A DNA stretch of 64,000 nucleotides from assembly GCA_905221615.1 (NCBI GenBank), contig CAJNDT010002013.1, forward strand, positions 186,001 through 250,000, in the 5' to 3' direction. The first letter of the stretch is position 1. Each line of letters begins with the position of its first letter. The notes under the pieces were generated by a model. That model was not told the origin of the DNA. It searched no databases and saw only the letters and a list, made by a program, of their open reading frames with translations. This stretch comes from Symbiodinium sp. CCMP2592 (lineage: Eukaryota > Sar > Dinophyceae > Suessiales > Symbiodiniaceae). Positions 1 to 64,000 of the stretch are shown piece after piece. A program made the position numbers and the translations under genes.

Positions 1-251
1 GTTTAGGGTTTAGGGTTCAGGGGTTATGAGTCCATGTTTCGGGTTGAGGGTGTGGGTCTTGTAGAGTTGCAGCAAAGTTCCACAATGGTTCGTTTAGGGT
101 TCCGCAAAAGTGCCCTGTAAGAATTTTACTGCTCGCAAAAATGTTGGATATGTCCTACACCGTCCCAGAGGTCTAACACTTAGAATCCCTAGACCCTACT
201 GCCGGAATCCCTAAACCGGATAATGCCTGCTCGTGTCCTACACCGTCCCAC

Positions 252-343
252 ATGTTCCAGAGGCGCCCACCTGGCTTCGGCAACTCTGGACAGGCTCCGG
301 CACGAAACTTTGGTGCACGAGAGGACCTCAGAGGGATGGGTAA
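252..343 (+). CDS. Candidate exon next to a foldback element
   Basis: Open frame MFQRRPPGFGNSGQAPARN then FGAREDLRGMG, ending at a possible GT donor (GGATGG before GTAACC) that leads straight into the foldback element at 346-446. Gly/Arg-rich, like a low-complexity RNA-binding tail. Start and upstream joins unknown. Confidence 0.35.
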
Positions 344-345
344 CC

Positions 346-446
346 TAGGAACCTGATCAAGAAACCTTGGGCCTGTATTCGGGTTCCTTATATGAATCCC
401 ACCATTTTGGGGATTCCAGAGCCAGGGTTTCTTAATCAGGTTCCTA
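346..446. mobile_element. Foldback element X (TAGGAACCTGAT TIR)
   Basis: Left arm TAGGAACCTGATCAAGAAAC pairs with GTTTCTTAATCAGGTTCCTA at the right. Flanked by TA. The CTAGG-GTTCC wording is shared with intron ends in PPR gene 2. Confidence 0.75.
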
Positions 447-948
447 CATTCTGTAACGTCTGGCCTTTATGATTTTGAGAACAGGCTTCTGGAGTGTGCG
501 CCGGCATATGTCTGTGATGAGCGAAGCGACAGCTCAGCTCTAAAACCCCAAACCCTCAATGGTTTTAGGGTTTGGCGGACCCCTTTGTCCTCAATGCCGC
601 TTAGCGTTTTCGACGGTCGCAAGCCTGGTTCGTTCGGCTTCGTTCCCCCAATTCCCAATGCTAAGGCCTAAAGCACCACCAGGACTTGGGTTCCTGGCAC
701 CACCGACTTTAGAGCTTTAGGGTTTAGGGTTTTAGGGTTTTAGGTGGGATTTCGGGCCTTTTGGAGCTTAGGGGCCCTAACTGCTACACTGCTACACACC
801 CGTGCAAGGTTTCAGCCCCCCAAAACCTGAAGACCCCACTGAACCTGGAGCCTGAAAGCCTTCAGAACCAGAAGCTCCAAAGAACTGAACCTTCAGCACC
901 TATGCAACAAGCACGGTTTAGGGGTTATTAGGGTCTAATTAGGGTCTA

Positions 949-1043
949 TACGCAGAGGCCCCAAAGTAGTTCCTTTTTGGGATTACCTTACAGGACTCTA
1001 TATATGAACCCCGAAAAAGGAACTACTTTGGGGCCTTAGGGTA
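949..1043. mobile_element. Family A MITE, copy 1
   Basis: Arms around AGTAGTTCCTTTTTGGG and its inverse, loop ACTCTATATATG, TA at both ends. Confidence 0.85.
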
Positions 1044-1334
1044 ATTAGGGTTTACAGGCCCAAGATCTTCCCCGAAATCTTACAGATCTAGCTCGTGAGG
1101 GGAACAGTTAAAGTTTTCCTTTTGGGGCAGGAGTGCGCTGCTACCCCCAAACTCCCAATCCCTCCAACACCCTACAGGGTTTAAAACCTACAAAGATACG
1201 TATTCGAGAAGTAAGAAGAAGCCACGGTACAAAAAGTCTGTAAGTTTTTGCAGCCGCTTGGCGTGGCGGCGCATCCTGGGCTGGCAAGTCATGTTGGGCG
1301 TTCGTTTCGCATATCCCTGGGGCTCCCTCCAACC

Positions 1335-1428
1335 TACCCATTCTCTCGATAGTAGCTCCTTTTGGGGATTACCTTATAGGATTCGAAAACTGAACCCCAA
1401 GAAGGAACTACTATGCAGCATCTGGGTA
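1335..1428. mobile_element. Family A MITE, copy 2 (diverged)
   Basis: TACCCATTCTC at left, AGCATCTGGGTA at right, inner arms AGTAGCTCCTTTTGGGG and its near inverse. Confidence 0.7.
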
Positions 1429-1803
1429 TAGACTTTAAACCCCAAAGTGTCGCATTTCGAAACTTGGAGCCATCGGGTCGAGCCAGAACGTTGCTAGAGA
1501 AGCCTGGCTTTTTGATGGGGGAGCTCCAGTTCTACGATACCTGTGCTTCATCCTGTCTCCTATGTTTCACTGGCCCAAAACCCAAGGAAACAAAAGTTGA
1601 AACTTTCAGAATCGACTACCTTATAAGCACCCCAAAAAGTTGAAAAATTGGGTTTACAGCCAACAAGATGTAGGGCCTGCTGTCCCCAAACCCCAGGCAG
1701 GCTTCAGGATAAACGGCGTAGTCACAGTGGCACACAATTTCCAGTCTTATATTAGGAGGCTTTATGGCTCCGTGTTCTCAGGTCATGGCATCTTGAGGCT
1801 GTT

Positions 1804-1882
1804 GTAGGGTTTAGGGTTTAGGGTTTCAGGGTTTAGGGTTTAGGGTTTAGGGTTTTAGGGTTTTAGGGTTTAGGGTTTAGGG
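1804..1882. repeat. TTTAGGG interstitial telomere-type array
   Basis: About ten TTTAGGG units with TTTTAGGG variants. TTTAGGG is the known dinoflagellate telomere unit, so these are interstitial copies. Confidence 0.9.
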
Positions 1883-1891
1883 TAGATCCAG

Positions 1892-2481
1892 CCAAGTTGC
1901 AGCTTGATAGCATTCCTCGGTGCTGGAATGATATCTGCGCTGCACCTTGCAAACGGCTCGAGGCTGGAGGGGGTAGGTTTCGCATCACAAAAGCTGCCCG
2001 GGTTGCGGGACCGTTCAGGTAAGCCTTGCATCCCACCCAAAGTCCAATATCCCACAGCCCCCTGAGCTGTATAGAGCACTTGTGTGGGACCCTTGTGACT
2101 GCTGCTGTCGCCTTCGCGTGTTGGAACTCTTGTATAAAACACAAGCCAAACTTGGAGGATCATGGGACTTAGTAAGTATGGCTATAAGTACCCTAATTGC
2201 GGTTATAAGCAGCTATAAATATAGTTACCCTAATAGTAACCTTAGTTACTAAGTCCCAAGTTTGGCTTGTGTCTTATACCCATAGGCCCCAAAGTAGTTC
2301 CTTTTTGTGGTTCACATATATATATATATATATATAGAATCCTGTAAGGTAATCCCAAAAAGGAACTACTCTGGGGCCTATGGGTATCAAACACAAGCCG
2401 AACTTCTGCAGCCCTGCCACCGGCAGCAGAGGTCGACGGTCAGCTGTTGCCCAGGAGGAACGGGCGCACCTCGCAGATTGA
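1892..2481 (+). CDS. Two-exon gene piece with two MITEs in its intron
   Basis: Exon 1892-2018 follows the telomere-type array and reads AKLQLDSIPRCWNDICAAP, then KAARVAGPFR up to a GTAAGC donor. Exon 2430-2481 starts after CAGCAG, completes the split Arg codon and reads GRRSAVAQEERAHLAD then TGA. The 411-nt intron holds a family B element (2151-2260) and a family A element (2277-2386). Unknown product; 5' end not found. The overlapping open frames on the minus strand (1863-2163) are considered shadows. Confidence 0.45.
2151..2260. mobile_element. Family B MITE
   Basis: GGGACTTAGTAA-type arms with TATAAGT-rich centre. It lies inside a wider palindrome: CACAAGCCAAACTT left, AAGTTTGGCTTGTG right. 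In the intron of the 1.9 kb gene. Confidence 0.8.
2277..2386. mobile_element. Family A MITE, copy 3 with TA microsatellite
   Basis: TACCCATAGGCCCCAAAGTA arms; the loop carries an expanded TA repeat at 2316-2335. Ends in TA. Confidence 0.85.
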
Positions 2482-2716
2482 AGGAGTCGGAGATTATAGA
2501 GCCCAAGAGTACCCTTAACGGAAACCCTATAGATCCCTTAAAAGGGGCCCTTAAAGGAAGCATTGAAGGAACAGCGGTTAGTAGTTCAGGTTTCTGGAGT
2601 TTCGGGTTTAGGGCTGGAGGTTTCGAGGATGGTTTCAGAACTTGGATCATGGGGCATAGGAACCCTGTGACAGACAACTTTGGGGTTCTATGCTAGATAG
2701 GGTTCAACAGGGCTCA

Positions 2717-2829
2717 CTCGGGAGGTTCAGGGGTAGTTATAAGTAGGGTTATAAGTCCCCTAATTTGGGGTATAAGTATAGCTATCCTAATTATAACTGT
2801 ACTTATAACTGACCATGAACCTCCAAGTA
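2717..2829. mobile_element. Family B MITE flanked by a 16-bp direct repeat
   Basis: GGAGGTTCAGGGGTAGTTAT arm and AACCTCCAAGTA end. TAGGGTTCAACAGGGC occurs at 2698-2713 and 2828-2843. Confidence 0.8.
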
Positions 2830-3003
2830 GGGTTCAACAGGGCCCACAGATGACACCAGCCGGCCTTTGCTTGAAGTCCTCGGAAACAGGGCTTGGGGTT
2901 AGGAGCTGTACGGGCTCATGTTCTCCTAAGCTTTGGCCGTAAATGTAGGGGGCTACCATGCCTGGCATTCCTAGACTCCCCATGAAACAAAAATCACACT
3001 CAC

Positions 3004-3046
3004 CAATTTTGACAGGGAGCCCTTTATGCCAAACATCCCACATATG
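3004..3046 (-). CDS. Candidate micro-exon
   Basis: After TATATGCAG the frame reads HMWDVWHKGLPVKI and meets GTGAGTGTG, a strong donor. 43 nt. A Trp-rich piece of an unidentified protein. The same frame stays open on to 2834. Confidence 0.35.
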
Positions 3047-3089
3047 CTGCATATAAGTACTCTATGGTCAATGTACTAGGCGGGCAAGC

Positions 3090-5000
3090 GGGCCCTTCAA
3101 GGGAATACACCTAAACTCCAAACCTGAGATCGAATTCCAAGACAAAGCCTAAGGCACAGCACTTAAGAACAGAAAGCTGTGTCCCCTGACATAAGGCAGA
3201 AGGCTTGATTTCGAGACCCGAACATGTCAGACTCCATATCGCTTCCCCTTGTAGGTAGTCCTTATCAAATTATACCACAATGCATCCTGCTACTCCATTC
3301 GAACACCGTGTTTTTGCATGCGAAGCTGCACTGTCGGCATCGGGTTCTTGTGCCTGGGTTGGAGGGGTATGTACCCCGAGTCCAACGCTGTACCCAATGA
3401 CTGAGGCATCTTCCTTATCCCAAAACAGCAAGCAATGAATTCACGGCGTAGTCTATGCCCTGAACCCCCGAACACTGCCCTAAACCCTTAACGGTCGTAC
3501 ACACCCTGGCCCTAGGCCCTATGAGCCCTGAACCTAAAACTCAGAATTCTTGCGAACATCGCTATGAAGCCGAAGCAGGTGAATCAAACCACAACTTGCA
3601 ATCGAAGTCACTTCCACTCCAAACCGCGAAGAAACTCAGCATAAGCACGCCCTGAACACTGAACATCCTGCGGGCTAGGGTAGGATTTGATGCTGCAAGA
3701 TCTGATTCCCCAACTGCCCAAATGCCGAACATTCGTACCTGGACCCTAAAATTATGTAGAATAATAGCCCTTTGTAGGTTTTGGACCATTATTTTACCTA
3801 CCTTTGGAGGTTTAGGTATACGCTCCGGAGCACTGATCCACGGCCACTACTGCTCGAAACGAAGAGTCGATAAAGCTCAAGCCTTACAGTAGAAGCCAAA
3901 AAGTTGGAAACCCCATAGCCTCAATCCTTAAGAGTAACGTATAGGGAATCCCAGCACTATTTGGCCTCAATTCGGTTTCCAACTTTATGGGGTTTACTGT
4001 AAACCCTAAACCCTAAACCCACCAAAAAACCCTATAGATCCCTTATAGATCCCTTTGAAGGAACCCCTAAACCCTAAAGCACAAATATTGGATACTTGGA
4101 CCCTCCAGGTTTCCTCAACTACCCAAGCGCAAGCACCCGGCAGCCAAGTGCCTGTCAACGGAAAACCCATGCGATCACGGCCGACAACAAGAACTCTAAA
4201 GGTCTAATGCCTAGAGCCCCCCCTTAAACCATCGTTGAACCCTCATAGAATCCACATAGTTTGTAGAGAACGTTTTCAGACGGTTGTTACATGTAATCAA
4301 ACCAGGTTCTGTCAAGAACCCTTCCTGTTAACCCCATGCGAAACAATGAGCCAAAGATCCCTGCAAAACTTCAAACACGCAGTCAGCCGTCTTCTTGGAA
4401 ACAAACAACAGAAACAAACAACAAATACCAAATCTGTAGTAGAACCTTTATCAACCGGTACACTCATAAATTCGTTAAGCAGTCTTCTTGGAAGCCTGCA
4501 ATAAGTACCAAACCTGTAATCACCTTTATCAACCGGTGTCAAGCCCTCTAAATCAGCTTTCGGTGCAGGATCTCTGTCGAAAGCAGCGCTCGCAGAAGCG
4601 GCACTGAGGGCAAAATGGTGCGATTCCCAAACTCACCAGGAGTATATGGCGTTAAGATTGTACGGAGGGTTGGGGTTCGAGGTTCAGGATACAGGGGCGT
4701 GGGTTGAGGACTTTTTTTTGAGCTCCTGTTTCCAACTGCAGGAACCCTGGGTTGAGGACTTAGATAGGGTTGTGATCAAATTTCATTCGTCAGGGTTTTG
4801 ATATGAGGTTCGATCGGTTCTCGTGTATACAGAAAGTATTGCAGGATTTGCGGTCCAGCCGTTGATCGGGCTTCCTAAACAACCGAAAACTGGCATCTTC
4901 AGGGCTAAACAGGCTATGGGTTAAGTCGATTAGGGTTATACCCCATGGCTTCGTGGCTCCCATCTACACGCCCCTCCCTGCGCACATGCCCTGCTTTGTT
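3090..5000. other. No gene recognised
   Basis: Degenerate CCCTAAA wording, one family D element, and an imperfect duplication around 4384-4538 (CTTCTTGGAA, TTTATCAACCGGT twice). Open frames here look like chance. Confidence 0.4.
3885..4001. mobile_element. Family D MITE
   Basis: TACAGTAGAAGCC at left, GGTTTACTGTA at right; AGTTGGAAACC inner arms. Confidence 0.75.
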
Positions 5001-5005
5001 GGCAC

Positions 5006-5127
5006 ACTCCCTAAGATCCCATATACCCTTATAGTAGGTACTCAGGCCTTACAGGGGTCCCTATAGAGGTACTTTGAGGCATAAGTACCTACTAACCTAC
5101 TATATGGGTACATGGAGCCTTTGGGAC
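5006..5127. mobile_element. Family I MITE
   Basis: Arms TATAGTAGGTACTCAGGC and inverse, outer CCTAAG and GGAGCCTTTGGG. Second copy at 46438. Confidence 0.75.
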
Positions 5128-5257
5128 TGGCTTCTCCCCAACCGCCCTGAGCGCGACGAACTACGGCGGTCACATCGCCGGAAATCATCACAGCAGGCGG
5201 GATGTCGGCATGGCCAGTGCCCCCAGCAATCGAAAACATAACAAACTGGCGTTCCAA
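5128..5257 (-). CDS. Candidate exon abutting family I element
   Basis: Minus-strand frame MFSIAGGTGHADIPPAVMIS, GDVTAVVRRAQGGWGEAS has a globular-protein composition and ends where the family I element (5006-5127) begins. The plus strand is also open over the same bases (GTGFSPTALSATNYGGHIAG), so strand is not certain. No family assigned. Confidence 0.4.
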
Positions 5258-5262
5258 ACAAT

Positions 5263-5619
5263 GTGGATGAACCTGAGACCAAGAGCCACGATGAGTCTGT
5301 ACGCCTCCAGAGACTAAACAAGGCTAAACGAGAAGCTCCGAACCCGAAAAAGTTAAGATGCCTGGTGGTCAGGGCTGGGGTGATCGCTGCTTCGGAAAAC
5401 TCTGATAAACTTCAAACACTTAAACCGAAGAAGCGTAGGACCCTAAGCTCTATAAGAATCGCAAGCAGTGAAGCTTCAACTCTACAACAGCTACGCCGAT
5501 CTCAAGGGCCTGGAAAACGTATACTACCCTCAGGGTCCAGGTATCTCCTTAGGAGGGTCCGGAATGTCCTAGGGAGAGTCCTTGGGTCTCTTTGGGCTCT
5601 CAGAAACCCTCAATTTTGA
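5263..5619 (+). CDS. 118-residue basic open frame, doubtful
   Basis: ATG-started frame, Lys/Arg/Ser-rich (KKLRCLVVRAGVIAASENSD, LKPKKRRTLSSIRIASSEAS). Hydrophilic and free of telomere-type repeat until its end. It may be coding or a chance frame; no domain, and no splice signals needed. Confidence 0.3.
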   Translation: MDEPETKSHDESVRLQRLNKAKREAPNPKKLRCLVVRAGVIAASENSDKLQTLKPKKRRTLSSIRIASSEASTLQQLRRSQGPGKRILPSGSRYLLRRVRNVLGRVLGSLWALRNPQF

Positions 5620-6179
5620 GGTTCCCCAATTTGTTAGGACCCTTAGGGTAAATATCAAATAGTTGGGCTTTACAAGGGCTCTATAGCTGCACGAGGCTGT
5701 ATGGGGGATTCCACGGGTCCAGAGTTGCTGACAGTTAGAAATGGTGCTTCAGGATAGCAATAACGTGGTGTAGTATCTGGGCAGTATCTGATTATTTCGC
5801 CCACTTCCCCGTGCCTGCAGCGCCCAGAACCTCAAGCGTCGCACAGTTGCATTGGAGGGAAGGCCTTCTTAAGTCAGTGCTCCCCACGCCTGGTAGCTTA
5901 TGTAGTGGATTGCTGTAGAATTTGGGGAATATATGTAAGGCTTTTGCTCAAAATTGCTACAAAAGCTCAGAACAGGGTGCCTGCTTAAGGCCTTTCTGGG
6001 AGATTTGGTTGCTCGTTGAAGTGAGGTTGGTGTTTTTCGAATCAAACCCTTAAGAGACAACATCAAATCCTATCCTATACTTCCTGCATCCTAAACCCCA
6101 GTAACCCCACACCACTCAACAGACCATCAGCCGACCATGCCTTGTTTATCCGAAGTCGCAGACCAGACTTGATATGAAA

Positions 6180-6627
6180 GAGTGTAATACAGTACAACAT
6201 ACTAATAGTATAATATCGTGTAGGAGTTAGTATAGCATAATTTTGTACAGTTTGGCAGGGAAGAGTACAGGATAGCACAGTGAAGTATAGCATAGCATAG
6301 CAGAGTAAAGTGTAGTATAGCAGAACATGTCGTTTAGTATAGTCGGTAGAAGGTGACAGCCAAACATCGCAGATCGTAACGCAACGAAACATAGCATACC
6401 GTACTGTAATATACCATACTACACCATACGATACAATACCCTGCCATACCACAGCATACCGCACCGTCCCGTAGCATATTCTGCGATGGTAGGCTATGAT
6501 ACACTGCAATCTAATCTACCAAAGTATTCCGATACTATACTATGCTATAACCATATACCTATATCCATTACTATAACCATATACCCATATCGATTACTAT
6601 AACCATATACCTATATCGATTACTACA
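6180..6627. repeat. Degenerate TATAG array plus 27-bp repeat
   Basis: ATAGTATAAT-type wording to 6520, then three copies of ATTACTATAACCATATACCT (6540-6627). One more copy lies at 18880-18920. Confidence 0.7.
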
Positions 6628-6639
6628 AATGTACTTTTC

Positions 6640-6742
6640 CATAACCTGGCATTTGCGACCGGGCACGCTCTCCGAGCCTCTCCCACTTCTGTGGCCACGG
6701 CGTCCCTTGGTGGGAGCTGTGACCGCTCTAGCCTCGGCTGGG
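6640..6742 (-). CDS. Candidate exon, strand uncertain
   Basis: On the minus strand, after CAGCCGAG, the frame reads LERSQLPPRDAVATEVGEAR. On the plus strand LAFATGHALRASPTSVATAS ends at a possible GT donor 3 nt from the family A element at 6745. Either way a non-repetitive coding-like block abuts the element. Confidence 0.3.
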
Positions 6743-6744
6743 TT

Positions 6745-6837
6745 TACCTTAAGACTCCATAGTAGTTCCTTTTGGGGGTCATATTTGGGATCCTATAGGG
6801 TACTCCCAAAAAGGAACTACTATGGAGCCTCTGGGTA
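6745..6837. mobile_element. Family A MITE, copy 4
   Basis: TACCTTAAGACTCCATAGTA left, TATGGAGCCTCTGGGTA right. Confidence 0.85.
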
Positions 6838-7165
6838 GACAAGGGTTCCTTTAAAGGGATCCTTGCCAGGGCTCCTTTAAGGGGTTTCGCGTTCAGGGTT
6901 TAGGGATACGGATTCTCTTCTAAGGTCCGCTAATGAGTGCTAAAAAAATCGATCATAGGGTTCCCTGCAAGGGTACTCTAGGGTTCTATGGTATAGGCTT
7001 CCCGTTAAACTTTCAATAAAGGTATCCTTAAAACGTCCTTTAAAGGTTCCGTAGGGGTTCTTGAGAAACACCCGAAGGGCTCCTTTTTAGAAGAAGAGAA
7101 CCACTAGTCCTCAATCTCAATATTCCCGGGAGGGGAGAGATGACACAGAAGCAGAAACAGTTCCC

Positions 7166-7270
7166 TACGGTTGATGATATAAATCCTGCATGACCCATAA
7201 TACGGCATCTACCATAATTCTCATAGTTTCGGGCCATTAAGGTAATGCAGGATTTATGTTGTCCACCCTA
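7166..7270. mobile_element. Family C MITE, copy 1
   Basis: TACGGTTGATGATATAAATC arm, inverse at right slightly diverged (TATGTTGTCCACC). Confidence 0.8.
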
Positions 7271-7712
7271 CTAAATGCCAGCCCGTGGCAACTACTTCTA
7301 GCACCGGAATAGAATTCCCTGTATCGGTACTATGAGCTTCTTTGGTAGGATTCCTTCAAACAATCCCCCCTTAGCAAGCACCGTCTTCAGGGTGTTGTGG
7401 TTCGATCCCAAATCGCCACCTCTCATCCTTATTAAGCAAGCGCTGCGTCTCTCACCAGAGCATCGGTGTTTCGTTTGGGGGGGGGGGGATGGGGGGGTTG
7501 GGCTCGCGACACGCTTAATCGGCTTACCACAATCGAAAATTCGCAGGTATCGCAAATCTTGCTTGTTAAATAATACTATAGAGTTTAACCTAATAAAGGT
7601 GTCACATTCTAACGAATCCCAGAATCCCGAACCTGGAAGCCTTCCATGATGGATCCCAAAGGTGCCCTTCCTTATCATACCTGCATGTAGTTTTTACAAA
7701 GCGAGAATATCC

Positions 7713-7817
7713 TACGGTTGATGATATAAATCCTGCATTACCCACAACAAGGAATATGCCATAATTCCCATAGTTTAGGGTCCCTAAGGTAACGCAGGAT
7801 TTATATCATCCACCGTA
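7713..7817. mobile_element. Family C MITE, copy 2
   Basis: TACGGTTGATGATATAAATC left, TTATATCATCCACCGTA right, TA ends. Confidence 0.85.
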
Positions 7818-9241
7818 CCACCTCCTCAAGCGCCTGTGAAAGCCAAGTCTCAAAGGTTTGCACATACGGCCGTAGATGTGGGCACACCTTGCAAGCAGGG
7901 TCCAATGGTTAAGGTATTCGCTTGTGTAAGGCTTTTGGGTTTCAGGTTTAGGGTTTTGCCTACTTCCAAGGGACCCTTAATGGGGACCCCTACCCTGTAA
8001 TGGGCTATAAAATGGGTATATGATAGCTATATTAAGGGCATATACCTAGGGGTCCTTATTAAGGGTCCGTCCTTTTACCCTGGATTACTTCCCTTAACCA
8101 AAATCTCGATTATAGGATCCTAACCATAAAACTGACTGGTTAATCAAAAAAGGAACTACAATGGAGACTACAGGTAGGGTTCTGCTTACTTCCCTAAGAC
8201 TCAGGAACCTAGAAGCTTTTGAACTCTGAGGATCATAGGTAGGGGCGTTTAAGGTTTAGGGGGTTGAAATGCCCTAGGGCTCCAGTTGTCTAAATAGTAG
8301 GTTACTGGGGGGTATAAAGTATATGGCTAGTAACCTGCTATCTAGGTAACTGGAGTCTTAGGGATGTGAGATCCAAAGAATCTCGGCAGTTGAGTTGGCA
8401 TCGGAGAGTCAGGGAGCCGGCACAAGCAAAGCAAAGGATGCACAAAAGCCCTAAACCTTAAACTAAACCCTACACATCCAGGAGCATGTTGAGGGAATCC
8501 ACTCCCTACCCTAAGGCTCCACGGTTTTAGGGTTTATGGAAAGTCCAAAACCCCCGAACCCGAAACTTTAAGTCCTAAACTCCTGAACCCGAAACTTTAA
8601 GTCCTAAACCCCTGAACCCGAAACTTTAAGTCCTAAACCCTAAAAGTCCTAAACCCTAAACCCTCGGAGTCTGCTCTTTGCGTTTCAGGCCGCTGGCTGC
8701 TCCGAAGTCGAAGTGCAGCAAGACACGACCTCACCTGACCAGGGTGAAGAAATAGGCGCTCGGATACTCAGGGGTTTAGGGTTTCGGGGTTTAGGGGTTA
8801 GGGTTTGAGGGTTTAAGGTTTCGGGGCTTAGGGTTTAGGGGTTTAGGGTTTCGGGGTTTAGGGGTTAGGGTTTAGGGCTTGGGGCCCGGATGCTCTGCAG
8901 TAATACCTCCCTTGGAATGGAAAGTACGCTAGAAAACCCGCCAAGACCCCAGTCTCAGTCCACTTTCTTAACTCCGGGGAAGATGATTTGGATCACGCGT
9001 AGTGGGTCCTCATGATCAGCCCATATTTAGAAGACTCCTGTTTCCATGTCCGCGTTGGGGCTTGGGGGCTTAGGGCTTTAAGGCCTAGGGCTCATATAAG
9101 AAAAATAGGCAATACTATACTCTATAACATAATATCAAGGTTTAGGGTTTCGCGCTGTGCACAGCAGAGAGCCCTGCCTGGCTGCTCTTGAGGAATTCGG
9201 CGACTCTGGCCCAAAGGTCCTGACAGCAAGCTGGGAGACCC
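7818..9241 (+). CDS. Candidate plus-strand gene, four short exons
   Basis: Candidate exons: about 7818-7912 (PPPQAPVKAKSQRFAHTAV, ends AAG before GTATTC), 8371-8436 (after TGTGAG; IQRISAVELASESQGAG, GA donor), 8689-about 8770 (after CGTTTCAG; AAGCSEVEVQQDTTSPDQGE) and about 9154-9241 (REPCLAALEEFGDSGPKVL). The join 8436 to 8689 is phase 0 on both sides; the others are not proven. Element P, an L fragment and element W lie in the first intron, and W ends 6 bp before the second exon. Telomere-type repeats fill the others. Function unknown. Confidence 0.4.
7963..8088. mobile_element. Family P MITE
   Basis: AAGGGACCCTTAATGGGGAC left, ATTAAGGGTCCGTCCTTTT right, TATA-rich centre. Confidence 0.75.
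8105..8176. mobile_element. Family L fragment (right half)
   Basis: GGAACTACAATGGAGACTAC end shared with 23449-23541; left arm missing. Confidence 0.6.
8272..8363. mobile_element. Foldback element W
   Basis: CCCTAGGGCTCCAGTTGTCT left, AACTGGAGTCTTAGGG right, inner ATAGTAGGTTACT and AGTAACCTGCTAT. Single copy seen. Confidence 0.75.
8536..8660. repeat. 31-bp tandem repeat, three copies
   Basis: GAACCCGAAACTTTAAGTCC repeated with telomere-type spacers. Confidence 0.8.
8767..8880. repeat. TTTAGGG/TTTCGGGG degenerate array
   Basis: Alternating TTTAGGG, TTTCGGGG and TTAGGG units. Confidence 0.85.
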
Positions 9242-9319
9242 TAAACCCTAAACCCTAAACCCGAAACCCTACACCGTGGGGCACCAAACATTCTTGGAGA
9301 CTCATGGGCCTTGGGGGTT

Positions 9320-9436
9320 CGGAAGTAGTTATAAGTATAGTTATCAAGATAACCCTAAACCCTAAACCCTAAACCCTAAGCCATAAGTACAGTCACCTTA
9401 ATAACGACCTTATTACTTGCAAAGTATCCTTTAAGT
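9320..9436. mobile_element. Degenerate family B MITE with telomere-type insert
   Basis: AGTTATAAGTATAGTTATCA left and TACAGTCACCTTAATAACG right flank four CCCTAAA-type units at 9352-9381. Confidence 0.5.
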
Positions 9437-9896
9437 AGTGGGTGTTGGGTTCAAGGTTTGGTCATACTGCAGCATCTCTCTACAGAAGATTCAACTTTTG
9501 CCACTAAACTTCCAAATCTGTGGACGTGGCATACGTGTGTGAATAGCATCAGACATTGGGGTAACAGCTTGGAGTTCTAGGTATGGATGTCAATAGCCCC
9601 CCAAATGATTTATGCTTAGGGCTGTTTATTACGCAATAACAAGGGGAATTAAACATTATCTCAAACCGATGCCTACAGTAGAATTTTACGGTCAGGGGCC
9701 CCTAAGCCCTAAACCCCAAACCCTAACCCTAAGCCCCAAGCAGGGTTGCTTCTTGAAAGGGGGCCTTGAGGCAAAGCGAGGCTTTGAGAGCGGAGAAGGC
9801 CGCAGCCCACCACCCAGGGTCCTATTAAGCCCAATAAGGGAAAATATAAAATGTCCCAATGGCCTACCTAGTAAACCCAACAACCCTATAACCTCT

Positions 9897-10020
9897 ACAC
9901 CCTAAACCCCTAAATCATTAAATCCTAAACCCCGCAAAAAAAAACCAATATGTAAACTTTAAATCCTAAACCCTCATCCCCAAACCCTCAACCCCTAAAT
10001 CCCAAACTCTAATCCCTCAA
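9897..10020. repeat. CCCTAAA degenerate array
   Basis: CCCTAAACCCC-type units with many variants. Confidence 0.75.
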
Positions 10021-10070
10021 CCAAGAAGCACGAGTCTCCCTCACTTGCATGCCCATAAGCCCTTACACGC

Positions 10071-10164
10071 TACCCTAAGGCCCCAAAGTAGGTCCTTATT
10101 GGGGTTCATACATAGATTTCTATAAAGTAATCCCCAAAAGGAACTACTTTGGGGCCTATGGGTA
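10071..10164. mobile_element. Family A MITE, copy 5
   Basis: TACCCTAAGGCCCCAAAGTA left, TTTGGGGCCTATGGGTA right. Confidence 0.85.
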
Positions 10165-10339
10165 AACCCTGCAGTACCCTTATTATGGTACCCAAAAGAA
10201 CCCGCTTCAAGCGACCATGAACCCTCCACCCTACATTGAAAAGGCCCCTATTGAAAGAAGACCGAAATCCCAAGATGCCCTGAGCCTGAACCCTAAACCC
10301 TACATTGGAAAAGATGCACATAACAAAAAAAGGACTGAG

Positions 10340-10456
10340 GATCCTCGGCCACATGCTGGCTTCCCTCGTTGCCCATTCGCCGCGCGTCGCGCGCGAAGGG
10401 ATCCGACGGGGCAGCTCATGAGCGATGCTCTTGAAGAAGTTGCGGCTTGGCGTTAG
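10340..10456 (+). CDS. Candidate terminal exon
   Basis: After GACTGAG the frame reads DPRPHAGFPRCPFAARRARR then DPTGQLMSDALEEVAAWR and TAG. The stop lies at the edge of a telomere-type array, so it could equally be a GC or GT donor at the array. Function unknown. Confidence 0.45.
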   Translation, partial: DPRPHAGFPRCPFAARRARRDPTGQLMSDALEEVAAWR

Positions 10457-10618
10457 GGTTCAGGGTCTGGGGTTTGGGGTTTGGGATTTAGGGTTCAGGG
10501 CGTAAGGTTTGGGGTTGAGGGCTGTGGGTTCCGGGGTTGGAGGGTTGGGGGATTGGGTTCTTGAGTTTACGGGGTAGGGGAGGTCTAGGGTTTAGGGAGT
10601 TTGGTTGGGTGATGTCGT
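10454..10618. repeat. Degenerate GGGTTTGGGG array
   Basis: GGGTTCAGGG, GGGTTTGGGG and GGGTTGGAGG units decaying rightwards. Confidence 0.65.
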
Positions 10619-10677
10619 AGTTTGACAAAGCTTGCGGCTCCGGCGCCCTGCTTGTCGTTGTCCTTGAATGAAGGGTT
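10580..10677 (-). CDS. Candidate exon, possible Ig-like repeat tail
   Basis: Minus frame NPSFKDNDKQGAGAASFVKL resembles the final strand of Ig-like repeats (xVxDxxGxAxASFxLxV). The plus strand over the same bases is open too (KLAAPAPCLSLSLNEGFYQV). Weak. Confidence 0.3.
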
Positions 10678-10974
10678 CTACCAAGTCCAACTACTGAAAA
10701 TCTATACGGGGTTCCATTTTCCGAAACTCCCATGTAGTCCTACCTAGTAGATGGGGCTCGAATGTTAATCCGTTGACCCGTAAGTCCTTGACTGAATCGT
10801 TGCTGGCAACCAAAAGCTGCCAGGTGCTGACTGCAGAAACGTGAAGAACAAGCAACATAGTGGCCTGAATAATAAATTAGAGTAAGTAGGGTGGTTGCAT
10901 GTCGTATGAGACCTCCACAGTACGATCTTTTACCACTCCACCCTGAAGCCCATAATCTGCGCCCGAAACTTTAG

Positions 10975-11076
10975 GCACAATCGATTTACAGCCATAGCGC
11001 ACAAGAAAGCGATGCTGGTGTCGTAGCAGCAGCAGTAAGTCGTCGGCGTGGAGGTGGCGGCAGTGGTAAGGGACAG
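10975..11076 (+). CDS. Candidate exon, Arg/Gly-rich
   Basis: After CTTTAG the frame reads AQSIYSHSAQESDAGVVAAA then SRRRGGGGSGKGQ, meeting GTAATC. 34 codons, phase 0. The frame stays open to a TAA at 11160. The minus strand has an 83-residue frame (10877-11128) with a signal-peptide-like start as the alternative. Confidence 0.4.
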
Positions 11077-11295
11077 GTAATCGCTCAGCGAGAAGCACGA
11101 AAAACACCACCGCCAACACGAACACCAAGAGATCTAGCTATAGGCATGAAACGGGAGTAACAGCAGCTAGCAGAATAGACATAGCAGAGTTGAAAACATG
11201 ACAATAATATTCCTCACACACAGAAAACGAACCAGACATCCAAGCCCAATAAAGACATTCGGCACATAGGGTTTAAGGGGTTGTTCTGAGATAAC

Positions 11296-11409
11296 AGAGG
11301 AAGCCAGAAAGTTGCAACATCATTCTCCCCGTTCCCGTAAGATCTATAGGGGGAATCCTACCACTAATCCTCCCTCCTTAGGCCATGTTCCAGCTTTCTG
11401 GAGTTCACT
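11296..11409. mobile_element. Family D MITE
   Basis: AAGCCAGAAAGTTGCAACAT left, ATGTTCCAGCTTTCTGGAG right. Confidence 0.75.
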
Positions 11410-11603
11410 ATCATGATGATGATGACTATTGACAATACTAGAATTAGCTTCTAGGAACCACGGGTTGTGGGTTTAATTTATTCTTTTGGCTTCAAGCGTT
11501 TCGGGCAGTCGGGTTCATGGTCAAGGGTTGTAGGTCTCAGATAGTGTGGGTCTTCGGGCCTTCGGGCAACAAGTATTCCTCTCTCCTCTCTTGGGCTGAA
11601 CTC

Positions 11604-11722
11604 CCCACTGAGCCCAATAATTACCCCCTAATTAAGGAATATAGCTTAAATCATAAGAAGAAGCCCGATATAGTTTAAGCCATATTCCTTAATTAAGGGG
11701 TATTGGTTTCTCTGGGTCTCTC
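11604..11722. mobile_element. Family G MITE, diverged
   Basis: CCCCTAATTAAGGAATATAG and inverse ATATTCCTTAATTAAGGGG around a degenerate centre. Confidence 0.65.
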
Positions 11723-11727
11723 AAATC

Positions 11728-11848
11728 CGCAACCCAAAGAGCCCAAGGCCCAAGGCCCAATGCACCAAATCCTGAACGAGAGCTCAGCAACCCAAAAGAA
11801 CGCAACCCTAAACCATGGGGTCCCCGAACCCTGCACCCAAACCCCATA
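11728..11848 (+). CDS. Candidate exon
   Basis: Frame PQPKEPKAQGPMHQILNESS ATQKNATLNHGVPEPCTQTP then TAG, starting right after the family G remnant. Could be a chance frame in Pro-rich repeat, though the middle is not repetitive. Confidence 0.3.
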
Positions 11849-12008
11849 GCCACAAACCCTAAACTCTACACCCTCACCACGACACCTGAACAGGCCCAAA
11901 CTCTAAACCTCATAGAACTATTTAAACCCTCTGGGAAAAACCCTGAAGCCTTAAACCCAAGACCCTCGGCTGCCTTCACAAAAATCTGCAGGTTGAAGGA
12001 AGCCTGAA

Positions 12009-12145
12009 AGTATAGTATAGTAGAGTAGAGCATAGTCGAGTACAGTCGAGTATAGTATAGTCTAGTCTAGTACCGCATAGTAAAGTATAGTATAGTATCC
12101 TATGATGTAACATAGTATAGTGTAGCATAGTATAGTGTAACATAG
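12009..12145. repeat. Degenerate TATAG pentamer array
   Basis: Units such as TATAG, TAGAG, CATAG, GTATAG. Similar drifted tracts at 6180-6520 and 43140-43545. Confidence 0.75.
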
Positions 12146-12529
12146 TAATTACACAAGTCTCTTGGGCTACTTCAGGACCTTGGGGTTTAGGGAGGGTCGC
12201 ATGGTCTATGTTGTAAGCACTTTCTGAGGGTTTGGGATTTTGGGGCTACTTTACAAGTGCTTTAAGTGGGGTCTCGGGCTTGTGATATAGGGTCGGCTGG
12301 TCTGGTTGGTAAGTACGTGAGTGAGGTTTAAGGCTTTTGGGGTGTCTTGCCCCCAGTCACCGTCGGCAATCCCAAACCCTAAACCCTAAACGCTGAGCCC
12401 TAAACCCAAATCTTTCAGAGCACCCAAATAGCACTGTAGGGTGACACAATGCAGGGACACCCTGCACCCAGAAACAGAAACTGTATAACACCCAGTCAGA
12501 GTAGTTTGTCATTGCTCTTCTTCACTCAG

Positions 12530-12694
12530 GGAGGCTCTGGCCTGCCTGACAAGTACCTGAATTCGGGAACCAACGGGTACCAACTACTTTGGGTTCTTCA
12601 TACGGGCCTACAAGCAGCTAGCGCTGTGGCTGTCTTATACGGAGGCTATAAGCAGCAAGACAGAGCTATTTCTGACGTATATATTCTCACATAA
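12530..12694 (+). CDS. Candidate terminal exon
   Basis: A pyrimidine-rich tract and TTCACTCAG precede the frame GGSGLPDKYLNSGTNGYQLL, VLHTGLQAASAVAVLYGGYK, QQDRAISDVYILT and TAA (12692-12694). A good acceptor and a protein-like composition. An upstream ATG in the same frame (12449) exists but the acceptor suggests an internal exon. The next gene (12709-13126) is convergent and starts 14 bp away. Confidence 0.45.
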   Translation, partial: GGSGLPDKYLNSGTNGYQLLWVLHTGLQAASAVAVLYGGYKQQDRAISDVYILT

Positions 12695-12708
12695 ACTAGG
12701 TCCCTTGT

Positions 12709-13126
12709 CTAGGTCTTAGGAGTACAGACTCTGACGAGACTTGTCAAAGGGGCTTCTCGAAGCTTGTCCAAACACTGTAGGGCTTTCAAGGTCCAGGTGC
12801 TTGGGGTGAGAAGCTCCAATATTCCATATTCCTGACTGCAAGGGACCCACAACCCCCTAAAGCTGTAGACACCCTGTACGCACATGTACATACATACATA
12901 CATGCACACATCTCTAGTCTCCGCGAGTAACTTGTTGATTGTGGTGCCACTTCCGCGACCTTTTAACCTCACAAGCTTCAATCTCCAGACGCACGTGTCT
13001 GACATCCAAAACAAGCATATCCCCTCTGAAGTATGCACCCAGCTAATGTAGTGGATGCGATTGCGCGGCAGTTTCTCGAGGCGGATTTCGCGCGATGGCG
13101 ACGATCGACCGTTGGAAGTTTCCAGC
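12709..13126 (-). CDS. Two-exon 3' part of an unidentified gene
   Basis: Exon 12910-13126 opens after TTGGCAG and stays open for 72 codons (IRLEKLPRNRIHYISWVHTS, LKGRGSGTTINKLLAETRD), ending at a GT donor after GAT. A 78-nt intron follows. Exon 12709-12831 starts after GTCAG with GAA TAT GGA (EYGILELLTPSTWTLKAL, CLDKLREAPLTSLVRVC) and ends in TAG. Both exons are in phase. No domain recognised. The 5' end is missing. The overlapping plus-strand frame at 13055-13255 is basic and repetitive and is less convincing. Confidence 0.5.
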
Positions 13127-13518
13127 CTGCCAACTTGTCACAAGTGCAGTGTTCACGGACAAGTGTTTGGCGTAAGGGCGCACGGCAAAAACGCTGCACA
13201 TTATAAAAAGCGGTGCCGAGTACTTAGACCAAGAAGGCGGTGGTTTATACTATAAATTAACATAGATATTTGGGAACAGTAGGGGATAACGCATCACCGT
13301 TCAGACACCATCGCTTGGATGCACAGCCGAGCTAGGGCACATTGAAAAGCAAGGGGGTCGACACAGCCCTAAATAGGCACTTAAATGGAGCTTTGGGTGA
13401 TGGATCCTTCCCCATCAGCCGAATCAGCACCACTCATGTGTCTAGGCGCCCATATTAACCTCTGAACCCTAAACCCTTCACCCCTAGATCCAAACCCTAC
13501 CATAAGCTGGCAGGAAGC

Positions 13519-13662
13519 ATTTGGGAGTTTCCGAAAATAGGGGACCCTGGAACAATAGCCTAAATACTAGGGTCATTATTATGAGGACCCCATCTAAAAA
13601 AACCCTTATGGAGCCCTTTAAAGGAACCCTAAGGTACCCCTTTATATCGGAAATTCCCATTT
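13519..13662. mobile_element. Family E MITE with inserted sequence
   Basis: TTGGGAGTTTCCGAAAATAG left, TATCGGAAATTCCCA right; about 40 bp longer than other copies, with extra CCCTTTAAAGG wording. Confidence 0.65.
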
Positions 13663-13680
13663 CAAGCGAGCCGGGAGCAC

Positions 13681-13745
13681 CAAAATGGGAATTCCCGAGA
13701 TGGCACCGGTGTCCACGTCGATATTCAGCCCAGCTGCAGGGGAGC
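13681..13745 (-). CDS. Candidate exon with Ig-like (He_PIG-type) signature
   Basis: Minus frame AGLNIDVDTGAISGIPI matches the LPxGLxIDxxTGxISGTP signature of putative Ig-like domains found in tandem in large surface proteins (He_PIG, family knowledge). It ends at GT after ATTTTG. It lies next to the family E element at 13519-13662. Confidence 0.45.
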
Positions 13746-13789
13746 TCGCTTGTTTTTGAAAAGCTTTAGGGTTTCGGGTTTAGGATGCA

Positions 13790-13887
13790 CACCTTAACCC
13801 CGAAGAACCTACATTTTTAAGGACTTATAATATAAAGAAATCATAATAAGAAATCCTACAAAAGGTAGGTTATTCAGGGTTAAGGTA
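13790..13887. mobile_element. Family O MITE
   Basis: ACCTTAACCCCGAAGAACCT left, AGGTTATTCAGGGTTAAGGT right. Confidence 0.8.
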
Positions 13888-14023
13888 GGTTTTGCCTAGG
13901 TCACCTCTGCTAAACATCGTGACATCAGCCTGGTCAGCAGAAGTTGGAGGAAGACGCACGTAAAACGAGGGGCGACATGTCACTGCCACTGTTCCACAGT
14001 CCACGGCCCTTGAATCGGATCCC

Positions 14024-14134
14024 TATATGGGTAGTTGTCAAAATTAGGGTCCCTTGTTGGATACCCTAAACATTAGCTGCCGTATTATAATAGGGACCCT
14101 AAAAGGGACCATAATTTTTACAACCACCCATATG
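14024..14134. mobile_element. Family F MITE
   Basis: ATATGGGTAGTTGTCAAAAT left, TTTTTACAACCACCCATAT right. Confidence 0.85.
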
Positions 14135-14411
14135 CGGTGGACTCAAATCTCTTCCTGTAATCCCCCACTCCCTGGGATTTCCAGAGCCGGCAGCTCAAAA
14201 GCCAAAAACGCAAACTAAGCACCTTCTTAGCCCTAAGCCCCCAACTCCCGAGCCGTCTAAGCCCAAAACCTCACGGAGCCAAAAGAAGCCCAAACCCGAA
14301 GCCTCCGACTGAGACCTGATTGACGCCTAGACCCCATACATTGCCATAGATGCCCTGCAGAAGCCTTATAGAACCGTTATAGCTAGATCCCCTACAGAGC
14401 CCTTCGATCCT

Positions 14412-14655
14412 CCATATTGCCCAAAACCCTACTCTAATCATTAAGGCCCCTACATTATATTCATTTCCTTCAGTTGCATGCCCATAACCCTACTCTAAAT
14501 ATCAAGGCCCCTACATTATATTCATTTTATTCAGTTTCATGCCCAAAACCCTACTCCAATTATCAAGGCCCCTACATTATATTCATTCTATACAGTTTCA
14601 TGCCCAAAACCCTACTCTAATTATCAAGGCCCCTACATTATATATTACATTCATT
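14412..14655. repeat. 61-bp tandem array, four copies
   Basis: Unit includes CCAAAACCCTACTCTAATTA, TCAAGGCCCCTACATTATAT and TCATTTATTCAG. It contains the family H right end. Confidence 0.85.
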
Positions 14656-14660
14656 TATTC

Positions 14661-14745
14661 AGCTCCAGGTCCAGAGAGCCCAACCTGGAAGTGACGGCCG
14701 TGCTCGGAACTCCACCTGAGTCGAAAGGAAGGGAGGGGCCGGTCT
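14661..14745 (+). CDS. Candidate exon abutting a family C element
   Basis: After TTTATTCAG the frame reads SRSREPNLEVTAVLGTPPES KGREGPVLR and runs into the family C element at 14746. Confidence 0.35.
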
Positions 14746-14982
14746 TACGGTTGATGATATAAATCCTGCATTACCCATAATAAGGAATAAACCTAGGGCT
14801 CCTTTAAAGGGATCTATAGGGGTACCTTTAAGGGATCCTTTAAGGGATCTATAGGGTTTTAGGGTTTAGGGTTTAGGTTGATGATATAAATCCTGCAATA
14901 CCTATAGTAAGGAACATACCATAATTCCCATAGTTGAGAGGGTCCTTATAAGGTAATGCAGGATTTATATCATCCACCGTAG
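14746..14982. mobile_element. Composite family C element
   Basis: A left half C element (14746-14780), then TCCTTTAAAGGGATCTATAG wording, TTTAGGG repeats, then a complete C element from 14876 to 14981. The same order recurs at 18550-18738. Confidence 0.7.
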
Positions 14983-15260
14983 GATTCAACGCTTTAGGGT
15001 TTCAGGGGTTCCTCTAAAGGAACCCTCGAGGTTCCTTTAAAGGGATCTATAAGGGATCTATAGGGTTTTAGGGTTAAGGGGTTCCTAAGGGTTCCTTTGA
15101 AGGGATCTATATAAGGGATTTATAGGGTTTGAGGGTCTAGGGGATCGTGGCACTTCGGGCATATAGGGTTTAGAGTTTCGGGCTTATAAGGGCTCTTAGG
15201 ACTTAGGCTTCCTGACTTCCGTGTCTGAGATGTGTCCTTTGAGCACTTTTGTCCTTGCAG

Positions 15261-15380
15261 GCAAAGGCCAAGCTCTATTTCTTTTGGCAGGTCGGCTCCA
15301 GGCATATAGGCCTGTGCTGCCAGTACCCATACGCACAGACTGGAGCCCGAGTGCTACACTCTCATTTTTTCCGCAGCTGA
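15261..15380 (+). CDS. Candidate terminal exon
   Basis: Preceded by TTTTGTCCTTGCAG, a strong acceptor. Frame AKAKLYFFWQVGSRHIGLCC, QYPYAQTGARVLHSHFFRS, TGA. 39 residues. The long minus-strand frame over the same place (15196-15477) is the alternative. Confidence 0.4.
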   Translation, partial: AKAKLYFFWQVGSRHIGLCCQYPYAQTGARVLHSHFFRS

Positions 15381-15564
15381 AAAAGAACAAACTCCCACAG
15401 TGCCACTTGTCGGAAATCTGAACGCCCCAAGCCTTAAACCGCGATGGAGTTGCGCTCAAAATGACTTCCTTGCCCAAAAGCCCTTGAGCCTAATCTCCAA
15501 ACATTGAACCTTTCAGCCCACCCCCTTCCCCCCTTAACCACAACAACATCTAAACAACAAGAAC

Positions 15565-15645
15565 TACCTGTAGCGGAAAAGACCTACCTTTTTAAGGATC
15601 TACATATAGAAAACATAAGAAGGAACTCTAAAGAGGCACCTGGTC
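15565..15645. mobile_element. Diverged family O element
   Basis: GACCTACCTTTTTAAGGATC matches the left arm; right arm decayed. Confidence 0.45.
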
Positions 15646-15728
15646 GTAATAGTTCCTCGGGAAGTCCAGCTCAGAGAACTCCGCCACCTGACGGGTCGCC
15701 CACATGCTTGAACGTAGCATTCACTCAA
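15642..15728 (+). CDS. Candidate Ser/Pro-rich exon
   Basis: Frame PGRNSSSGSPAQRTPPPDGS PTCLNVAFT, ending at the family P element (15724). Confidence 0.3.
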
Positions 15729-15858
15729 AGGGGAAAAGGAGGGACCCTCAATGGGGACCCCTACCCTATAATGGGCCATTTAATGGGTATATAATAGCTA
15801 TAATATAAAGGGTATATACCTAGGGATCCTTATTAAGGGTCCCTCCTTTTCCCTTTGA
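15724..15858. mobile_element. Family P MITE, full
   Basis: TCAAAGGGGAAAAGGAGGGA left, TCCCTCCTTTTCCCTTTGA right, nearly perfect. Confidence 0.85.
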
Positions 15859-16099
15859 TTAAGAAACTGTCTAGGGAGTCTCGGGTCGAAGAGCTTTTTT
15901 TGTTTACAGGCTAGTTGCGATAATTACTTCTTATGTGGAATAAGGGTAGTACTGGGCATCCTAGCTATCGAATTTGATGTATGAGGTGCTAACAGCGTTC
16001 CATGGAGAATACTCGGGACTGATCGTGTTCTACAGTATTGAAGAAGGTCCATAGAGAGCATGTTACCTATGCAGCAGGTCGCTGTCCTTGGATGAATAC

Positions 16100-16351
16100 C
16101 TATCCGTATGTACCTACTTCAGGCCTGGAAATTCTCAAGTCTCCCTCAACCCTCAACCGAACCTCTCTTCTCCAAACTATAAGTTCACACCTCTGACCAG
16201 AACACATCAAACCTAGAGGAACATGTTCGAATGTATAGAACGGTATAGACATCCAAATACTACACATGTGACGGGACAGGGGTGTTGGCTTTTCGGAGAA
16301 CCCCAGAACCCGATCTTCTGTACACCTTGCTAGTAAGTCCGGCAGCCCCAC
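16100..16351 (-). CDS. 83-residue open frame, unidentified
   Basis: Frame LPDLLARCTEDRVLGFSEKP, HMCSIWMSIPFYTFEHVPLG, CELIVWRREVRLRVEGDLRI has a mixed globular composition without repeat, so it may be a real exon. No domain recognised. Confidence 0.4.
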   Translation of the reverse strand: MGLPDLLARCTEDRVLGFSEKPTPLSRHMCSIWMSIPFYTFEHVPLGLMCSGQRCELIVWRREVRLRVEGDLRISRPEVGTYG

Positions 16352-16454
16352 CCTGTAAACCCGAAGCCGTCTAATGTCGGGGCCTTGGCTGTTCTACAGT
16401 ATAATTACAGTAAGGAACCTTCAGGAGCAATATTGGTAATTATTTAAGCTTCCA

Positions 16455-16559
16455 TATGGTTGAAGATATAAATCCTGCATTACCTTAAGGACCCTAAACT
16501 AGGGGAATAATGGTATATTCCTTACTATGGGTAATGCAGGATTTGTATCATCAACCGTA
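16455..16559. mobile_element. Family C MITE (inverted loop)
   Basis: TATGGTTGAAGATATAAATC left, TTTGTATCATCAACCGTA right; the asymmetric loop is in the opposite orientation to 7713. Confidence 0.85.
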
Positions 16560-16682
16560 TCAAACCAAAACTTAGATCTAGACCGCCCTCAACTCAAGTC
16601 CGAATCTACGAAGTAGAAAGAACCAACTCCGATACCTTCCAGCCCAAACAGTCCCGCAAAAACGGCTTAAGGTTTCGGGCTT

Positions 16683-16797
16683 AATATAGGGGCCTTAATA
16701 ATCAGAAAAGGGTTTCGGGGCCCATTATACTCTTCAAAATAAGGAGCCTCCCAAATCGTATAGGTAATTTATTAAGGCCCCTATATTGTTCACGGAC
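16683..16797. mobile_element. Family H MITE
   Basis: TATAGGGGCCTTAATAAT left, ATTTATTAAGGCCCCTATA right. A lone H right end lies at 16881-16898. Confidence 0.8.
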
Positions 16798-16885
16798 ATC
16801 CGTCGGTCAGAGAAGCGAGTCGAACGAGCCTGGTGGCACTTTGGCCAATCCCAGACCTTACCTAAAATGGAATCAAGACATTATT
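16795..16885 (+). CDS. Candidate exon between two foldback elements
   Basis: Frame TSVGQRSESNEPGGTLANPR PYLKWNQDIIK fills the gap between a family H element and an H fragment plus family E element, as expected for an exon flanked by element-filled introns. Confidence 0.4.
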
Positions 16886-16894
16886 AAGGCCCCT

Positions 16895-17003
16895 ATATGG
16901 GAGCTTCCGAATATTAGAGGTACCTTTTGGGGGTCCTTTATAGTAAGGATCCTACTATTTAGGGTGCTATATTAGGCCCCGTCTTTTCGGAAACTACCAT
17001 ATT
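16895..17003. mobile_element. Family E MITE
   Basis: TATGGGAGCTTCCGAATATT left, TTTTCGGAAACTACCATA right. Confidence 0.75.
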
Positions 17004-17093
17004 GTGGCGGTATTGGGCTTCATGGGTTCTGGGCTTAGGGTCCCCAAGCAAGCCTAACGTCTGAATTCCGAATCCCAAACCCTGAGGCCAAAG

Positions 17094-17199
17094 CTGGGTA
17101 GTTGCCAAAATTATGGTCCCTTTTTGGGTTCCCTAAATATTGGGTGCCGTATTATAACAAGGACCCAAAAAAGGACCCTAATTTTGACAACCACTCACC
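17094..17199. mobile_element. Family F MITE
   Basis: TGGGTAGTTGCCAAAATTAT left, TAATTTTGACAACCACTCA right. Confidence 0.8.
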
Positions 17200-17570
17200 T
17201 GAATCCCCAACCCTGACCCTAACCCCTAAACTCCTTTTACGATCGTTGCTAGTGTTACTATTGCTTACTATTATTCTTCTTCTTCACTAATGATTCTTCT
17301 TCTCTTAGGTTTTTCTTATTCTGAATGTTATTATTGTTATTGTTATTTTTAACGCCCCAACAACGAACTACTCCCCCGAGGTGGCGGCCAGGGGCGTAAA
17401 CTCCAGTTGCAGGGTGAGGTCCTGGGGTTCTCGGTGTCTTACAGTTTTGCATGATGACCAACATGGCTGTGAAACTGTACAGGGATATCAGAAAGACGCA
17501 CTTTGGGTATAGTTTCTTGTATCGGTTTGTAGTGGGTAGGGTTGGGGTTGGGAAAAATAACAAGGACTAA

Positions 17571-17771
17571 GTGGGTGTACAGCTAGCTATATTACTCGAA
17601 TGGTGTATACGAGTTCAGCACTTGGACTCAAGCCATACAAAGAAGAGCAACGCTACAGATGCCATGAAGGCTCCGGAGGCTATCAAACGCCAGAACCCCA
17701 CAACCCCAATAAATCAGCCCCCTATACAGTGGGATACCGTTCCGCAGCTTCGAGAATGTGAAGCCTTCTAG
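17571..17771 (+). CDS. 66-residue open frame, doubtful
   Basis: Frame HTKKSNATDAMKAPEAIKRQ, INQPPIQWDTVPQLRECEAF, TAG, hydrophilic. No family. The AT-rich microsatellite-like tract 17255-17350 lies upstream. Confidence 0.3.
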   Translation: MGVQLAILLEWCIRVQHLDSSHTKKSNATDAMKAPEAIKRQNPTTPINQPPIQWDTVPQLRECEAF

Positions 17772-17799
17772 TAGCTAGTAGCCTTATGAGGGCCCCCAC

Positions 17800-18467
17800 C
17801 CCTAAACTCTAAACCCTAAACCCAAAACCTCCATGCCTCAAAGCCACAAAGCCCCCGAACATCAAACTCCTCAGCCCCAGGGCCGTAAACCCCGAAAGCC
17901 ACACCCAGACAGGCACCCTAAACCCTAAACCCTCAACCCTCAACCCCTAAACTCTCAGACCCCTAAACCCTGAACCACTAAACCCCGCAACCCCTATAAA
18001 CCCCCCTAAACCCCTAAACCCCTAAACCCTAAACCCCTAAACCCTAAAACCCTAAACCCTAAACCCTAGACCCTAAACCCTAAACCCTAGACCCTAAACC
18101 GTAAACCCCTAAACCCTAAAACCCTAAACCCTAAACCCTAGACCCTAAACCCCTAAACCCCTAAACCCTAAACCCCTAAACCCTAAAACCCTAAACCCTA
18201 ACCCCTAAGACCCTAAACCCTAAACCCTAAACCCTAGACCCTAAACCCTAAAACCCTAAACCCTAAACCCTAAAACCCTAAACCCCTAAACCCTAAACCC
18301 CTAAACCCTAAACCCCTAAACCCCTAAACCCTAAACCCTAAACCCTAAAACCCTAAACCCTAAAACCCTAAACCCTAAACCCTAAAACCCTAAACTCTAA
18401 AACCCTAAACCCTAAAACCCTAAACCCTAAACCCCTAAAACCTAAACCCCTAAAACCCTAAACCCGA
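17800..18467. repeat. Largest CCCTAAA array
   Basis: About 90 units, all in CCCTAAA orientation, mixing 7-mers with 8-mers (CCCCTAAA, CCCTAAAA) and CCCTAGA. No gene inside. Confidence 0.95.
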
Positions 18468-18474
18468 CCTCGAC

Positions 18475-18545
18475 CTGAGCTAAGGAGGCCCTAGAGACCT
18501 GCTCCCAGTTCCATCGGTAGCTGTCAGAAAGAATCAGAAACACTC
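18475..18545 (-). CDS. Candidate exon beside the large telomere-type array
   Basis: Frame VFLILSDSYRWNWEQVSRAS LAQ ends with CAG before GTCGAGG. It sits between the composite element at 18550 and the array ending at 18467. Confidence 0.4.
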
Positions 18546-18549
18546 CAAG

Positions 18550-18738
18550 TAAGGAATAAACCTAGGGTTCCTTTAAAGGGATCTATAGGGGTACCTTTAA
18601 GGGGTTCCTTTAAGGGATCTATAGGGATTTTTAGGGTTTAGGTGGATGATATAAATCCTGCAATTAAGGACCCTAAACTATGGGAATTATGGTATATTTC
18701 TTATTAGGGGTAATGCAAGATTTTTTTCCTCAGCCGTA
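18550..18738. mobile_element. Second composite family C element
   Basis: Opens with AAGGAATAAACCTAGGGTTC as inside the 14746 composite, then TCCTTTAAGGGATCTATAGG and TTTAGGG wording, then GATGATATAAATCCTGCAAT and a decayed C right arm ending CAGCCGTA. Confidence 0.7.
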
Positions 18739-18739
18739 G

Positions 18740-18829
18740 GGCAACAAGCAAGTATACAGATTCCAGCTACCATAGAGCCGCTGTAGAATCTACCGTAGAA
18801 CCAGCTGCCCCTCTAAACCGTACGCCCTA
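18740..18829 (+). CDS. Candidate exon whose acceptor is the end of a family C element
   Basis: The family C element ends CAGCCGTA. With the next base this gives TAG followed by G, and the frame then reads ATSKYTDSSYHRAAVESTVE PAAPLNRTP to TAA. Confidence 0.45.
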
Positions 18830-18913
18830 AACCCGGAACCCCCCAGTCTAAATCTCCCAAAATATACCGTAACATTCTATGCTATACTATAACCATATAC
18901 CAGTATCGATTAC

Positions 18914-19047
18914 TATAACCCTAAACCCTAAACCCTAAACCCTAAACCCTAAGCCCTAAACCCTAAACCCTAAGCCCTAAACCCTAAACCCTAAACCCTA
19001 AACCCTAAACCCTAAACCCCAAACCCTAAACCCTAAACCTTAAACCC
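18914..19047. repeat. CCCTAAA array
   Basis: Regular 7-mers with CCCTAAG variants, entered directly from the 27-bp repeat at 18880. Confidence 0.9.
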
Positions 19048-19137
19048 CCCGTCTGAGTCCGAGGCCACAGAGGTGATGGAGACGTTGAACTGCTTGTAGA
19101 TGAATGAAGGAGGCTGCCGCGCCTGGCGTCTAGAGTC

Positions 19138-19342
19138 TACCCATAGGCCCCATAGTAGTTCCTTTTTGGGATTACCCAGAGACTCCAATATCCCTTGATT
19201 AAGGAATATTCCTTAACTCATATTAGGGATCCTACTATAATCTAAAGTATATTCCTTAATTAAAGGATATTGGAGGCTCTGGGTACCTTATAGGATTCTA
19301 TATACGAGCCACAAAAAGGAACTACTTTGGGGCCTATGGGTA
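19138..19342. mobile_element. Family A MITE interrupted by a family G MITE
   Basis: TACCCATAGGCCCCATAGTA left, TTTGGGGCCTATGGGTA right. The family G element at 19173-19285 splits GGGATTACCTTA. Confidence 0.9.
19173..19285. mobile_element. Family G MITE, nested, with TA duplication
   Basis: CCCAGAGACTCCAATATCCC left, GGATATTGGAGGCTCTGGG right, TA on each side. Uninterrupted family A copies read GGGATTACCTTA here. Confidence 0.9.
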
Positions 19343-19521
19343 GAGTTGAAGGCCTTGGGTTCGGAAGCTAGGGGCTTCGAGTTAAAAGCGTGGCCCTGAA
19401 CCCTTATAAACCCTACACGTCGTCGCAGGCTTGCAGATTGAAAGGGCTTTCCAGAACCTCTGGGCTTGGGTGCGGTAGGGTCCAAGGACATTAAGAAGCC
19501 AGAACAAACCAATTGTGAGTC

Positions 19522-19617
19522 TAACCCCAAGGGTCCAAAGGACCCACTAATCAGGTACTTGGGCTTAGGATACTAGTTATGTAGGTATGATTATTGGGTA
19601 CTTGGACCCGTAGGGTA
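19522..19617. mobile_element. Family J-like MITE, diverged
   Basis: TAACCCCAAGGGTCCAAAGG left, GTACTTGGACCCGTAGGGTA right. Confidence 0.55.
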
Positions 19618-19796
19618 AGATAAACAGCTCTGCATAGCTTCTTTATGGTGGTCAGGGCTGCAAGCCTGATAAGGGTTGTCGGATTTGCTGTTGGAGGGTC
19701 TTTGCAAAACTATTGCACTCCTTTCCATGTGGGAGTTTCGGAATCGAGTACCCTAGTTTAGACACTGCATGAAAACTAAAAACCGGGATTCTCACC

Positions 19797-19862
19797 ATGA
19801 GGTTCCACGAAGACGGGATGCCTAACGCGTCAGAAATGCCACAAGCCAGCCATCTATCTTAG
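19797..19862 (+). CDS. 21-residue ATG-started frame
   Basis: MRFHEDGMPNASEMPQASHL S then TAG. Non-repetitive and protein-like but very short; could be a micro-exon or chance. Confidence 0.25.
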   Translation: MRFHEDGMPNASEMPQASHLS

Positions 19863-19970
19863 CTTAAGTTCTTAGATCTTAGACTCACAGGAAACACTAA
19901 ACCCTGAACCCGAAGCTAAACTCTCACCCTAAACCCTAGGCCTTAAACCCGGATTCCGAAACCCTAAAAC

Positions 19971-20102
19971 AATCACCTTCATCCGTCAACAGAGTGGCAA
20001 CCAGGAGCCACAGACACGTCAGCTTCGAGCCTTCTCAAAGCCTACCTATACACCATCCACCGTAGTTTCCTTCCTGGCTAAACCAGCTACAGTACATTAT
20101 TA
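19971..20102 (+). CDS. Candidate exon
   Basis: Frame ITFIRQQSGNQEPQTRQLRA FSKPTYTPSTVVSFLAKPAT VHY then TAG. A second plus frame is open over most of it, so moderate doubt. Confidence 0.3.
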
Positions 20103-20186
20103 GAATCCTATACAGCCACCCAGTACGACGGAGACTGCACTATAGTTAAACCCCGAACCCGCAAGCCCTACAATCCCCAAAACCTG

Positions 20187-20260
<74 letters not shown>

Positions 20261-20261
20261 C
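20187..20261. repeat. (ACA)n microsatellite
   Basis: About 24 perfect trinucleotides. Confidence 0.95.
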
Positions 20262-20444
20262 GAACTAGAAATGGTCCTTCAGATCTACCAACGTTTTCTA
20301 CAAGGTTTTGAGGGGCTACGGAAAGTTGCAAAGATAAGGACAGCAGTGCCTTTACGATGCATGAGTACTATGGTAACTAGAACTAAACACCCTAAATCTC
20401 AAAGGCAAGACCACAAACCCAAAACCCCAAAGGCAAGACCGATG

Positions 20445-20548
20445 TCGGTGGTTGTCAAAATTATGGTCCCTTTTGGGGTCCCTATTATAATACGGTACCT
20501 ATTACTTAGGGTACCCGAATAGGGACCTTAATTTTGACAACTACTCAT
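20445..20548. mobile_element. Family F MITE
   Basis: GGTTGTCAAAATTATGGTCC left, ACCTTAATTTTGACAACTAC right; TCGGTG flanks both sides. Confidence 0.8.
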
Positions 20549-20573
20549 ATCGGTGCCTGAATATCCAACCGGA

Positions 20574-20650
20574 TCGGCGTGGTGCTGGAAGGATAGACCA
20601 CAGTGGAGCCACTGGGCGCAGGAAAGTGAGGACAGGAGCCGCCAGAAAGG
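20574..20650 (+). CDS. Candidate Trp-rich exon
   Basis: Frame SAWCWKDRPQWSHWAQESED RSRQKG runs from beside the family F element to the telomere-type repeat at 20651. Confidence 0.35.
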
Positions 20651-20849
20651 TTTAGGGTGTAGGATTTAGGGACAGAGGCCCAGAAAGCCGAAAATCTCAA
20701 TCCCTAAGCCCTAACCCTGCACCTCACCCCGAACACGCGGGCTCCAAGTATACAAATAGTACCCACTTTGGGGTTTATAGTCCACAGATAGTGTCCAACA
20801 ACTTACTGTGCTTTTGTGAGCCTCAGCACCTCAGCACTGCAATGCTACA

Positions 20850-20943
20850 GCCTCCACTAGTAGAGAGGCCAAGGCGTGGGACCCTCGCCCTGGACCCAAA
20901 AGCATAGGAAGCAACCGCAGACGAGCACAGCTCTCAGGCTAAA
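20850..20943 (+). CDS. Candidate exon
   Basis: After ATGCTACAG the frame reads ASTSREAKAWDPRPGPKSIG SNRRRAQLSG then TAA. Basic and hydrophilic. Function unknown. Confidence 0.35.
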
Positions 20944-21075
20944 CTCGTCGGTGAAGGCTAACCTGGGCTAAAGACGCCAGCTGAAGGGAACAACGCAAAG
21001 CACCCCACAGACAGAACGTTGAACTCTGCCTTAGCCAGTTAAGCACATATCCGCGACTTCTGTAGCCTGCGTGAG

Positions 21076-21226
21076 GCAAGTCATCTACGTCAATGGTCTA
21101 ACGGCTGCCGCTAGCGGTGCAGAGTCTTTAAATACAAGAATACATGCTTCCAGAAAGCTCGCGCTGACTGGCATGTTGACAGTAGCTACCTGTAGTGGTC
21201 GTCGGCACTGTCGAAGTCAGCCCTAA
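21076..21226 (+). CDS. Candidate terminal exon
   Basis: After TGCGTGAG (AG then G) the frame reads QVIYVNGLTAAASGAESLNT, RIHASRKLALTGMLTVATCS, GRRHCRSQP and TAA. 49 residues with balanced composition. No domain recognised. Confidence 0.45.
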
Positions 21227-21346
21227 ACCCTAAACCCTTATAATGCCTTTTATAGAACCCTTAAAGGAACCCTAAACCCTAAACCCTTAATAACTTAAAG
21301 GAACCCTAAAAGGAACCCTATTATGGGCCTTTGGGGAAGCTGAAAC

Positions 21347-21413
21347 CCTCAAACAAGGCGGAGTGTTTCACCGTCTCTTGGTCTGAGTCTCCGGGCTCGT
21401 GGGCACACCAGAC
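21347..21413 (-). CDS. Candidate exon
   Basis: After CTTTGAG (AG then G) the minus frame reads VWCAHEPGDSDQETVKHSAL FE with a GT donor at 21346. Two plus-strand frames are also open here, so strand is uncertain. Confidence 0.35.
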
Positions 21414-21592
21414 CTCAAAGTGAGGAGAGTTACATGAGGCCCAAAGCTTGGAAATTTCAGGCTTTACAGGTGTTTGGGGTTTAGGGATTCAGTGCAAAGC
21501 TTAGTGTTGAAGCTTCGGCGGCAAGTTCTACGAATGGTGGGTTTGGGCAAGTCCTGGGCCCATTTGACCCTGGAGTCCGAAGAGGATCATGG

Positions 21593-21701
21593 TACGGTTG
21601 ATGATATAAATCCTGCATTACCCATAACAAGGAATATACCATTATTCCCATAGTTTCGGGCCGGCCATTAAGGTAATGCAGGATCTATCTCATCCACCGT
21701 A
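21593..21701. mobile_element. Family C MITE
   Basis: TACGGTTGATGATATAAATC left, GGATCTATCTCATCCACCGTA right; TA ends. Confidence 0.85.
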
Positions 21702-21773
21702 GCAGAACCTTCGGCCAGCCCGGAGGTCGTGACCGACTTGCATGCAAAGCCTCGTCGTGATATATCGTGTGTA

Positions 21774-21867
21774 TACCCTAAGGCCCCAAAGTAGTTCCTT
21801 TTTGGGGTTCATACATAGAATCCTATAAGGTAATCGCAAAAAGGAACTACTTTGGGGCCCATGGGTA
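21774..21867. mobile_element. Family A MITE, copy 7
   Basis: TACCCTAAGGCCCCAAAGTA left, TTTGGGGCCCATGGGTA right; only a few mismatches. Confidence 0.9.
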
Positions 21868-22071
21868 GTACCATATTCTGGAACCCTACAGCCAGGGAAC
21901 AGTAGTGGTGATCGTTTATACTTCCAACCCTCAAACCCCAACCCGCAACCCTATTGGGCGCAATTAGATCCCGATGATCGAACCGAACATTTTAACCTCG
22001 AGCCCTCTTTCTGCTCACAGTGTCACAGAGGCCGACCACCCTAAACCCCAAACACTAAGTTTAACGGCCTT

Positions 22072-22150
22072 CCCAGAGCGTCCGATACCCCCTAATTAGG
22101 GAATATACCGTAACTTATAGTAGGATCCCTAATCTGATTTAAGGATTATC
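22072..22150. mobile_element. Family G left half
   Basis: CCCAGAGCGTCCGATACCCC and AGGGAATATACC; right arm lost. Confidence 0.5.
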
Positions 22151-22897
22151 ACTGCAAGTGCCGCAGCCAACAAGAATCGTGAAGTGCCACAACCTGCTTT
22201 TTGTATTATCCCTATAAGTTCTGTTTGGGCTCTGTTATAAGAGCCTACGGCATGGTAGTCTGAAGCACAGTAGGCATGTCGGGTGATGTTATGATATGGA
22301 GCGTATTGGGACTATATCTGAAAATTGCAAATAATGTATCAAACCTCAAAAACCAGCTCTAAACGAACAAACCCCTCTTTCTAAACCCTAAAACCCTACA
22401 CCCCTAAATCCCATAAATAAACCCTAACGCTGTAGCCACAGGTATTGTGATGAAGGTTGGGGTACGGGAAAAATGCAACCTCAACTCTCCCACTTCGCTG
22501 CGAACCTTTCGGAAGCACAGCGGCTTTAGGGTTTAGGGTTGTCTGGTCCCACTCAAGCCTCGTCATATTTTCTGGAATCGAATCTTGGCATGATGGACTT
22601 GGCGATGATGGCAGTAAAGCTCAGAAACACAAACAAGAGAAACTTACATTGGCTGTAGAGCCCGCTTACCGCTCTATAAACCTTTAAAGCCCCAAACTCC
22701 ATTGCTTTCACACTGAGGCCCCCCACAAACAGCGAGGGCGGGGCGCCGAGGAACCTCACTCTAAGAGCTGCGGGATGAATGAAGGAGGTTAGTTAAGGCT
22801 AGGGCTTGAGGTTTAGTATCCTGTAGGAGAACCAGACTTTGGGATTGCAGAGGGATAATGGTACACCCAAACTGTTAAAGGTTACCTACCCTACTGC

Positions 22898-22997
22898 TAC
22901 AGTAGAAGCCTGGAAACCCCGTAGCCTCAATCCCTAAGAGCAATGTATAGGGAATCCATGCAGTATTTGGCCTTCCAACCTTATGGGTTTTACTGTA
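22898..22997. mobile_element. Family D MITE
   Basis: TACAGTAGAAGCCTGGAAAC left, ATGGGTTTTACTGTA right; close to the 3885 copy. Confidence 0.8.
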
Positions 22998-23219
22998 CTA
23001 CTAAATTGAAGCTTGAATGGTTTCATGCTCATGGGGCTCGTGATAATTTGACTAGGGTCCGTACAAGGGTTAGAAGAGTTCGCACAGAGTGTCTACAGAG
23101 GATGTAGCGTGTCCAGGGATTGCCGGGGGTAGGGCATAGGCGCCTGTCACTATGTAGAACAGGATCTCTACAGGGGGGCTGTGGGATATCCAATGCTTTA
23201 TCAGCTTCTTAGCTGGCTT

Positions 23220-23318
23220 TTCCACTTCCAGGTAACCCTTCAATAAGCCTCAATTTATGATCCTTATTTTCCACTTCCTGGTAACCCTTCAATAGAGCCT
23301 TAATTTGTGATCCTTCTT
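23220..23318. repeat. 49-bp tandem duplication
   Basis: TTCCACTTCCAGGTAACCCT and TTCCACTTCCTGGTAACCCT start the two copies. Confidence 0.85.
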
Positions 23319-23448
23319 AGAGGGTATTCAATCAGGTACGATAGAGCGTCGCTGGGAGGTCACCCGAGACCCTATGTTTAGGGCTTGAGTGCCTTCGCGC
23401 TACAGGTTCCAGGGTTAGCACGTAACGGTTTAGGGTTTAGGGTTTAGG

Positions 23449-23541
23449 GCCATTGTAGTTCCTTTTTGAGGTTACCTTAGAGGATCCTAATTATATAGTT
23501 GGTTAAACCAAAGAAAGGAACTACAATGGAGACTACAGGTA
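23449..23541. mobile_element. Family L MITE
   Basis: CCATTGTAGTTCCTTTTTGA left, GGAACTACAATGGAGACTAC right. TAGCACGTAA occurs at 23416-23425 and 23540-23549, with TTTAGGG repeats between the left copy and the element. Confidence 0.8.
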
Positions 23542-24021
23542 GCACGTAAGCTTTTGGGGCTGCAGGGTTTCAGGGTCAGAGGTTTAGGATTCAGGCTAAT
23601 TACTATGTACAGTTATTGACACTCACCAAAAGGAGCAGAGCAAGCATGGTTGCAAGCTGCCTAAACCTGATGATGCTAAATCTCCCGATCCTGTAAGTAC
23701 AGTCCTATCAAGCGCGTGTAGATCCCTGTATACATGAAAAAACGGACCCTTGCAGTGCCCGACTGGATAAGTGCCCTAATACTCTGAGAGCTCTGAATTC
23801 GAAAGGCCAACGGCCTTTAAAGCGAAGTGTTGTCATGTTCGAGGTTCACTGCTGTAGAGTTTAGCCTAGTTGTCCAGTATCCTAGGGGCGCAGAAGGTAA
23901 ATAGGATCTTGAAGTTGTAGGGCACTGGGCTTCGGGTGTAGAGTCAGCGGTTGGGAGCCAGGTGGTCTTAGGCTTTGAGTCCAACTGTAAGTACCTTAAG
24001 TGTCCAGGCGCCTAGGTAGTA

Positions 24022-24078
24022 TGTGCTTCGACCTGAAAGTAGTTCCTATATAACTACTTTAGTAAGGCACCGAAGCAA
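24022..24078. mobile_element. Short foldback
   Basis: TGCTTCG and CGAAGCA ends with AAAGTAGTT and AACTACTTT inside. Confidence 0.45.
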
Positions 24079-24296
24079 TCACAAACCATTTCAAAGAACA
24101 TCCAAGTACTCCCTAATATGGGACTTTAGGGCCTTTGAGGTACCAAAGGCCATAAATGAGGACTACTTGGACCCTTAGGGTTTGGGTACATGGACCCTAC
24201 TCCTCAATCAAGGGTGTTGTGCTCACTGCGTCCAAAGAGCCTTCGGCTACTCCTCAAACACCAAAAATCCGCTCAGGGTGTAGGGTTCAGGGTCCT

Positions 24297-24420
24297 AAAC
24301 CCTCAACCCTAAACCCTGGACCCCTAAACCCTAAAACACTAAACTTTAAACCCTAAACCCCTAAACCCTAAACCCTAAACCCTAAACCCCTAAACCCCTA
24401 AACCCCTAAACCCCCACTAT
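24297..24420. repeat. CCCTAAA array
   Basis: CCCTAAA and CCCCTAAA units; another short run at 24553-24600. Confidence 0.85.
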
Positions 24421-24458
24421 AGGTTCAGGGTTAGGGCTTCAGGGCTTTGGGGTTCATG

Positions 24459-24552
24459 TAGGGGCCTTAATCATGGAGAGTAGGGTTTGGGGGTGTAGCA
24501 TGCTATAGTCACAACAAGGAACCCCCAACACCCTATTCTAATTAAGGCCCCT
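24459..24552. mobile_element. Family H MITE
   Basis: TAGGGGCCTTAATCATGGAG left, TTCTAATTAAGGCCCCT right. Confidence 0.75.
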
Positions 24553-24601
24553 CCCTAAACCCTAAACCCTAAACCCTGAACCCTAAACCCTAAACCCTAC
24601 A

Positions 24602-24721
24602 TTCACGCTTTAGGATCACTCCTGAAGTTTCTCAAATCCGCCAGAGCCAGGCAGCTGGAAAGCAGGGGCTATGAAGCCGACTTTGCTCTGCTGGAGCCTG
24701 GCCGGAATCTTTTCGAAGATC
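24602..24721 (+). CDS. Candidate exon
   Basis: Frame YIHALGSLLKFLKSARARQL, ESRGYEADFALLEPGRNLFE with a possible GT donor after GATCGG, where telomere-type repeat resumes. Helical, charged composition; isolated in repeat. Confidence 0.4.
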
Positions 24722-25268
24722 GGGTTTAGGGGTTGGGGTTTGGGGTTTTTACGTTTAAGAGTTTAGGGTTTTATAAGGTTTAGGAGTTAGGATTCATGGA
24801 AAGGCTTAGACTCATGTCAGGGACTCTTGAGGGCTTTGGGGTTCAGCTCTTTTGGGCCCTGTAGGATTGAAGGATGCGGGTTGTAGTTGGTGACCTTGGT
24901 GGGCTGGGACCAGCTAGGATTTCGTATTTTCTCTGGGGGGGGTGGGTCCAGAGCGCCCTACACCTCAGCCGTTAGGTTCAAGTTATGTCCACAAAGCTGG
25001 CTCATGACTCTAGAAAATGCCAAGGGCCGTAGGAAGGACTAAGAAGACGTTCAAGCCTTCCCTAAACCAATTGACCACCGAAATGCAAGGCTATTCATGG
25101 CGTCATTTTTTGTCCGCTGCCAGTGCGAATCTGGAAGGGCGTGCATTGGTACAAAGAGCACCAGATACCTCCTGTGTAATAACGCTGGCTCTTGTATCCC
25201 TTCAACAAGTCCACCACAATTCCGAGACAATGAACTGCAAACCCAATCAGAGCAAGCACCAATACAAT

Positions 25269-25363
25269 TACCCAAAGGGTCCAAGTATCGTTATGGTATA
25301 TACTTATAGGGTATTTGGGGGGTCTAAGTATATACCATAATGATACTTGGACCCATTGGGTTA
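25269..25363. mobile_element. Family J MITE
   Basis: TACCCAAAGGGTCCAAGTAT left, ATACTTGGACCCATTGGGTTA right; inner ATGGTATATACTTA pair. Confidence 0.85.
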
Positions 25364-25605
25364 GGAAGTCAGAAGAACCAAGAAGCTTTCGGCAGGAATG
25401 AGTTCGGGCTTGCAAGCGATGGAGAAATTAGTCTTGCGTCCGACTGTAGCGCTAGCGGGGCTTGCTTCGGGATGCCGATTCAAGGCTAGCCGCTGGTTTC
25501 GTAGGATTCTGAAAACCCAAGAGAAAGGCTATAAGGAAGTGACAGTTAGGAAGCCTTACAGCGACCCTGAAATTGAGCTTATAGAACCCACCCATACAGC
25601 AGCCC

Positions 25606-25716
25606 TTAATAAAGGTGCCTTAATACTTAGATTACGCTTTTGGGGGCCCATTGTACTTTAACTTTAATCAGGAACCCCCAAAATAGTATAGGTGTAATTG
25701 CTAAGGCCCCTATATC
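25606..25716. mobile_element. Family H MITE
   Basis: GGTGCCTTAATACTTAG left (decayed), AATTGCTAAGGCCCCTATA right; GGGGGCCCATTGTAC and GGAACCCCCAAAA inside. Confidence 0.65.
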
Positions 25717-25821
25717 ATAGAACCCTACTATAGATCCCTTATCGACCCCTTTAAGGAACCCCTTAAGGTAATTATTAAGGCTCCTACAGTATAGCAACCC
25801 AAGTCCTGGCTCGGAGTTCTG

Positions 25822-25945
25822 ATTTTTCCCAAAGATGCCGCTGGTCTTCGGGGGCAGGGCCCGTATCTGCTTCCGGGCGATGGTCGCCCAAGCTGCCTTG
25901 GCCTCTGTCCTCAGGAAGGGCTCCATTTGTAAGGGTGCTCTAGGG
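25822..25945 (-). CDS. Candidate exon between family H copies
   Basis: Frame MEPFLRTEAKAAWATIARKQ, IRALPPKTSGIFGKNQNS. Ala/Lys-rich helix. It is flanked on both sides by family H elements, consistent with introns made of them. Confidence 0.45.
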
Positions 25946-25951
25946 TTCATA

Positions 25952-26055
25952 ATCTAGGAGCCTTATTAATTGGAATAGGGTCTTTGGGGCCCATATACTA
26001 TACATGAAATTTAGAATACAACACCCAAAAAAGTACTGGTATTTAGTTCTTTAGG
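25952..26055. mobile_element. Decayed family H element
   Basis: TAGGAGCCTTATTAATTGGA left, TTTAGTTCTTTAGGCC right. Confidence 0.5.
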
Positions 26056-26159
26056 CCACTCACTGCAGTACGAGGTCTTGATAAGGGGATACAAAGGGGT
26101 TCCTGATGTCAGGGGGTGGGATCTGGGGATCTGAGCCAGGTGAGTTGAGGAGGGATGAA

Positions 26160-26475
26160 ACTCTCAACCCTAAGCCCTAAACCCAATGAGGCCCCTAAAC
26201 CCTAAACCCTAAACCCTAAGCCCTAAACCCAATGAGGCCCCTAAACCCTAAACCCTAAACCCAATGAGGCCCCTAAACCCTAAACCCTAAACCCTAAGCC
26301 CTAAACCCAATGAGGCCCCTAAACCCTAAACCCTAAACCCTAAGCCCTAAACCCAATGAGGCCCCTAAACCCTAAACCCTAAACCCTAAACCCTAAGCCC
26401 TAAACCCAATGAGGCCCCTAAACCCTAAACCCTAAACCCTAAGCCCTAAACCCAATGAGGCCCCTAATCCCTAAA
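26160..26475. repeat. Compound telomere-derived array (left)
   Basis: Higher-order unit: several CCCTAAA, one CCCTAAG, then CCCAATGAGGCCCCTAAA. Seven AATGAGG copies. Confidence 0.95.
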
Positions 26476-26699
26476 CTTAGTGAGGGGTCGCATCCGTCGA
26501 GCGACAGACCCCGAACGACTGGTCGAGGGCTTACAGCCCGAGCACCCATGCGAAAAGAGAGACGGAAAGGTGAGGGTAAAGCCTCACCGCCTGTCCTGGA
26601 CAGGCCAACGGCTATTGGCCTTGCTTACGACAACGTCCAGCCTCGAATAGGGCTGGCCGTACCCAGACCACCTTAACGTAGTTAAATTATAACCCCAAA

Positions 26700-28290
26700 G
26701 CCTGTGCCATTTGCTCTGGGGGGGCGACCCTGAATCCTGCACCTGTCCTGCCTGCACCCCCCTGCCCTCGCCCAGGCCCCTGCCTGCCGGCCTGCCCTGC
26801 CCCTCTCTGCCCAGACTGGGAAGGGTTTCTGGCCAAAAACTGCTTTTTTGGGCTTTTTGGGCTAATTCCTGGACCCCCTCGACCCCTTGGCCCCCTGGCC
26901 CGCTGGCCCCCTTGGCCTCCCTTGCCCTCGCCCAGGCCCCTGCCTGCCGGCCTGCCCTGCCCCTCTCTGCCCTGGACTGGGAGGCCCACTGGCCCCCTTG
27001 GCCTGTCCCTGACCCGCCTCCCCCCCAAGGAGGCTTGGAAATGGCTTTCGGGAAAGGAGCACGTACTGCAAAATCCACGATTTTGGTGCTTTTGTAGGGT
27101 TCCCCCATTTCGGGCCTTGGAAACCGGAAATCCCTGAAAATCCGAAATGGCCTCGGGAAAAGGAGCGGGTACTGCAAAATCTACGATTTTGGTGCTTTTG
27201 TGGGGTTTCTCCCATTTCGGGCTCGGAAGCAGGAAAACCGTCAAAATCCGAGGGGCCTTGGAAATGGCTTCCGGAAAAGGAGCGGCTATTGCAAAATCGA
27301 CGATTTTGGTGCTGTTGTGGGGTTCCTCCCATTACAGGACTTGGAAGCCGGAAATCCGTGAAAGCCCTAGAAAAGCACGAAAATGATCGCTTTTGTCTTA
27401 CCCGCTCCTTACCAAAGGCCCTTTCCAAGGCCCCAAGCATTTCTTGGATTTCCGGTTTTCAAAGCTGTCAAACGATAAGCTTGAAGGGCCGAGCCGGCCC
27501 TGCCATGCCGAAGGCCCGAAAAGGGCCGAGGCTACTCCCTGCCATTGCCAAAACCACAACTTCAACAACTGGGACGTTCGGTGCAAAAATATCAACCAAA
27601 CCAGTCCTGGCATTGTTTTTTTTGGTCTTTTTGGGCTAATTCCTGGACCCCCTGGACCCACTGGCCTCCTGGGCCTCCTGGCCCGCTGGCCCTGTCCCTG
27701 ACCCGCCTCCCCCCAAGGAGGCTTGGAAATGGCTTTCGGGAAAGGAGCACGTACTGCAAAATCCACGATTTTGGTGCTTTTGTAGGGTTCCCCCCATTTC
27801 GGGCCTTGGAAACCGGAAATCCCTGAAAATCCGCAGGGGCCTTGGAAATGGTTTCCGGAAAAGGGGCACGTACTGCAAAATCTGCGATTTTGATGCTTTT
27901 GTGGGTTCCCCCCATTTCGGGCTTGGAAGCCGGAAAACCGTCAAAATCCGAGGGGCCTTGGAAATGGCTTCCGGAAAAGGATCGGCTATTGCAAAATCGA
28001 CGATTTTGGTGCTGTTGTGGGGTTCCTCCCATTACAGGACTTGGAAGCCGGAAATCCGTGAAAGCCCTAGAAAAGCACGAAAATGATCGATTTTGTATTA
28101 CCCGCTCCTTACCAAAGGCCCTTTCCAAGGCCCCAAGCATTTCTTGGATTTCCGGTTTTCAAAGCTGTCAAACGATAAGCTTGAAGGGCCGAGCCGGCCC
28201 TGCCATGCCGAAGGCCCGAAAAGGGCCGAGGCTACTCCCAGCCATTGCCTAAACCACAACTTCAACAACTGGGACGTTCATGGGTGCAAA
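26700..28290. repeat. GC-rich block, tandem duplication of about 0.75 kb
   Basis: Copy 1 about 26840-27600, copy 2 about 27615-28290 (shared landmarks GCTAATTCCTGGACCCCC and CAACTTCAACAACTGGGACG). Each holds three direct sub-repeats of about 115 bp (CAAAATCNACGATTTTGGTG core) and one inverted. A 58-bp segment (CCCAGGCCCCTGCCTGCCGG) is also doubled near 26770 and 26930. The minus strand is open for 180-197 residues with a repeated peptide (MGGTPQQHQNRRF, SFSGSHFQGPSDFDGFPAS), so it may be coding, or a minisatellite with fortuitous frames. Confidence 0.8.
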
Positions 28291-28405
28291 AATATCAAAT
28301 AAAAAAACCCTAAACCCTAACAGAGAATAGTTTGGGTGGCCGGGGTGGGTTTACAAGCAACGCGAGCGCGCGGCCCGGGGTGCTTCACACCCGAGCGCGC
28401 GACCT

Positions 28406-28672
28406 CGCCAGACACACCCTAACCCTAAACCCTAAACCCTAAGCCCTAAACCCAATGAGGCCCCTAAACCCTAAACCCTAAACCCTAAGCCCTAAACCCA
28501 ATGAGGCCCCTAAACCCTAAACCCTAAGCCCTAAACCCAATGAGGCCCCTAAACCCTAAACCCTAAACCCTAAGCCCTAAACCCAATGAGGCCCCTAAAC
28601 CCTAAACCCTAAACCCTAAGCCCTAAACCCAATGAGGCCCCTAAACCCTAAGCCCTAAGCCCTCAACCTCCT
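28406..28672. repeat. Compound telomere-derived array (right)
   Basis: Same higher-order unit as 26160-26475, five AATGAGG copies, same orientation. Confidence 0.95.
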
Positions 28673-28679
28673 GCATCGC

Positions 28680-28791
28680 AAATGGGAGCTTCCGAAAATA
28701 GGGGACCCTAATTATAGTACCCTAAACAGTAGGATCCTTATTATCAGGACCCCCAAATAAGGTACCCCCTAATTTTCGGAAACTCTCAAAT
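28680..28791. mobile_element. Family E MITE
   Basis: AATGGGAGCTTCCGAAAATA left, AATTTTCGGAAACTCTCA right. Confidence 0.8.
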
Positions 28792-29069
28792 GTCTACGTT
28801 GCTTGCATGGGTCCGAAAAGATGACTGGGTTCAACGGCTCGGGCATGGTTCGACCTATTCTTTGGCTCGGCCGACTAGTAACAGCATCATCTACTGCCAT
28901 ATCCCCTCACATTACGATAATGAATGCCAAGCCTAAACCCTAAACCCTAAACCGTGGTCTGTCCCTAATATGGCCCTTGTTTGCCGAGCTTTTCAACCCA
29001 TGCTGCAGACTTTCAAACCCGGAATCAAATCCTAGCAGAGCGAAGTGGCTCCGACTCGGGGACAGCAGC

Positions 29070-29745
29070 CAAGACGGCATTGTAGCTGATCATGTTTGGG
29101 GCCAAGCCTGGGCCAGAGAACTGGGGAGTTCAGCACATGGGGGTCACAACCATCAACAAGGACCCCTGAAAAAAGGGACCCACACTTTCCGAAAGTCCAC
29201 TGGAGGTGTAAACCCCAAATGCGTCAGTATGGGTTCAGGGTTTTTGAGGCCTTCGTACAGACGATCCCCGCACCCTCCGGGGTCCATGTAACCAAGAAGT
29301 GCATACTTTGCGCCTCAAGCACCTGTATAGGGACTTGTTGAAGGCCAAAGTGTATGCTAATTGGGCACATGGACCCTTAAAGTTACTTAGAGTTAAAGTT
29401 CCGATGAGGAACCCTTAGGAATGATACTCGTAACTGCTTTTGTTTCTGTATTAACTCTCTAGGGACTTCTGTGTTTCAGGCATTCAGGGTTTAGGGGTTT
29501 CGGGCGCGGGCCTGGCGCAAATGCTGCCGAGCAAACCTACCGGGGTTGATGTAAATATGTATATGTATATGTGTATGTTTGTGTAGAGATACAGACATAT
29601 AGATAGATAGCTAGATAGACAGGTAGTTAGACAGATAGAGGTAGATACATAGATAGATGGATAGATAGATAGAAGAATAGGTCATAAATGATTAATCACA
29701 TAAATATTTATGTGTATATATATATATAGAGAGATCGTAGAAAGG

Positions 29746-29777
<32 letters not shown>

Positions 29778-32700
29778 GAGAGAGAGCACCCAATGGTTTC
29801 CAATCGATGGGCAACAACTCGACAAGGTCGCGACATCATGATCCTGGTGCCAACATAATGAACTTAGCTATGATCATACCGACATCATGCCGTAACTTTC
29901 CCAAGCTCACCGTGCGTTGCGGGAGTGCTTGGCCCCGTCGACCCTACACACTAAGCCTTTGATTCCCAAACCAATGCGACATGTTAGCTTTGGCATACAA
30001 ACACCCATCATATAGCTTGTAGAACCCAAGCACCCCAAATATACACTCAAACCCCAAACCCTAAAGACACGAACAACAGTCATACGGAGCCCTGAACGAT
30101 TGAAACCCTGATTAAAGTCCTGTATCCAACCAGTCTCGATGGGTCCACATGCAGGCGTTCAAGCTGACTTTTCAAGCCTCCGCCGTTCTGGCTGGTTCCC
30201 AATAGTCTTGCCAAAGATTATACCCCAAACCCTAAAAGCTCTGAGCGCCCTGAACTTATCCTAAGTTACCACAATCCTCTTCTTTGTAAGGTCCCTGAAA
30301 GTTCCAGGTGCAGTTTATGCGACGGGCCTGTATAGTTGCAACAATTCAGCGCTTCTTTATATACATACGCGCACCGTGGGGAACCGTAGGGCCCGAGGGA
30401 ATACTGTTACGAACGAACACGCCGCCATAGCCCTCATAAAATCCTCCACCCATTATGCGTCTATGATCACTGACCCTAAATCCTAGCGCTTTGGGCGAGA
30501 CACGTGCCCGAAGAATGGCATCGAAAACAATCATCGCCAGCTGCCAGTTTTGGCCTCTCAGGAGCAGTGAAAGGTGTAAGTCCAGTGGTTTCAGGGTTTC
30601 GGGACCCTGAAAATTCCACAGTACGTTTTTTTGGAACAACCCGACATGCAAGTAAACTGTTTCATAAGCGATTTTCGGCCCTAGAATCCATAAAAAAAAC
30701 CCAAATCCAGGCAAACCCCTTTCGATACTTCATCTGGAATCTCAAACTTTCCAGAAAAGTTGGTCAGCTTGCCAGGATCCTCAAACCGAGGTCCTGGTTC
30801 GGAAAGCTACTGAAGAGAAGCTTTGTAGCACGTTGGGTTCCCCTGAGAAGAGCGTCGCAGTCTTAATTGGTGCTTCTGTACCGGGAGAATATGAGATTTC
30901 GGCCAGAACGAATAATCAGGTAGGTAGCGGCACTGAGGGGACATGTGACTGTGTTATAACTTATATAAGTGCAGTTGCAGCTGGACCACCCATCCGCCGA
31001 GCATCAGAAACTGCGTGCCCGAAGCTTGAAACCTTAACTCTAAAATGAAACCCCCTTTCCCCCCAACCTTGAACTTTTAAAACCCAGAAAATATCATGAA
31101 GCGTACTCCACCGTCGATCAGGAAATAGCTACACGGGAAGCCCGGTATACCCCTTCCGAAACTCGAAAGTCCGGATTCTGACTTGACCTGAACCAGAGGT
31201 GTTAGCTACTATTTGCTTAAGAAACCCCCAAAGAATAAAAAATAATAATCCCTATATTACCCCCATAAGGAATATATTTTTTATTTTTTGGGGGTTCTTA
31301 AGCAAATAGTAGTTAGGGTCTCTGGCTACGCGGTCCTCGTGAACAGGAGCTGATGATGGCATTGTAGCTGATGACGCTGGGGGTGAGGTCGGATGCCGGC
31401 ATGCCATTCAGCAAATGCAGGGCCATGGGCCACTGCTCCTTGGATGCTTTTGGTCTGGACAGGTACTAGTATCTTTTTGTGTCCGATTGCAACAGAAGTA
31501 GCATTACGATCTCCACCAATCCCTTCAAAATCCCAAACTCAAGAAATGCGCAACATGAGAAACCGTCAGATTCGAACATGCGAAATCATCCATCCCAAAT
31601 GCAGCAGGGAATTTAGCGGCTGCATTTGCCGATCCACCTGTCCCCGAACTGCAACTGTCATGGCCCTGGTCCTGATGCGCCCGCATGCTGCCAACCGAGA
31701 GCTGTCTTGAAAGGGCATCTAGACCTAAGAGTAACCTAGGAATGAAGTGGGTGCCCTTTTTGGTTTAAAGTGGGGTTCTCAAGGGAACCTAAACCTCAAA
31801 CAAAAAGGGAATACAAGGGCCTACTCTGGGTCCTGGGCATGGTTCAGGGGCATGATCCTCGTCGTGCCCAAAGCTCTACAGCCATTGGAATGTATGGTAG
31901 CAGAAAAGATACTGAGATAGTCGTACTAGTATGCATCTTGAAACCCTATCCCAAGTTAGCACCTCGAAGCCCCAAACACTGAACCCAAAACCCAAAACCA
32001 GCCTAATGCTAAATCCGAAACCCTATGCTAGGATGCCCGATAACCTAGGAATAAACTACGAGGGCTCCCCTTTTTAGTACTGGGTAACTGTATATGGAAC
32101 CTAGGACTACAAAAAGGGAATAAGGGTAATACTGAGCATCCTAGGTACTGAGATAGTAGTACTAGTAGAAAATACATGCTACCGCTGGGGATAAAGAAGA
32201 AGCATGGCACTGACAGCAATAATGATGGTGATGCTGATGCAGGCAGCAATTGTCAATCCTACCCAGAGGCTCCATAGTAGTTCCTTTTTGGGAGCACCCT
32301 ATAGGATTCTAAATATGAAGCCTTAAAAGGAACTACTATGGAGCCTTAAGGTAGTACTTTGGGGCCTTAAGGTAAGCCCTGAGCCAAACTAAACCCTGAG
32401 CAAACTGCGCCTATTCATTGAAGTTTGTAGTAGGACAGGATAGTATATGGTTTTTTGTGTACTATAACATTAACGACTGTCCGAAAACCTCGAACCGCAT
32501 AGTTTTATCGGGGCCATCCAACTTCCAGGCTGAGCTTCGCCCTTTGCGCAGGTGCTGATGGCGGTGCCGAAGCCTTAGATATGCATGTACGGTTTAGGGT
32601 TTAGGGTTTAGGGTTCAGGGTTTAGGGTTTAGGGTTTAGGGGTTTAGGGTTATGCATCTTTGGCAAAGCCGTTTATATCAGGTTCCTCAATTACCTTGGG

Positions 32701-33693
32701 ATCCAAAACACTACCGTTTTAGGGGCTCTACCCTAGAATCAATTAAGGGGTCATAACCTGGACCCTAAACCCTAAACCCTAAACCGGTAACCTACTATTC
32801 TGTAGGGTTTGGGGGTCACAGGTAAGGAAGGAGATCATAAACGCTCTGTTGGGGTTGTTTTCAAGTTGGGTTCTATATGCGATCTGTGGGGGGGCGTAAG
32901 GTCGGGGCACATCCGAGCCCTGATTAAGATACGTACAGCGGAGCTTCTTCTTATCCTTCAACAGGAACAGTAAACTACAGCGGTGTTGCGGCTAACCGCA
33001 AAGGACGCACTCTATGGCACTCAGTGACTGTAGTTTTGGGTTTAGGGCTACCTTTTCGGGTTAAAGGTGAAAGGTTGAGCTATATGCCGATATAGGGCTT
33101 GCCGAAGCACGCAGGTCTTGTCCAATTAGTCTGCCGAGGCTTGTGCAGGTCCCGTTACGACGGACGAATCAAACCTCCATCTACGTCTTCCTATCCGAAC
33201 ACCACCGATCATCGACATCCATCAGTCCGAACAAAAACACAATGAAAGCGCAATACCAATTTTCAGCCATACTGAAGTATGCAACACATAATTACTATCA
33301 CGTAAAGGCTTTGTGCATGCGTCTTTGTGCATGCATGCCTCCACGTATGCATGTGTGCGTGTGTGAACGTGGATCGGTATAGGTTCGAAACAGGGCAAGT
33401 CTAAAGCTCCATGCTCAAGGAAACCCTGAGCCCTGCACCCCAAACCCTCAACCCCAAGCCCGAAACCCTAAGCCCCAACCCCTAAACCCTAAGCCCTAAA
33501 CCCTCAGATTTATGGAAGAAGCCAAAGGGCTGAGGATGTTTGGAGCAACTGTCCATGCCGGCATGGAACCGAACAGTTGCAAAGCCTTGTGATGGGTTTT
33601 GTGCACGAGGGCCGGGGGGCGGTCTTGTTGAGAGTTCGGGGGCTATTTTTTTGCGGGCTTCAGGTTTAGAGGGCCTACTTCCGTAGAGAGAGA

Positions 33694-33762
<69 letters not shown>

Positions 33763-35758
33763 CGCCTCGCCCTTGCCCCTTGCAGTCGTTTGGAGGTGCC
33801 GAGCTTACAGTTCCAGGATGTTCCAGGTGTTGGAGGGCCTGGGGGATCGCCAACATCCGAGCTTCGAGTCTCAGGAGACTCAGGACGGTTTGCGGTGCGC
33901 GAAATGCATGAGTGTAAGACCCTCAATAGTCGTTAAAGCAAGGTTTCGTGGTATCTTTTCGTATAGCTTAGAGACTGTCAGGTGATGTTGTTGCTGAATC
34001 CTACGCGCCTTTCGTCGCATCCTGGCCCAACAGGAGGATTCTTGGAGGTTCTTGAGGGTCCTGGTATCCTGATCCCATTTCCGAACTTCTGGGCTTGGGT
34101 TCAAGTTTCAAGTCACCTTGGCCGCAAGACCGCACTAGATAAGGCCCTTGCAACCATTCGGGGCAGCATGAGTTTTGGAAGGGGTTCAAAGCTTCAGGCT
34201 TTGGGGCCCTTCCCAAACTTTGGTACCTATTCCGTAACCTTAAAACCCTGATCTCACCAAAGCAACAGAAACCCTAAACCCCAAACCCCTAAACCCATCC
34301 AAAGCCTTAAACAAAACCCCTAACCCCCTAACAGTGCGCAGTACGCCTTTCCAAGGCGAGATGCAAGCTCCCATTGCTCGCCCTTCTCCTTCGATTGAAA
34401 AGCAATTTGGGTTGCCCGTTTGGGTTGCCCTGCGGTTCAGGGTTCAGGGTTTAGGGCTTTGGGAGTTGACGAGTTAGGGTGTAGGGTTCATAGGGTTACC
34501 CCTAGGCCCCAAAGTAGTTCCTTTTCGTGGTTCATATATAGAATCCTATAAGGTAATCTCAAAAAGGAACTACTATGGGGCCTGTGGGTAGGGCTCATAG
34601 GGTTAAGGCTTAGCGTTCCTTGCTTTTTGGCCTCCAGCTCCCTGGTTACGCGGGACTTGGGGTTGAGGGCTTTGCCTGGACCTTCGAAGGTATGGGAGTT
34701 AGGATTAAGGGGACCCTTGGGGATATAGACCCTCTCAATAAGGCCGCTTCTAAGAGAGCCAGAAGTAGGGTTCAGAAGGGGTGCCCTTTAAGGGGTCTCC
34801 CTAATAATGCTACCTAAAGTAGGATCTTTGTCTTGGATAGCCTATCTTCTGCCCAGGGTTCCGAAATCAAAGGGTGGTGTCAGCAAGACAGGGCTATAGA
34901 GTTGAGGGTGTGGGTAAGGCATGAACGGTTTAGGGTTTAGGCCTCTCTGTGGAAGGTTAAGGGCATGGGGACGTGAATTTGGCCCTAAACCTTCGTCCCT
35001 CAGCCCCGACCCCTGAACTCGAAACCCTAAACCCGAAACCCGAACCCCTACGTCCTTACATGTCAGCTTCTGTGGGACATTCGCTCATGAGCGAAACGCC
35101 AACGAACGTGTTTCTGCCTGCCATACACCCAACAACACACGCCGGGCCCTTCAAGAAACTCTGCGTAGCTACTACAAAGTCAACAGCCTATCTTACAACG
35201 CTGCAAGCAAAAACTCAAACTATAAATAGACCTCACACGAGCCACTGAACTGCGCCCGAGCGTCCAGGGAGACTAATGTGGCACCGAAGCTGATGACGTC
35301 CGGTTGGAGCCTTCGTTTCTGAGTAGTGGTTCCAACACTTGTTCTGATTGTGGCGGTAAAGTAAAAGCCAGAAAGTTGGAATATGGTTATCCTAAACCCT
35401 TTATGGTAAATTATAAGGTATCCTACCCTGAAACCATATTCCAACTTTCTGGAGTTCCCTGTATTGGGGAACTCTGAAACGGGGAAGGTCCTACATCCTG
35501 AAGCTCTAAAGCCCACTAAACCAAAACCCCAAAGCCTAAACCTACACTAAACCTTCTACAGAGGGGCAAGACCGTTTAAAGACGACCTACTCAGCTACAA
35601 AGGAGCTGAAGATTAACAGGCTTTTGGGGTATATTATACTACAACCATGATAAGGCAATATAGGGGGCCGTAAACATTTAGGAAAGGGTTTTTGGGTATA
35701 CTATAGTCTAATTACAGTAAGGACCCCCACCCCCACCCCCTCCAAAAAAAAGAAAAGA

Positions 35759-35794
<36 letters not shown>

Positions 35795-38700
35795 AGGTAG
35801 CTATGTAGGCCTCTATAGCACAAAGGAGCTGAAGATGTGGAATCGCATGGAAGATGTTCAGAGCCAGCTCCCATTGGCCACCTTTCTCCTCGGATGAGGT
35901 TGGGGGTCTAGGGGTTTAGGGCTGAGGGTTTAGGGTTTAGGGCTGAGGGTTTAGGGTTTAGGGTTCTGAGGGTTTAGGGTTTGGGGATGAGGGCCTTAGG
36001 GTTTGGGGATGAGGGCCTTAGGGTATAGGGTTGAGGGCCTTCGGGCTTAGGGATGATGGTTTGGGGTGAAGAGCTGCATAGGAGAAGGGGTTGGGCTTGC
36101 TACTACTTGTGCTTTTCAGGGATGTTCCAAAATCAAAGGGCATTCGGCTCGCTGGGAAGCTTAGGATTCGAGGTTCAGCACCATCCGCGACGGTTTGGAC
36201 ACCAGCGAGCCCATAAAACATACACAGGCTGTTAGCAGCAGCAACACGAAAGCACTGGAATTCGGAATAGTCAGGTCTTCGTCTCCCAACATGTAGTTTT
36301 ATGATAATACAAACCCTTGTAGTCACAAGCTGCCTTGAAACCACCAAAGTTTGCCAGAGGCTACAGTACCATTAGACCAAGCAAGTTTCGCATGAGCTGA
36401 TCGTGGCGTTGCAGCTGACGACGTCTGGCGCGAGCTTGACCACGGGCCTCGGCTGTTCAACAAGCCACCAGATGCCACCAGGGGTTTAGGGTTTAGGGTG
36501 TAAGGGTGTGATAAGGATCCAGAAACTAACAAGCAAAAAAGTCCGTCCACACTTAAACACCAGCGTAGAATCCTTGAAATTCCACTGAACAACCCTCTTT
36601 GGGGTCATTTACCTTACAGCAGGAAGCCTGAAACCAACAACTCACAAAAGCCACTAGACACAAGGCCCAAAACCCCAAACCCATCCATGGTAGAAGCCTT
36701 GTAGTAGCACTCGACAGCCCTTTTCTGGCATTTGTGCTAGTAGTATAGCATGAACCCACAAAAAAAACTGAACATACTGATATTACTATGCTAAGGTCAA
36801 TAATGAACAAGCGGCATTGTCTGGAAGAGTTGCAGAGCCAGTTGCCATTGGCCACTCTTCTCTAAAGAGCCTCAGGGCTGATACTGTTGATGGACAATAT
36901 CCTGCATGACCCTAAGGACTCTAAACTATGGGAATTATGGTATATTCCTTATTATGGGTAATGCAGGTTTTTGTCCATCAACAGTATTTCGTGTATAGGG
37001 TTTATAAGGGCTCAGGGATTAAGGTTCAGGGCTTGAGTTTGAGGGTTTATGTAGGGTTTAGGGCTCAGGGTTTGGGGTAGAGGCTTTCGGGTTTGGGGTT
37101 TAGGGCAGGGTTGAGGGGTTAGGGTTGGGGGTTTGGGGTTGAGGGTTTAGGGTTTAGGGTTGGGGGTTTGGGGTTGAGGGTTTATGCAAGGTTGTTTTAA
37201 GTCCAACAGCCCCTTACTCCACTGCAGCAGAGTCCAAAGCCTGCTCTGGCAAGAGCGTGCACTACAACACTACCTCGTTTACATAAGGTTTAGGGCTCTC
37301 GGCTTAAGGTTTAAGGTTGAGGGCTTGAGGTTGCGCGTTGACCTGTAACCAACTGTTCTTTTAGAGAGTGCAAAAGGGTTTCAAGGTGATGCTGGGCGTC
37401 AGGTATGGTTAGCTAGCTCACACGACCCCTTTGCAAAGGACAGCCAGCACCGAAATGGGAGTCTTCTCAAAATCAAGGACCCGGAACACGCCCCTACATA
37501 GACAGTATGATCAGGATTGCAAGAAACCCTGCGTTTCTAAACCCTCCAAATCGAAACCTGGCCGACTGCTCCACATCTTGACACAAGAGTAACCCAGGCA
37601 TAAAAAGGATGCCCTTTTTGGTTTAAAGGGGCTTATAAGGGAACCTGAACCCATAAAAAGGGAATAAGGGCCTACTCTAGGTCCTAGACATGCATCCGAG
37701 AGGCTGATCGTAGTGTTATAGCTTACCCGATCCGGCACGATGTGTGCAGCAGGCATCGCATGAAAGAATGCAAGAGCCAGCTGCCACACGGCGCCCTTTT
37801 CAAAAGAGCTGATCGCTGCACTGTAGCTGATTACATCAGGAGAGAGCTGAGACTGTGGCATCCTTGTAAAGAGATGTAAGGAAAATTCCCAATGACTGCC
37901 CTTCTCACAGGAGCTCATCGCAGAGTTGTAGCTAATCGTGTTGGGAGCGAGCTGAGCATTGCGAATGTTACTGAACAGAAACGTAGCTAACTGCCACTGT
38001 CCACCTTTCCCACAGGAGCTGATGAGGGCATTGTGGGTAATGATATTCGGACTGACTTTTGAAGCCAGCATGGCTTCAAATAAGTGCAAAGATCCTTGCC
38101 AGTGGCTAGCTTTCTCACAGGCACTGACGGTGGCGTTGTAGGTGTATATGTTGGCAGTTAGGCCAGCATGCGGTATGGATTGGAAGACTTCCAAAGCTCT
38201 CTGCCACTGCGCACCCTTCTCCAATGAGCTGATCGCAGCACGGAAGGTGAAGATGTCGGCCGAAGACTCAGAAGTCCGGACGGAGCTAAACAAATGCAGA
38301 GCGAGCTGCCATTGGCCGCCTCTCTCACAGGCACTAATACTAGAATTGTAGCTCACAACATCCGGCGTCAGACCTGTCTGTGGCATGCTGTCGAATAGCT
38401 GCCAGGCCAGTTGCCACTGCCCTGCTTTTGCCTCGGCATTCATCTCGAGGTCACCATACTTAAGGGCTCTGGCGATCAGGTGTGTAAGAAGGGCTGTAAG
38501 GAATTTCTCAGTCGAAGCTACCAGAACAAGGAAGGACACTGATACCCTCTAACACCCATATGAAACGGTGACTTGCATTAAGCTCCCGAACAAAAGAGCC
38601 CAGTTGCACAAGAGCTCAGGGCGGCATTGTAGGTAAATACGTCGGGTTTGAGCTCGGACAGCGGCATGTCGCTGAACAGTTGCAAGGCTAACTGCCATTG

Positions 38701-39464
38701 ACCGCCCTTGTCGCAAGCGCTGATAGCAGTGCTCAAGCCTAGGTCCACGTAGAACTACAGGAAGCAAAGCCAGCACAAAAAAACACGTGAAGCTTTCCTT
38801 CACATGGGCACATCAGCACATCCTCATCTTCTTCCCAAAGTAAACCCCATCGTCCTTGGACTAAACTCTAAACCCTAGATGCTTGACTCGATCCTCAGCT
38901 GAAGCCCTTGGCCGTCGATGGGTTACGGTTTCGGCTTTCGCGTGTTGGCGTTCTGGGGTGGATATACGAAGCATCCAAGGCCCCCCTGCGCAAACACAGC
39001 CCCATTTCAACCTCTCAAAAGCCATTGACACTTTCAGGCGGTGGGATCCAATATGTAGACCCAACTTCGGGATCCGTACTGCAAGGGTACCCCTGCTATG
39101 CTGAATCCCCTACTCAACTGATGGGAGGCCAAAAGGGGGGTTTAAGATTCTTGGGCTAGGGATTCCACAATATGAACACTATTATTATGGGAACCCTAAT
39201 CCCTACTAAACCCCCATAGGCTAAAACCCCATTTTGGCCTCCTATACTGAAACGACCGGGATGATAAATCCCCATCTGGGTGGTTGTCAAAATTATGGTC
39301 CCTTTTTGGGTCCCTATTATAATACGGCACCTAATATTTAGGATACCCAAAAACGGACCCTAATTTTGACAAATCCCCATCTGAAGGACGAGGAGCTCAA
39401 GACGTCAGGGGAGAGCATTGCCTTCGAGATGGAGGCGAAGAGATGCAAAGAAAGACTCCACTGC
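29070..39464 (-). CDS. PPR repeat protein gene 1, 13 exons, both ends open
   Basis: Exons in transcript order: 39397-39464, 38608-38738, 37705-38431, 36813-36870, 36390-36447, 35830-35888, 35265-35310, 34365-34388, 33531-33585, 32548-32573, 31351-31438, 30504-30554, 29070-29107. Joined, they keep one frame for about 476 codons of tandem 35-residue pentatricopeptide repeats (GQWQLALHLF, LTPDVVSYN, ISACEKG themes). PPR proteins bind organellar RNA one base per repeat and act in editing, processing or translation, so a plastid or mitochondrial RNA target is likely (family knowledge). Donors: nine GC, two GA, one GT. Every acceptor is AG followed by G. Introns hold family A, C, D, F, H, N and U elements. 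Neither a start codon nor a stop was found, so more exons may exist. The last exons (30504 and 29070) are the least certain. A decayed copy is possible. Confidence 0.75.
29279..29378. mobile_element. Foldback element K
   Basis: GGGGTCCATGTAACCAAGAA left, TTGGGCACATGGACCC right; GTGCATACTTTG inner pair. Confidence 0.6.
29597..29787. repeat. GATA, TA and GA microsatellite cluster
   Basis: Imperfect GATA (29597-29672), TA (29714-29729), GA (29746-29787). Confidence 0.9.
29896..30018 (+). CDS. Candidate exon
   Basis: Frame SQAHRALRECLAPSTLHTKP, LIPKPMRHVSFGIQTPII then TAG. It lies in the last intron of PPR gene 1 on the other strand. Confidence 0.3.
30116..30261 (+). CDS. Candidate exon
   Basis: Frame SCIQPVSMGPHAGVQADFSS, LRRSGWFPIVLPKIIPQTLK, ALSALNLS then TAA. 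The 3' third overlaps telomere-like wording, so only the first 30 residues look coding. Confidence 0.35.
30829..30919 (+). CDS. Candidate internal exon with good splice sites
   Basis: After CTTTGTAG the frame reads TLGSPEKSVAVLIGASVPGE YEISARTNNQ and ends CAG before GTAGGTAGC. 30 codons plus one base. Looks like a beta-sandwich fragment. An overlapping frame (30690-30866, KLSRKVGQLARILKPRSWFG) is also open. Antisense to PPR gene 1. Confidence 0.45.
31204..31314. mobile_element. Foldback element R
   Basis: CTACTATTTGCTTAAGAA left, TTCTTAAGCAAATAGTAG right, exact. In an intron of PPR gene 1. Confidence 0.8.
31719..31837. mobile_element. Family N MITE
   Basis: GACCTAAGAGTAACCTAGGA left, GGGCCTACTCTGGGTCC right; CCCTTTTTGG inside, AAAAAGGGAA at right. 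Confidence 0.7.
32026..32148. mobile_element. Family M MITE
   Basis: GCTAGGATGCCCGATAACCT left, TACTGAGCATCCTAGGTA right. Confidence 0.75.
32260..32353. mobile_element. Family A MITE, copy 8, with extra end
   Basis: TACCCAGAGGCTCCATAGTA left, TATGGAGCCTTAAGGTA right; a second right end (GTACTTTGGGGCCTTAAGGT) follows at 32353-32374. Confidence 0.85.
32592..32655. repeat. TTTAGGG array
   Basis: Eight units in TTTAGGG orientation. Confidence 0.9.
33685..33759. repeat. (GA)n microsatellite
   Basis: About 35 dinucleotides in a PPR gene 1 intron. It yields false Ser-Leu and Arg-Glu frames. Confidence 0.95.
34497..34590. mobile_element. Family A MITE, copy 9
   Basis: TACCCCTAGGCCCCAAAGTA left, TATGGGGCCTGTGGGTA right. 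GGGTTCATAGGGTTA (34484) and GGGCTCATAGGGTTA (34591) flank it. In a PPR gene 1 intron. Confidence 0.9.
34690..34818. mobile_element. Family U element
   Basis: GGGAGTTAGGATTAAGGGGA at left, AGAGAGCCAGAAGTAGGGTT inside; inverse copy at 40738 and a third at 44430. Confidence 0.7.
35359..35462. mobile_element. Family D MITE
   Basis: AAGCCAGAAAGTTGGAATAT left, ATATTCCAACTTTCTGGAG right. In a PPR gene 1 intron. Confidence 0.8.
35660..35817. mobile_element. Family H MITE with AT microsatellite
   Basis: ATATAGGGGGCCGTAAACAT left, GGTAGCTATGTAGGCCTCTA right; C-rich tract and AT repeat (35763-35791) in the middle. Confidence 0.6.
35900..36050. repeat. TTTAGGG/GCTGAGGG degenerate array
   Basis: Repeated TTTAGGGCTGAGGG and TTTGGGGATGAGGG units. 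Confidence 0.8.
36882..36986. mobile_element. Family C MITE
   Basis: TACTGTTGATGGACAATATC left, TTTTTGTCCATCAACAGTA right; arms changed in step (compensatory). 12 bp upstream of the PPR exon that starts at 36870. Confidence 0.85.
37010..37195. repeat. GGGTTTGGGG degenerate array
   Basis: GGGTTTAGGG and GGGTTGGGG units in a PPR gene 1 intron. Confidence 0.75.
37583..37694. mobile_element. Family N MITE
   Basis: CAAGAGTAACCCAGGCATAA left, GGGCCTACTCTAGGTCCTAG right. Starts 11 bp inside the intron after the large PPR exon. Confidence 0.75.
37705..38431 (-). CDS. Large central exon of PPR gene 1
   Basis: 727 nt, about seven uninterrupted PPR motifs, by far the largest exon. It starts after CCGAG with GCA AAA GCA (AKAGQWQLAW) and ends in ...NTTIS with a GC donor at 37704. 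The reading frame runs on past the donor into the family N element for about 60 more codons (to 37511), but those residues lose the PPR pattern, so I treat them as intron. The preceding exon ends in TGT before GCAACTGG, and this exon starts GCAAAAGC, so GCAA is repeated at the junction. With introns nearly everywhere else in this gene, this stretch may be an intron-free remnant or retro-copied segment. Confidence 0.85.
39277..39371. mobile_element. Family F MITE with 13-bp flanking repeat
   Basis: GGTGGTTGTCAAAATTATGG left, CCCTAATTTTGAC right. AAATCCCCATCTG at 39266-39278 and 39371-39383. In the first PPR gene 1 intron. Confidence 0.85.
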
Positions 39465-39475
39465 CTCGGTGTGTT

Positions 39476-39690
39476 TGGGGTTTAGGGGCTTAGGGTTTAG
39501 GGGTTTAAGGGTTTAGGGGTTTAGGGGTGTAGGGTTTGGGGGTGTAGGGTTTAGGGGTTTAAGGGTGTAGGGTTTCGGGGTTTAGGGGTGTAGGGTTTAG
39601 GGGTTTAGGGGTGTATAGGGGTTTAGGGGTGTAGGGTTTAGGGATGTAGGGTTTAGGGGGTTTAGGGGTATAGGGGTTTGGGGTTGTGGC
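39476..39690. repeat. TTTAGGGG/TGTAGGG array
   Basis: About 25 units of TTTAGGGG and TGTAGGG just upstream of the first PPR gene 1 exon seen. Confidence 0.85.
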
Positions 39691-39699
39691 GACAGCGGT

Positions 39700-39972
39700 T
39701 TGAGGATTTACTTCTTAAGGCTTAGAGCGGTATGGCTAACAAAACTCCGTCAGGTTTTAGGGTATAGTTCAGACAATCGGGGTGATGCTCAGCGTTTGGG
39801 ATGGAGGAAAGGTACTAGAGATTCAATGGATGGGTTTCCGAGTCCAGGGATAAAGACAGCGAGGAGCCTAGTGAGTTTCTGCTTTCGAAGTGCTGGTGCG
39901 GCATGTATCGACTATGCGAAGTCAAAGGGCGATATATGCCCGTGGGTGCACTCAAGGGTCCAGGGCATGTAA
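39700..39972 (+). CDS. 90-residue open frame, unidentified
   Basis: ATG-started frame after the TTTAGGG array; the second half (SFCFRSAGAACIDYAKSKGD, ICPWVHSRVQGM) has a Cys-containing globular look. No family assigned. Confidence 0.4.
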   Translation: MRIYFLRLRAVWLTKLRQVLGYSSDNRGDAQRLGWRKGTRDSMDGFPSPGIKTARSLVSFCFRSAGAACIDYAKSKGDICPWVHSRVQGM

Positions 39973-40136
39973 TTCCTCCGTGCAGGACTGAGCTTTGAGG
40001 GAATCAGGGCTTCTTGTTCCATGCTTTACCAAACAGGGGGTCACCCAAAGCCCCAAAACCCCGCTTTGAATTGCCAAGACCCTTAACCCCCAAACCCACA
40101 AGCCTAAGAACTAAACCATTCGGCCCACGGTTGATG

Positions 40137-40230
40137 ATATACATCTTGCATTACCTTAATGGCCCTAGACTGTGGGAGCTATGGTAGATTCCTTATCATG
40201 GCTAGTGCAGGCTTTACATCATCAGCCGTT
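40137..40230. mobile_element. Family C MITE
   Basis: ACGGTTGATGATATACATCT left, TTTACATCATCAGCCGT right. Confidence 0.8.
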
Positions 40231-40233
40231 ATG

Positions 40234-40333
40234 TAGGGGCCTTGATAACTAGAATAGGGTTTTGGTGCCAATTATAGTATAATCATAATCAGAACCATAA
40301 GGAATAATGTTGCTAATGAATTTAGGCCCCTAG
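40234..40333. mobile_element. Family H MITE abutting family C
   Basis: TAGGGGCCTTGATAACTAGA left, AATGAATTTAGGCCCCTA right. Confidence 0.75.
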
Positions 40334-40737
40334 TAGAGGCCTTGCACACCTGACCTAACCCCGGAGCTCCCCCGGTCGTCGCCCACAACAGGCAGATGCC
40401 CAGAACCCCAAACCCTGAACCAAACTCACCATCACACCCAAAACAAGCCTAAGCCTAAAGCCGAACATGTCCTAAACCCTCACCACTAAACCCCAAAACA
40501 AGCCGAAAGCCTAAACTGGCAAACAAACCCTCTCCATCTAATCTCTGATCATGATCCCTGCTACTTGAAAACTGTTGCTTCTGATCGAAACAGGTGCTTC
40601 GCGGCGTTGCAAGCCTGGGTCGGGTACGCAAGTTTGTCCCTAAACCCTGAACCCGAAACCTGAACAAACCGCTTCTATGGGGGAGGATCTCGCTGGGTTG
40701 CACAGGGTCCTGCAACAGTTCCTTTTATGGGCTCCTT

Positions 40738-40862
40738 TTATGGGTAGCATGATGAGGGAGACCCCTTAAAGGGTACCCCTTCCGAACCCTACTTCTGGCT
40801 CTCTTAAAAAGGGACCTTATTGAGAGGGTCTATATCCTCGAGGGTCCCCCTAATCCTAACTC
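40738..40862. mobile_element. Family U element, inverse orientation
   Basis: ACCCTACTTCTGGCTCTCTT inside, CCCCTAATCCTAACTCCC at right. Confidence 0.7.
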
Positions 40863-41526
40863 CCATTTGACGCCTTCCTTTAGTTTAAGGGTTCCTGCAG
40901 GGGTCGGCCTCCAAGACAATCCAACACCTCCAGAGTAAAGAAGAGTTTCGGCTGCCAGAGCTTTGAGGTTTAGGGCTAAGGTTTTCGGGTTTAGGATGGA
41001 TACAGTGTACTTCGTGTTCAAGTTGTGTAGTACCCAGTGAAAACGAACGATGTGACCTGTCCTTAAGACTCCGGTGTTTGTCGTGATCATCTGTAGATCC
41101 AAAGACCTACGCCCAAACCTAAACTCACTACCCAACCCCGAGACTCAATGCGGTTGAGCAAGGCAAGAGTCTGCACGCAAATGACTGCACCCACCCCAGA
41201 CAATCCAGAACCCCATACCTTAAGCTCCAACAACATGTATGCTAAGGAGCTTCTTCACGACGGAAAAGTAACGAACCCTGTAAAAATCAGGACTCAGACC
41301 CTGAACTCTTTCTCTAGACCTGGACCGCAAGCCTGCAACTCTTGAGCTCCAGAATCCGCTCTCTGAGGTCTCCCCAACACCCCAAATCCTAAAGTCCCAA
41401 ATCAACTAACCATATACACATACCATAATACATAATCCTAAATCCCGAACTCAATCCCATACACAGCCATATCTAACATTCTATACCGTATTACATAAAC
41501 CGTCATAATCCTAAAACCCAGACTGA

Positions 41527-41642
41527 ACTTGGAGGTTCAGGGGTAGTTATAAGTAGAGTTACAAGTCCCCGAACATGGGTTATAAGTAGAGTTACCCTAC
41601 TTATAACCCTACTTATAAATGAACTGCCCCTGAACCTCCAAG
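41527..41642. mobile_element. Family B MITE
   Basis: CTTGGAGGTTCAGGGGTAGT left, CTGCCCCTGAACCTCCAAG right. Confidence 0.85.
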
Positions 41643-41668
41643 AATCCTTCAACCTCGAAAGCCTGAAC

Positions 41669-41751
41669 CAATGCTGGAAGAGCCGGGCGGCGCTCATGCC
41701 GATGGAATAGTGCGTGGGGCCCAGCTTCGTTCTACCATCGGCTTCCAGCTC
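41669..41751 (-). CDS. Candidate exon
   Basis: After GCTGCAG (AG then G) the frame reads ELEADGRTKLGPTHYSIGMS AARLFQHW up to GT. 83 nt. It sits next to a family B element; no PPR signature despite the helical pattern. Confidence 0.4.
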
Positions 41752-41764
41752 CTGCAGCTACGTA

Positions 41765-41935
41765 GGGGTTATGGGTTTAGGGCTTAGGGTCTTGGGGTTG
41801 CGGAGTCGAAGGTTTAGGGGTTTTAGGGTTTAGGGGTTTTGGGGCTTGGGTTGATGGGTTTTAAGGTCTTGTGGGTTTAGGGTTTTTTGGGGTTTAGGGT
41901 GAAAGTTAGGGTTTTGGGTTATAGGATCTGAAACC
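41765..41935. repeat. TTTAGGG-type degenerate array
   Basis: GGTTTAGGG and GGTTTTGGGG units. Degenerate CCCTAAA wording continues to about 42590. Confidence 0.7.
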
Positions 41936-42586
41936 CCCCAAGTCCAAAAAACCTTACACCTCCAAACCTAAACCCTGAACCCTAAACCCTGGAACCCCAT
42001 TCCTTAGACCTAAACTGCTGAAGTCCGAGAGTCCTAAACCGTAATGGCTAAGCCTCTCATCCTCAAGCCCTAACCGTAAACCCTTGCAACATGAACCCTC
42101 GAACCCCAAACCACAGAACAAAAATGGAACCTTAAACCCTAAACCCTGAAACCCTTAAAAAACTCTAAACTTAACCCTTGAACAACTTCAGCCTCAACAG
42201 TGCCGTAACTTCCTCCAACCCTAAACAGTAAACTCTAAAACCGAACTTCCACCCAATCTGTACCTTCGGCTCAAAACACGGCTTAAAAGATGTATATATG
42301 AAGAGGCACCAACAAAAAAAACAAACCGTAAACACCCCAAACCTTAAAACCAAAGCTCTGAAAGCCCTCAACCCCGAAAACCCTGCACCCTAAAACGCCT
42401 CTAAACCCTCCTTTCGAAGCTCTCAGATAAGAGCCGCCAAACCCGAAAACCCTACACTTGATTTCAATGCTGTAAGAACCCTAAGCACGAAAACCCTACA
42501 TCCGAAAATAGCACCAAACCCCCAAACCCGAATTTGAGGCTCTATGAACTCCCAAAACCCGAAAACCCTAAACCCCTACCTTAAGC

Positions 42587-42669
42587 CGGAATAACCTACC
42601 TTTTTAAGGACTCATATAAGGAAATCATAATCAGGAACCCTCAAAAGGTAGTTATTCCGGCTTAAGGTA
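42587..42669. mobile_element. Family O MITE
   Basis: TACCTTAAGCCGGAATAACC left, GTTATTCCGGCTTAAGGTA right, near perfect, TA ends. Confidence 0.9.
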
Positions 42670-42756
42670 CACCCTAAAGGTCCCTCTTACAGGAAGCCGA
42701 AACCCCCTAAGCCCTGCAGATCCCTTCAACCCTAAACCCTAACTTCCATTCCCGAG

Positions 42757-42839
42757 GATCCTCCAAGAGGCCCAGGACGAGATCCGTTCGTCGCACCTGC
42801 TTCAGCTTCTGGAGGATCCTCAGCTCGAACCCAAAGGGA
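42757..42839 (+). CDS. Candidate exon
   Basis: After TTCCCGAG (AG then G) the frame reads ILQEAQDEIRSSHLLQLLED PQLEPKG, with a possible GA donor where TTTAGGG repeat starts. Strongly helical, charged. Confidence 0.4.
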
Positions 42840-42872
42840 GTTTAGGGTTTAGGGCAAAACATAGGGAACCCA

Positions 42873-42998
42873 AGAGTAAAAGGAGGGACCCTTAATAAGG
42901 ACCCCTAGGTATATTACCCTTAATATAGCCATTATATACCCATTATCTAGCCCCATTATAGAGTAGGGGTCCCCATTAAGGGTCCGTCCTTTTCCCCT
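42873..42998. mobile_element. Family P MITE
   Basis: AAAAGGAGGGACCCTTAATA left, TTAAGGGTCCGTCCTTTT right. Confidence 0.8.
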
Positions 42999-43896
42999 CA
43001 GCCCAAAAGGATCACCAAAAAACGTAGGGAACCCACAAGGATCCAGAAAAAGGAGGCAGCCCCAAAGCAGGGAACATGATAATTACAAGGATCCAGCACA
43101 AGTAGGGGAAAAATCATGCTGGTGCAAAAATTTCTGAGGCGATAGAGGGTATTATGGCATGTTATAGTAACACTAAGGAAGATTCTGGTGTAATATAGCA
43201 TACTATGGCGGACTAGAGTATGCTTCAGTGTAGTACTAGTAGATTAGAGCATGTTTTGGTATAACATCCCGATCCTAGGGATCCATTATTGTCTGAAGCA
43301 GTATGTTACAGTAGGTTATAGGATAAGGTCGTATGTTGTTACAGTATGTTACGGTATACCCTTAGCCCCCACGCGAAGGATGCATTAATGGCGTACTGGG
43401 TAACCTTGTAGTATAGTGTGGCGCATTGTTATGTACTAGAGTACAGTATCATGTTCTACAGCTTAATTCGCTACAATGATTATGACACAAAATTCTGTAC
43501 TATGATTTATCGCGCACCATAGTAGATTATAGTTGGTTATAGTGTATTTTGATAAACTTAGCTCCATCCTGAGGATCCAAATACAGTCTCAGGGTTTAGG
43601 GGTAGGGTTTAAGGTTCAGGTGCCGTGCGAGCCCCAAATAGCACAGACTGGGTGCGATTTCCTGATTCTAAACACCAATGTAGATACGGTTTGTATGCTC
43701 AGAGCCGAAATGTTTTAGTGTAAATATGTTGAAAGCTTAAAAAAAAATGAAGCTTCGCGAAATCTTACCGGGGCTTTATGAGCTTTGTAAGTGTGTCGAT
43801 AAGCGCAGAAGGATCCACAAACGGACCAGATCTGGCTTTCGGGGTGTAGGGATATGGCATGCATTTGCTTAGTTTGTTGGCTTTAGGGTTAGGGGT

Positions 43897-43995
43897 CTAG
43901 GACGACGGCCGATTCTGGTTCAGCTCATCTTCCGTAGCCAAGAGCTGTCGGATTTTTTCTTGAGCAAGGCAAACGCTAAACTGGTCATTCAATGC
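43897..43995 (-). CDS. Candidate terminal exon
   Basis: After CACGAAG (AG then G) the frame reads ALNDQFSVCLAQEKIRQLLA TEDELNQNRPSS and TAG. Helical, charged; could follow the exon at 44582-44719 in one minus-strand gene. Confidence 0.45.
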   Translation of the reverse strand, partial: ALNDQFSVCLAQEKIRQLLATEDELNQNRPSS

Positions 43996-44217
43996 CTTCG
44001 TGCGTGATCCTTTCGTGACGCGGGTAGTATTTGGGGTTTAGGGCCCAGGGCCGTTCAGCTTAGGTTCTTGGTATTGAGACTGTGGTTCGGAGAGCTACAC
44101 AAAGTGCACTCTCATGCCTAAAAGTTCTTGCCAGACATAGCCTATAATGCAAAGTGTGCCTTGCAAACGACTATCCCTAGAAGTGCAACATTCCAGCACG
44201 AGCGAGGACATCATCGA

Positions 44218-44321
44218 TACGGTTGATGATATACATCCTGCATTACCTTAATGACCCTAGACTATGGGAAAATGGTATATTCGTTATCATGGGTAATGCC
44301 GGATTTGTATCGTCAACCGTA
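44218..44321. mobile_element. Family C MITE
   Basis: TACGGTTGATGATATACATC left, ATTTGTATCGTCAACCGTA right, TA ends. Confidence 0.85.
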
Positions 44322-44429
44322 GTACATCCAGGAAGCCCGGACTGATACCCCGGCTCGATTGGGGGATTGAGGATACAATTCTTCGGTAAGAGTAGGAGCT
44401 AGGAATTCGTTGACCCGCGGGCCCCTCAG

Positions 44430-44584
44430 AAAAGATAGAGCCTCTGAGTAAGGTCCTTTTTGAAAGCCAGAAGTAGGAAATTATAATAAGCTCCCTAATA
44501 TTATTTATGGAATATTCCTTAATTAAGGGATATTAAGTAGGGTTGAGAAGGGCCCCCTTTGAGGGTTCTCCGTGATATTACCTA
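44430..44584. mobile_element. Family U element with nested family G remnant
   Basis: GAAAGCCAGAAGTAGG is followed by GAATATTCCTTAATTAAGGG (family G), then AAGTAGG again and the rest of U. Confidence 0.65.
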
Positions 44585-44719
44585 GGAAGCAAAGCTTGCA
44601 AGTCCAAGCAAGCCCAGCGACGGAGTCACTCCACTTGGCCTCTTGATCCACTCCGGCAGCTTGGGCGCAATGGCGTGTTGCAACTTCGCCCTGTACTGAG
44701 CTTCTGTTTTGGGAATCTA
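44582..44719 (-). CDS. Candidate exon
   Basis: Frame PKTEAQYRAKLQHAIAPKLP EWIKRPSGVTPSLGLLG, open on to a TAG at 44582 inside the family U element, so the true donor is probably earlier. Function unknown. Confidence 0.45.
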
Positions 44720-45093
44720 AACCGTAAACCCTGTAAACCCCTTAACCTAAGCCGAATCAAGGACAGAAACCATGCAAGGGGAGGCCCATCAGACAGCATG
44801 TGAGGCCCACAACACGCCAAATGCTACACAACAGTACTGACCTCAACCTTATAGCCCTAAGTTATGATATACGCTCAACATAGGCACCTAAATACATAAC
44901 TACTATCCCAAACCTTAGTACCTAATTACTGTGTCCTTTGGACCCTTAAGGTAGGGTCAATAAACCTTAACACATAGTAGGTTGACTGTCAGGTTCAGCA
45001 GCTGCAGCGTTCTATGGGCTCTCTGTAAACTGTAATTATAATATAAGTTCGGAACCCTAAACCGATGAACCTTGAACCCCGACCTCTTGATTC

Positions 45094-45176
45094 CGTTGTA
45101 GTTAATTTGGCTACCTTATGTTACCTTCTAGGATACTAGGTGAAGCCAAAAAAAGGAACTGCGATGGAGACTACAC
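45094..45176. mobile_element. Family L element, diverged
   Basis: GTTGTAGTTAATTTGGC left, GGAACTGCGATGGAGACTAC right. Confidence 0.6.
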
Positions 45177-45232
45177 GCAAACACTGCTAAACCAGGTCCT
45201 ATTCCTGCCCGAAACCATTTTATTTGTTGCAC

Positions 45233-45345
45233 ATCCCAGAGTCTCCAAAACCCCTTAATAAAGGAATATACCTTAAATCATATTAGGGATCCCATTATCA
45301 TTTAAGGTATATTCCTTAATTAAGGGGTTTTGGAGGCTCTGGGAT
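45233..45345. mobile_element. Family G MITE
   Basis: TCCCAGAGTCTCCAAAACCC left, GGGGTTTTGGAGGCTCTGGGA right, near perfect. Confidence 0.9.
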
Positions 45346-45398
45346 GAGCAGCCCAAGAGCTCTTCATCCCGCCTGTGCGGACGGCGCTCCAAGTGCCT

Positions 45399-45498
45399 TA
45401 CTTGGAGGTTCAGGGGCAGTTATAAGTCCCCTAATGAGGGTTAAGTCTAGTTACCCTACGTATAGCCCTACTTATAACTACCCCTGAACCTCCAAGTA
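45399..45498. mobile_element. Family B MITE with TA ends
   Basis: TACTTGGAGGTTCAGGGGCA left, TACCCCTGAACCTCCAAGTA right. Confidence 0.9.
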
Positions 45499-45885
45499 CA
45501 CATCAGCGAAGCGAAGTCTTGAACCAATGCAAGACTGCACCGAAAAGTCAGTGGAGCCGGGATTTCGAACCAGGGCTGAGGCTGTTGTGGTTGAAAGCTG
45601 CAGGGGTTCACGGTTTCTTCCCCAAGCCCGCAGCCCATGTAGGCCCAGTGTAGAACCCTTTCTATAAACGCGCTGAAATCCTAAAACCCATCCGGAGTCC
45701 AACACAGGCAATAAGACCTCATGAGAACCCTTCAAAGCCCAAACCCCCCAAGCAATACTACACCCCTATAGAAACCTGTCTGAGAACCTACAACCCGTCT
45801 AGAACCCCTGGCAGGCCCAAGAAGCACAATCCCTAAACACTAAACCAACAATACAGCGTGAACACCATATACCCTGAACCCTACG

Positions 45886-46017
45886 ATGTCATACAAAGAA
45901 CCCGGAGAAGCCCAAGAAGCATCAGCTTCTCCAGAACCAGGCTCGCCACCTCTCAGCAACAGCAAACTAAGTGCTAAAGGCTTGGTGATTCAGGATGCTG
46001 TGATGCTTTCCCACTAA
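45886..46017 (+). CDS. 43-residue ATG-started frame
   Basis: MSYKEPGEAQEASASPEPGS, PPLSNSKLSAKGLVIQDAVM, LSH then TAA. Acidic/Pro/Ser-rich like a disordered N-terminus. May be a first exon. Confidence 0.35.
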   Translation: MSYKEPGEAQEASASPEPGSPPLSNSKLSAKGLVIQDAVMLSH

Positions 46018-46187
46018 GGTCTCCGAAAGGATTCCACAGGCATTTGGGGGCTTAGGGTTTTGTATATGCTCTATAAGCTTCTTTCATAGGATTATTACAG
46101 AGGATTCCTATCTAAAATCGTTCTAATGAGAGGATCTCTCGGATCTCAGGCCTCTGAAGCCTATGAAGAGTATAGAGCTCTAAACCC

Positions 46188-46331
46188 TAAACTCCATACC
46201 CTCAACCCCAAAACCCCCTAAACCCTCAAACCCCTACATCTAAATCCCAACCCCAAGCATAAACTCCATACCCTCAACCCCCAAACCCTCTAAACCCCCC
46301 AACCCCTACATCTAAATCCCCAACCCCAAAC
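46188..46331. repeat. 72-bp tandem duplication
   Basis: Both copies start AAACTCCATACCCTCAACCC and carry CCCCTACATCTAAATCCC. Confidence 0.85.
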
Positions 46332-46437
46332 AGAACCGCGCCTTTCGCGCACCGTTTGGTCCGGCTTGTGAGGGGCTCAGCACGCCCAAGGCCATGGGTC
46401 AAGATGCGGGGGCTTCAGCGTACCATAGCTGCCTCAA
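46330..46437 (+). CDS. Candidate exon abutting family I element
   Basis: After CAAACAG the frame reads NRAFRAPFGPACEGLSTPKA MGQDAGASAYHSCLN and reaches the family I element at 46438. Same strand as the 45886 frame. Confidence 0.35.
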
Positions 46438-46548
46438 TCCCTAAGGCTCCATGTACCCATATAGTAGGTACTGAGGCCTTAAAAGGGTCACCATATGGGT
46501 ACTTTAAGGCCTAAGTACCTACTATATGGGTACAGGGAGCCTTTGGGA
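46438..46548. mobile_element. Family I MITE
   Basis: TCCCTAAGGCTCCATGTACC left, GGTACAGGGAGCCTTTGGGA right; inner CCATATAGTAGGTACT pair exact. Confidence 0.9.
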
Positions 46549-46549
46549 A

Positions 46550-46651
46550 TAATAAGAAGAGGATTTTGGGGCCCACTATCATACTCTAAAAACAAACAAG
46601 GAACCCCGCAAGATAGTATAGGTGATTATCTAAGCCCCTATAGCACTAGGT
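46550..46651. mobile_element. Family H element, left end lost
   Basis: GGATTTTGGGGCCCACTATC centre and GGTGATTATCTAAGCCCCTA right end, abutting family I. Confidence 0.6.
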
Positions 46652-46762
46652 TCCTGAGTAGCCCCTTTAGAATGGGGGTACCCTTTTCCTAATATTCATG
46701 CAACTATACCCTAAAAATCAAGAACAAAAAAAACGCAACGGTACTACTCAGGAACCTAGGTA
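46646..46762. mobile_element. Foldback element AA (CTAGGTTCC ends)
   Basis: ACTAGGTTCCTGAGTAGC left, ACTACTCAGGAACCTAGGTA right. Shares the CTAGGTTCC end with PPR gene 2 introns. Confidence 0.75.
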
Positions 46763-47173
46763 CCTGCTTAAGTGGTTCTAGAAGTTCCAGGGTCTTTTGG
46801 ACACCTCACGGGACATAACTTGATATATGTATGTGCATGTATACGAAAGCGCCGGGAAACTAACGATATCTTATGTAGAGGTATTGGTTAGGGGCCTTTA
46901 CTACGGTCGCTAAGTTTGGGGCTTATGGCTTTAGATAGCGCTTCAGGCTTTACGGGTCTTGGTTTTTGGGTTTTTCGGAGTGCAGCTCATCAGGGTTCTG
47001 GGGCTTGGGCTTTCATTTCAAAGACAGAAACCCGAAACCACGCCTTGAGAGAAAATGCAAGCGCAAGCCGGATGATAAGCAAGTCTGCAGCTCTGAATTG
47101 CCAGGTCTATATACCTTCTCCTCTCTAACCTAAGAGCCCTCAAACCCCAAAAGGTTGAAGCCAGGAAAGCCTT

Positions 47174-47341
47174 CATATGCGTAGTATGACCGTCACGTAC
47201 GGCAGCGACAAACTTTTCCTGCTTGTTGCGAATGCTCTTACATGATGGGTACGAGTCCAGAGGCAAAGCATTAACCCAATCAGAAGGTCGTTCTGGGTAC
47301 GCTGGCACCACGTCGGCGATGTTAGGGGCTGGCAATAGCAT
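47174..47341 (-). CDS. Candidate ATG-bearing exon
   Basis: Frame MLLPAPNIADVVPAYPERPS, DWVNALPLDSYPSCKSIRNK, QEKFVAAVRDGHTTHMKAFL, with a GC donor possible after CTG. Globular composition; one of the more gene-like short frames. No family recognised. Confidence 0.5.
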
Positions 47342-47591
47342 GGTTTCGGTTAAAGCTCTTCGATGAAATGCGGAAACAGAAACTTGACAGCGACAACAAT
47401 GACAATGATTTGGCGATTAGCTCAAGATTTCCTTGTTAAGAGTTTCCCATCGTGGATCCAGCATGTACCCTTAATGGTTGTGAACATCATGTCTTAAGGC
47501 ACGGCAGTTGGGAGCCTATTTAGCTATGCAAGCAATGAGTACTGTTGGGGTCAGCAGAATTGATAATATTATCCCTGAAATTTCCCTGTAT

Positions 47592-47655
47592 GAGTTAATT
47601 GTGGTAAACTGGATCCCCAAACCTTATTCCAATTATTGAGGCCGTCTTTCTTCCT
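47592..47655. mobile_element. Family H right-end fragment
   Basis: GGATCCCCAAACCTTATTCC then AATTATTGAGGCC. Confidence 0.4.
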
Positions 47656-47948
47656 ACTACCTCAACCCTGCAGAGCTGGCAGAGCGTAAGTTTTGCATGC
47701 GAGCATGGCCCAACTTGGTAAGCTGCGATGCTGGCGATGGAAGCCGTTCAACTGCAACCCTAAACCCTAAACTCCTGCAACCGCTAAATCCAAAGCCCTA
47801 AACCTTCCAAGCTGCAACCCGAAAGACCGGAAGAGTCAGTAATGTCATAATACGCTTATACTATTCTCGCAGTCACTGCGCCCGTACCCTGAAAAGCATT
47901 CATAGATGTTCTTGTGCTCTTCGATCAGAGTTTGCTGTCCCGAAACTT

Positions 47949-48171
47949 CCCAGACACTCCAATATCGCTAGTCTCGCTTCATTACGGAATATACCGTAAA
48001 TTAACCCAGGATCCCTGGTATGAGTTACGGAGTAGTCCTTAGTTGAGGGATATGGGAGTTTCTGAAAATCCGGGATACCTTATTTTGGGTTCCTTATAAT
48101 AAGGATCCTACTATAGGGTACTATTTTGAGGGTCCCCTATTTTCGGAAACTCCCATATGGGTGTCTCTGGG
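47949..48171. mobile_element. Family G MITE interrupted by family E
   Basis: CCCAGACACTCCAATAT left, GGGTGTCTCTGGG right; the family E element starts inside GAGGGATAT. Confidence 0.7.
48050..48159. mobile_element. Family E MITE, nested in family G
   Basis: TATGGGAGTTTCTGAAAATC left, CTATTTTCGGAAACTCCCATA right, TA ends. Confidence 0.85.
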
Positions 48172-48231
48172 GAACTCCATCTGCACTTCTCGTGCTTCCG
48201 TCGGAGCGAGGCTTCTTGGGATCTTGTTCCG

Positions 48232-48365
48232 GGCTTAGGGTTTACGGGTTTAAGGGTTTAGGGGTTTAGGGGTTCAGGGTTTAGGGGCTTACGGGTTTAA
48301 GGGTTAGGGGTTTAGGCTTTAGGGGTTTAGGGTTTAAGGGTTGAGGGATGCATTTTTAGGGTTTT
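48232..48365. repeat. TTTAGGGG degenerate array
   Basis: TTTAGGGG, TTTAAGGG and TTACGGG units. Confidence 0.8.
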
Positions 48366-48383
48366 TCGGGCTCAGGATTCAGG

Positions 48384-48489
48384 CCTGTCAGCGTGCAGTT
48401 ACCGCTTGAGTTGTTCCTGGGATCGGATCTTCAGGGCTCGTCCGGGCAAGCGGCACACTCTGTGACGCTGTCCTCAAGACCACCTTAAC
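48384..48489 (+). CDS. Candidate exon
   Basis: Frame RPVSVQLPLELFLGSDLQGS SGQAAHSVTLSS, ending at the family O element (48480). The 48582-48754 frame may follow on the same strand. Confidence 0.35.
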
Positions 48490-48580
48490 CCCGAATAACC
48501 TACCTTTTTCAAGCACTTATATCTCGGGATATCATAATACAAGGAGCCCTAAAGTTGTAGGGTTTCTCAGGGTGAAGGTA
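48480..48580. mobile_element. Family O MITE
   Basis: ACCTTAACCCCGAATAACCT left, TCTCAGGGTGAAGGTA right. Confidence 0.7.
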
Positions 48581-48581
48581 A

Positions 48582-48754
48582 ATCCTACAAAACTTAAGTC
48601 TGAAGCCCCACATATCCTTGAAAGCACTGGCGATGGAGCAAGGCAGCGTGAGACCCCATCAAAAAGGAACACCAATTCCCGAACTGCAAACCCCAGTTGT
48701 GAGTCATTCAAAACCAGCAGACATGTCTCACGTAAAGACCCCGAAGCCAACTAG
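48582..48754 (+). CDS. Candidate hydrophilic exon
   Basis: Frame KLKSEAPHILESTGDGARQR, ETPSKRNTNSRTANPSCESF, KTSRHVSRKDPEAN, TAG. Begins at the end of the family O element. Disordered composition. Confidence 0.3.
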
Positions 48755-48823
48755 ACCACAAGACCAACGAGGCACCCAAACAAAAGCTTAAGAGGACCCT
48801 AGCCACTGTATAGACTCTTAACC

Positions 48824-48920
48824 CTAAAGCTGTAGATTTTTCCTGGCTCTGCTTGCATAAGCCAGAGCCTCAGCATTTTGACTCTGCTGCAGCGCGCCCA
48901 GCATCGCCTTTTTCTGCGTT
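48824..48920 (-). CDS. Candidate terminal exon
   Basis: After GCCCCAACAG the frame reads TQKKAMLGALQQSQNAEALA YASRARKNLQL and TAG. Helical. 97 nt, phase 2 entry. Confidence 0.4.
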
Positions 48921-48978
48921 CTGTTGGGGCTTCAGGGCCTTGGGGGTTTCTGTTGCTTGGGTTTGGGAGTTAAGTTCA

Positions 48979-49109
48979 TACTTAAAGGATCATGGGACTT
49001 AGTAACTAAGGCTATTATTAGGGTAACTATACTTATAACTTATAACTGCTTATAACCCCAATTAGGATACTTATAACCATACTTACTAAGTCCCATGATC
49101 CTCCAAGTA
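48979..49109. mobile_element. Family B MITE, long form
   Basis: TACTTAAAGGATCATGGGAC left, GTCCCATGATCCTCCAAGTA right; same subfamily as 2151. Confidence 0.9.
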
Positions 49110-49138
49110 AGGGCTCAAGGTTAGAGGTTTAGGGGCTC

Positions 49139-49342
49139 TAAGCTCGTGCGACGCAACTCCGGCTATGCTGCCTTCATCACCGTTCTGAGGGTTTAGGATG
49201 AAGGGCGCATTATAGTCCAGCGTCTCTAGTCAGGCTTATTTCAACATGCGCGTGCTGGGCATTTATCGTTGGTTTACGATGGGGGTCATACTAGTGTTAA
49301 GCATCATGTTTAAAGTAGGTGCAGAAGCAGGATCACAGTAAT
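49139..49342 (+). CDS. Two short open blocks, doubtful
   Basis: 49139-49190 reads KLVRRNSGYAAFITVLRV; about 49227-49342 reads QAYFNMRVLGIYRWFTMGVI LVLSIMFKVG with a membrane-like hydrophobic stretch. Not joined convincingly. Confidence 0.25.
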
Positions 49343-49632
49343 GTTGACCTAGGATTAATAATCCCCCTACGATTAAAGGCGGCCTGCGGGCGGCTCCGGC
49401 CCCAATCTGTACTACTTTAAAGGCAGCACCCAAATAAGGATCGTTTTTTGCAGAAAACCCCCACGATTAAAGGCAACATGGGGATCTAAAATTTCAAAAA
49501 AGTGCTTCGAAGACTACTTTTAAAGGGGGCAAGACTACATTTAAAGGGCGTCTTGTCCTCTTTCAAGCGGTTCTTTCAAGGGCTACTGCTACTGCTACTG
49601 CCACTGCTACTACTGCTGCTACTACGACTACG

Positions 49633-49705
<73 letters not shown>

Positions 49706-50313
49706 GCACCACTGTTTACTGCAATTTGGCTTCACGGGATTATTTGGGGGTCTGTGATCCTGTGGGGGGCCTGCGACCTTGACAACCTTGAGGGGGGGGG
49801 GGGCGGGGGGGGGGGTTATTAATCAGGGGTCAACATTACGATGTTGCACTGGGGTTGGTAGTAAGCTTGCAGCATCCAAATCTTTAGTAGAGTCACAGCT
49901 TTATAAACAGGTGGACGGTGAAGTTATGGTCGAATACAAATTTTCCGCAATGGTCTAGATTGATATCGTTTGTGGCTTAGGGCGCACTATCGAAAGGTTT
50001 CACTCATCAGGCTGTGAATAGAAGCCTGGTTGCAAGGTCCGGTTTGCATGAGTTTAGGGTTTGGGGTTCATGTCAGGTTTACCGTAGGAACTGTTAGGAA
50101 CCCTTAACCCTATAAACTGTATAAGCCCCAAACCCGTGAAACCCTACACCGCAACACCAACAAACGTACGTGCCATACAAACCCCAAGCCCTAAAACCGA
50201 TCAAACTTCGCCACACCCTTTACTACAGTCTAGTGCACCCGGCTAAGCCCTGACACCCAAACCACCCTGAACCCTAAACCCTAAACCCTAAACCCTAAAC
50301 CCTCCCAAGTGGC
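49343..50313. other. No gene recognised
   Basis: ACT microsatellite, poly-G, drifted CCCTAAA. Nothing coding seen. Confidence 0.5.
49582..49706. repeat. (ACT)n microsatellite
   Basis: About 40 trinucleotides, imperfect at the left. It encodes false poly-Leu. A G-rich run follows at 49791-49815. Confidence 0.95.
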
Positions 50314-53300
50314 ATTGTAGCCGATGAGGTTGGCCACCAGCCGAGCCTTCGGCATTGCATCGAAAAGCTGTAGGGCGAGTTGCCACTCTGCCCCTCGCTC
50401 CTGGTTGTGTGAGGCTTTACCTATACTCTTATAGTTCCTTTTCTTGGCTTAACCAAATATATATTTAGGATCCTATAAGGTAACCCCAAAAAGGAACTAG
50501 ACTGGCGACTATAGGTATGGTTTAAAGTTTAGGGTTCAGGGTACTCGCTTTCTCAGGAATCAGAGCTTATCTCAGGGCCCAGGAGACTTGGCAAGTAGGG
50601 ACATAATTGGGGTTAGAGGTGCCTTAGGTGGGGTTATCCTGAGTATAATCTTACTTGGTAAGTCCCTTGGACCTTCAAAGTGGGGTCTATGCAACCCGAA
50701 ACTTTCAAAAGCTATATAGACCCTAAACCCTAAACCCCTAAACCCTATTAAGGCGACTTGAACTCTGAATCCATGGTCCCTCATTTTCGGAGGCTGGTTT
50801 TGGAAAGGCAGCCGGCTTGCAGTCTATGCCCTTCGATCCCCGTGACACCTACCCAAAGGCTCCAAAGTAGTTCCTTTTTGGGATCACCTAACAGGATTCT
50901 ATATATGAACCCCCAAAAGGAACTACTTTAGTGCCTTAGGGTAGAGACAAAACACACATTCAAGCTTTGGGGCTTGATAGCTTCGGGGTTTGACCAAAGT
51001 CCAAACTGAATCTTTAAAGCGCCAGGCGTCACAAGAGCTCAGAGCGGCGTTGTAGCTGACGACATCCGGGATCAATTTGCTGGATTGAATGCTGGCGAAG
51101 AGCTGCAGCCCCAACTGCCACTCGCCTGCCTCACGGGTGATGTCTTTTGATGGGGATTTCAGGTGTGTTAAAGGACAAATAAACCAAAACCATTTGAGGC
51201 TTCACGGTCTGTGGCTTAAAAGGTAAAGCGTTAGCGAGGAGTCCACCCGCCAATTCAAAAGGCAAGGCGTTGAAGGAATTGGGGTTAGATGTTCAGGGCT
51301 CAACTTTGCTTCGTTCCGGTAGTTGCGACCCAGTAACTCCCTGTAAGCTAAACCCCAAGCCCAAAATTGGCCTTTTCGCAGGAGCTGATGGCTGCATTGT
51401 AGACAAAGAGGTTGGGAGCCAGCTGAGCTTTGGACATGTCGTCAAAGAGCTGCAAAGCCACGTGCCACTGCCCGCCCTTCCTTCGTTGAACCCCATGCAT
51501 GCAAATCCAGACGCACCGTTTCAACCCTGCGTGCTTCCCACTGAACCCATAAACCTTAAATCCTAAGCCCCTCACACAAACCTCGAAATCAAGCCTACAA
51601 CTAAAATCCCAAAGCCAGCAGCCTCAAGCCGGAACTTCTGACATAGGCCAGGAAAACAGTAGATGGAGGCTTTAGGGGTTTAAGCGTTTAGGGGTTTAAG
51701 GGTTTATTAAGGGTTCAGGGTTTAAGGGTTTAGGGTTTAATTTATGGTTTTAGGATTTAAGAGCTTAGGGGTTTAGGGTTCAGGGGCTTAGGCGGACCCT
51801 AGACCCTCCAAATGGCCAGGACACTCACAGGAGCTGATGGTGGCGCTGTAGCTGATGATATCCTAGGTTCCCCAGTAACCCCTTAATGATAAAGGTACCC
51901 AGTTTTTCCTACTATTCTGTTTTGATAAGGAGACTCCTCCCCTCCAAAATATTAATGGCAGACGGGAACTACGCAGGAACCTAATAGACCCTAAAACCCC
52001 ATAGATCCCTCTAGATCCCTTATTAGAACCCTAAACCCTACAAACCCTTATAGAACCCTAGGTACTAACATCGATCCTTATAGATCCCTTATTTGAGCCC
52101 TAAACCCTATAAACCCTTCTAGAACCCTATAGGTACTAACTCGGGAACCAAGTACCCAGAGTTAAACCCTAAACCCTACCTTAACCCCGAAGAACCTAAA
52201 TATTTAAGGACCATATTAGCGAACCCTAAAAAGGTAGGTTCCGTAGGGTCCAGGTAAACCCTAAATTTACTAACTCGGGAACCCTAAATCCCATACCCTA
52301 AACCCTAAATTACTAACTCAGGAACCCTAAATCCTAAACCCTAAACTACTAACTCGGGAGCCCAGTATCCGGAGCCATCCCGGCCGAAGGCATGAGAGCA
52401 AAGAGCTCCAGAGCCATCTCCCAGGGGCCCCCCTTTTCCTGGCGTTGTCCAGCTTTTCCCAAAGGGTCCAAGTATCATTATGGTATATATGTAGACCCCC
52501 AAAATACCCTATAAGTATATACCATAACGATACTGGAGCCCTTTGGGTTTCTGGGGTCCAGGGGTTTCGGGGTTCCCTTTTGAGGGATTCTTTTAAAGGC
52601 TGCTATAAGGATACCATGAGGGTTTAGGGTTCATCCGTCAGGTTCAGGGTTTTCCGGGCTTTACGAAGCTGTTCTGTTACCGGCTCTAGATTAGGGAGAG
52701 TCGGGCCCCAGGTTGGTGGCTTTTTTTTTGCCATTTGGGTTGAACATTAGGATCCCCTCTAAGCTCTAAACTTGGCTTAAGCTTGTAGTCTGGGCTCGTG
52801 GCTCCAGGAGTCCCGGGGTTGCTACGAAACTAATATAAAGGCGAGTTGGGGCCCATGTTTTTAACTATAATAAGGAACCCCCAAAATTATATAGAGAATT
52901 CTTAAGGCCCCCATATTAATTCCTAGTTTCGTCAATTGCTTATGTCCTGCAAGTGCTGGCACTAGGACAGGCACGGGAAAAGAGTAGAAAAGCAAGGTAC
53001 CCAAGGGCCCGAAGCGGTAAGGCCTGTACGCTTAAGCTTTTGGGTTCAGGGTATTTCACCTCTATTGGGTTGAAGGTTTACTTTAACACACTGGGGTTTA
53101 TAGGCGTAGTGTTTGGAGTGCCTGTAGGACCCTAGGCCCTAATTAGGCAAAGCGAATTCCGCTTGCCTAACAAGCGTAGTAGTCAAAGGTATGTTGTGAT
53201 CCTCAAACAATATACTGAAAGAAGGAATCATGTCCCCAGCACTCCACAGGCGAGTGGCACAAGCGCTAAGGGTTGCATCGTAGCTGACGATGTTAGGTCT

Positions 53301-55313
53301 GATGTCAGCCCGCGGCATGTCGCTGAACAGTTGCAGCGCCAGCTGCCACTTCCCACGCTTCTCGCAGGAGCTGATGGCAGCCTGGGTTCTTGTTGAGCAA
53401 TTCTGGGGATCTATAGTAAAGAATGTGCTTTCCTTATTATGGTAACTTACATTTAAATCCCAACACAAGAGCCCAGCGGCACTGTAGCTGATAACATCCG
53501 GGTAGACGTCCAGGTCGGGCATAAGAGCAAGCAAGTGCGTAGCCAACTGCCAATGCCCAGCTTTCTCACATGCGCTGATGGTCGCGTTGCATGTGATGGC
53601 ATCCTGGGCTCTTCCCATGGAGCTCAGGTTGGTTTTTAGGGTTTAGGGTTTAGGGCACAATAGGCATGGAAACTAATCAAATAACATGCCCTCCTGAATC
53701 TTGCAGCTAAAACTTATAAGCTTCCTAACAGGAACCCAGCAACAGGAGCAAGCTTTGCCCGAGGCATCGCGGAGAAAATTGCCAGAGCCTGCTGCCATTG
53801 CCCGCACTTCTCACAGGAGCTGATCGTGGCATTGTAGATGATGGAATCCTCGCTTCTTTAATTGGCAGGTAACGGGGAATGTTTGCGTGCTATAGGCTAG
53901 GAAAGCACACCTTTCCCTGAACCCTATAAATCCTATAAACCCTAAGTCTACTCATCGCACTAAAACTCAGATGCAACATCCAACACCCCCCGACCCCAGT
54001 CCTCCAAACCACCCAAAACCCTCTTGGACCCAAAACCCTCAACACAAAAAACAACTCAAGAAATCCTGAACCCACAGCCTCAAACCGAATTATCGCTGCA
54101 AGAATCTGGAGATAGCCCTGAGGTCGGCATTGAGTCGAAAAGTCTGATAGCCAGCTGCCACTGCCCTCCCTTTTCGCAGGAGCTGATGGCGGCACTGTAG
54201 CCTCAGAGTACAGGTTGTCCTAGGTACCCTTCATTGTAGATCCTTCTGGGGGGCCATTAGTTATAGAATCCTAAACACAAAATTTGCAGTGACCACAGCA
54301 TTTAGGTCCTGGTTTGATACTAGAGTTGTAATCATAACCATCAAGCCAAAGGAACAGCAGCATTACTTAATCCAGGCCTTGAACGCTATTCCGGGTATCA
54401 CCTAAATTCTAAACCGTACACCACATCTTAAACCTTAAGCCAAATTTAGGTCCCTATTGAGGTCCTTTCTACATGAGTGCCGTACTATTCTGGTGACCTA
54501 AAGGGGCCCGTAATTTGGATAACAGCCCATGAGCAAAGCCTTTCAACAACTCCGGGCAGCTGATGACATCTGGAGTGAGCTTCTGCTGAGGCATCGAATC
54601 AAAAAGCTGCATGGCAAGCTGCCATGCCCCACCCTATCGCCGGGCTCGCTTTAGGGCTTGGGACTTTAGGGTTTAGGATTCAGGGTTTAGGAACTGTACT
54701 AACGCCTGGGTTTCTGCGGTCGTTCCCAACCCTAAACCCTAAACCCTTGAAGCCCCAAGCCAACAAAAAGCCCTGAGCCTTCTCCAAAGCGCTGATGGCA
54801 GCATTGTAGCCTAGGTTTCCGAGTGCCCCTCAAAACAAAAGATTACCGCTTCCGGTTGGTTCAGCTTTAGAGCATAACCCAAAACGGTGAAAACTTGGTC
54901 TGGGGCGTACAGCGGGTTAAAACAAAGGGCACAATTCAGAAACCTAGTAGCTAATGACGTTTGGGAGGAGCTTCGCATCGGAGATGGCGTGGAAGAGCTT
55001 CACGGCGAGCTGCCAGTGCCCGCCTTCAAGCGTCAGGGCTCTAGTGGTACTTAGGGGGTTTACGGATTTAGGGGCTTCGGGCTTTGGCCTTTCGAGTTTG
55101 GGCTTAGGTTTATGGTTTAGAGTTTAGGGCTCAGGAGATGAAAACAGCAATCACACACCGAGCCACCCCAAGGCCTCTGCAGGTCTAAGAATTGAAAGCA
55201 ACACCGCACTCTCCGCACATGGACACCCCGAACCAATGAACCGTGCGCCTTTCTGACAAGAGCTGATGGCAGCGTTGTAGCTAATCACATCTGCGCTCGC
55301 CTCTCGATGCGTC
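50314..55313 (-). CDS. PPR repeat protein gene 2, 13 exons, both ends open
   Basis: Exons in transcript order: 55249-55313 (5' end uncertain), 54952-55023, 54779-54810, 54561-54633, 54107-54201, 53744-53848, 53481-53603, 53259-53381, 52370-52438, 51825-51862, 51372-51480, 51031-51129, 50314-50400. All phases agree, giving about 360 codons of PPR repeats (AWQLAMQLFDSMPQQKLTPD, CEKAGHWQLATHLL, CERGAEWQLALQLF). Likely an organellar RNA-binding protein. Donors are seven GC, three GA, two GT; all acceptors are AG followed by G. The 53744-53848 exon is exactly 105 nt, one 35-residue motif. Introns range from 99 to 820 nt and hold elements J, O, A and L. No start or stop seen. It could be the upstream part of PPR gene 1, but no linking exon was found between 50.3 and 39.5 kb. 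Confidence 0.75.
50418..50517. mobile_element. Family L MITE with TA ends
   Basis: TACCTATACTCTTATAGTTC left, AACTAGACTGGCGACTATAGGTA region right. In the last intron of PPR gene 2. Confidence 0.75.
50850..50943. mobile_element. Family A MITE, copy 10
   Basis: TACCCAAAGGCTCCAAAGTA left, TACTTTAGTGCCTTAGGGTA right. In the same intron as the 50418 element. Confidence 0.85.
52020..52360. repeat. Dispersed direct repeats in a PPR gene 2 intron
   Basis: TACTAACTCGGGAACCCTAA occurs four times, mixed with CCCTAAA and GATCCCTTAT wording. Confidence 0.7.
52177..52256. mobile_element. Family O MITE
   Basis: TACCTTAACCCCGAAGAACC left, GGTTCCGTAGGGTCCAGGTA right; inside PPR gene 2 intron 51863-52369. 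Confidence 0.7.
52456..52549. mobile_element. Family J MITE, inverse orientation
   Basis: CCCAAAGGGTCCAAGTATCA left, GATACTGGAGCCCTTTGGG right; 18 bp upstream of the PPR exon at 52438. Confidence 0.8.
52830..52916. mobile_element. Family H element
   Basis: TAATATAAAGGCGAGTTGGG left, ATTCTTAAGGCCCCCATATTA right; GAAACTA and TAGTTTC flank it. Confidence 0.6.
54433..54530. mobile_element. Decayed family F element
   Basis: AGGTCCCTATTGAGGTCC left, CCCGTAATTTGGATAACAGC right. In intron 54202-54560. Confidence 0.4.
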
Positions 55314-55349
55314 CTCAGTCTGGGTCTTGCTCAAAACCCTGAACCTTGT

Positions 55350-55462
55350 CTAGGATACCCAGTAACCTAAGAATAAAAAGGCCACTCTTTTTGGTATTGG
55401 GTAACTTTATAAGGAACCTAGGACTACAAAAAAGGGAACAAGGGTACTACTGGGCATCCTAG
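55350..55462. mobile_element. Family M MITE
   Basis: CTAGGATACCCAGTAACCTA left, GTACTACTGGGCATCCTAG right. Confidence 0.8.
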
Positions 55463-55477
55463 TTGTCCACCGTCAAC

Positions 55478-55665
55478 ACTGAAGCCTAAAACCCTATCAA
55501 TCGTAAACACTGAAGCCTCAACCCCATAAAGCTTAACTTCAACAGTAATATACCTAGACCCTCTAAACCTTAAACGCTGAAGCCTAAACCCTATAAACCT
55601 TCAACGCTGAAACCTACACCCTATAAACCTCAATACACCGTAAACCATAGAAACCCTCAGCCCTA
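55478..55665. repeat. Degenerate approx. 30-bp tandem array
   Basis: Units of the form CTGAAGCCTAAACCCTATAAACC. Confidence 0.6.
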
Positions 55666-55715
55666 AACCTCAAAGCAACTACGGATTAGATGACTTTAGC
55701 TGGGCTTTCGGAGTT

Positions 55716-55829
55716 CCCCAGACCTTCCAACATCCCTTAACTAAGGGGTATACCTTGAATCATACTAGGGATCCTACTATGATTCAAGGTATACTCCTTA
55801 ATGAAGGGATATTGGAAGGCCTGGGTCTG
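55716..55829. mobile_element. Family G MITE
   Basis: CCCAGACCTTCCAACATCCC left, GGGATATTGGAAGGCCTGGG right. Confidence 0.8.
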
Positions 55830-56347
55830 GAAGTCCCTCGCTTTAAGGAACCCTTACGGGATCCGGTAAGGGGTTCTGCAGGGTTTCCCTTTAAAGGGGG
55901 AAGGATTCTGCTTTAAGGGGAGCTCTATAGGGTTTCTTTGGGGATTTAAGGTTTAGGGTTTATTCTTTTGAATGAATTCGGAAGGGTTTTCTGGGGTTGC
56001 CTTTGAAAGCCCAGAGGGTCTATCTTGCTGGATATAAGGACATTGGGGGCCATGTCCGTGCATATAAGATGTGCCCCCCGTGTCTCTATATACAGAGACA
56101 TTGGCTGATGGGCTTCAGGATGGGAGAATACATATGTGCCTTGAGGGACTGCCTGTTGCCTAATGTTGTGCACAACACCCAAATAATGGAATCTGATCCG
56201 AATGTCTTAACAATCTCACTCACGAAGGACTGTTTTCACTGCTGCTGCAACGAGGGGTCTTCATGATTGCTTTGCCGACGGTGCGGAAATAAATCCTCGT
56301 GTCCATGTACATTGTGCTCACATTGTGCTTGCCAGCTTCTCAGGAAG

Positions 56348-56687
56348 CTAGTGTTTGCCACTGCACGGCGCATGCCCTTTCTCGTGCAACGTCTGCTTCC
56401 GGAACATCTCATAAGACTCTGCCACACGACGGAGTCGACGGGCCAGATCCCGAGCTGATGGCCAAGCCTTGCTTCAAGATCTCATGTAGCTTGCTTAATC
56501 TGTGGATCTAGCAACTGATTTTACCACCTTTATGCCACCCAGGCACAGAATCCTCCAAGGTCTTAATTGCACGAATAACTTTGCCAATGCTCCAGCGACC
56601 CTGGACAATCATGTGCACAGCATCCTTGCTTCTGAAGTGCGGCGTGCGGCCATTGCCAGATGCAGCTCTAGTATTTTGTTTCCCCAT
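56348..56687 (-). CDS. Two-exon gene piece ending in a stop
   Basis: Exon 56528-56687 starts ATG directly after CTGCAG and reads MGKQNTRAAS...FRSKDAVHMIV...KVIRAIKTLEDSVPGWHK with a GT donor. Exon 56348-56454 follows an ATCAG acceptor and reads ARDLARRLRRVAESYEMFRK and on to a TAG stop. Phase 1 to 2 is consistent (codon G+CT). The ATG after CAG may be a real start or just an internal Met. It could be the 3' end of the gene at 59.1-62.1 kb, which lacks its last exon, but no family resemblance was recognised. Confidence 0.5.
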
Positions 56688-56877
56688 CTGCAGTAGATAG
56701 GGCTTGAGCTGGTAGGGGCAGCAGCTGCAAAGCGAAAGCTTTCATTAATGGGAGCACCGGCAAAGTAAACTGAGAAACATCACAAGAATCATCATAACCA
56801 TACGGGGCAGCAGGCAGGAGCAGTAGTCCTAGTAAGCCTTCTTAAGCCTGTCGCAGCCTGGAATGTAAAGTAGGTTA

Positions 56878-56998
56878 TGGTAGAAGCCAGAAAGTTGGAA
56901 CATGAGTTTCCTCATGCTCCTAAAGTAAAAAGTATAAGGGATCCTAGCACTAATCCTCCTAAACCCATGTTCCAACTTTCTGGCTTGTGCTCTATCAT
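56878..56998. mobile_element. Family D MITE
   Basis: AAGCCAGAAAGTTGGAACAT left, ATGTTCCAACTTTCTGGCTT right, near perfect. Confidence 0.9.
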
Positions 56999-57931
56999 AA
57001 TCGAATTACACTCTAGATATATAAGTTACAGGCACGTCCCGAATAGACAGGCTCAGTCAAAGAGCAGCAACATGCCATAGATCTTATTTATTTTAATTCC
57101 TATGCACTAGTCAGGCTAAAGAAGATCGTAAATTAGATTAGCACCAGCTTTGCATTGCCACCATGTTGCTGGCGCCTCTGCTGCAGCAGACTTTCCAGAT
57201 ATAGTAGCTCGTAGGGGTTATTAGGGATTCATACCTACATGCTTCAAGTAGCAAACCCACATACACATACCACAGCATCATTAGGTGCACTCCATTGCAC
57301 GTGTCACTTTCGAAGGCAGAATCAGACTGCTTCAGCATGCAACCATCCTAAGCCTAGACTGCCCCTGTGCCATGTGATCTTAAGGGTAGTTTACAGTCCA
57401 TGCGGCTCAGAGACTTCAGCAGCAACAGACCACATGTAGTGCCCAGGGCGATCTCATTAGGTTGCAGGATCAACATATAGACCCCAAACATCCACACATA
57501 GGGTTTATGGAAAAAAAACTAAAGATTCAGGGGTTGCCTATTCGGTCTTGCGATAGGAGGATTACTATCCTACAGTCAGCTTCTTGGGATTCATTCCAAT
57601 GCTTCGGGCATCTATGCTAGGGTGCAGGGGCTTAGGGCTTAGGGGCTCAAGGGAACTACACAGAGAGTATTCGCACTGAGACTCTTGTGGCTCTAAGTTG
57701 GTCACTTCTACCTGAAATCCTGCCTCGACATCGCCATATCCCTACGGTTGATTTGTTCTGCGTCCAACTGTTTAGGGCAGCAAGGGATCCTAGGGGGGGT
57801 GATCTTGAGACACCTTAGCACGAAGAATTCGGATTTTCAGTCGGGGACTACAAACAAATGCCAACGGGTACTGAGCTCTCGAGTACTGGGGATCGGGGTG
57901 TCGAAGTTTAAAGTTCAGGGTCCACTGCCTC
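56999..57931. other. No gene recognised
   Basis: Less telomere-type wording than elsewhere, but no frame with both splice sites and protein-like content was found. Confidence 0.4.
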
Positions 57932-58846
57932 CATGGCGCTTCGGCTTGCTGACATCGACAGCTTTCTCGAGGCACACGGTGGCACACGGATTCATGATCT
58001 CGTGATGAATTGCGTCGTGCTATGAGGGAATACCCTCATTTGGCATGGAATTAAGCAGATCGAGCTTACAGCCTTTGTCTAACTTGTTCATACCACCGAC
58101 AACCTTTCAGGGCTACAGCCTGCAAGCACGAAAGAAACTCAGCAGCTACCAGGGCTCTTGGAGTGGTAGAGCTGCATGTACACACGGGCCAAAGTCATCG
58201 TCTCGACGGATCTTTTGTGGCAAGCTTCTGCGATTCCTTGGGCCACTATCTATTGTTATTGACTATTTCCAAGTCATTTGCAATTAGAAAGCACATGTGC
58301 AGGTGGACAGGTCAACAGCTAAGATCCGTACTCACCATACATCCTACCATGTCCTCCTGCTTGAAGCAGTGATAGGTTCGCGGGTTGATGCCTTGCAATA
58401 TGAAAGCATGAAGACCCTTGCACACAGACTCAGCATGCAACGAAAGAAATCAGAGCCTCTTGTGGACAAGTTACGATGCTTCACAGCGAAGAATGCCATC
58501 TCCTGCCATCCCTTGGTAGAGGTTGTATGTCACTTGACCATGACGCCAGGCTTATGCTTAGAATGGAATCTGAGAACATGACATGAAACTTTGGTTTCAC
58601 CGGGAAGAGGCATTTCTTCTCGGTCACGGCTTGGTGCGCCAGCTGTAGGTAGGCATCCAAAGAGCAATCCTCAATTGCAAAGTAAGAAGCATTCCGATCA
58701 AGCTTTCAAACCAACCACACCAGAAGCCACTCCGAAGCCAAGAAACACACGCACGCTGAAGCCTGCTGGCTTCCTCGATCGTCAGGTAGCGATCGCATTT
58801 CTCGCTGATGTTGAACCAGCTTGCAAGGTGCCACCTGGGATTATCG
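57932..58846 (+). CDS. Possible plus-strand gene, three candidate exons
   Basis: Candidate exons: about 57932-58014 (ATG; MALRLADIDSFLEAHGGTRI), about 58372-58514 (SRVDALQYESMKTLAHRL, QRKKSEPLVDKLRCFTAKN) and 58649-58846 (after CTGTAG; LKPAGFLDRQVAIAFLADVE, KVPPGII, ending at GTGAGT). The last has good splice signals and keeps phase internally, but the joins between the three are not resolved. The middle part of the last exon is Lys/Pro/Thr-rich, like a disordered linker. Function unknown. It is opposite in strand to both flanking genes. Confidence 0.4.
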
Positions 58847-59136
58847 GTGAGTGGATGGGTTTTGCAGGTTTATGGTTTCCTTGGGATGTTTTTAGGGATT
58901 GTTTAGAAATCCACATGTCAATATTTTTTGTTGGGGTTGCATACTTTCACATCTAAGATCGAGGTTGCATGGGTAGAGTGCTGGTCGCTTGCGCTATGGA
59001 GGTGTTTCGGAGCTACAGGGTTAGTAGGATACTATATACCTTGCAAGTCCCGGTTCTAGATTTCTCCGTACTCGGAACATGAGGTTGGGTTCAGTATATC
59101 ATTAATTAGACGACCTTGCTCATAATTAGCCAGTAC

Positions 59137-62108
59137 TCATATTCCAGCAGATGCACAGGGAGGTTGCCAACAGCTGCTGAACTTCTGTTTGCATGTGCTG
59201 CACCGACTTGTTGGCCATCCATGCAACCACCACTCGTCCCTGCATCAGGGTCAATGGCTGATCTACCATATGATCTGCACTTAATTTATTACCAAACCAG
59301 CAGTATTCTACATATGAGCTGAGTTGCATTGTAAGCCTTGCATTGGAACAAGGGGTAGCGATCCATGTTCGACAGCTTGAAGGCCGGCTGGCTGTGACTG
59401 AGTTTGACAACTAATGATAAATAATATAGGTTATTAAAAAAACCCTATATAGCTCTTAATGCTACTGAAGACGAGTTGCGGGATACGGTGGGTTTTGGTC
59501 CAGGCATCAAACTCGGCAAAAGCAGCCTTAAGCTGCTCCTCCTCCGAGGCATCGCCCCAAAGTCGGTCCCCCGTCATCTGTCGAAAAGCCGAGCCCAGGA
59601 GGAACTGAGCCAGCCCCAAGTTCAATGTATGCATCCCACACCAGCGGATGTATTCGGGAGAGAAGTTCATCAGGCGTAGCAAGGAGCCTTTCCCAATTCG
59701 TAGTTAGTACCGGGTATGGGATTGGAAACTATTAATATTTTTATAATTTAATTTCCAATCCCATACCCTGTACTAACTACGAATTAGAGCTTATAAGCTA
59801 TTAGAATCTGAATAGGGGGCTGGGTACTTAAGGTGGGCTATCCTTATCAATGAAACCCGGGTCCTATTAATTGGCAAATTCCAGCCGGTCACACTCCGAC
59901 TTGCGGCAGGCGTGCTGCTCGAAGTCGGCTCGATCACGCCTCTCATTGAGGTTCCCCGGCACGGACGCATATTCTTGCTTGTGGGCTCTGCAGTGATGGC
60001 AAACTTGATTGCAGTTCCAACCCACTCTGAGAGCGAGCCATTCCTGAACGGGTCTCATGAAATTACAAAACTATCAGCAAGTGAGCACTAACAATCCGGC
60101 GATAGTACTGGCAACAAAATATGTCGTAGAGGTCTTCATTCTCTGTTCATGATGGTAGACAGTATAGCCTATGAGACGTTTTGTTAAGGAAGGAGTATGG
60201 CTTTAAGTTTAGGAGGTAGGTCGAAACCTTATATACTGCTGCCATTGGCTGTAATCCCTGAGGCCGGGCTATTGTTACAATATTATCTGGATCTGTGTTC
60301 AGGGCGGGAAAAGGGTTGTGCCCGAGTTGAAACAGGAGTTCACCATGATCAGTTTTGGGCTGCATTCCTGTGATTACCTGCATGCTACTATAGCATGATT
60401 GGCTGTATCTACCCAAAACCCCCAAACCCTACCTACCCAACGCCCTAAAACCCTGCCTAGCCTAAACCCTAAAACCCGTACCTTAAACCCTAGCTACTCT
60501 AAGCCCTAAACCCCTACCTGTTTTACCTTTAGACACTAGCTACCCTAAACCCTAAACCGTGTGGTTATTTAACTCCACCCCCAACAAACCCATTAAGTGT
60601 TCATTAACCTATTCAACTACAACACTCTGTCCCAGGTCAAGGGGGTGCAAAGGGGGAGAGGGGTGGCAGAATCTGCCACCCCTCTCTCCCTTTGCACCCT
60701 CTTCACCCACGGCCACCGCCGCGCATGCAGTGGAGGCATACTTGGGGCTACATGTGATGACCTGAAATTATGATTCAGACTTGAGGGCACTCTGGCATTA
60801 GACAGGTTCCATCAGAATAGCAGGCCTTGTGCCACTTCCAGTCCCCTTGATACTGGACCACAGCAGCATACACACGCTTGTGTTCCCCATTTGGAGTCTG
60901 CACCATGACACCCTGCTCGAAGAGAATGTTGAAGGAATCAACGACCTGTCTAGCATTCACACGGACTAGCTAACAAGGTTCCATCCAGGCTTCCATGCAT
61001 GGTTTGTACACACACAGCCTTACAGCAGAATGAACTACTTAAAAAAAAATCCCACGGTGCCTCCTCCATGAAGGTGTTGAGAGTGCCAGGGCCAGCACTT
61101 TGCCCCTCAGGGTTGGGTAACAGCATCTTGCTTATGACACAAGGTACATGACGGGTTCTTGTAGATGTAGCACTGGCTCTGGAAATCCGCTAGTGGGCAG
61201 CTTCGAGCATGGGGGTCCAGCACTATATCTAGTCTATTACATTAACATTAGAATTTCGGGCCTGTGGGTCTTTGGGAGTTGCATCTGTTTCTGGTGCGTT
61301 GGATGGTTTCTATCTAGCTGACTAGAGACCTTGACTAGTTAGAATCCCCCACCTGCTGATAAAGAAAGAGGGGCCATACAGTCTGCAGGGCATTCTTGGA
61401 ACTCTCAAGCAGCTTCCCAAAGGCCACCACCACAAGTTTATCCTCGTGTGTTTTGGTAAACCGGGCATCATCGCCCCAGACATACAATGGGATGTGCAGG
61501 TCGGTGGCCCCCATAGTTGGCATCCCGCTTGTTCTAGCATGTGACCAGAACTTTTCATTCTCATCCGCATCACTCAGGGGGATAATGCCATGCCGCACCA
61601 GCCAAGGAAACAGCTTGTGTGGAAGCACCACAGGAAGCTTCCTTATGTTGCAAGGTCTAGGCCGATCTAGAGCATTAAACATAAGGGCAAGGAGCCGCTT
61701 CGTCAGCACACCCTTTGCGAGCACCGGGACCTCCAAGTAGGAAACCGGAACCTCAGACACAGCAGCAACTTCGAGTAGCACATATTTTCAGTCTGCACAG
61801 AAACGACCAAGCTGAATCATATGTGTGTGCATATGCGAACAAGACACCTGGGAAGCCTTGCACCTTCGGAGCATATCCCGCTGCACGTTGCTCTGCCACT
61901 TCCCCGAAGTGTTGATCAACTCACCTGCAGCCCCACCAAGCTCGAGTCCATAGCCCTCGAACTCCTTGTTCACAGCTTCAAGCATCTGACGGGCCCCAAC
62001 AAACGAAGTCTCCTCGGCTTGGATGCAGGCCAACAGCTTCGGAGACAGCAAAGGCGGCAGTTTCAGGGGCGGGGTTGCAAGGCTAAGTACTTCAAGAGTA
62101 CTTGACAT
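59137..62108 (-). CDS. Multi-exon gene of an uncharacterised dinoflagellate-type family
   Basis: Exons: 61848-62108 (starts ATG, MSSTLEVLSL), 61353-61751 (...PLYVWGDDARFTKTHEDKL), 60826-60945 (ends GDWKWHK), 59876-60043 (EWLALRVGW, then CNQVCHHC), 59466-about 59692 (FSPEYIRWCGMHTLNLGL), 59338-59410 (SQPAFKLSNMDRYPLFQCK), about 59137-59239 (GRVVVAWMANKSVQ). Phases fit for exons 1-4 and 5-7; the exon 4 to 5 join is unresolved (an extra small exon near 59842-59865 is possible). The CxxCxxC-like cluster may bind zinc. From memory, proteins with PLxxxGDDAxFT, GDWKxHKEW and CKAYN blocks are expanded in Symbiodinium-like genomes with no known role; not checked. Donors are GT at four introns and GC after WHK and KAYN. 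The last exon ends at a possible GT donor, so the 3' end is missing, perhaps toward 56.7 kb. Confidence 0.65.
59694..59786. mobile_element. Foldback element Q
   Basis: AATTCGTAGTTAGTACCGGG left, CCTGTACTAACTACGAATT right, inner GGTATGGGATTGGAAA pair. It abuts an exon of the 59.1-62.1 kb gene. Confidence 0.85.
60637..60705. repeat. Perfect GC-rich hairpin
   Basis: GGTGCAAAGGGGGAGAGGGG and its inverse around a 3-base loop (GGCAGAATCTGCC). Single copy; could be an element remnant or RNA hairpin. Confidence 0.7.
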
Positions 62109-62928
62109 GTAATGTAGCTAGGCAACTTCACTGCGATTGGAGGCTTGAAGTAGGGTTTTGGGGGATGATATTTGGATCTGGGGGTCTGGCAGGGCGCTAC
62201 TGTTTAAATATACTAAGCACAATGATGATAACAACGCATATGCACACAAGTGTGAGCCATCCGGCCAACAGTGATTGGGGTTTCAGGTTTAGGCTAAGGT
62301 CTTAATTATGCTTAAGCTTAGGTGTTTGGACTACTACTACATGTATATGCAAGCCAGTAGCCCCTTTGCCGATGCTGCGCATGACATAGGAGTGCAGAGG
62401 AGTGCTGGTAGAGCGACCTGCGCGGGCAGCTTCTACATATATTGCAATATGTAGCATCAATAGTGCTTCACAATCCGACACGACAGCACGACACATCTAG
62501 GTAAAGGTGACGTTTTTTTCCCTCGTCGCAGCACTTCAGCTGCAGAAGCTCCAGGCTTGAAAGGTTTTGCACCCTAATGAATGCTTAAAAAGCCTATGGT
62601 GCATCACAGCCGGACAGTGCAGCATCCTTGCATTGTATATATCTAGCGTTAAACAAGGCTACTGCATGCAACCAGGATTTCGAGGTACTAGCCCTGAAAC
62701 CTAAAACCCTAGAAACCTAAAGCCCTAAAGCTCTAGCTGGTATTTGGCGGATATTTTCGGAACAAAGGTTGTGTGCATGTTTACTTAAGCAGACTGCCGC
62801 ATCCCGGCTGCTGAATGCCCATGGCATAACAGTTGGTGCCAAAAGTCCTCCGGACAAGCTATCTCGAGAAGGTCCGACAGCCTACCCATCTTCAGATACA
62901 CCGCACAGGCATTGCAACCTGCTCACGA

Positions 62929-64000
62929 TCAGCGGCCCCTGCCGCCAGCCCTGCCCTTGGCCTTCGCCTTCGGTTCCTTCGGGGGGGCCTGAGAGAAACG
63001 TGTGTAGATATGAAAGCATTGAAGAGGATGCCTAGTCATGAGATCAATCAAGCATCTAGTTTCGGCCTAGCTACCGTTGCAGCTTTCACAGCTTTGATCT
63101 TGCCGGCTAGCACCGTGAAGGCACTCTCGACGCTTCGCATAACCTGGTCGTACACGGCTTTCTCCTCACCCACCTGGGATGTTTAGGTTCAAACTTCGGA
63201 GGGGATAATATCACGACCTGACTAGAATTGAAAGTAGTACCATCCGTATTGTATGTATACTATAGGATTGAAAAGTTGTAGCATCCGTATGATATGCATC
63301 AACTTCGGAGGGGATACTATCACGACCTGACTACATAGGAAAGTCGTACCATCCGTAATTGTCTCTAACTACATGTAGAAATCGACTCTGGAACCGGGGC
63401 ACAATCTCAGCATCCTCAAGCTTGCGGGAAAACCATGACTCCAGCTGTGCCCGGGCATCTTCCACCACCTTCTTGCCCTCATTGAGCTCATGCTCGTAGC
63501 CCTCCTTCATTTTCTCCGACCTGAGCAAGTGGCTTGTTCTATTTCGTGACGGGGCTCTCCGGTCTTCAGATTTACATTGTAGGGCCCAGGAGGTTACAAC
63601 AATATCAGCATTTGGCATTGCGTGTGTCTAAACATTACTGGGTGTAGACTTAGACCCTAGAAACACTGCGCCTAACTCAATTGTGCTTAGCTGTCTTCCT
63701 GGCGACTACCACATTGCAGGTCTAGGTTGCAGGGTTTGAGATTTAGGGAACTAGCGTGTTATTCCATATTATACATAGACCCCGGAATAGAAGGCTAGGT
63801 TGCCACACGTAGTTCAATATGTGCTGTCTGGGAGACGGAGGCCACAGGATTACACATGACGACACCAAACCGTTCTTATAGTCTTAATTGAAGATAAGGG
63901 GCAGCTGGGTGGCACTGGGCAACTCGGTGGCCATAACTCTCGCTTCGGCCAGCTTGCTTGAGATCTGGCTAAGCTTGGATGCAGCCTGTTTTCGGAAGCT
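62929..64000 (-). CDS. Charged, coiled-coil-like protein, 3' part, runs off right edge
   Basis: Exons: 63906-64000 (open to the edge; FRKQAASKLSQISSKLAEAR), 63373-63520 (MKEGYEHELNEGKKVVEDAR), 63075-63173 (VGEEKAVYDQVMRSVESAFT), 62929-62988 (APPKEPKAKAKGRAGGRGR, stop TGA). Phases match at all three joins; donors GC, GT and GT, acceptors AG followed by G. The protein is rich in K, E and A, with helical heptad-like spacing and a basic Gly-Arg/Lys tail that could bind nucleic acid or act as a localisation tail (inference). The intron 63174-63372 contains a 57-bp direct repeat. No family assigned. The downstream neighbour on the same strand starts at 62108. Confidence 0.65.
63192..63357. repeat. 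57-bp direct repeat pair
   Basis: AACTTCGGAGGGGATA at 63192 and 63301, each followed by ATCACGACCTGACTA and ACCATCCGTA. Spacing 109 bp, inside an intron. Confidence 0.85.

Follow-up and report, generated by a model that had tools for sequence, protein, structure and literature searches.

MITEs are non-autonomous TIR DNA transposons: short, with terminal inverted repeats (TIRs), a target duplication of fixed length and thousands of copies. In family 1 of Symbiodinium microadriaticum, as presented by Gozashti et al. 2022 (PMC9860276, Fig. 2B), the elements have TIRs and a 4-bp target duplication, the 3' splice site lies in the element, and the duplication provides the 5' one; the example interval, 86725-86839, is 115 bp long. 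Roy et al. 2023, as cited in PMC11453091, reported introners in five dinoflagellate genomes, including that of Polarella glacialis, with recent activity in four of the five species and many families. PMC11453091 itself gives 25-74% for GC and GA donors in Symbiodiniaceae. Introner elements have also been reported in Prorocentrum cordatum and Effrenium voratum (PMC10666404, PMC11114475) and were searched for in PMC10522408. In Amoebophrya, the introner elements described by Farhat et al. 2021 (PMC7789003) have inverted repeats of 8-20 nt at the intron ends, direct repeats of 3-5 nt over the exon-intron borders and a predicted hairpin.

Here we describe a 141-nt predicted intron in a pentatricopeptide-repeat (PPR) exon of Symbiodinium sp. 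CCMP2592, on the minus strand of a 64,000-nt stretch of one contig (C2013:186001-250000), which we call the window and to which all bare coordinates refer. The process is already published for dinoflagellates, and this intron is a further example of it. Its layout is the same as that given for the S. microadriaticum introners in PMC9860276, the two being likened by description and not by sequence; the 115-bp example there is close to elements of 112-114 bp found here, whereas the focal element exceeds that length, at 137 bp, and lacks a close second copy. With the introners of Roy et al. (via PMC11453091), the likeness is that these, too, are dinoflagellate introners. With the Amoebophrya elements of PMC7789003, it extends to the inverted ends, the direct repeats over the borders and the predicted hairpin; however, many Amoebophrya introns are described there with varied non-canonical borders, whereas 11 of 11 introns placed here have the form G...AG, partly by the rule used for placing them. 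What the locus offers is a clean case: a mobile element probably created the intron in a single step, and the target duplication, the ends and paralogous sites without interruption can all be read within one gene. It also points to a family of ends present in high copy number (4,600 places) in the genome.

The predicted focal intron and its element

The intron was first noticed in a first-pass annotation made from the letters of the DNA, and the observation is confirmed: the 141-nt interval has the sequence and the coordinates described there. It runs from 54951 to 54811 on the minus strand, where the layout is ATTA/GCTA-CTAGGTTTC…GAAACCTAG/GCTAC (slashes mark exon borders) and the longer reading across the site is ...CTCCCAAACGTCATTA GCTACTAGGTTTCTGAATTGTGCCC...GAGGGGCACTCGGAAACCTAG GCTACAATGCTGCCATCAGC.... 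The features of the site are as follows.

54811..54951, minus strand: predicted intron of 141 nt, GC-AG, phase 1 in the Ser codon (A/GC) of a PPR repeat, set by the spliced frame
54952..55023, minus strand: upstream PPR exon (GHWQLAVKLFHAISDAKLLPNVI), set by the frame
54779..54810, minus strand: downstream PPR exon (SYNAAISALEK), set by the frame
54811..54947, minus strand: TIR element of 137 bp, CTAGG...CCTAG, all of the focal intron minus the 4-bp duplication, with inverted ends like those of the genome-wide family
54936..54947, minus strand: left terminal inverted repeat CTAGGTTTCTGA
54811..54822, minus strand: right terminal inverted repeat TCGGAAACCTAG, source of the AG acceptor
54948..54951, minus strand: copy 1 of the putative target-site duplication (GCTA), which holds the GC donor; the 4-bp length is seen on other copies
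54807..54810, minus strand: copy 2 of the putative target-site duplication (GCTA), the first bases of the downstream exon

Excision of 54951-54811 gives PNVISYNAA, which matches other PPR repeats of the region, where PPR exons have a PPR_2 match with an E value of 9.3e-16; when the intron is retained, a stop follows directly after ISY. An AG/GT within the left end, if used, would on our reading of the sequence also keep the ISY stop in the mRNA. The predicted spliced junction joins ATTA to GCTACAATG or, in longer form, ...GTCATTA to GCTACAATGCTGCC. Because of the direct repeat GCTAC, which flanks the element on both sides, several splice registers lead to the same mRNA, and an AG acceptor exists only in GCTAC...CTAG/GCTAC. 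The ends of the element match the PPR exon junction to the base. The duplication holds the donor GC, and the element ends in the acceptor AG; the first-pass annotation had derived both splice sites in this way, and its derivation fits the sequence and the restored frame.

Two of its other statements, an inverted repeat of about 20 nt and a duplication of GCTAC, hold in part. The perfect inverted repeat of the focal element is 9 bp (CTAGGTTTC/GAAACCTAG), but a stem of 20 pairs does appear at the base of the end-to-end hairpin into which the intron folds as RNA; it consists of 12 pairs, a bulge and 8 pairs and needs a wobble pair and a 3-nt bulge beyond the perfect repeat. The energy of this RNA fold has z = -4.42, with 0 of 200 shuffles as stable, and the fold under DNA parameters is weaker (z = -2.10, with 6 of 200 shuffles as stable). 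As for the duplication, the direct repeat GCTAC is indeed present on both sides, but other copies show 4-bp flanks; judged by this comparison, the target duplication is GCTA (4 bp), and the fifth base, C, would be the first base of the element.

We consider it probable that a MITE with CTAGG...CCTAG ends inserted in the PPR exon and is excised as an intron. The earlier proposal that insertion of a TIR element made the intron is supported by recurring ends, mostly 4-bp duplications, uninterrupted paralogous sites and similar introns nearby. The element is like MITEs in its short length and TIRs, and it differs from them in that it seems to act as a whole intron. In the proposed sequence of events, a non-autonomous cut-and-paste DNA element (MITE) would have entered the exon of a PPR repeat at GCTA, presumably driven by a transposase acting in trans, and the 4 bp would have been duplicated. 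The upstream copy of the duplication would supply the donor GC and the last two bases of the element would supply the acceptor AG, which would then meet the G of the other copy (AG/G). Removal of the element and a single duplication copy by the spliceosome would then leave the coding sequence exactly as it was. Since the ends are inverted and start with the palindrome CTAG, an AG would stand at the end of the element in either orientation, and all that would then be required of the target is that its duplicated bases begin with G on the coding strand. The end-to-end hairpin may help to pair the splice sites, which is a fair guess because no donor among the 11 introns placed in the window's PPR genes looks like GTRAGT.

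Other predicted introns of the PPR genes

The 11 introns, including the focal one, were placed in the window's PPR genes by the PPR frame, an AG acceptor and a following G. They comprise the placeable introns only; a junction near 39.4-38.7 kb, with ambiguous borders, and PPR fragments without a clear partner exon were left out. Their donors are GC in 7 cases, GA in 3 and GT in 1. Ends of the CTRGG type, in diverged forms, stand on both sides of 4 of the 11 (the focal intron, 52369->51863, 53743->53604 and 53480->53382) and on the left only of 38607->38432; none was recognised in the six others.

51863..52369, minus strand: PPR intron, donor GA, duplication GATA and GATA, ends CTGGGCTCCCGAG...TACTGGGGAACCTAG; a compound intron in which the final 121 nt match the family profile with 58.8 bits
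53604..53743, minus strand: PPR intron, donor GT, GTTG and GATG, ends CTGGGTTCC...GAGCCCAG
53382..53480, minus strand: PPR intron, donor GC, GCCG and GCTG, ends CTGGGCTCTTGTG...CAAGAACCCAG, inside an open reading frame
38432..38607, minus strand: PPR intron in a gene nearby, with a GC donor, GCAA duplicated exactly, the left end CTGGGCTCTTTTG and no right end that could be recognised

On the minus strand, intron 52369-51863 contains several GGTTCCCGAGTTAGTA-like repeats that resemble its own inverted end, and its 3' end holds a family element that is nearly complete in length; it is apparently a compound or nested insertion. A 167-aa open frame at 53139-53642, minus strand, runs through the apparent 99-nt TIR-element intron 53480-53382, an intron that an ORF-based gene call would miss.

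When the first six bases of each intron are compared with those of the exon that follows, positions 1 to 6 match in 11, 9, 8, 6, 5 and 2 of the 11 introns, respectively; the match at position 1 partly reflects the placing rules, as the borders were set by the PPR frame, the AG acceptor and the following G. Agreement at positions 3-4, which is a prediction of locus-specific target duplications, was found in 14 of 22 comparisons in this small sample, against a mean of 7.7 under permuted pairing (p = 0.0030-0.0036). The permutation p is 0.0085-0.0094 without the focal intron, 0.022 without 38607->38432, where the matching direct repeat had strengthened the choice of acceptor, and 0.052 without both.

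As a tentative generalization, which we hold to be possible but doubtful, most PPR-gene introns here would be TIR elements that duplicate 4 bp, share one broad type of end (CTRGG...CCYAG) and differ in age. If this were true, the odd GC and GA donors and the AG/G rule would be scars of target duplications that started with G, and the near-identical PPR repeats would serve as replicates from which the choice of site, the orientation and the decay of the duplication could be read. At donors that lack a GTRAGT-like sequence, inverted ends may then aid splicing through a fold that brings the two splice sites close to each other.

The placed introns (50.3-55.3 kb and 38.4-38.6 kb, minus strand) recur at few positions of the PPR unit, with different sequences: three times before a GAT codon, twice at A/GC of a Ser codon, twice after a Cys codon and twice after an AAG codon, with a third one base later. 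Such recurrent positions may be repeated hits at equivalent sites, or they may reflect duplication of intron-bearing repeats.

The same introns bear on the best surviving alternative, which we regard as rather unlikely: the MITE disrupted a PPR repeat in a pseudogene or in a gene that is little used, splicing is inefficient, and the clean frame comes merely from the 4-bp duplication. The ten other placed introns fit G-N...AG/G and restore the PPR frame (their borders were chosen with these rules in mind), and three of the ten have the same kind of end on both sides, which makes removal of such elements look routine; moreover, GC and GA donors are common in Symbiodiniaceae according to PMC11453091 (25-74%). 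What this alternative explains well is the restorable frame itself, since precise excision of any TIR element flanked by a duplication would always give back the original frame. It also accords with the poor quality of some neighbouring junctions (intron j). Splicing is itself a prediction from the sequence, and the PPR gene could be a decaying copy.

Uninterrupted paralogous sites

A query made of the joined exons found its own locus in two pieces, and all six non-self matches were continuous across the junction; thus, uninterrupted paralogous sites exist, and their number is at least 6, only the best candidates having been scored. Continuous sites read base by base include GATGTCATTA/GCTACAATGCC, AACGTCATTA/GCTACAGC and GACGAAATTA/GCTACAATGC, and one continuous site (L051) has ACTAC in place of GCTAC. 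The focal site without its intron would read ATTAGCTACAATGCTGCC. A strict pattern for the site, TYAGCTACAAYGCNGCCATCAGC, occurs at 6 uninterrupted places (control 0), and the interrupted pattern AGGCTACAAYGCNGCCATCAGC occurs at 1 place, the focal one (control 0). Four of the six strict-pattern places were read: one (L058) is a regular PPR repeat, and the upstream side of the others (L056, L057 and L059) is not clearly PPR, so that these three prove little. One of the six places lies in the focal gene itself.

55262..55285, minus strand: homologous site without interruption, in the PPR repeat that precedes the focal one in this gene (ATTAGCTACAACGCTGCCATCAGC), with 0 mismatches to the query pattern

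All of the uninterrupted sites are paralogous repeats and not the orthologous locus. In a genome search for the same PPR site with another CCYAG acceptor or any AG acceptor, only the focal case was returned, and introns with a CCYAG acceptor at a second PPR site (GAY-GTY-ATY-AGC) were found at 0 places.

It is very unlikely, in our judgement, that an older intron occupied this position and was later replaced or filled by a MITE whose ends came to lie at the splice sites by chance. The idea gains something from the next PPR repeat, which has an intron at the same position (intron e, 54560->54202, with GCTG and GCTA and with ends that are not recognisable), but the element is flush with both splice sites and has its own duplication, and the site is unbroken in all 6 non-self matches to the joined-exon query as well as in the repeat before it in this gene.

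The family of inverted ends

The structure was also set against chance. Contig C2013 was scanned over 260 kb for exact 9-bp inverted repeats with arms 60-300 bp apart and an exact 4-bp direct repeat just outside; 12 such structures were present, compared with a mean of 0.63 and a maximum of 3 in 30 dinucleotide shuffles. Six of the 12 matches are telomere-like repeats of the TTTAGGG type (four with a common left end), which leaves a clean number of six; these resemble short TIR elements. Many TTTAGGG-like repeats are seen by eye in the window; taken with its PPR exons and its introns with GC and GA donors and AG/G acceptors, they suggest a dinoflagellate of the Symbiodiniaceae kind. For all 1,243 inverted-repeat pairs of the 260 kb, the longest flanking repeat is 2, 3, 4 and 5 bp in 46, 20, 12 and 1 cases, respectively; the 285 pairs of a single shuffle gave 13, 2, 1 and 1.

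Ends were also counted in the whole genome (1,098,105,373 bases in 5,383 contigs; 1.1 Gb), whose size lies well beyond the prokaryotic range. The first-pass annotation had proposed a genome search for elements with the focal ends and of similar length. Exact CTAGGTTTC...GAAACCTAG ends were found at 2 places, including the focal one, against 1 in the control, and a family of exact CTAGGTTTC-ended elements was therefore rejected; the second place (C1060) has flanks without a 4-bp match, by eye. Similar ends do recur: CTAGGNTNCYNAGT paired with its reverse complement at a distance of 82-111 bases is present at 4,600 places, with 0 in the reversed control. The focal copy lies outside the 4,600, as one of its ends has GAAT where the pattern needs GAGT. 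A focal-like pattern, CTAGGTTYCYGA, with ends 95-125 bases apart, occurs at 7 places including the focal one (control 0).

Among the 50 copies listed of the 4,600, 46 belong to a subfamily about 112 bp long, mostly CTAGGATRCCCAGTA, and 4 to the subfamily CTAGGTTCCTGAGT, which is nearest to the focal element. The ~112-bp subfamily looks nearly uniform by eye when 80 bases of copies among those listed are compared. Since the 50 listed copies are mostly alike by eye, they are probably young, and young copies would allow the birth of introns to be followed among strains.

Flanks were compared in 20 copies, namely the first 15 among those listed and five picked for variety: all four bases agree in 13, three in 4 and two in 3. 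Two of the copies on another contig (L045 and L046, C11:74394-74604 and C11:176631-176841) have the same printed sequence and different flanks, which agree at 4/4 bases in one and 2/4 in the other. In the 260 kb, the 88 end pairs of the CTRGG type include 12 good inverted repeats (score >=8, focal included); flanks agree at 4/4 bases in 5 of the 12 good pairs, 0 of 70 weak pairs and 0 of 6 in between. The nearest subfamily was represented by 11 non-focal copies (six of the focal-like pattern, counted by eye, four of the 20 sampled and the copy at 46646 in the window), whose flanks agree at 4/4 bases in 2, 3/4 in 4, 2/4 in 4 and 0/4 in 1. Agreement at 3/4 bases or better has a chance of about 5% and was seen in 6 of 11, so that the excess is clear, yet most duplications in the nearest subfamily have decayed. 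The window has three non-exonic elements with the same end type.

55350..55462, minus strand: non-exonic element of 113 bp with an exact duplication (TTGT on the plus strand)
46646..46759, minus strand: non-exonic element of 114 bp without matching 4-bp flanks
32028..32144, minus strand: non-exonic element of 117 bp without matching 4-bp flanks

The features by which MITEs are recognised (short length, TIRs, a constant duplication length and high copy number) are all found in the end family, and the focal copy has them in its ends and duplication only. An alignment of 11 copies shows common ends of about 25 nt on the left and about 15 nt on the right, by eye. Identity of the focal copy to the leave-one-out consensus of the nearest subfamily is 60/111 (0.54), compared with 0.71-0.90 for the ten others, and with a profile built without the focal copy its score is only 15.3 bits (E 0.0033 in 260 kb). 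When the intron region or the element was used as a BLAST query, only the locus itself was returned, even at E <= 10 (very common words were skipped). As far as the alignments indicate, the kinship of the focal copy to the family is a kinship of ends, its interior being without another BLAST match. The focal copy may be old, with an interior that drifted and ends that were kept by splicing, or it may belong to a separate subfamily that has only the ends in common.

That interior is also what speaks for an ordinary old intron with inverted-looking ends that arose by chance, which we consider highly improbable given a chance rate of about 0.63 per 260 kb for all positions together and closely similar ends at thousands of places. 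That the intron spread through RNA by reverse splicing, the route suggested for introners of fungi, can practically be dismissed: nothing found here speaks for it, inverted ends and a target duplication are present here, such ends also occur outside PPR exons, and the fungal introners are described in PMC9860276 as having neither inverted ends nor a target duplication.

A search of the whole window against Rfam at gathering thresholds gave no match. A long near-perfect hairpin is seen by eye between PPR exons at about 55715-55835, minus strand. The window also holds other MITE-like elements. Six of about 75-207 bp, at 7728-7802, 14761-14966, 16688-16894, 13523-13658, 48054-48154 and 31206-31312, have inverted ends that include AAATCCTGCATTACC, AGGGGCCTTAATAA, GGGAGTTTCCGAAAAT and CTACTATTTGCTTAAG. 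Three elements of about 70 bp, at 961-1031, 10083-10152 and 21786-21855, have the ends CCAAAGTAGTTCCTTTTT or close to it and GGCC flanks, and these three apparently constitute another MITE family.
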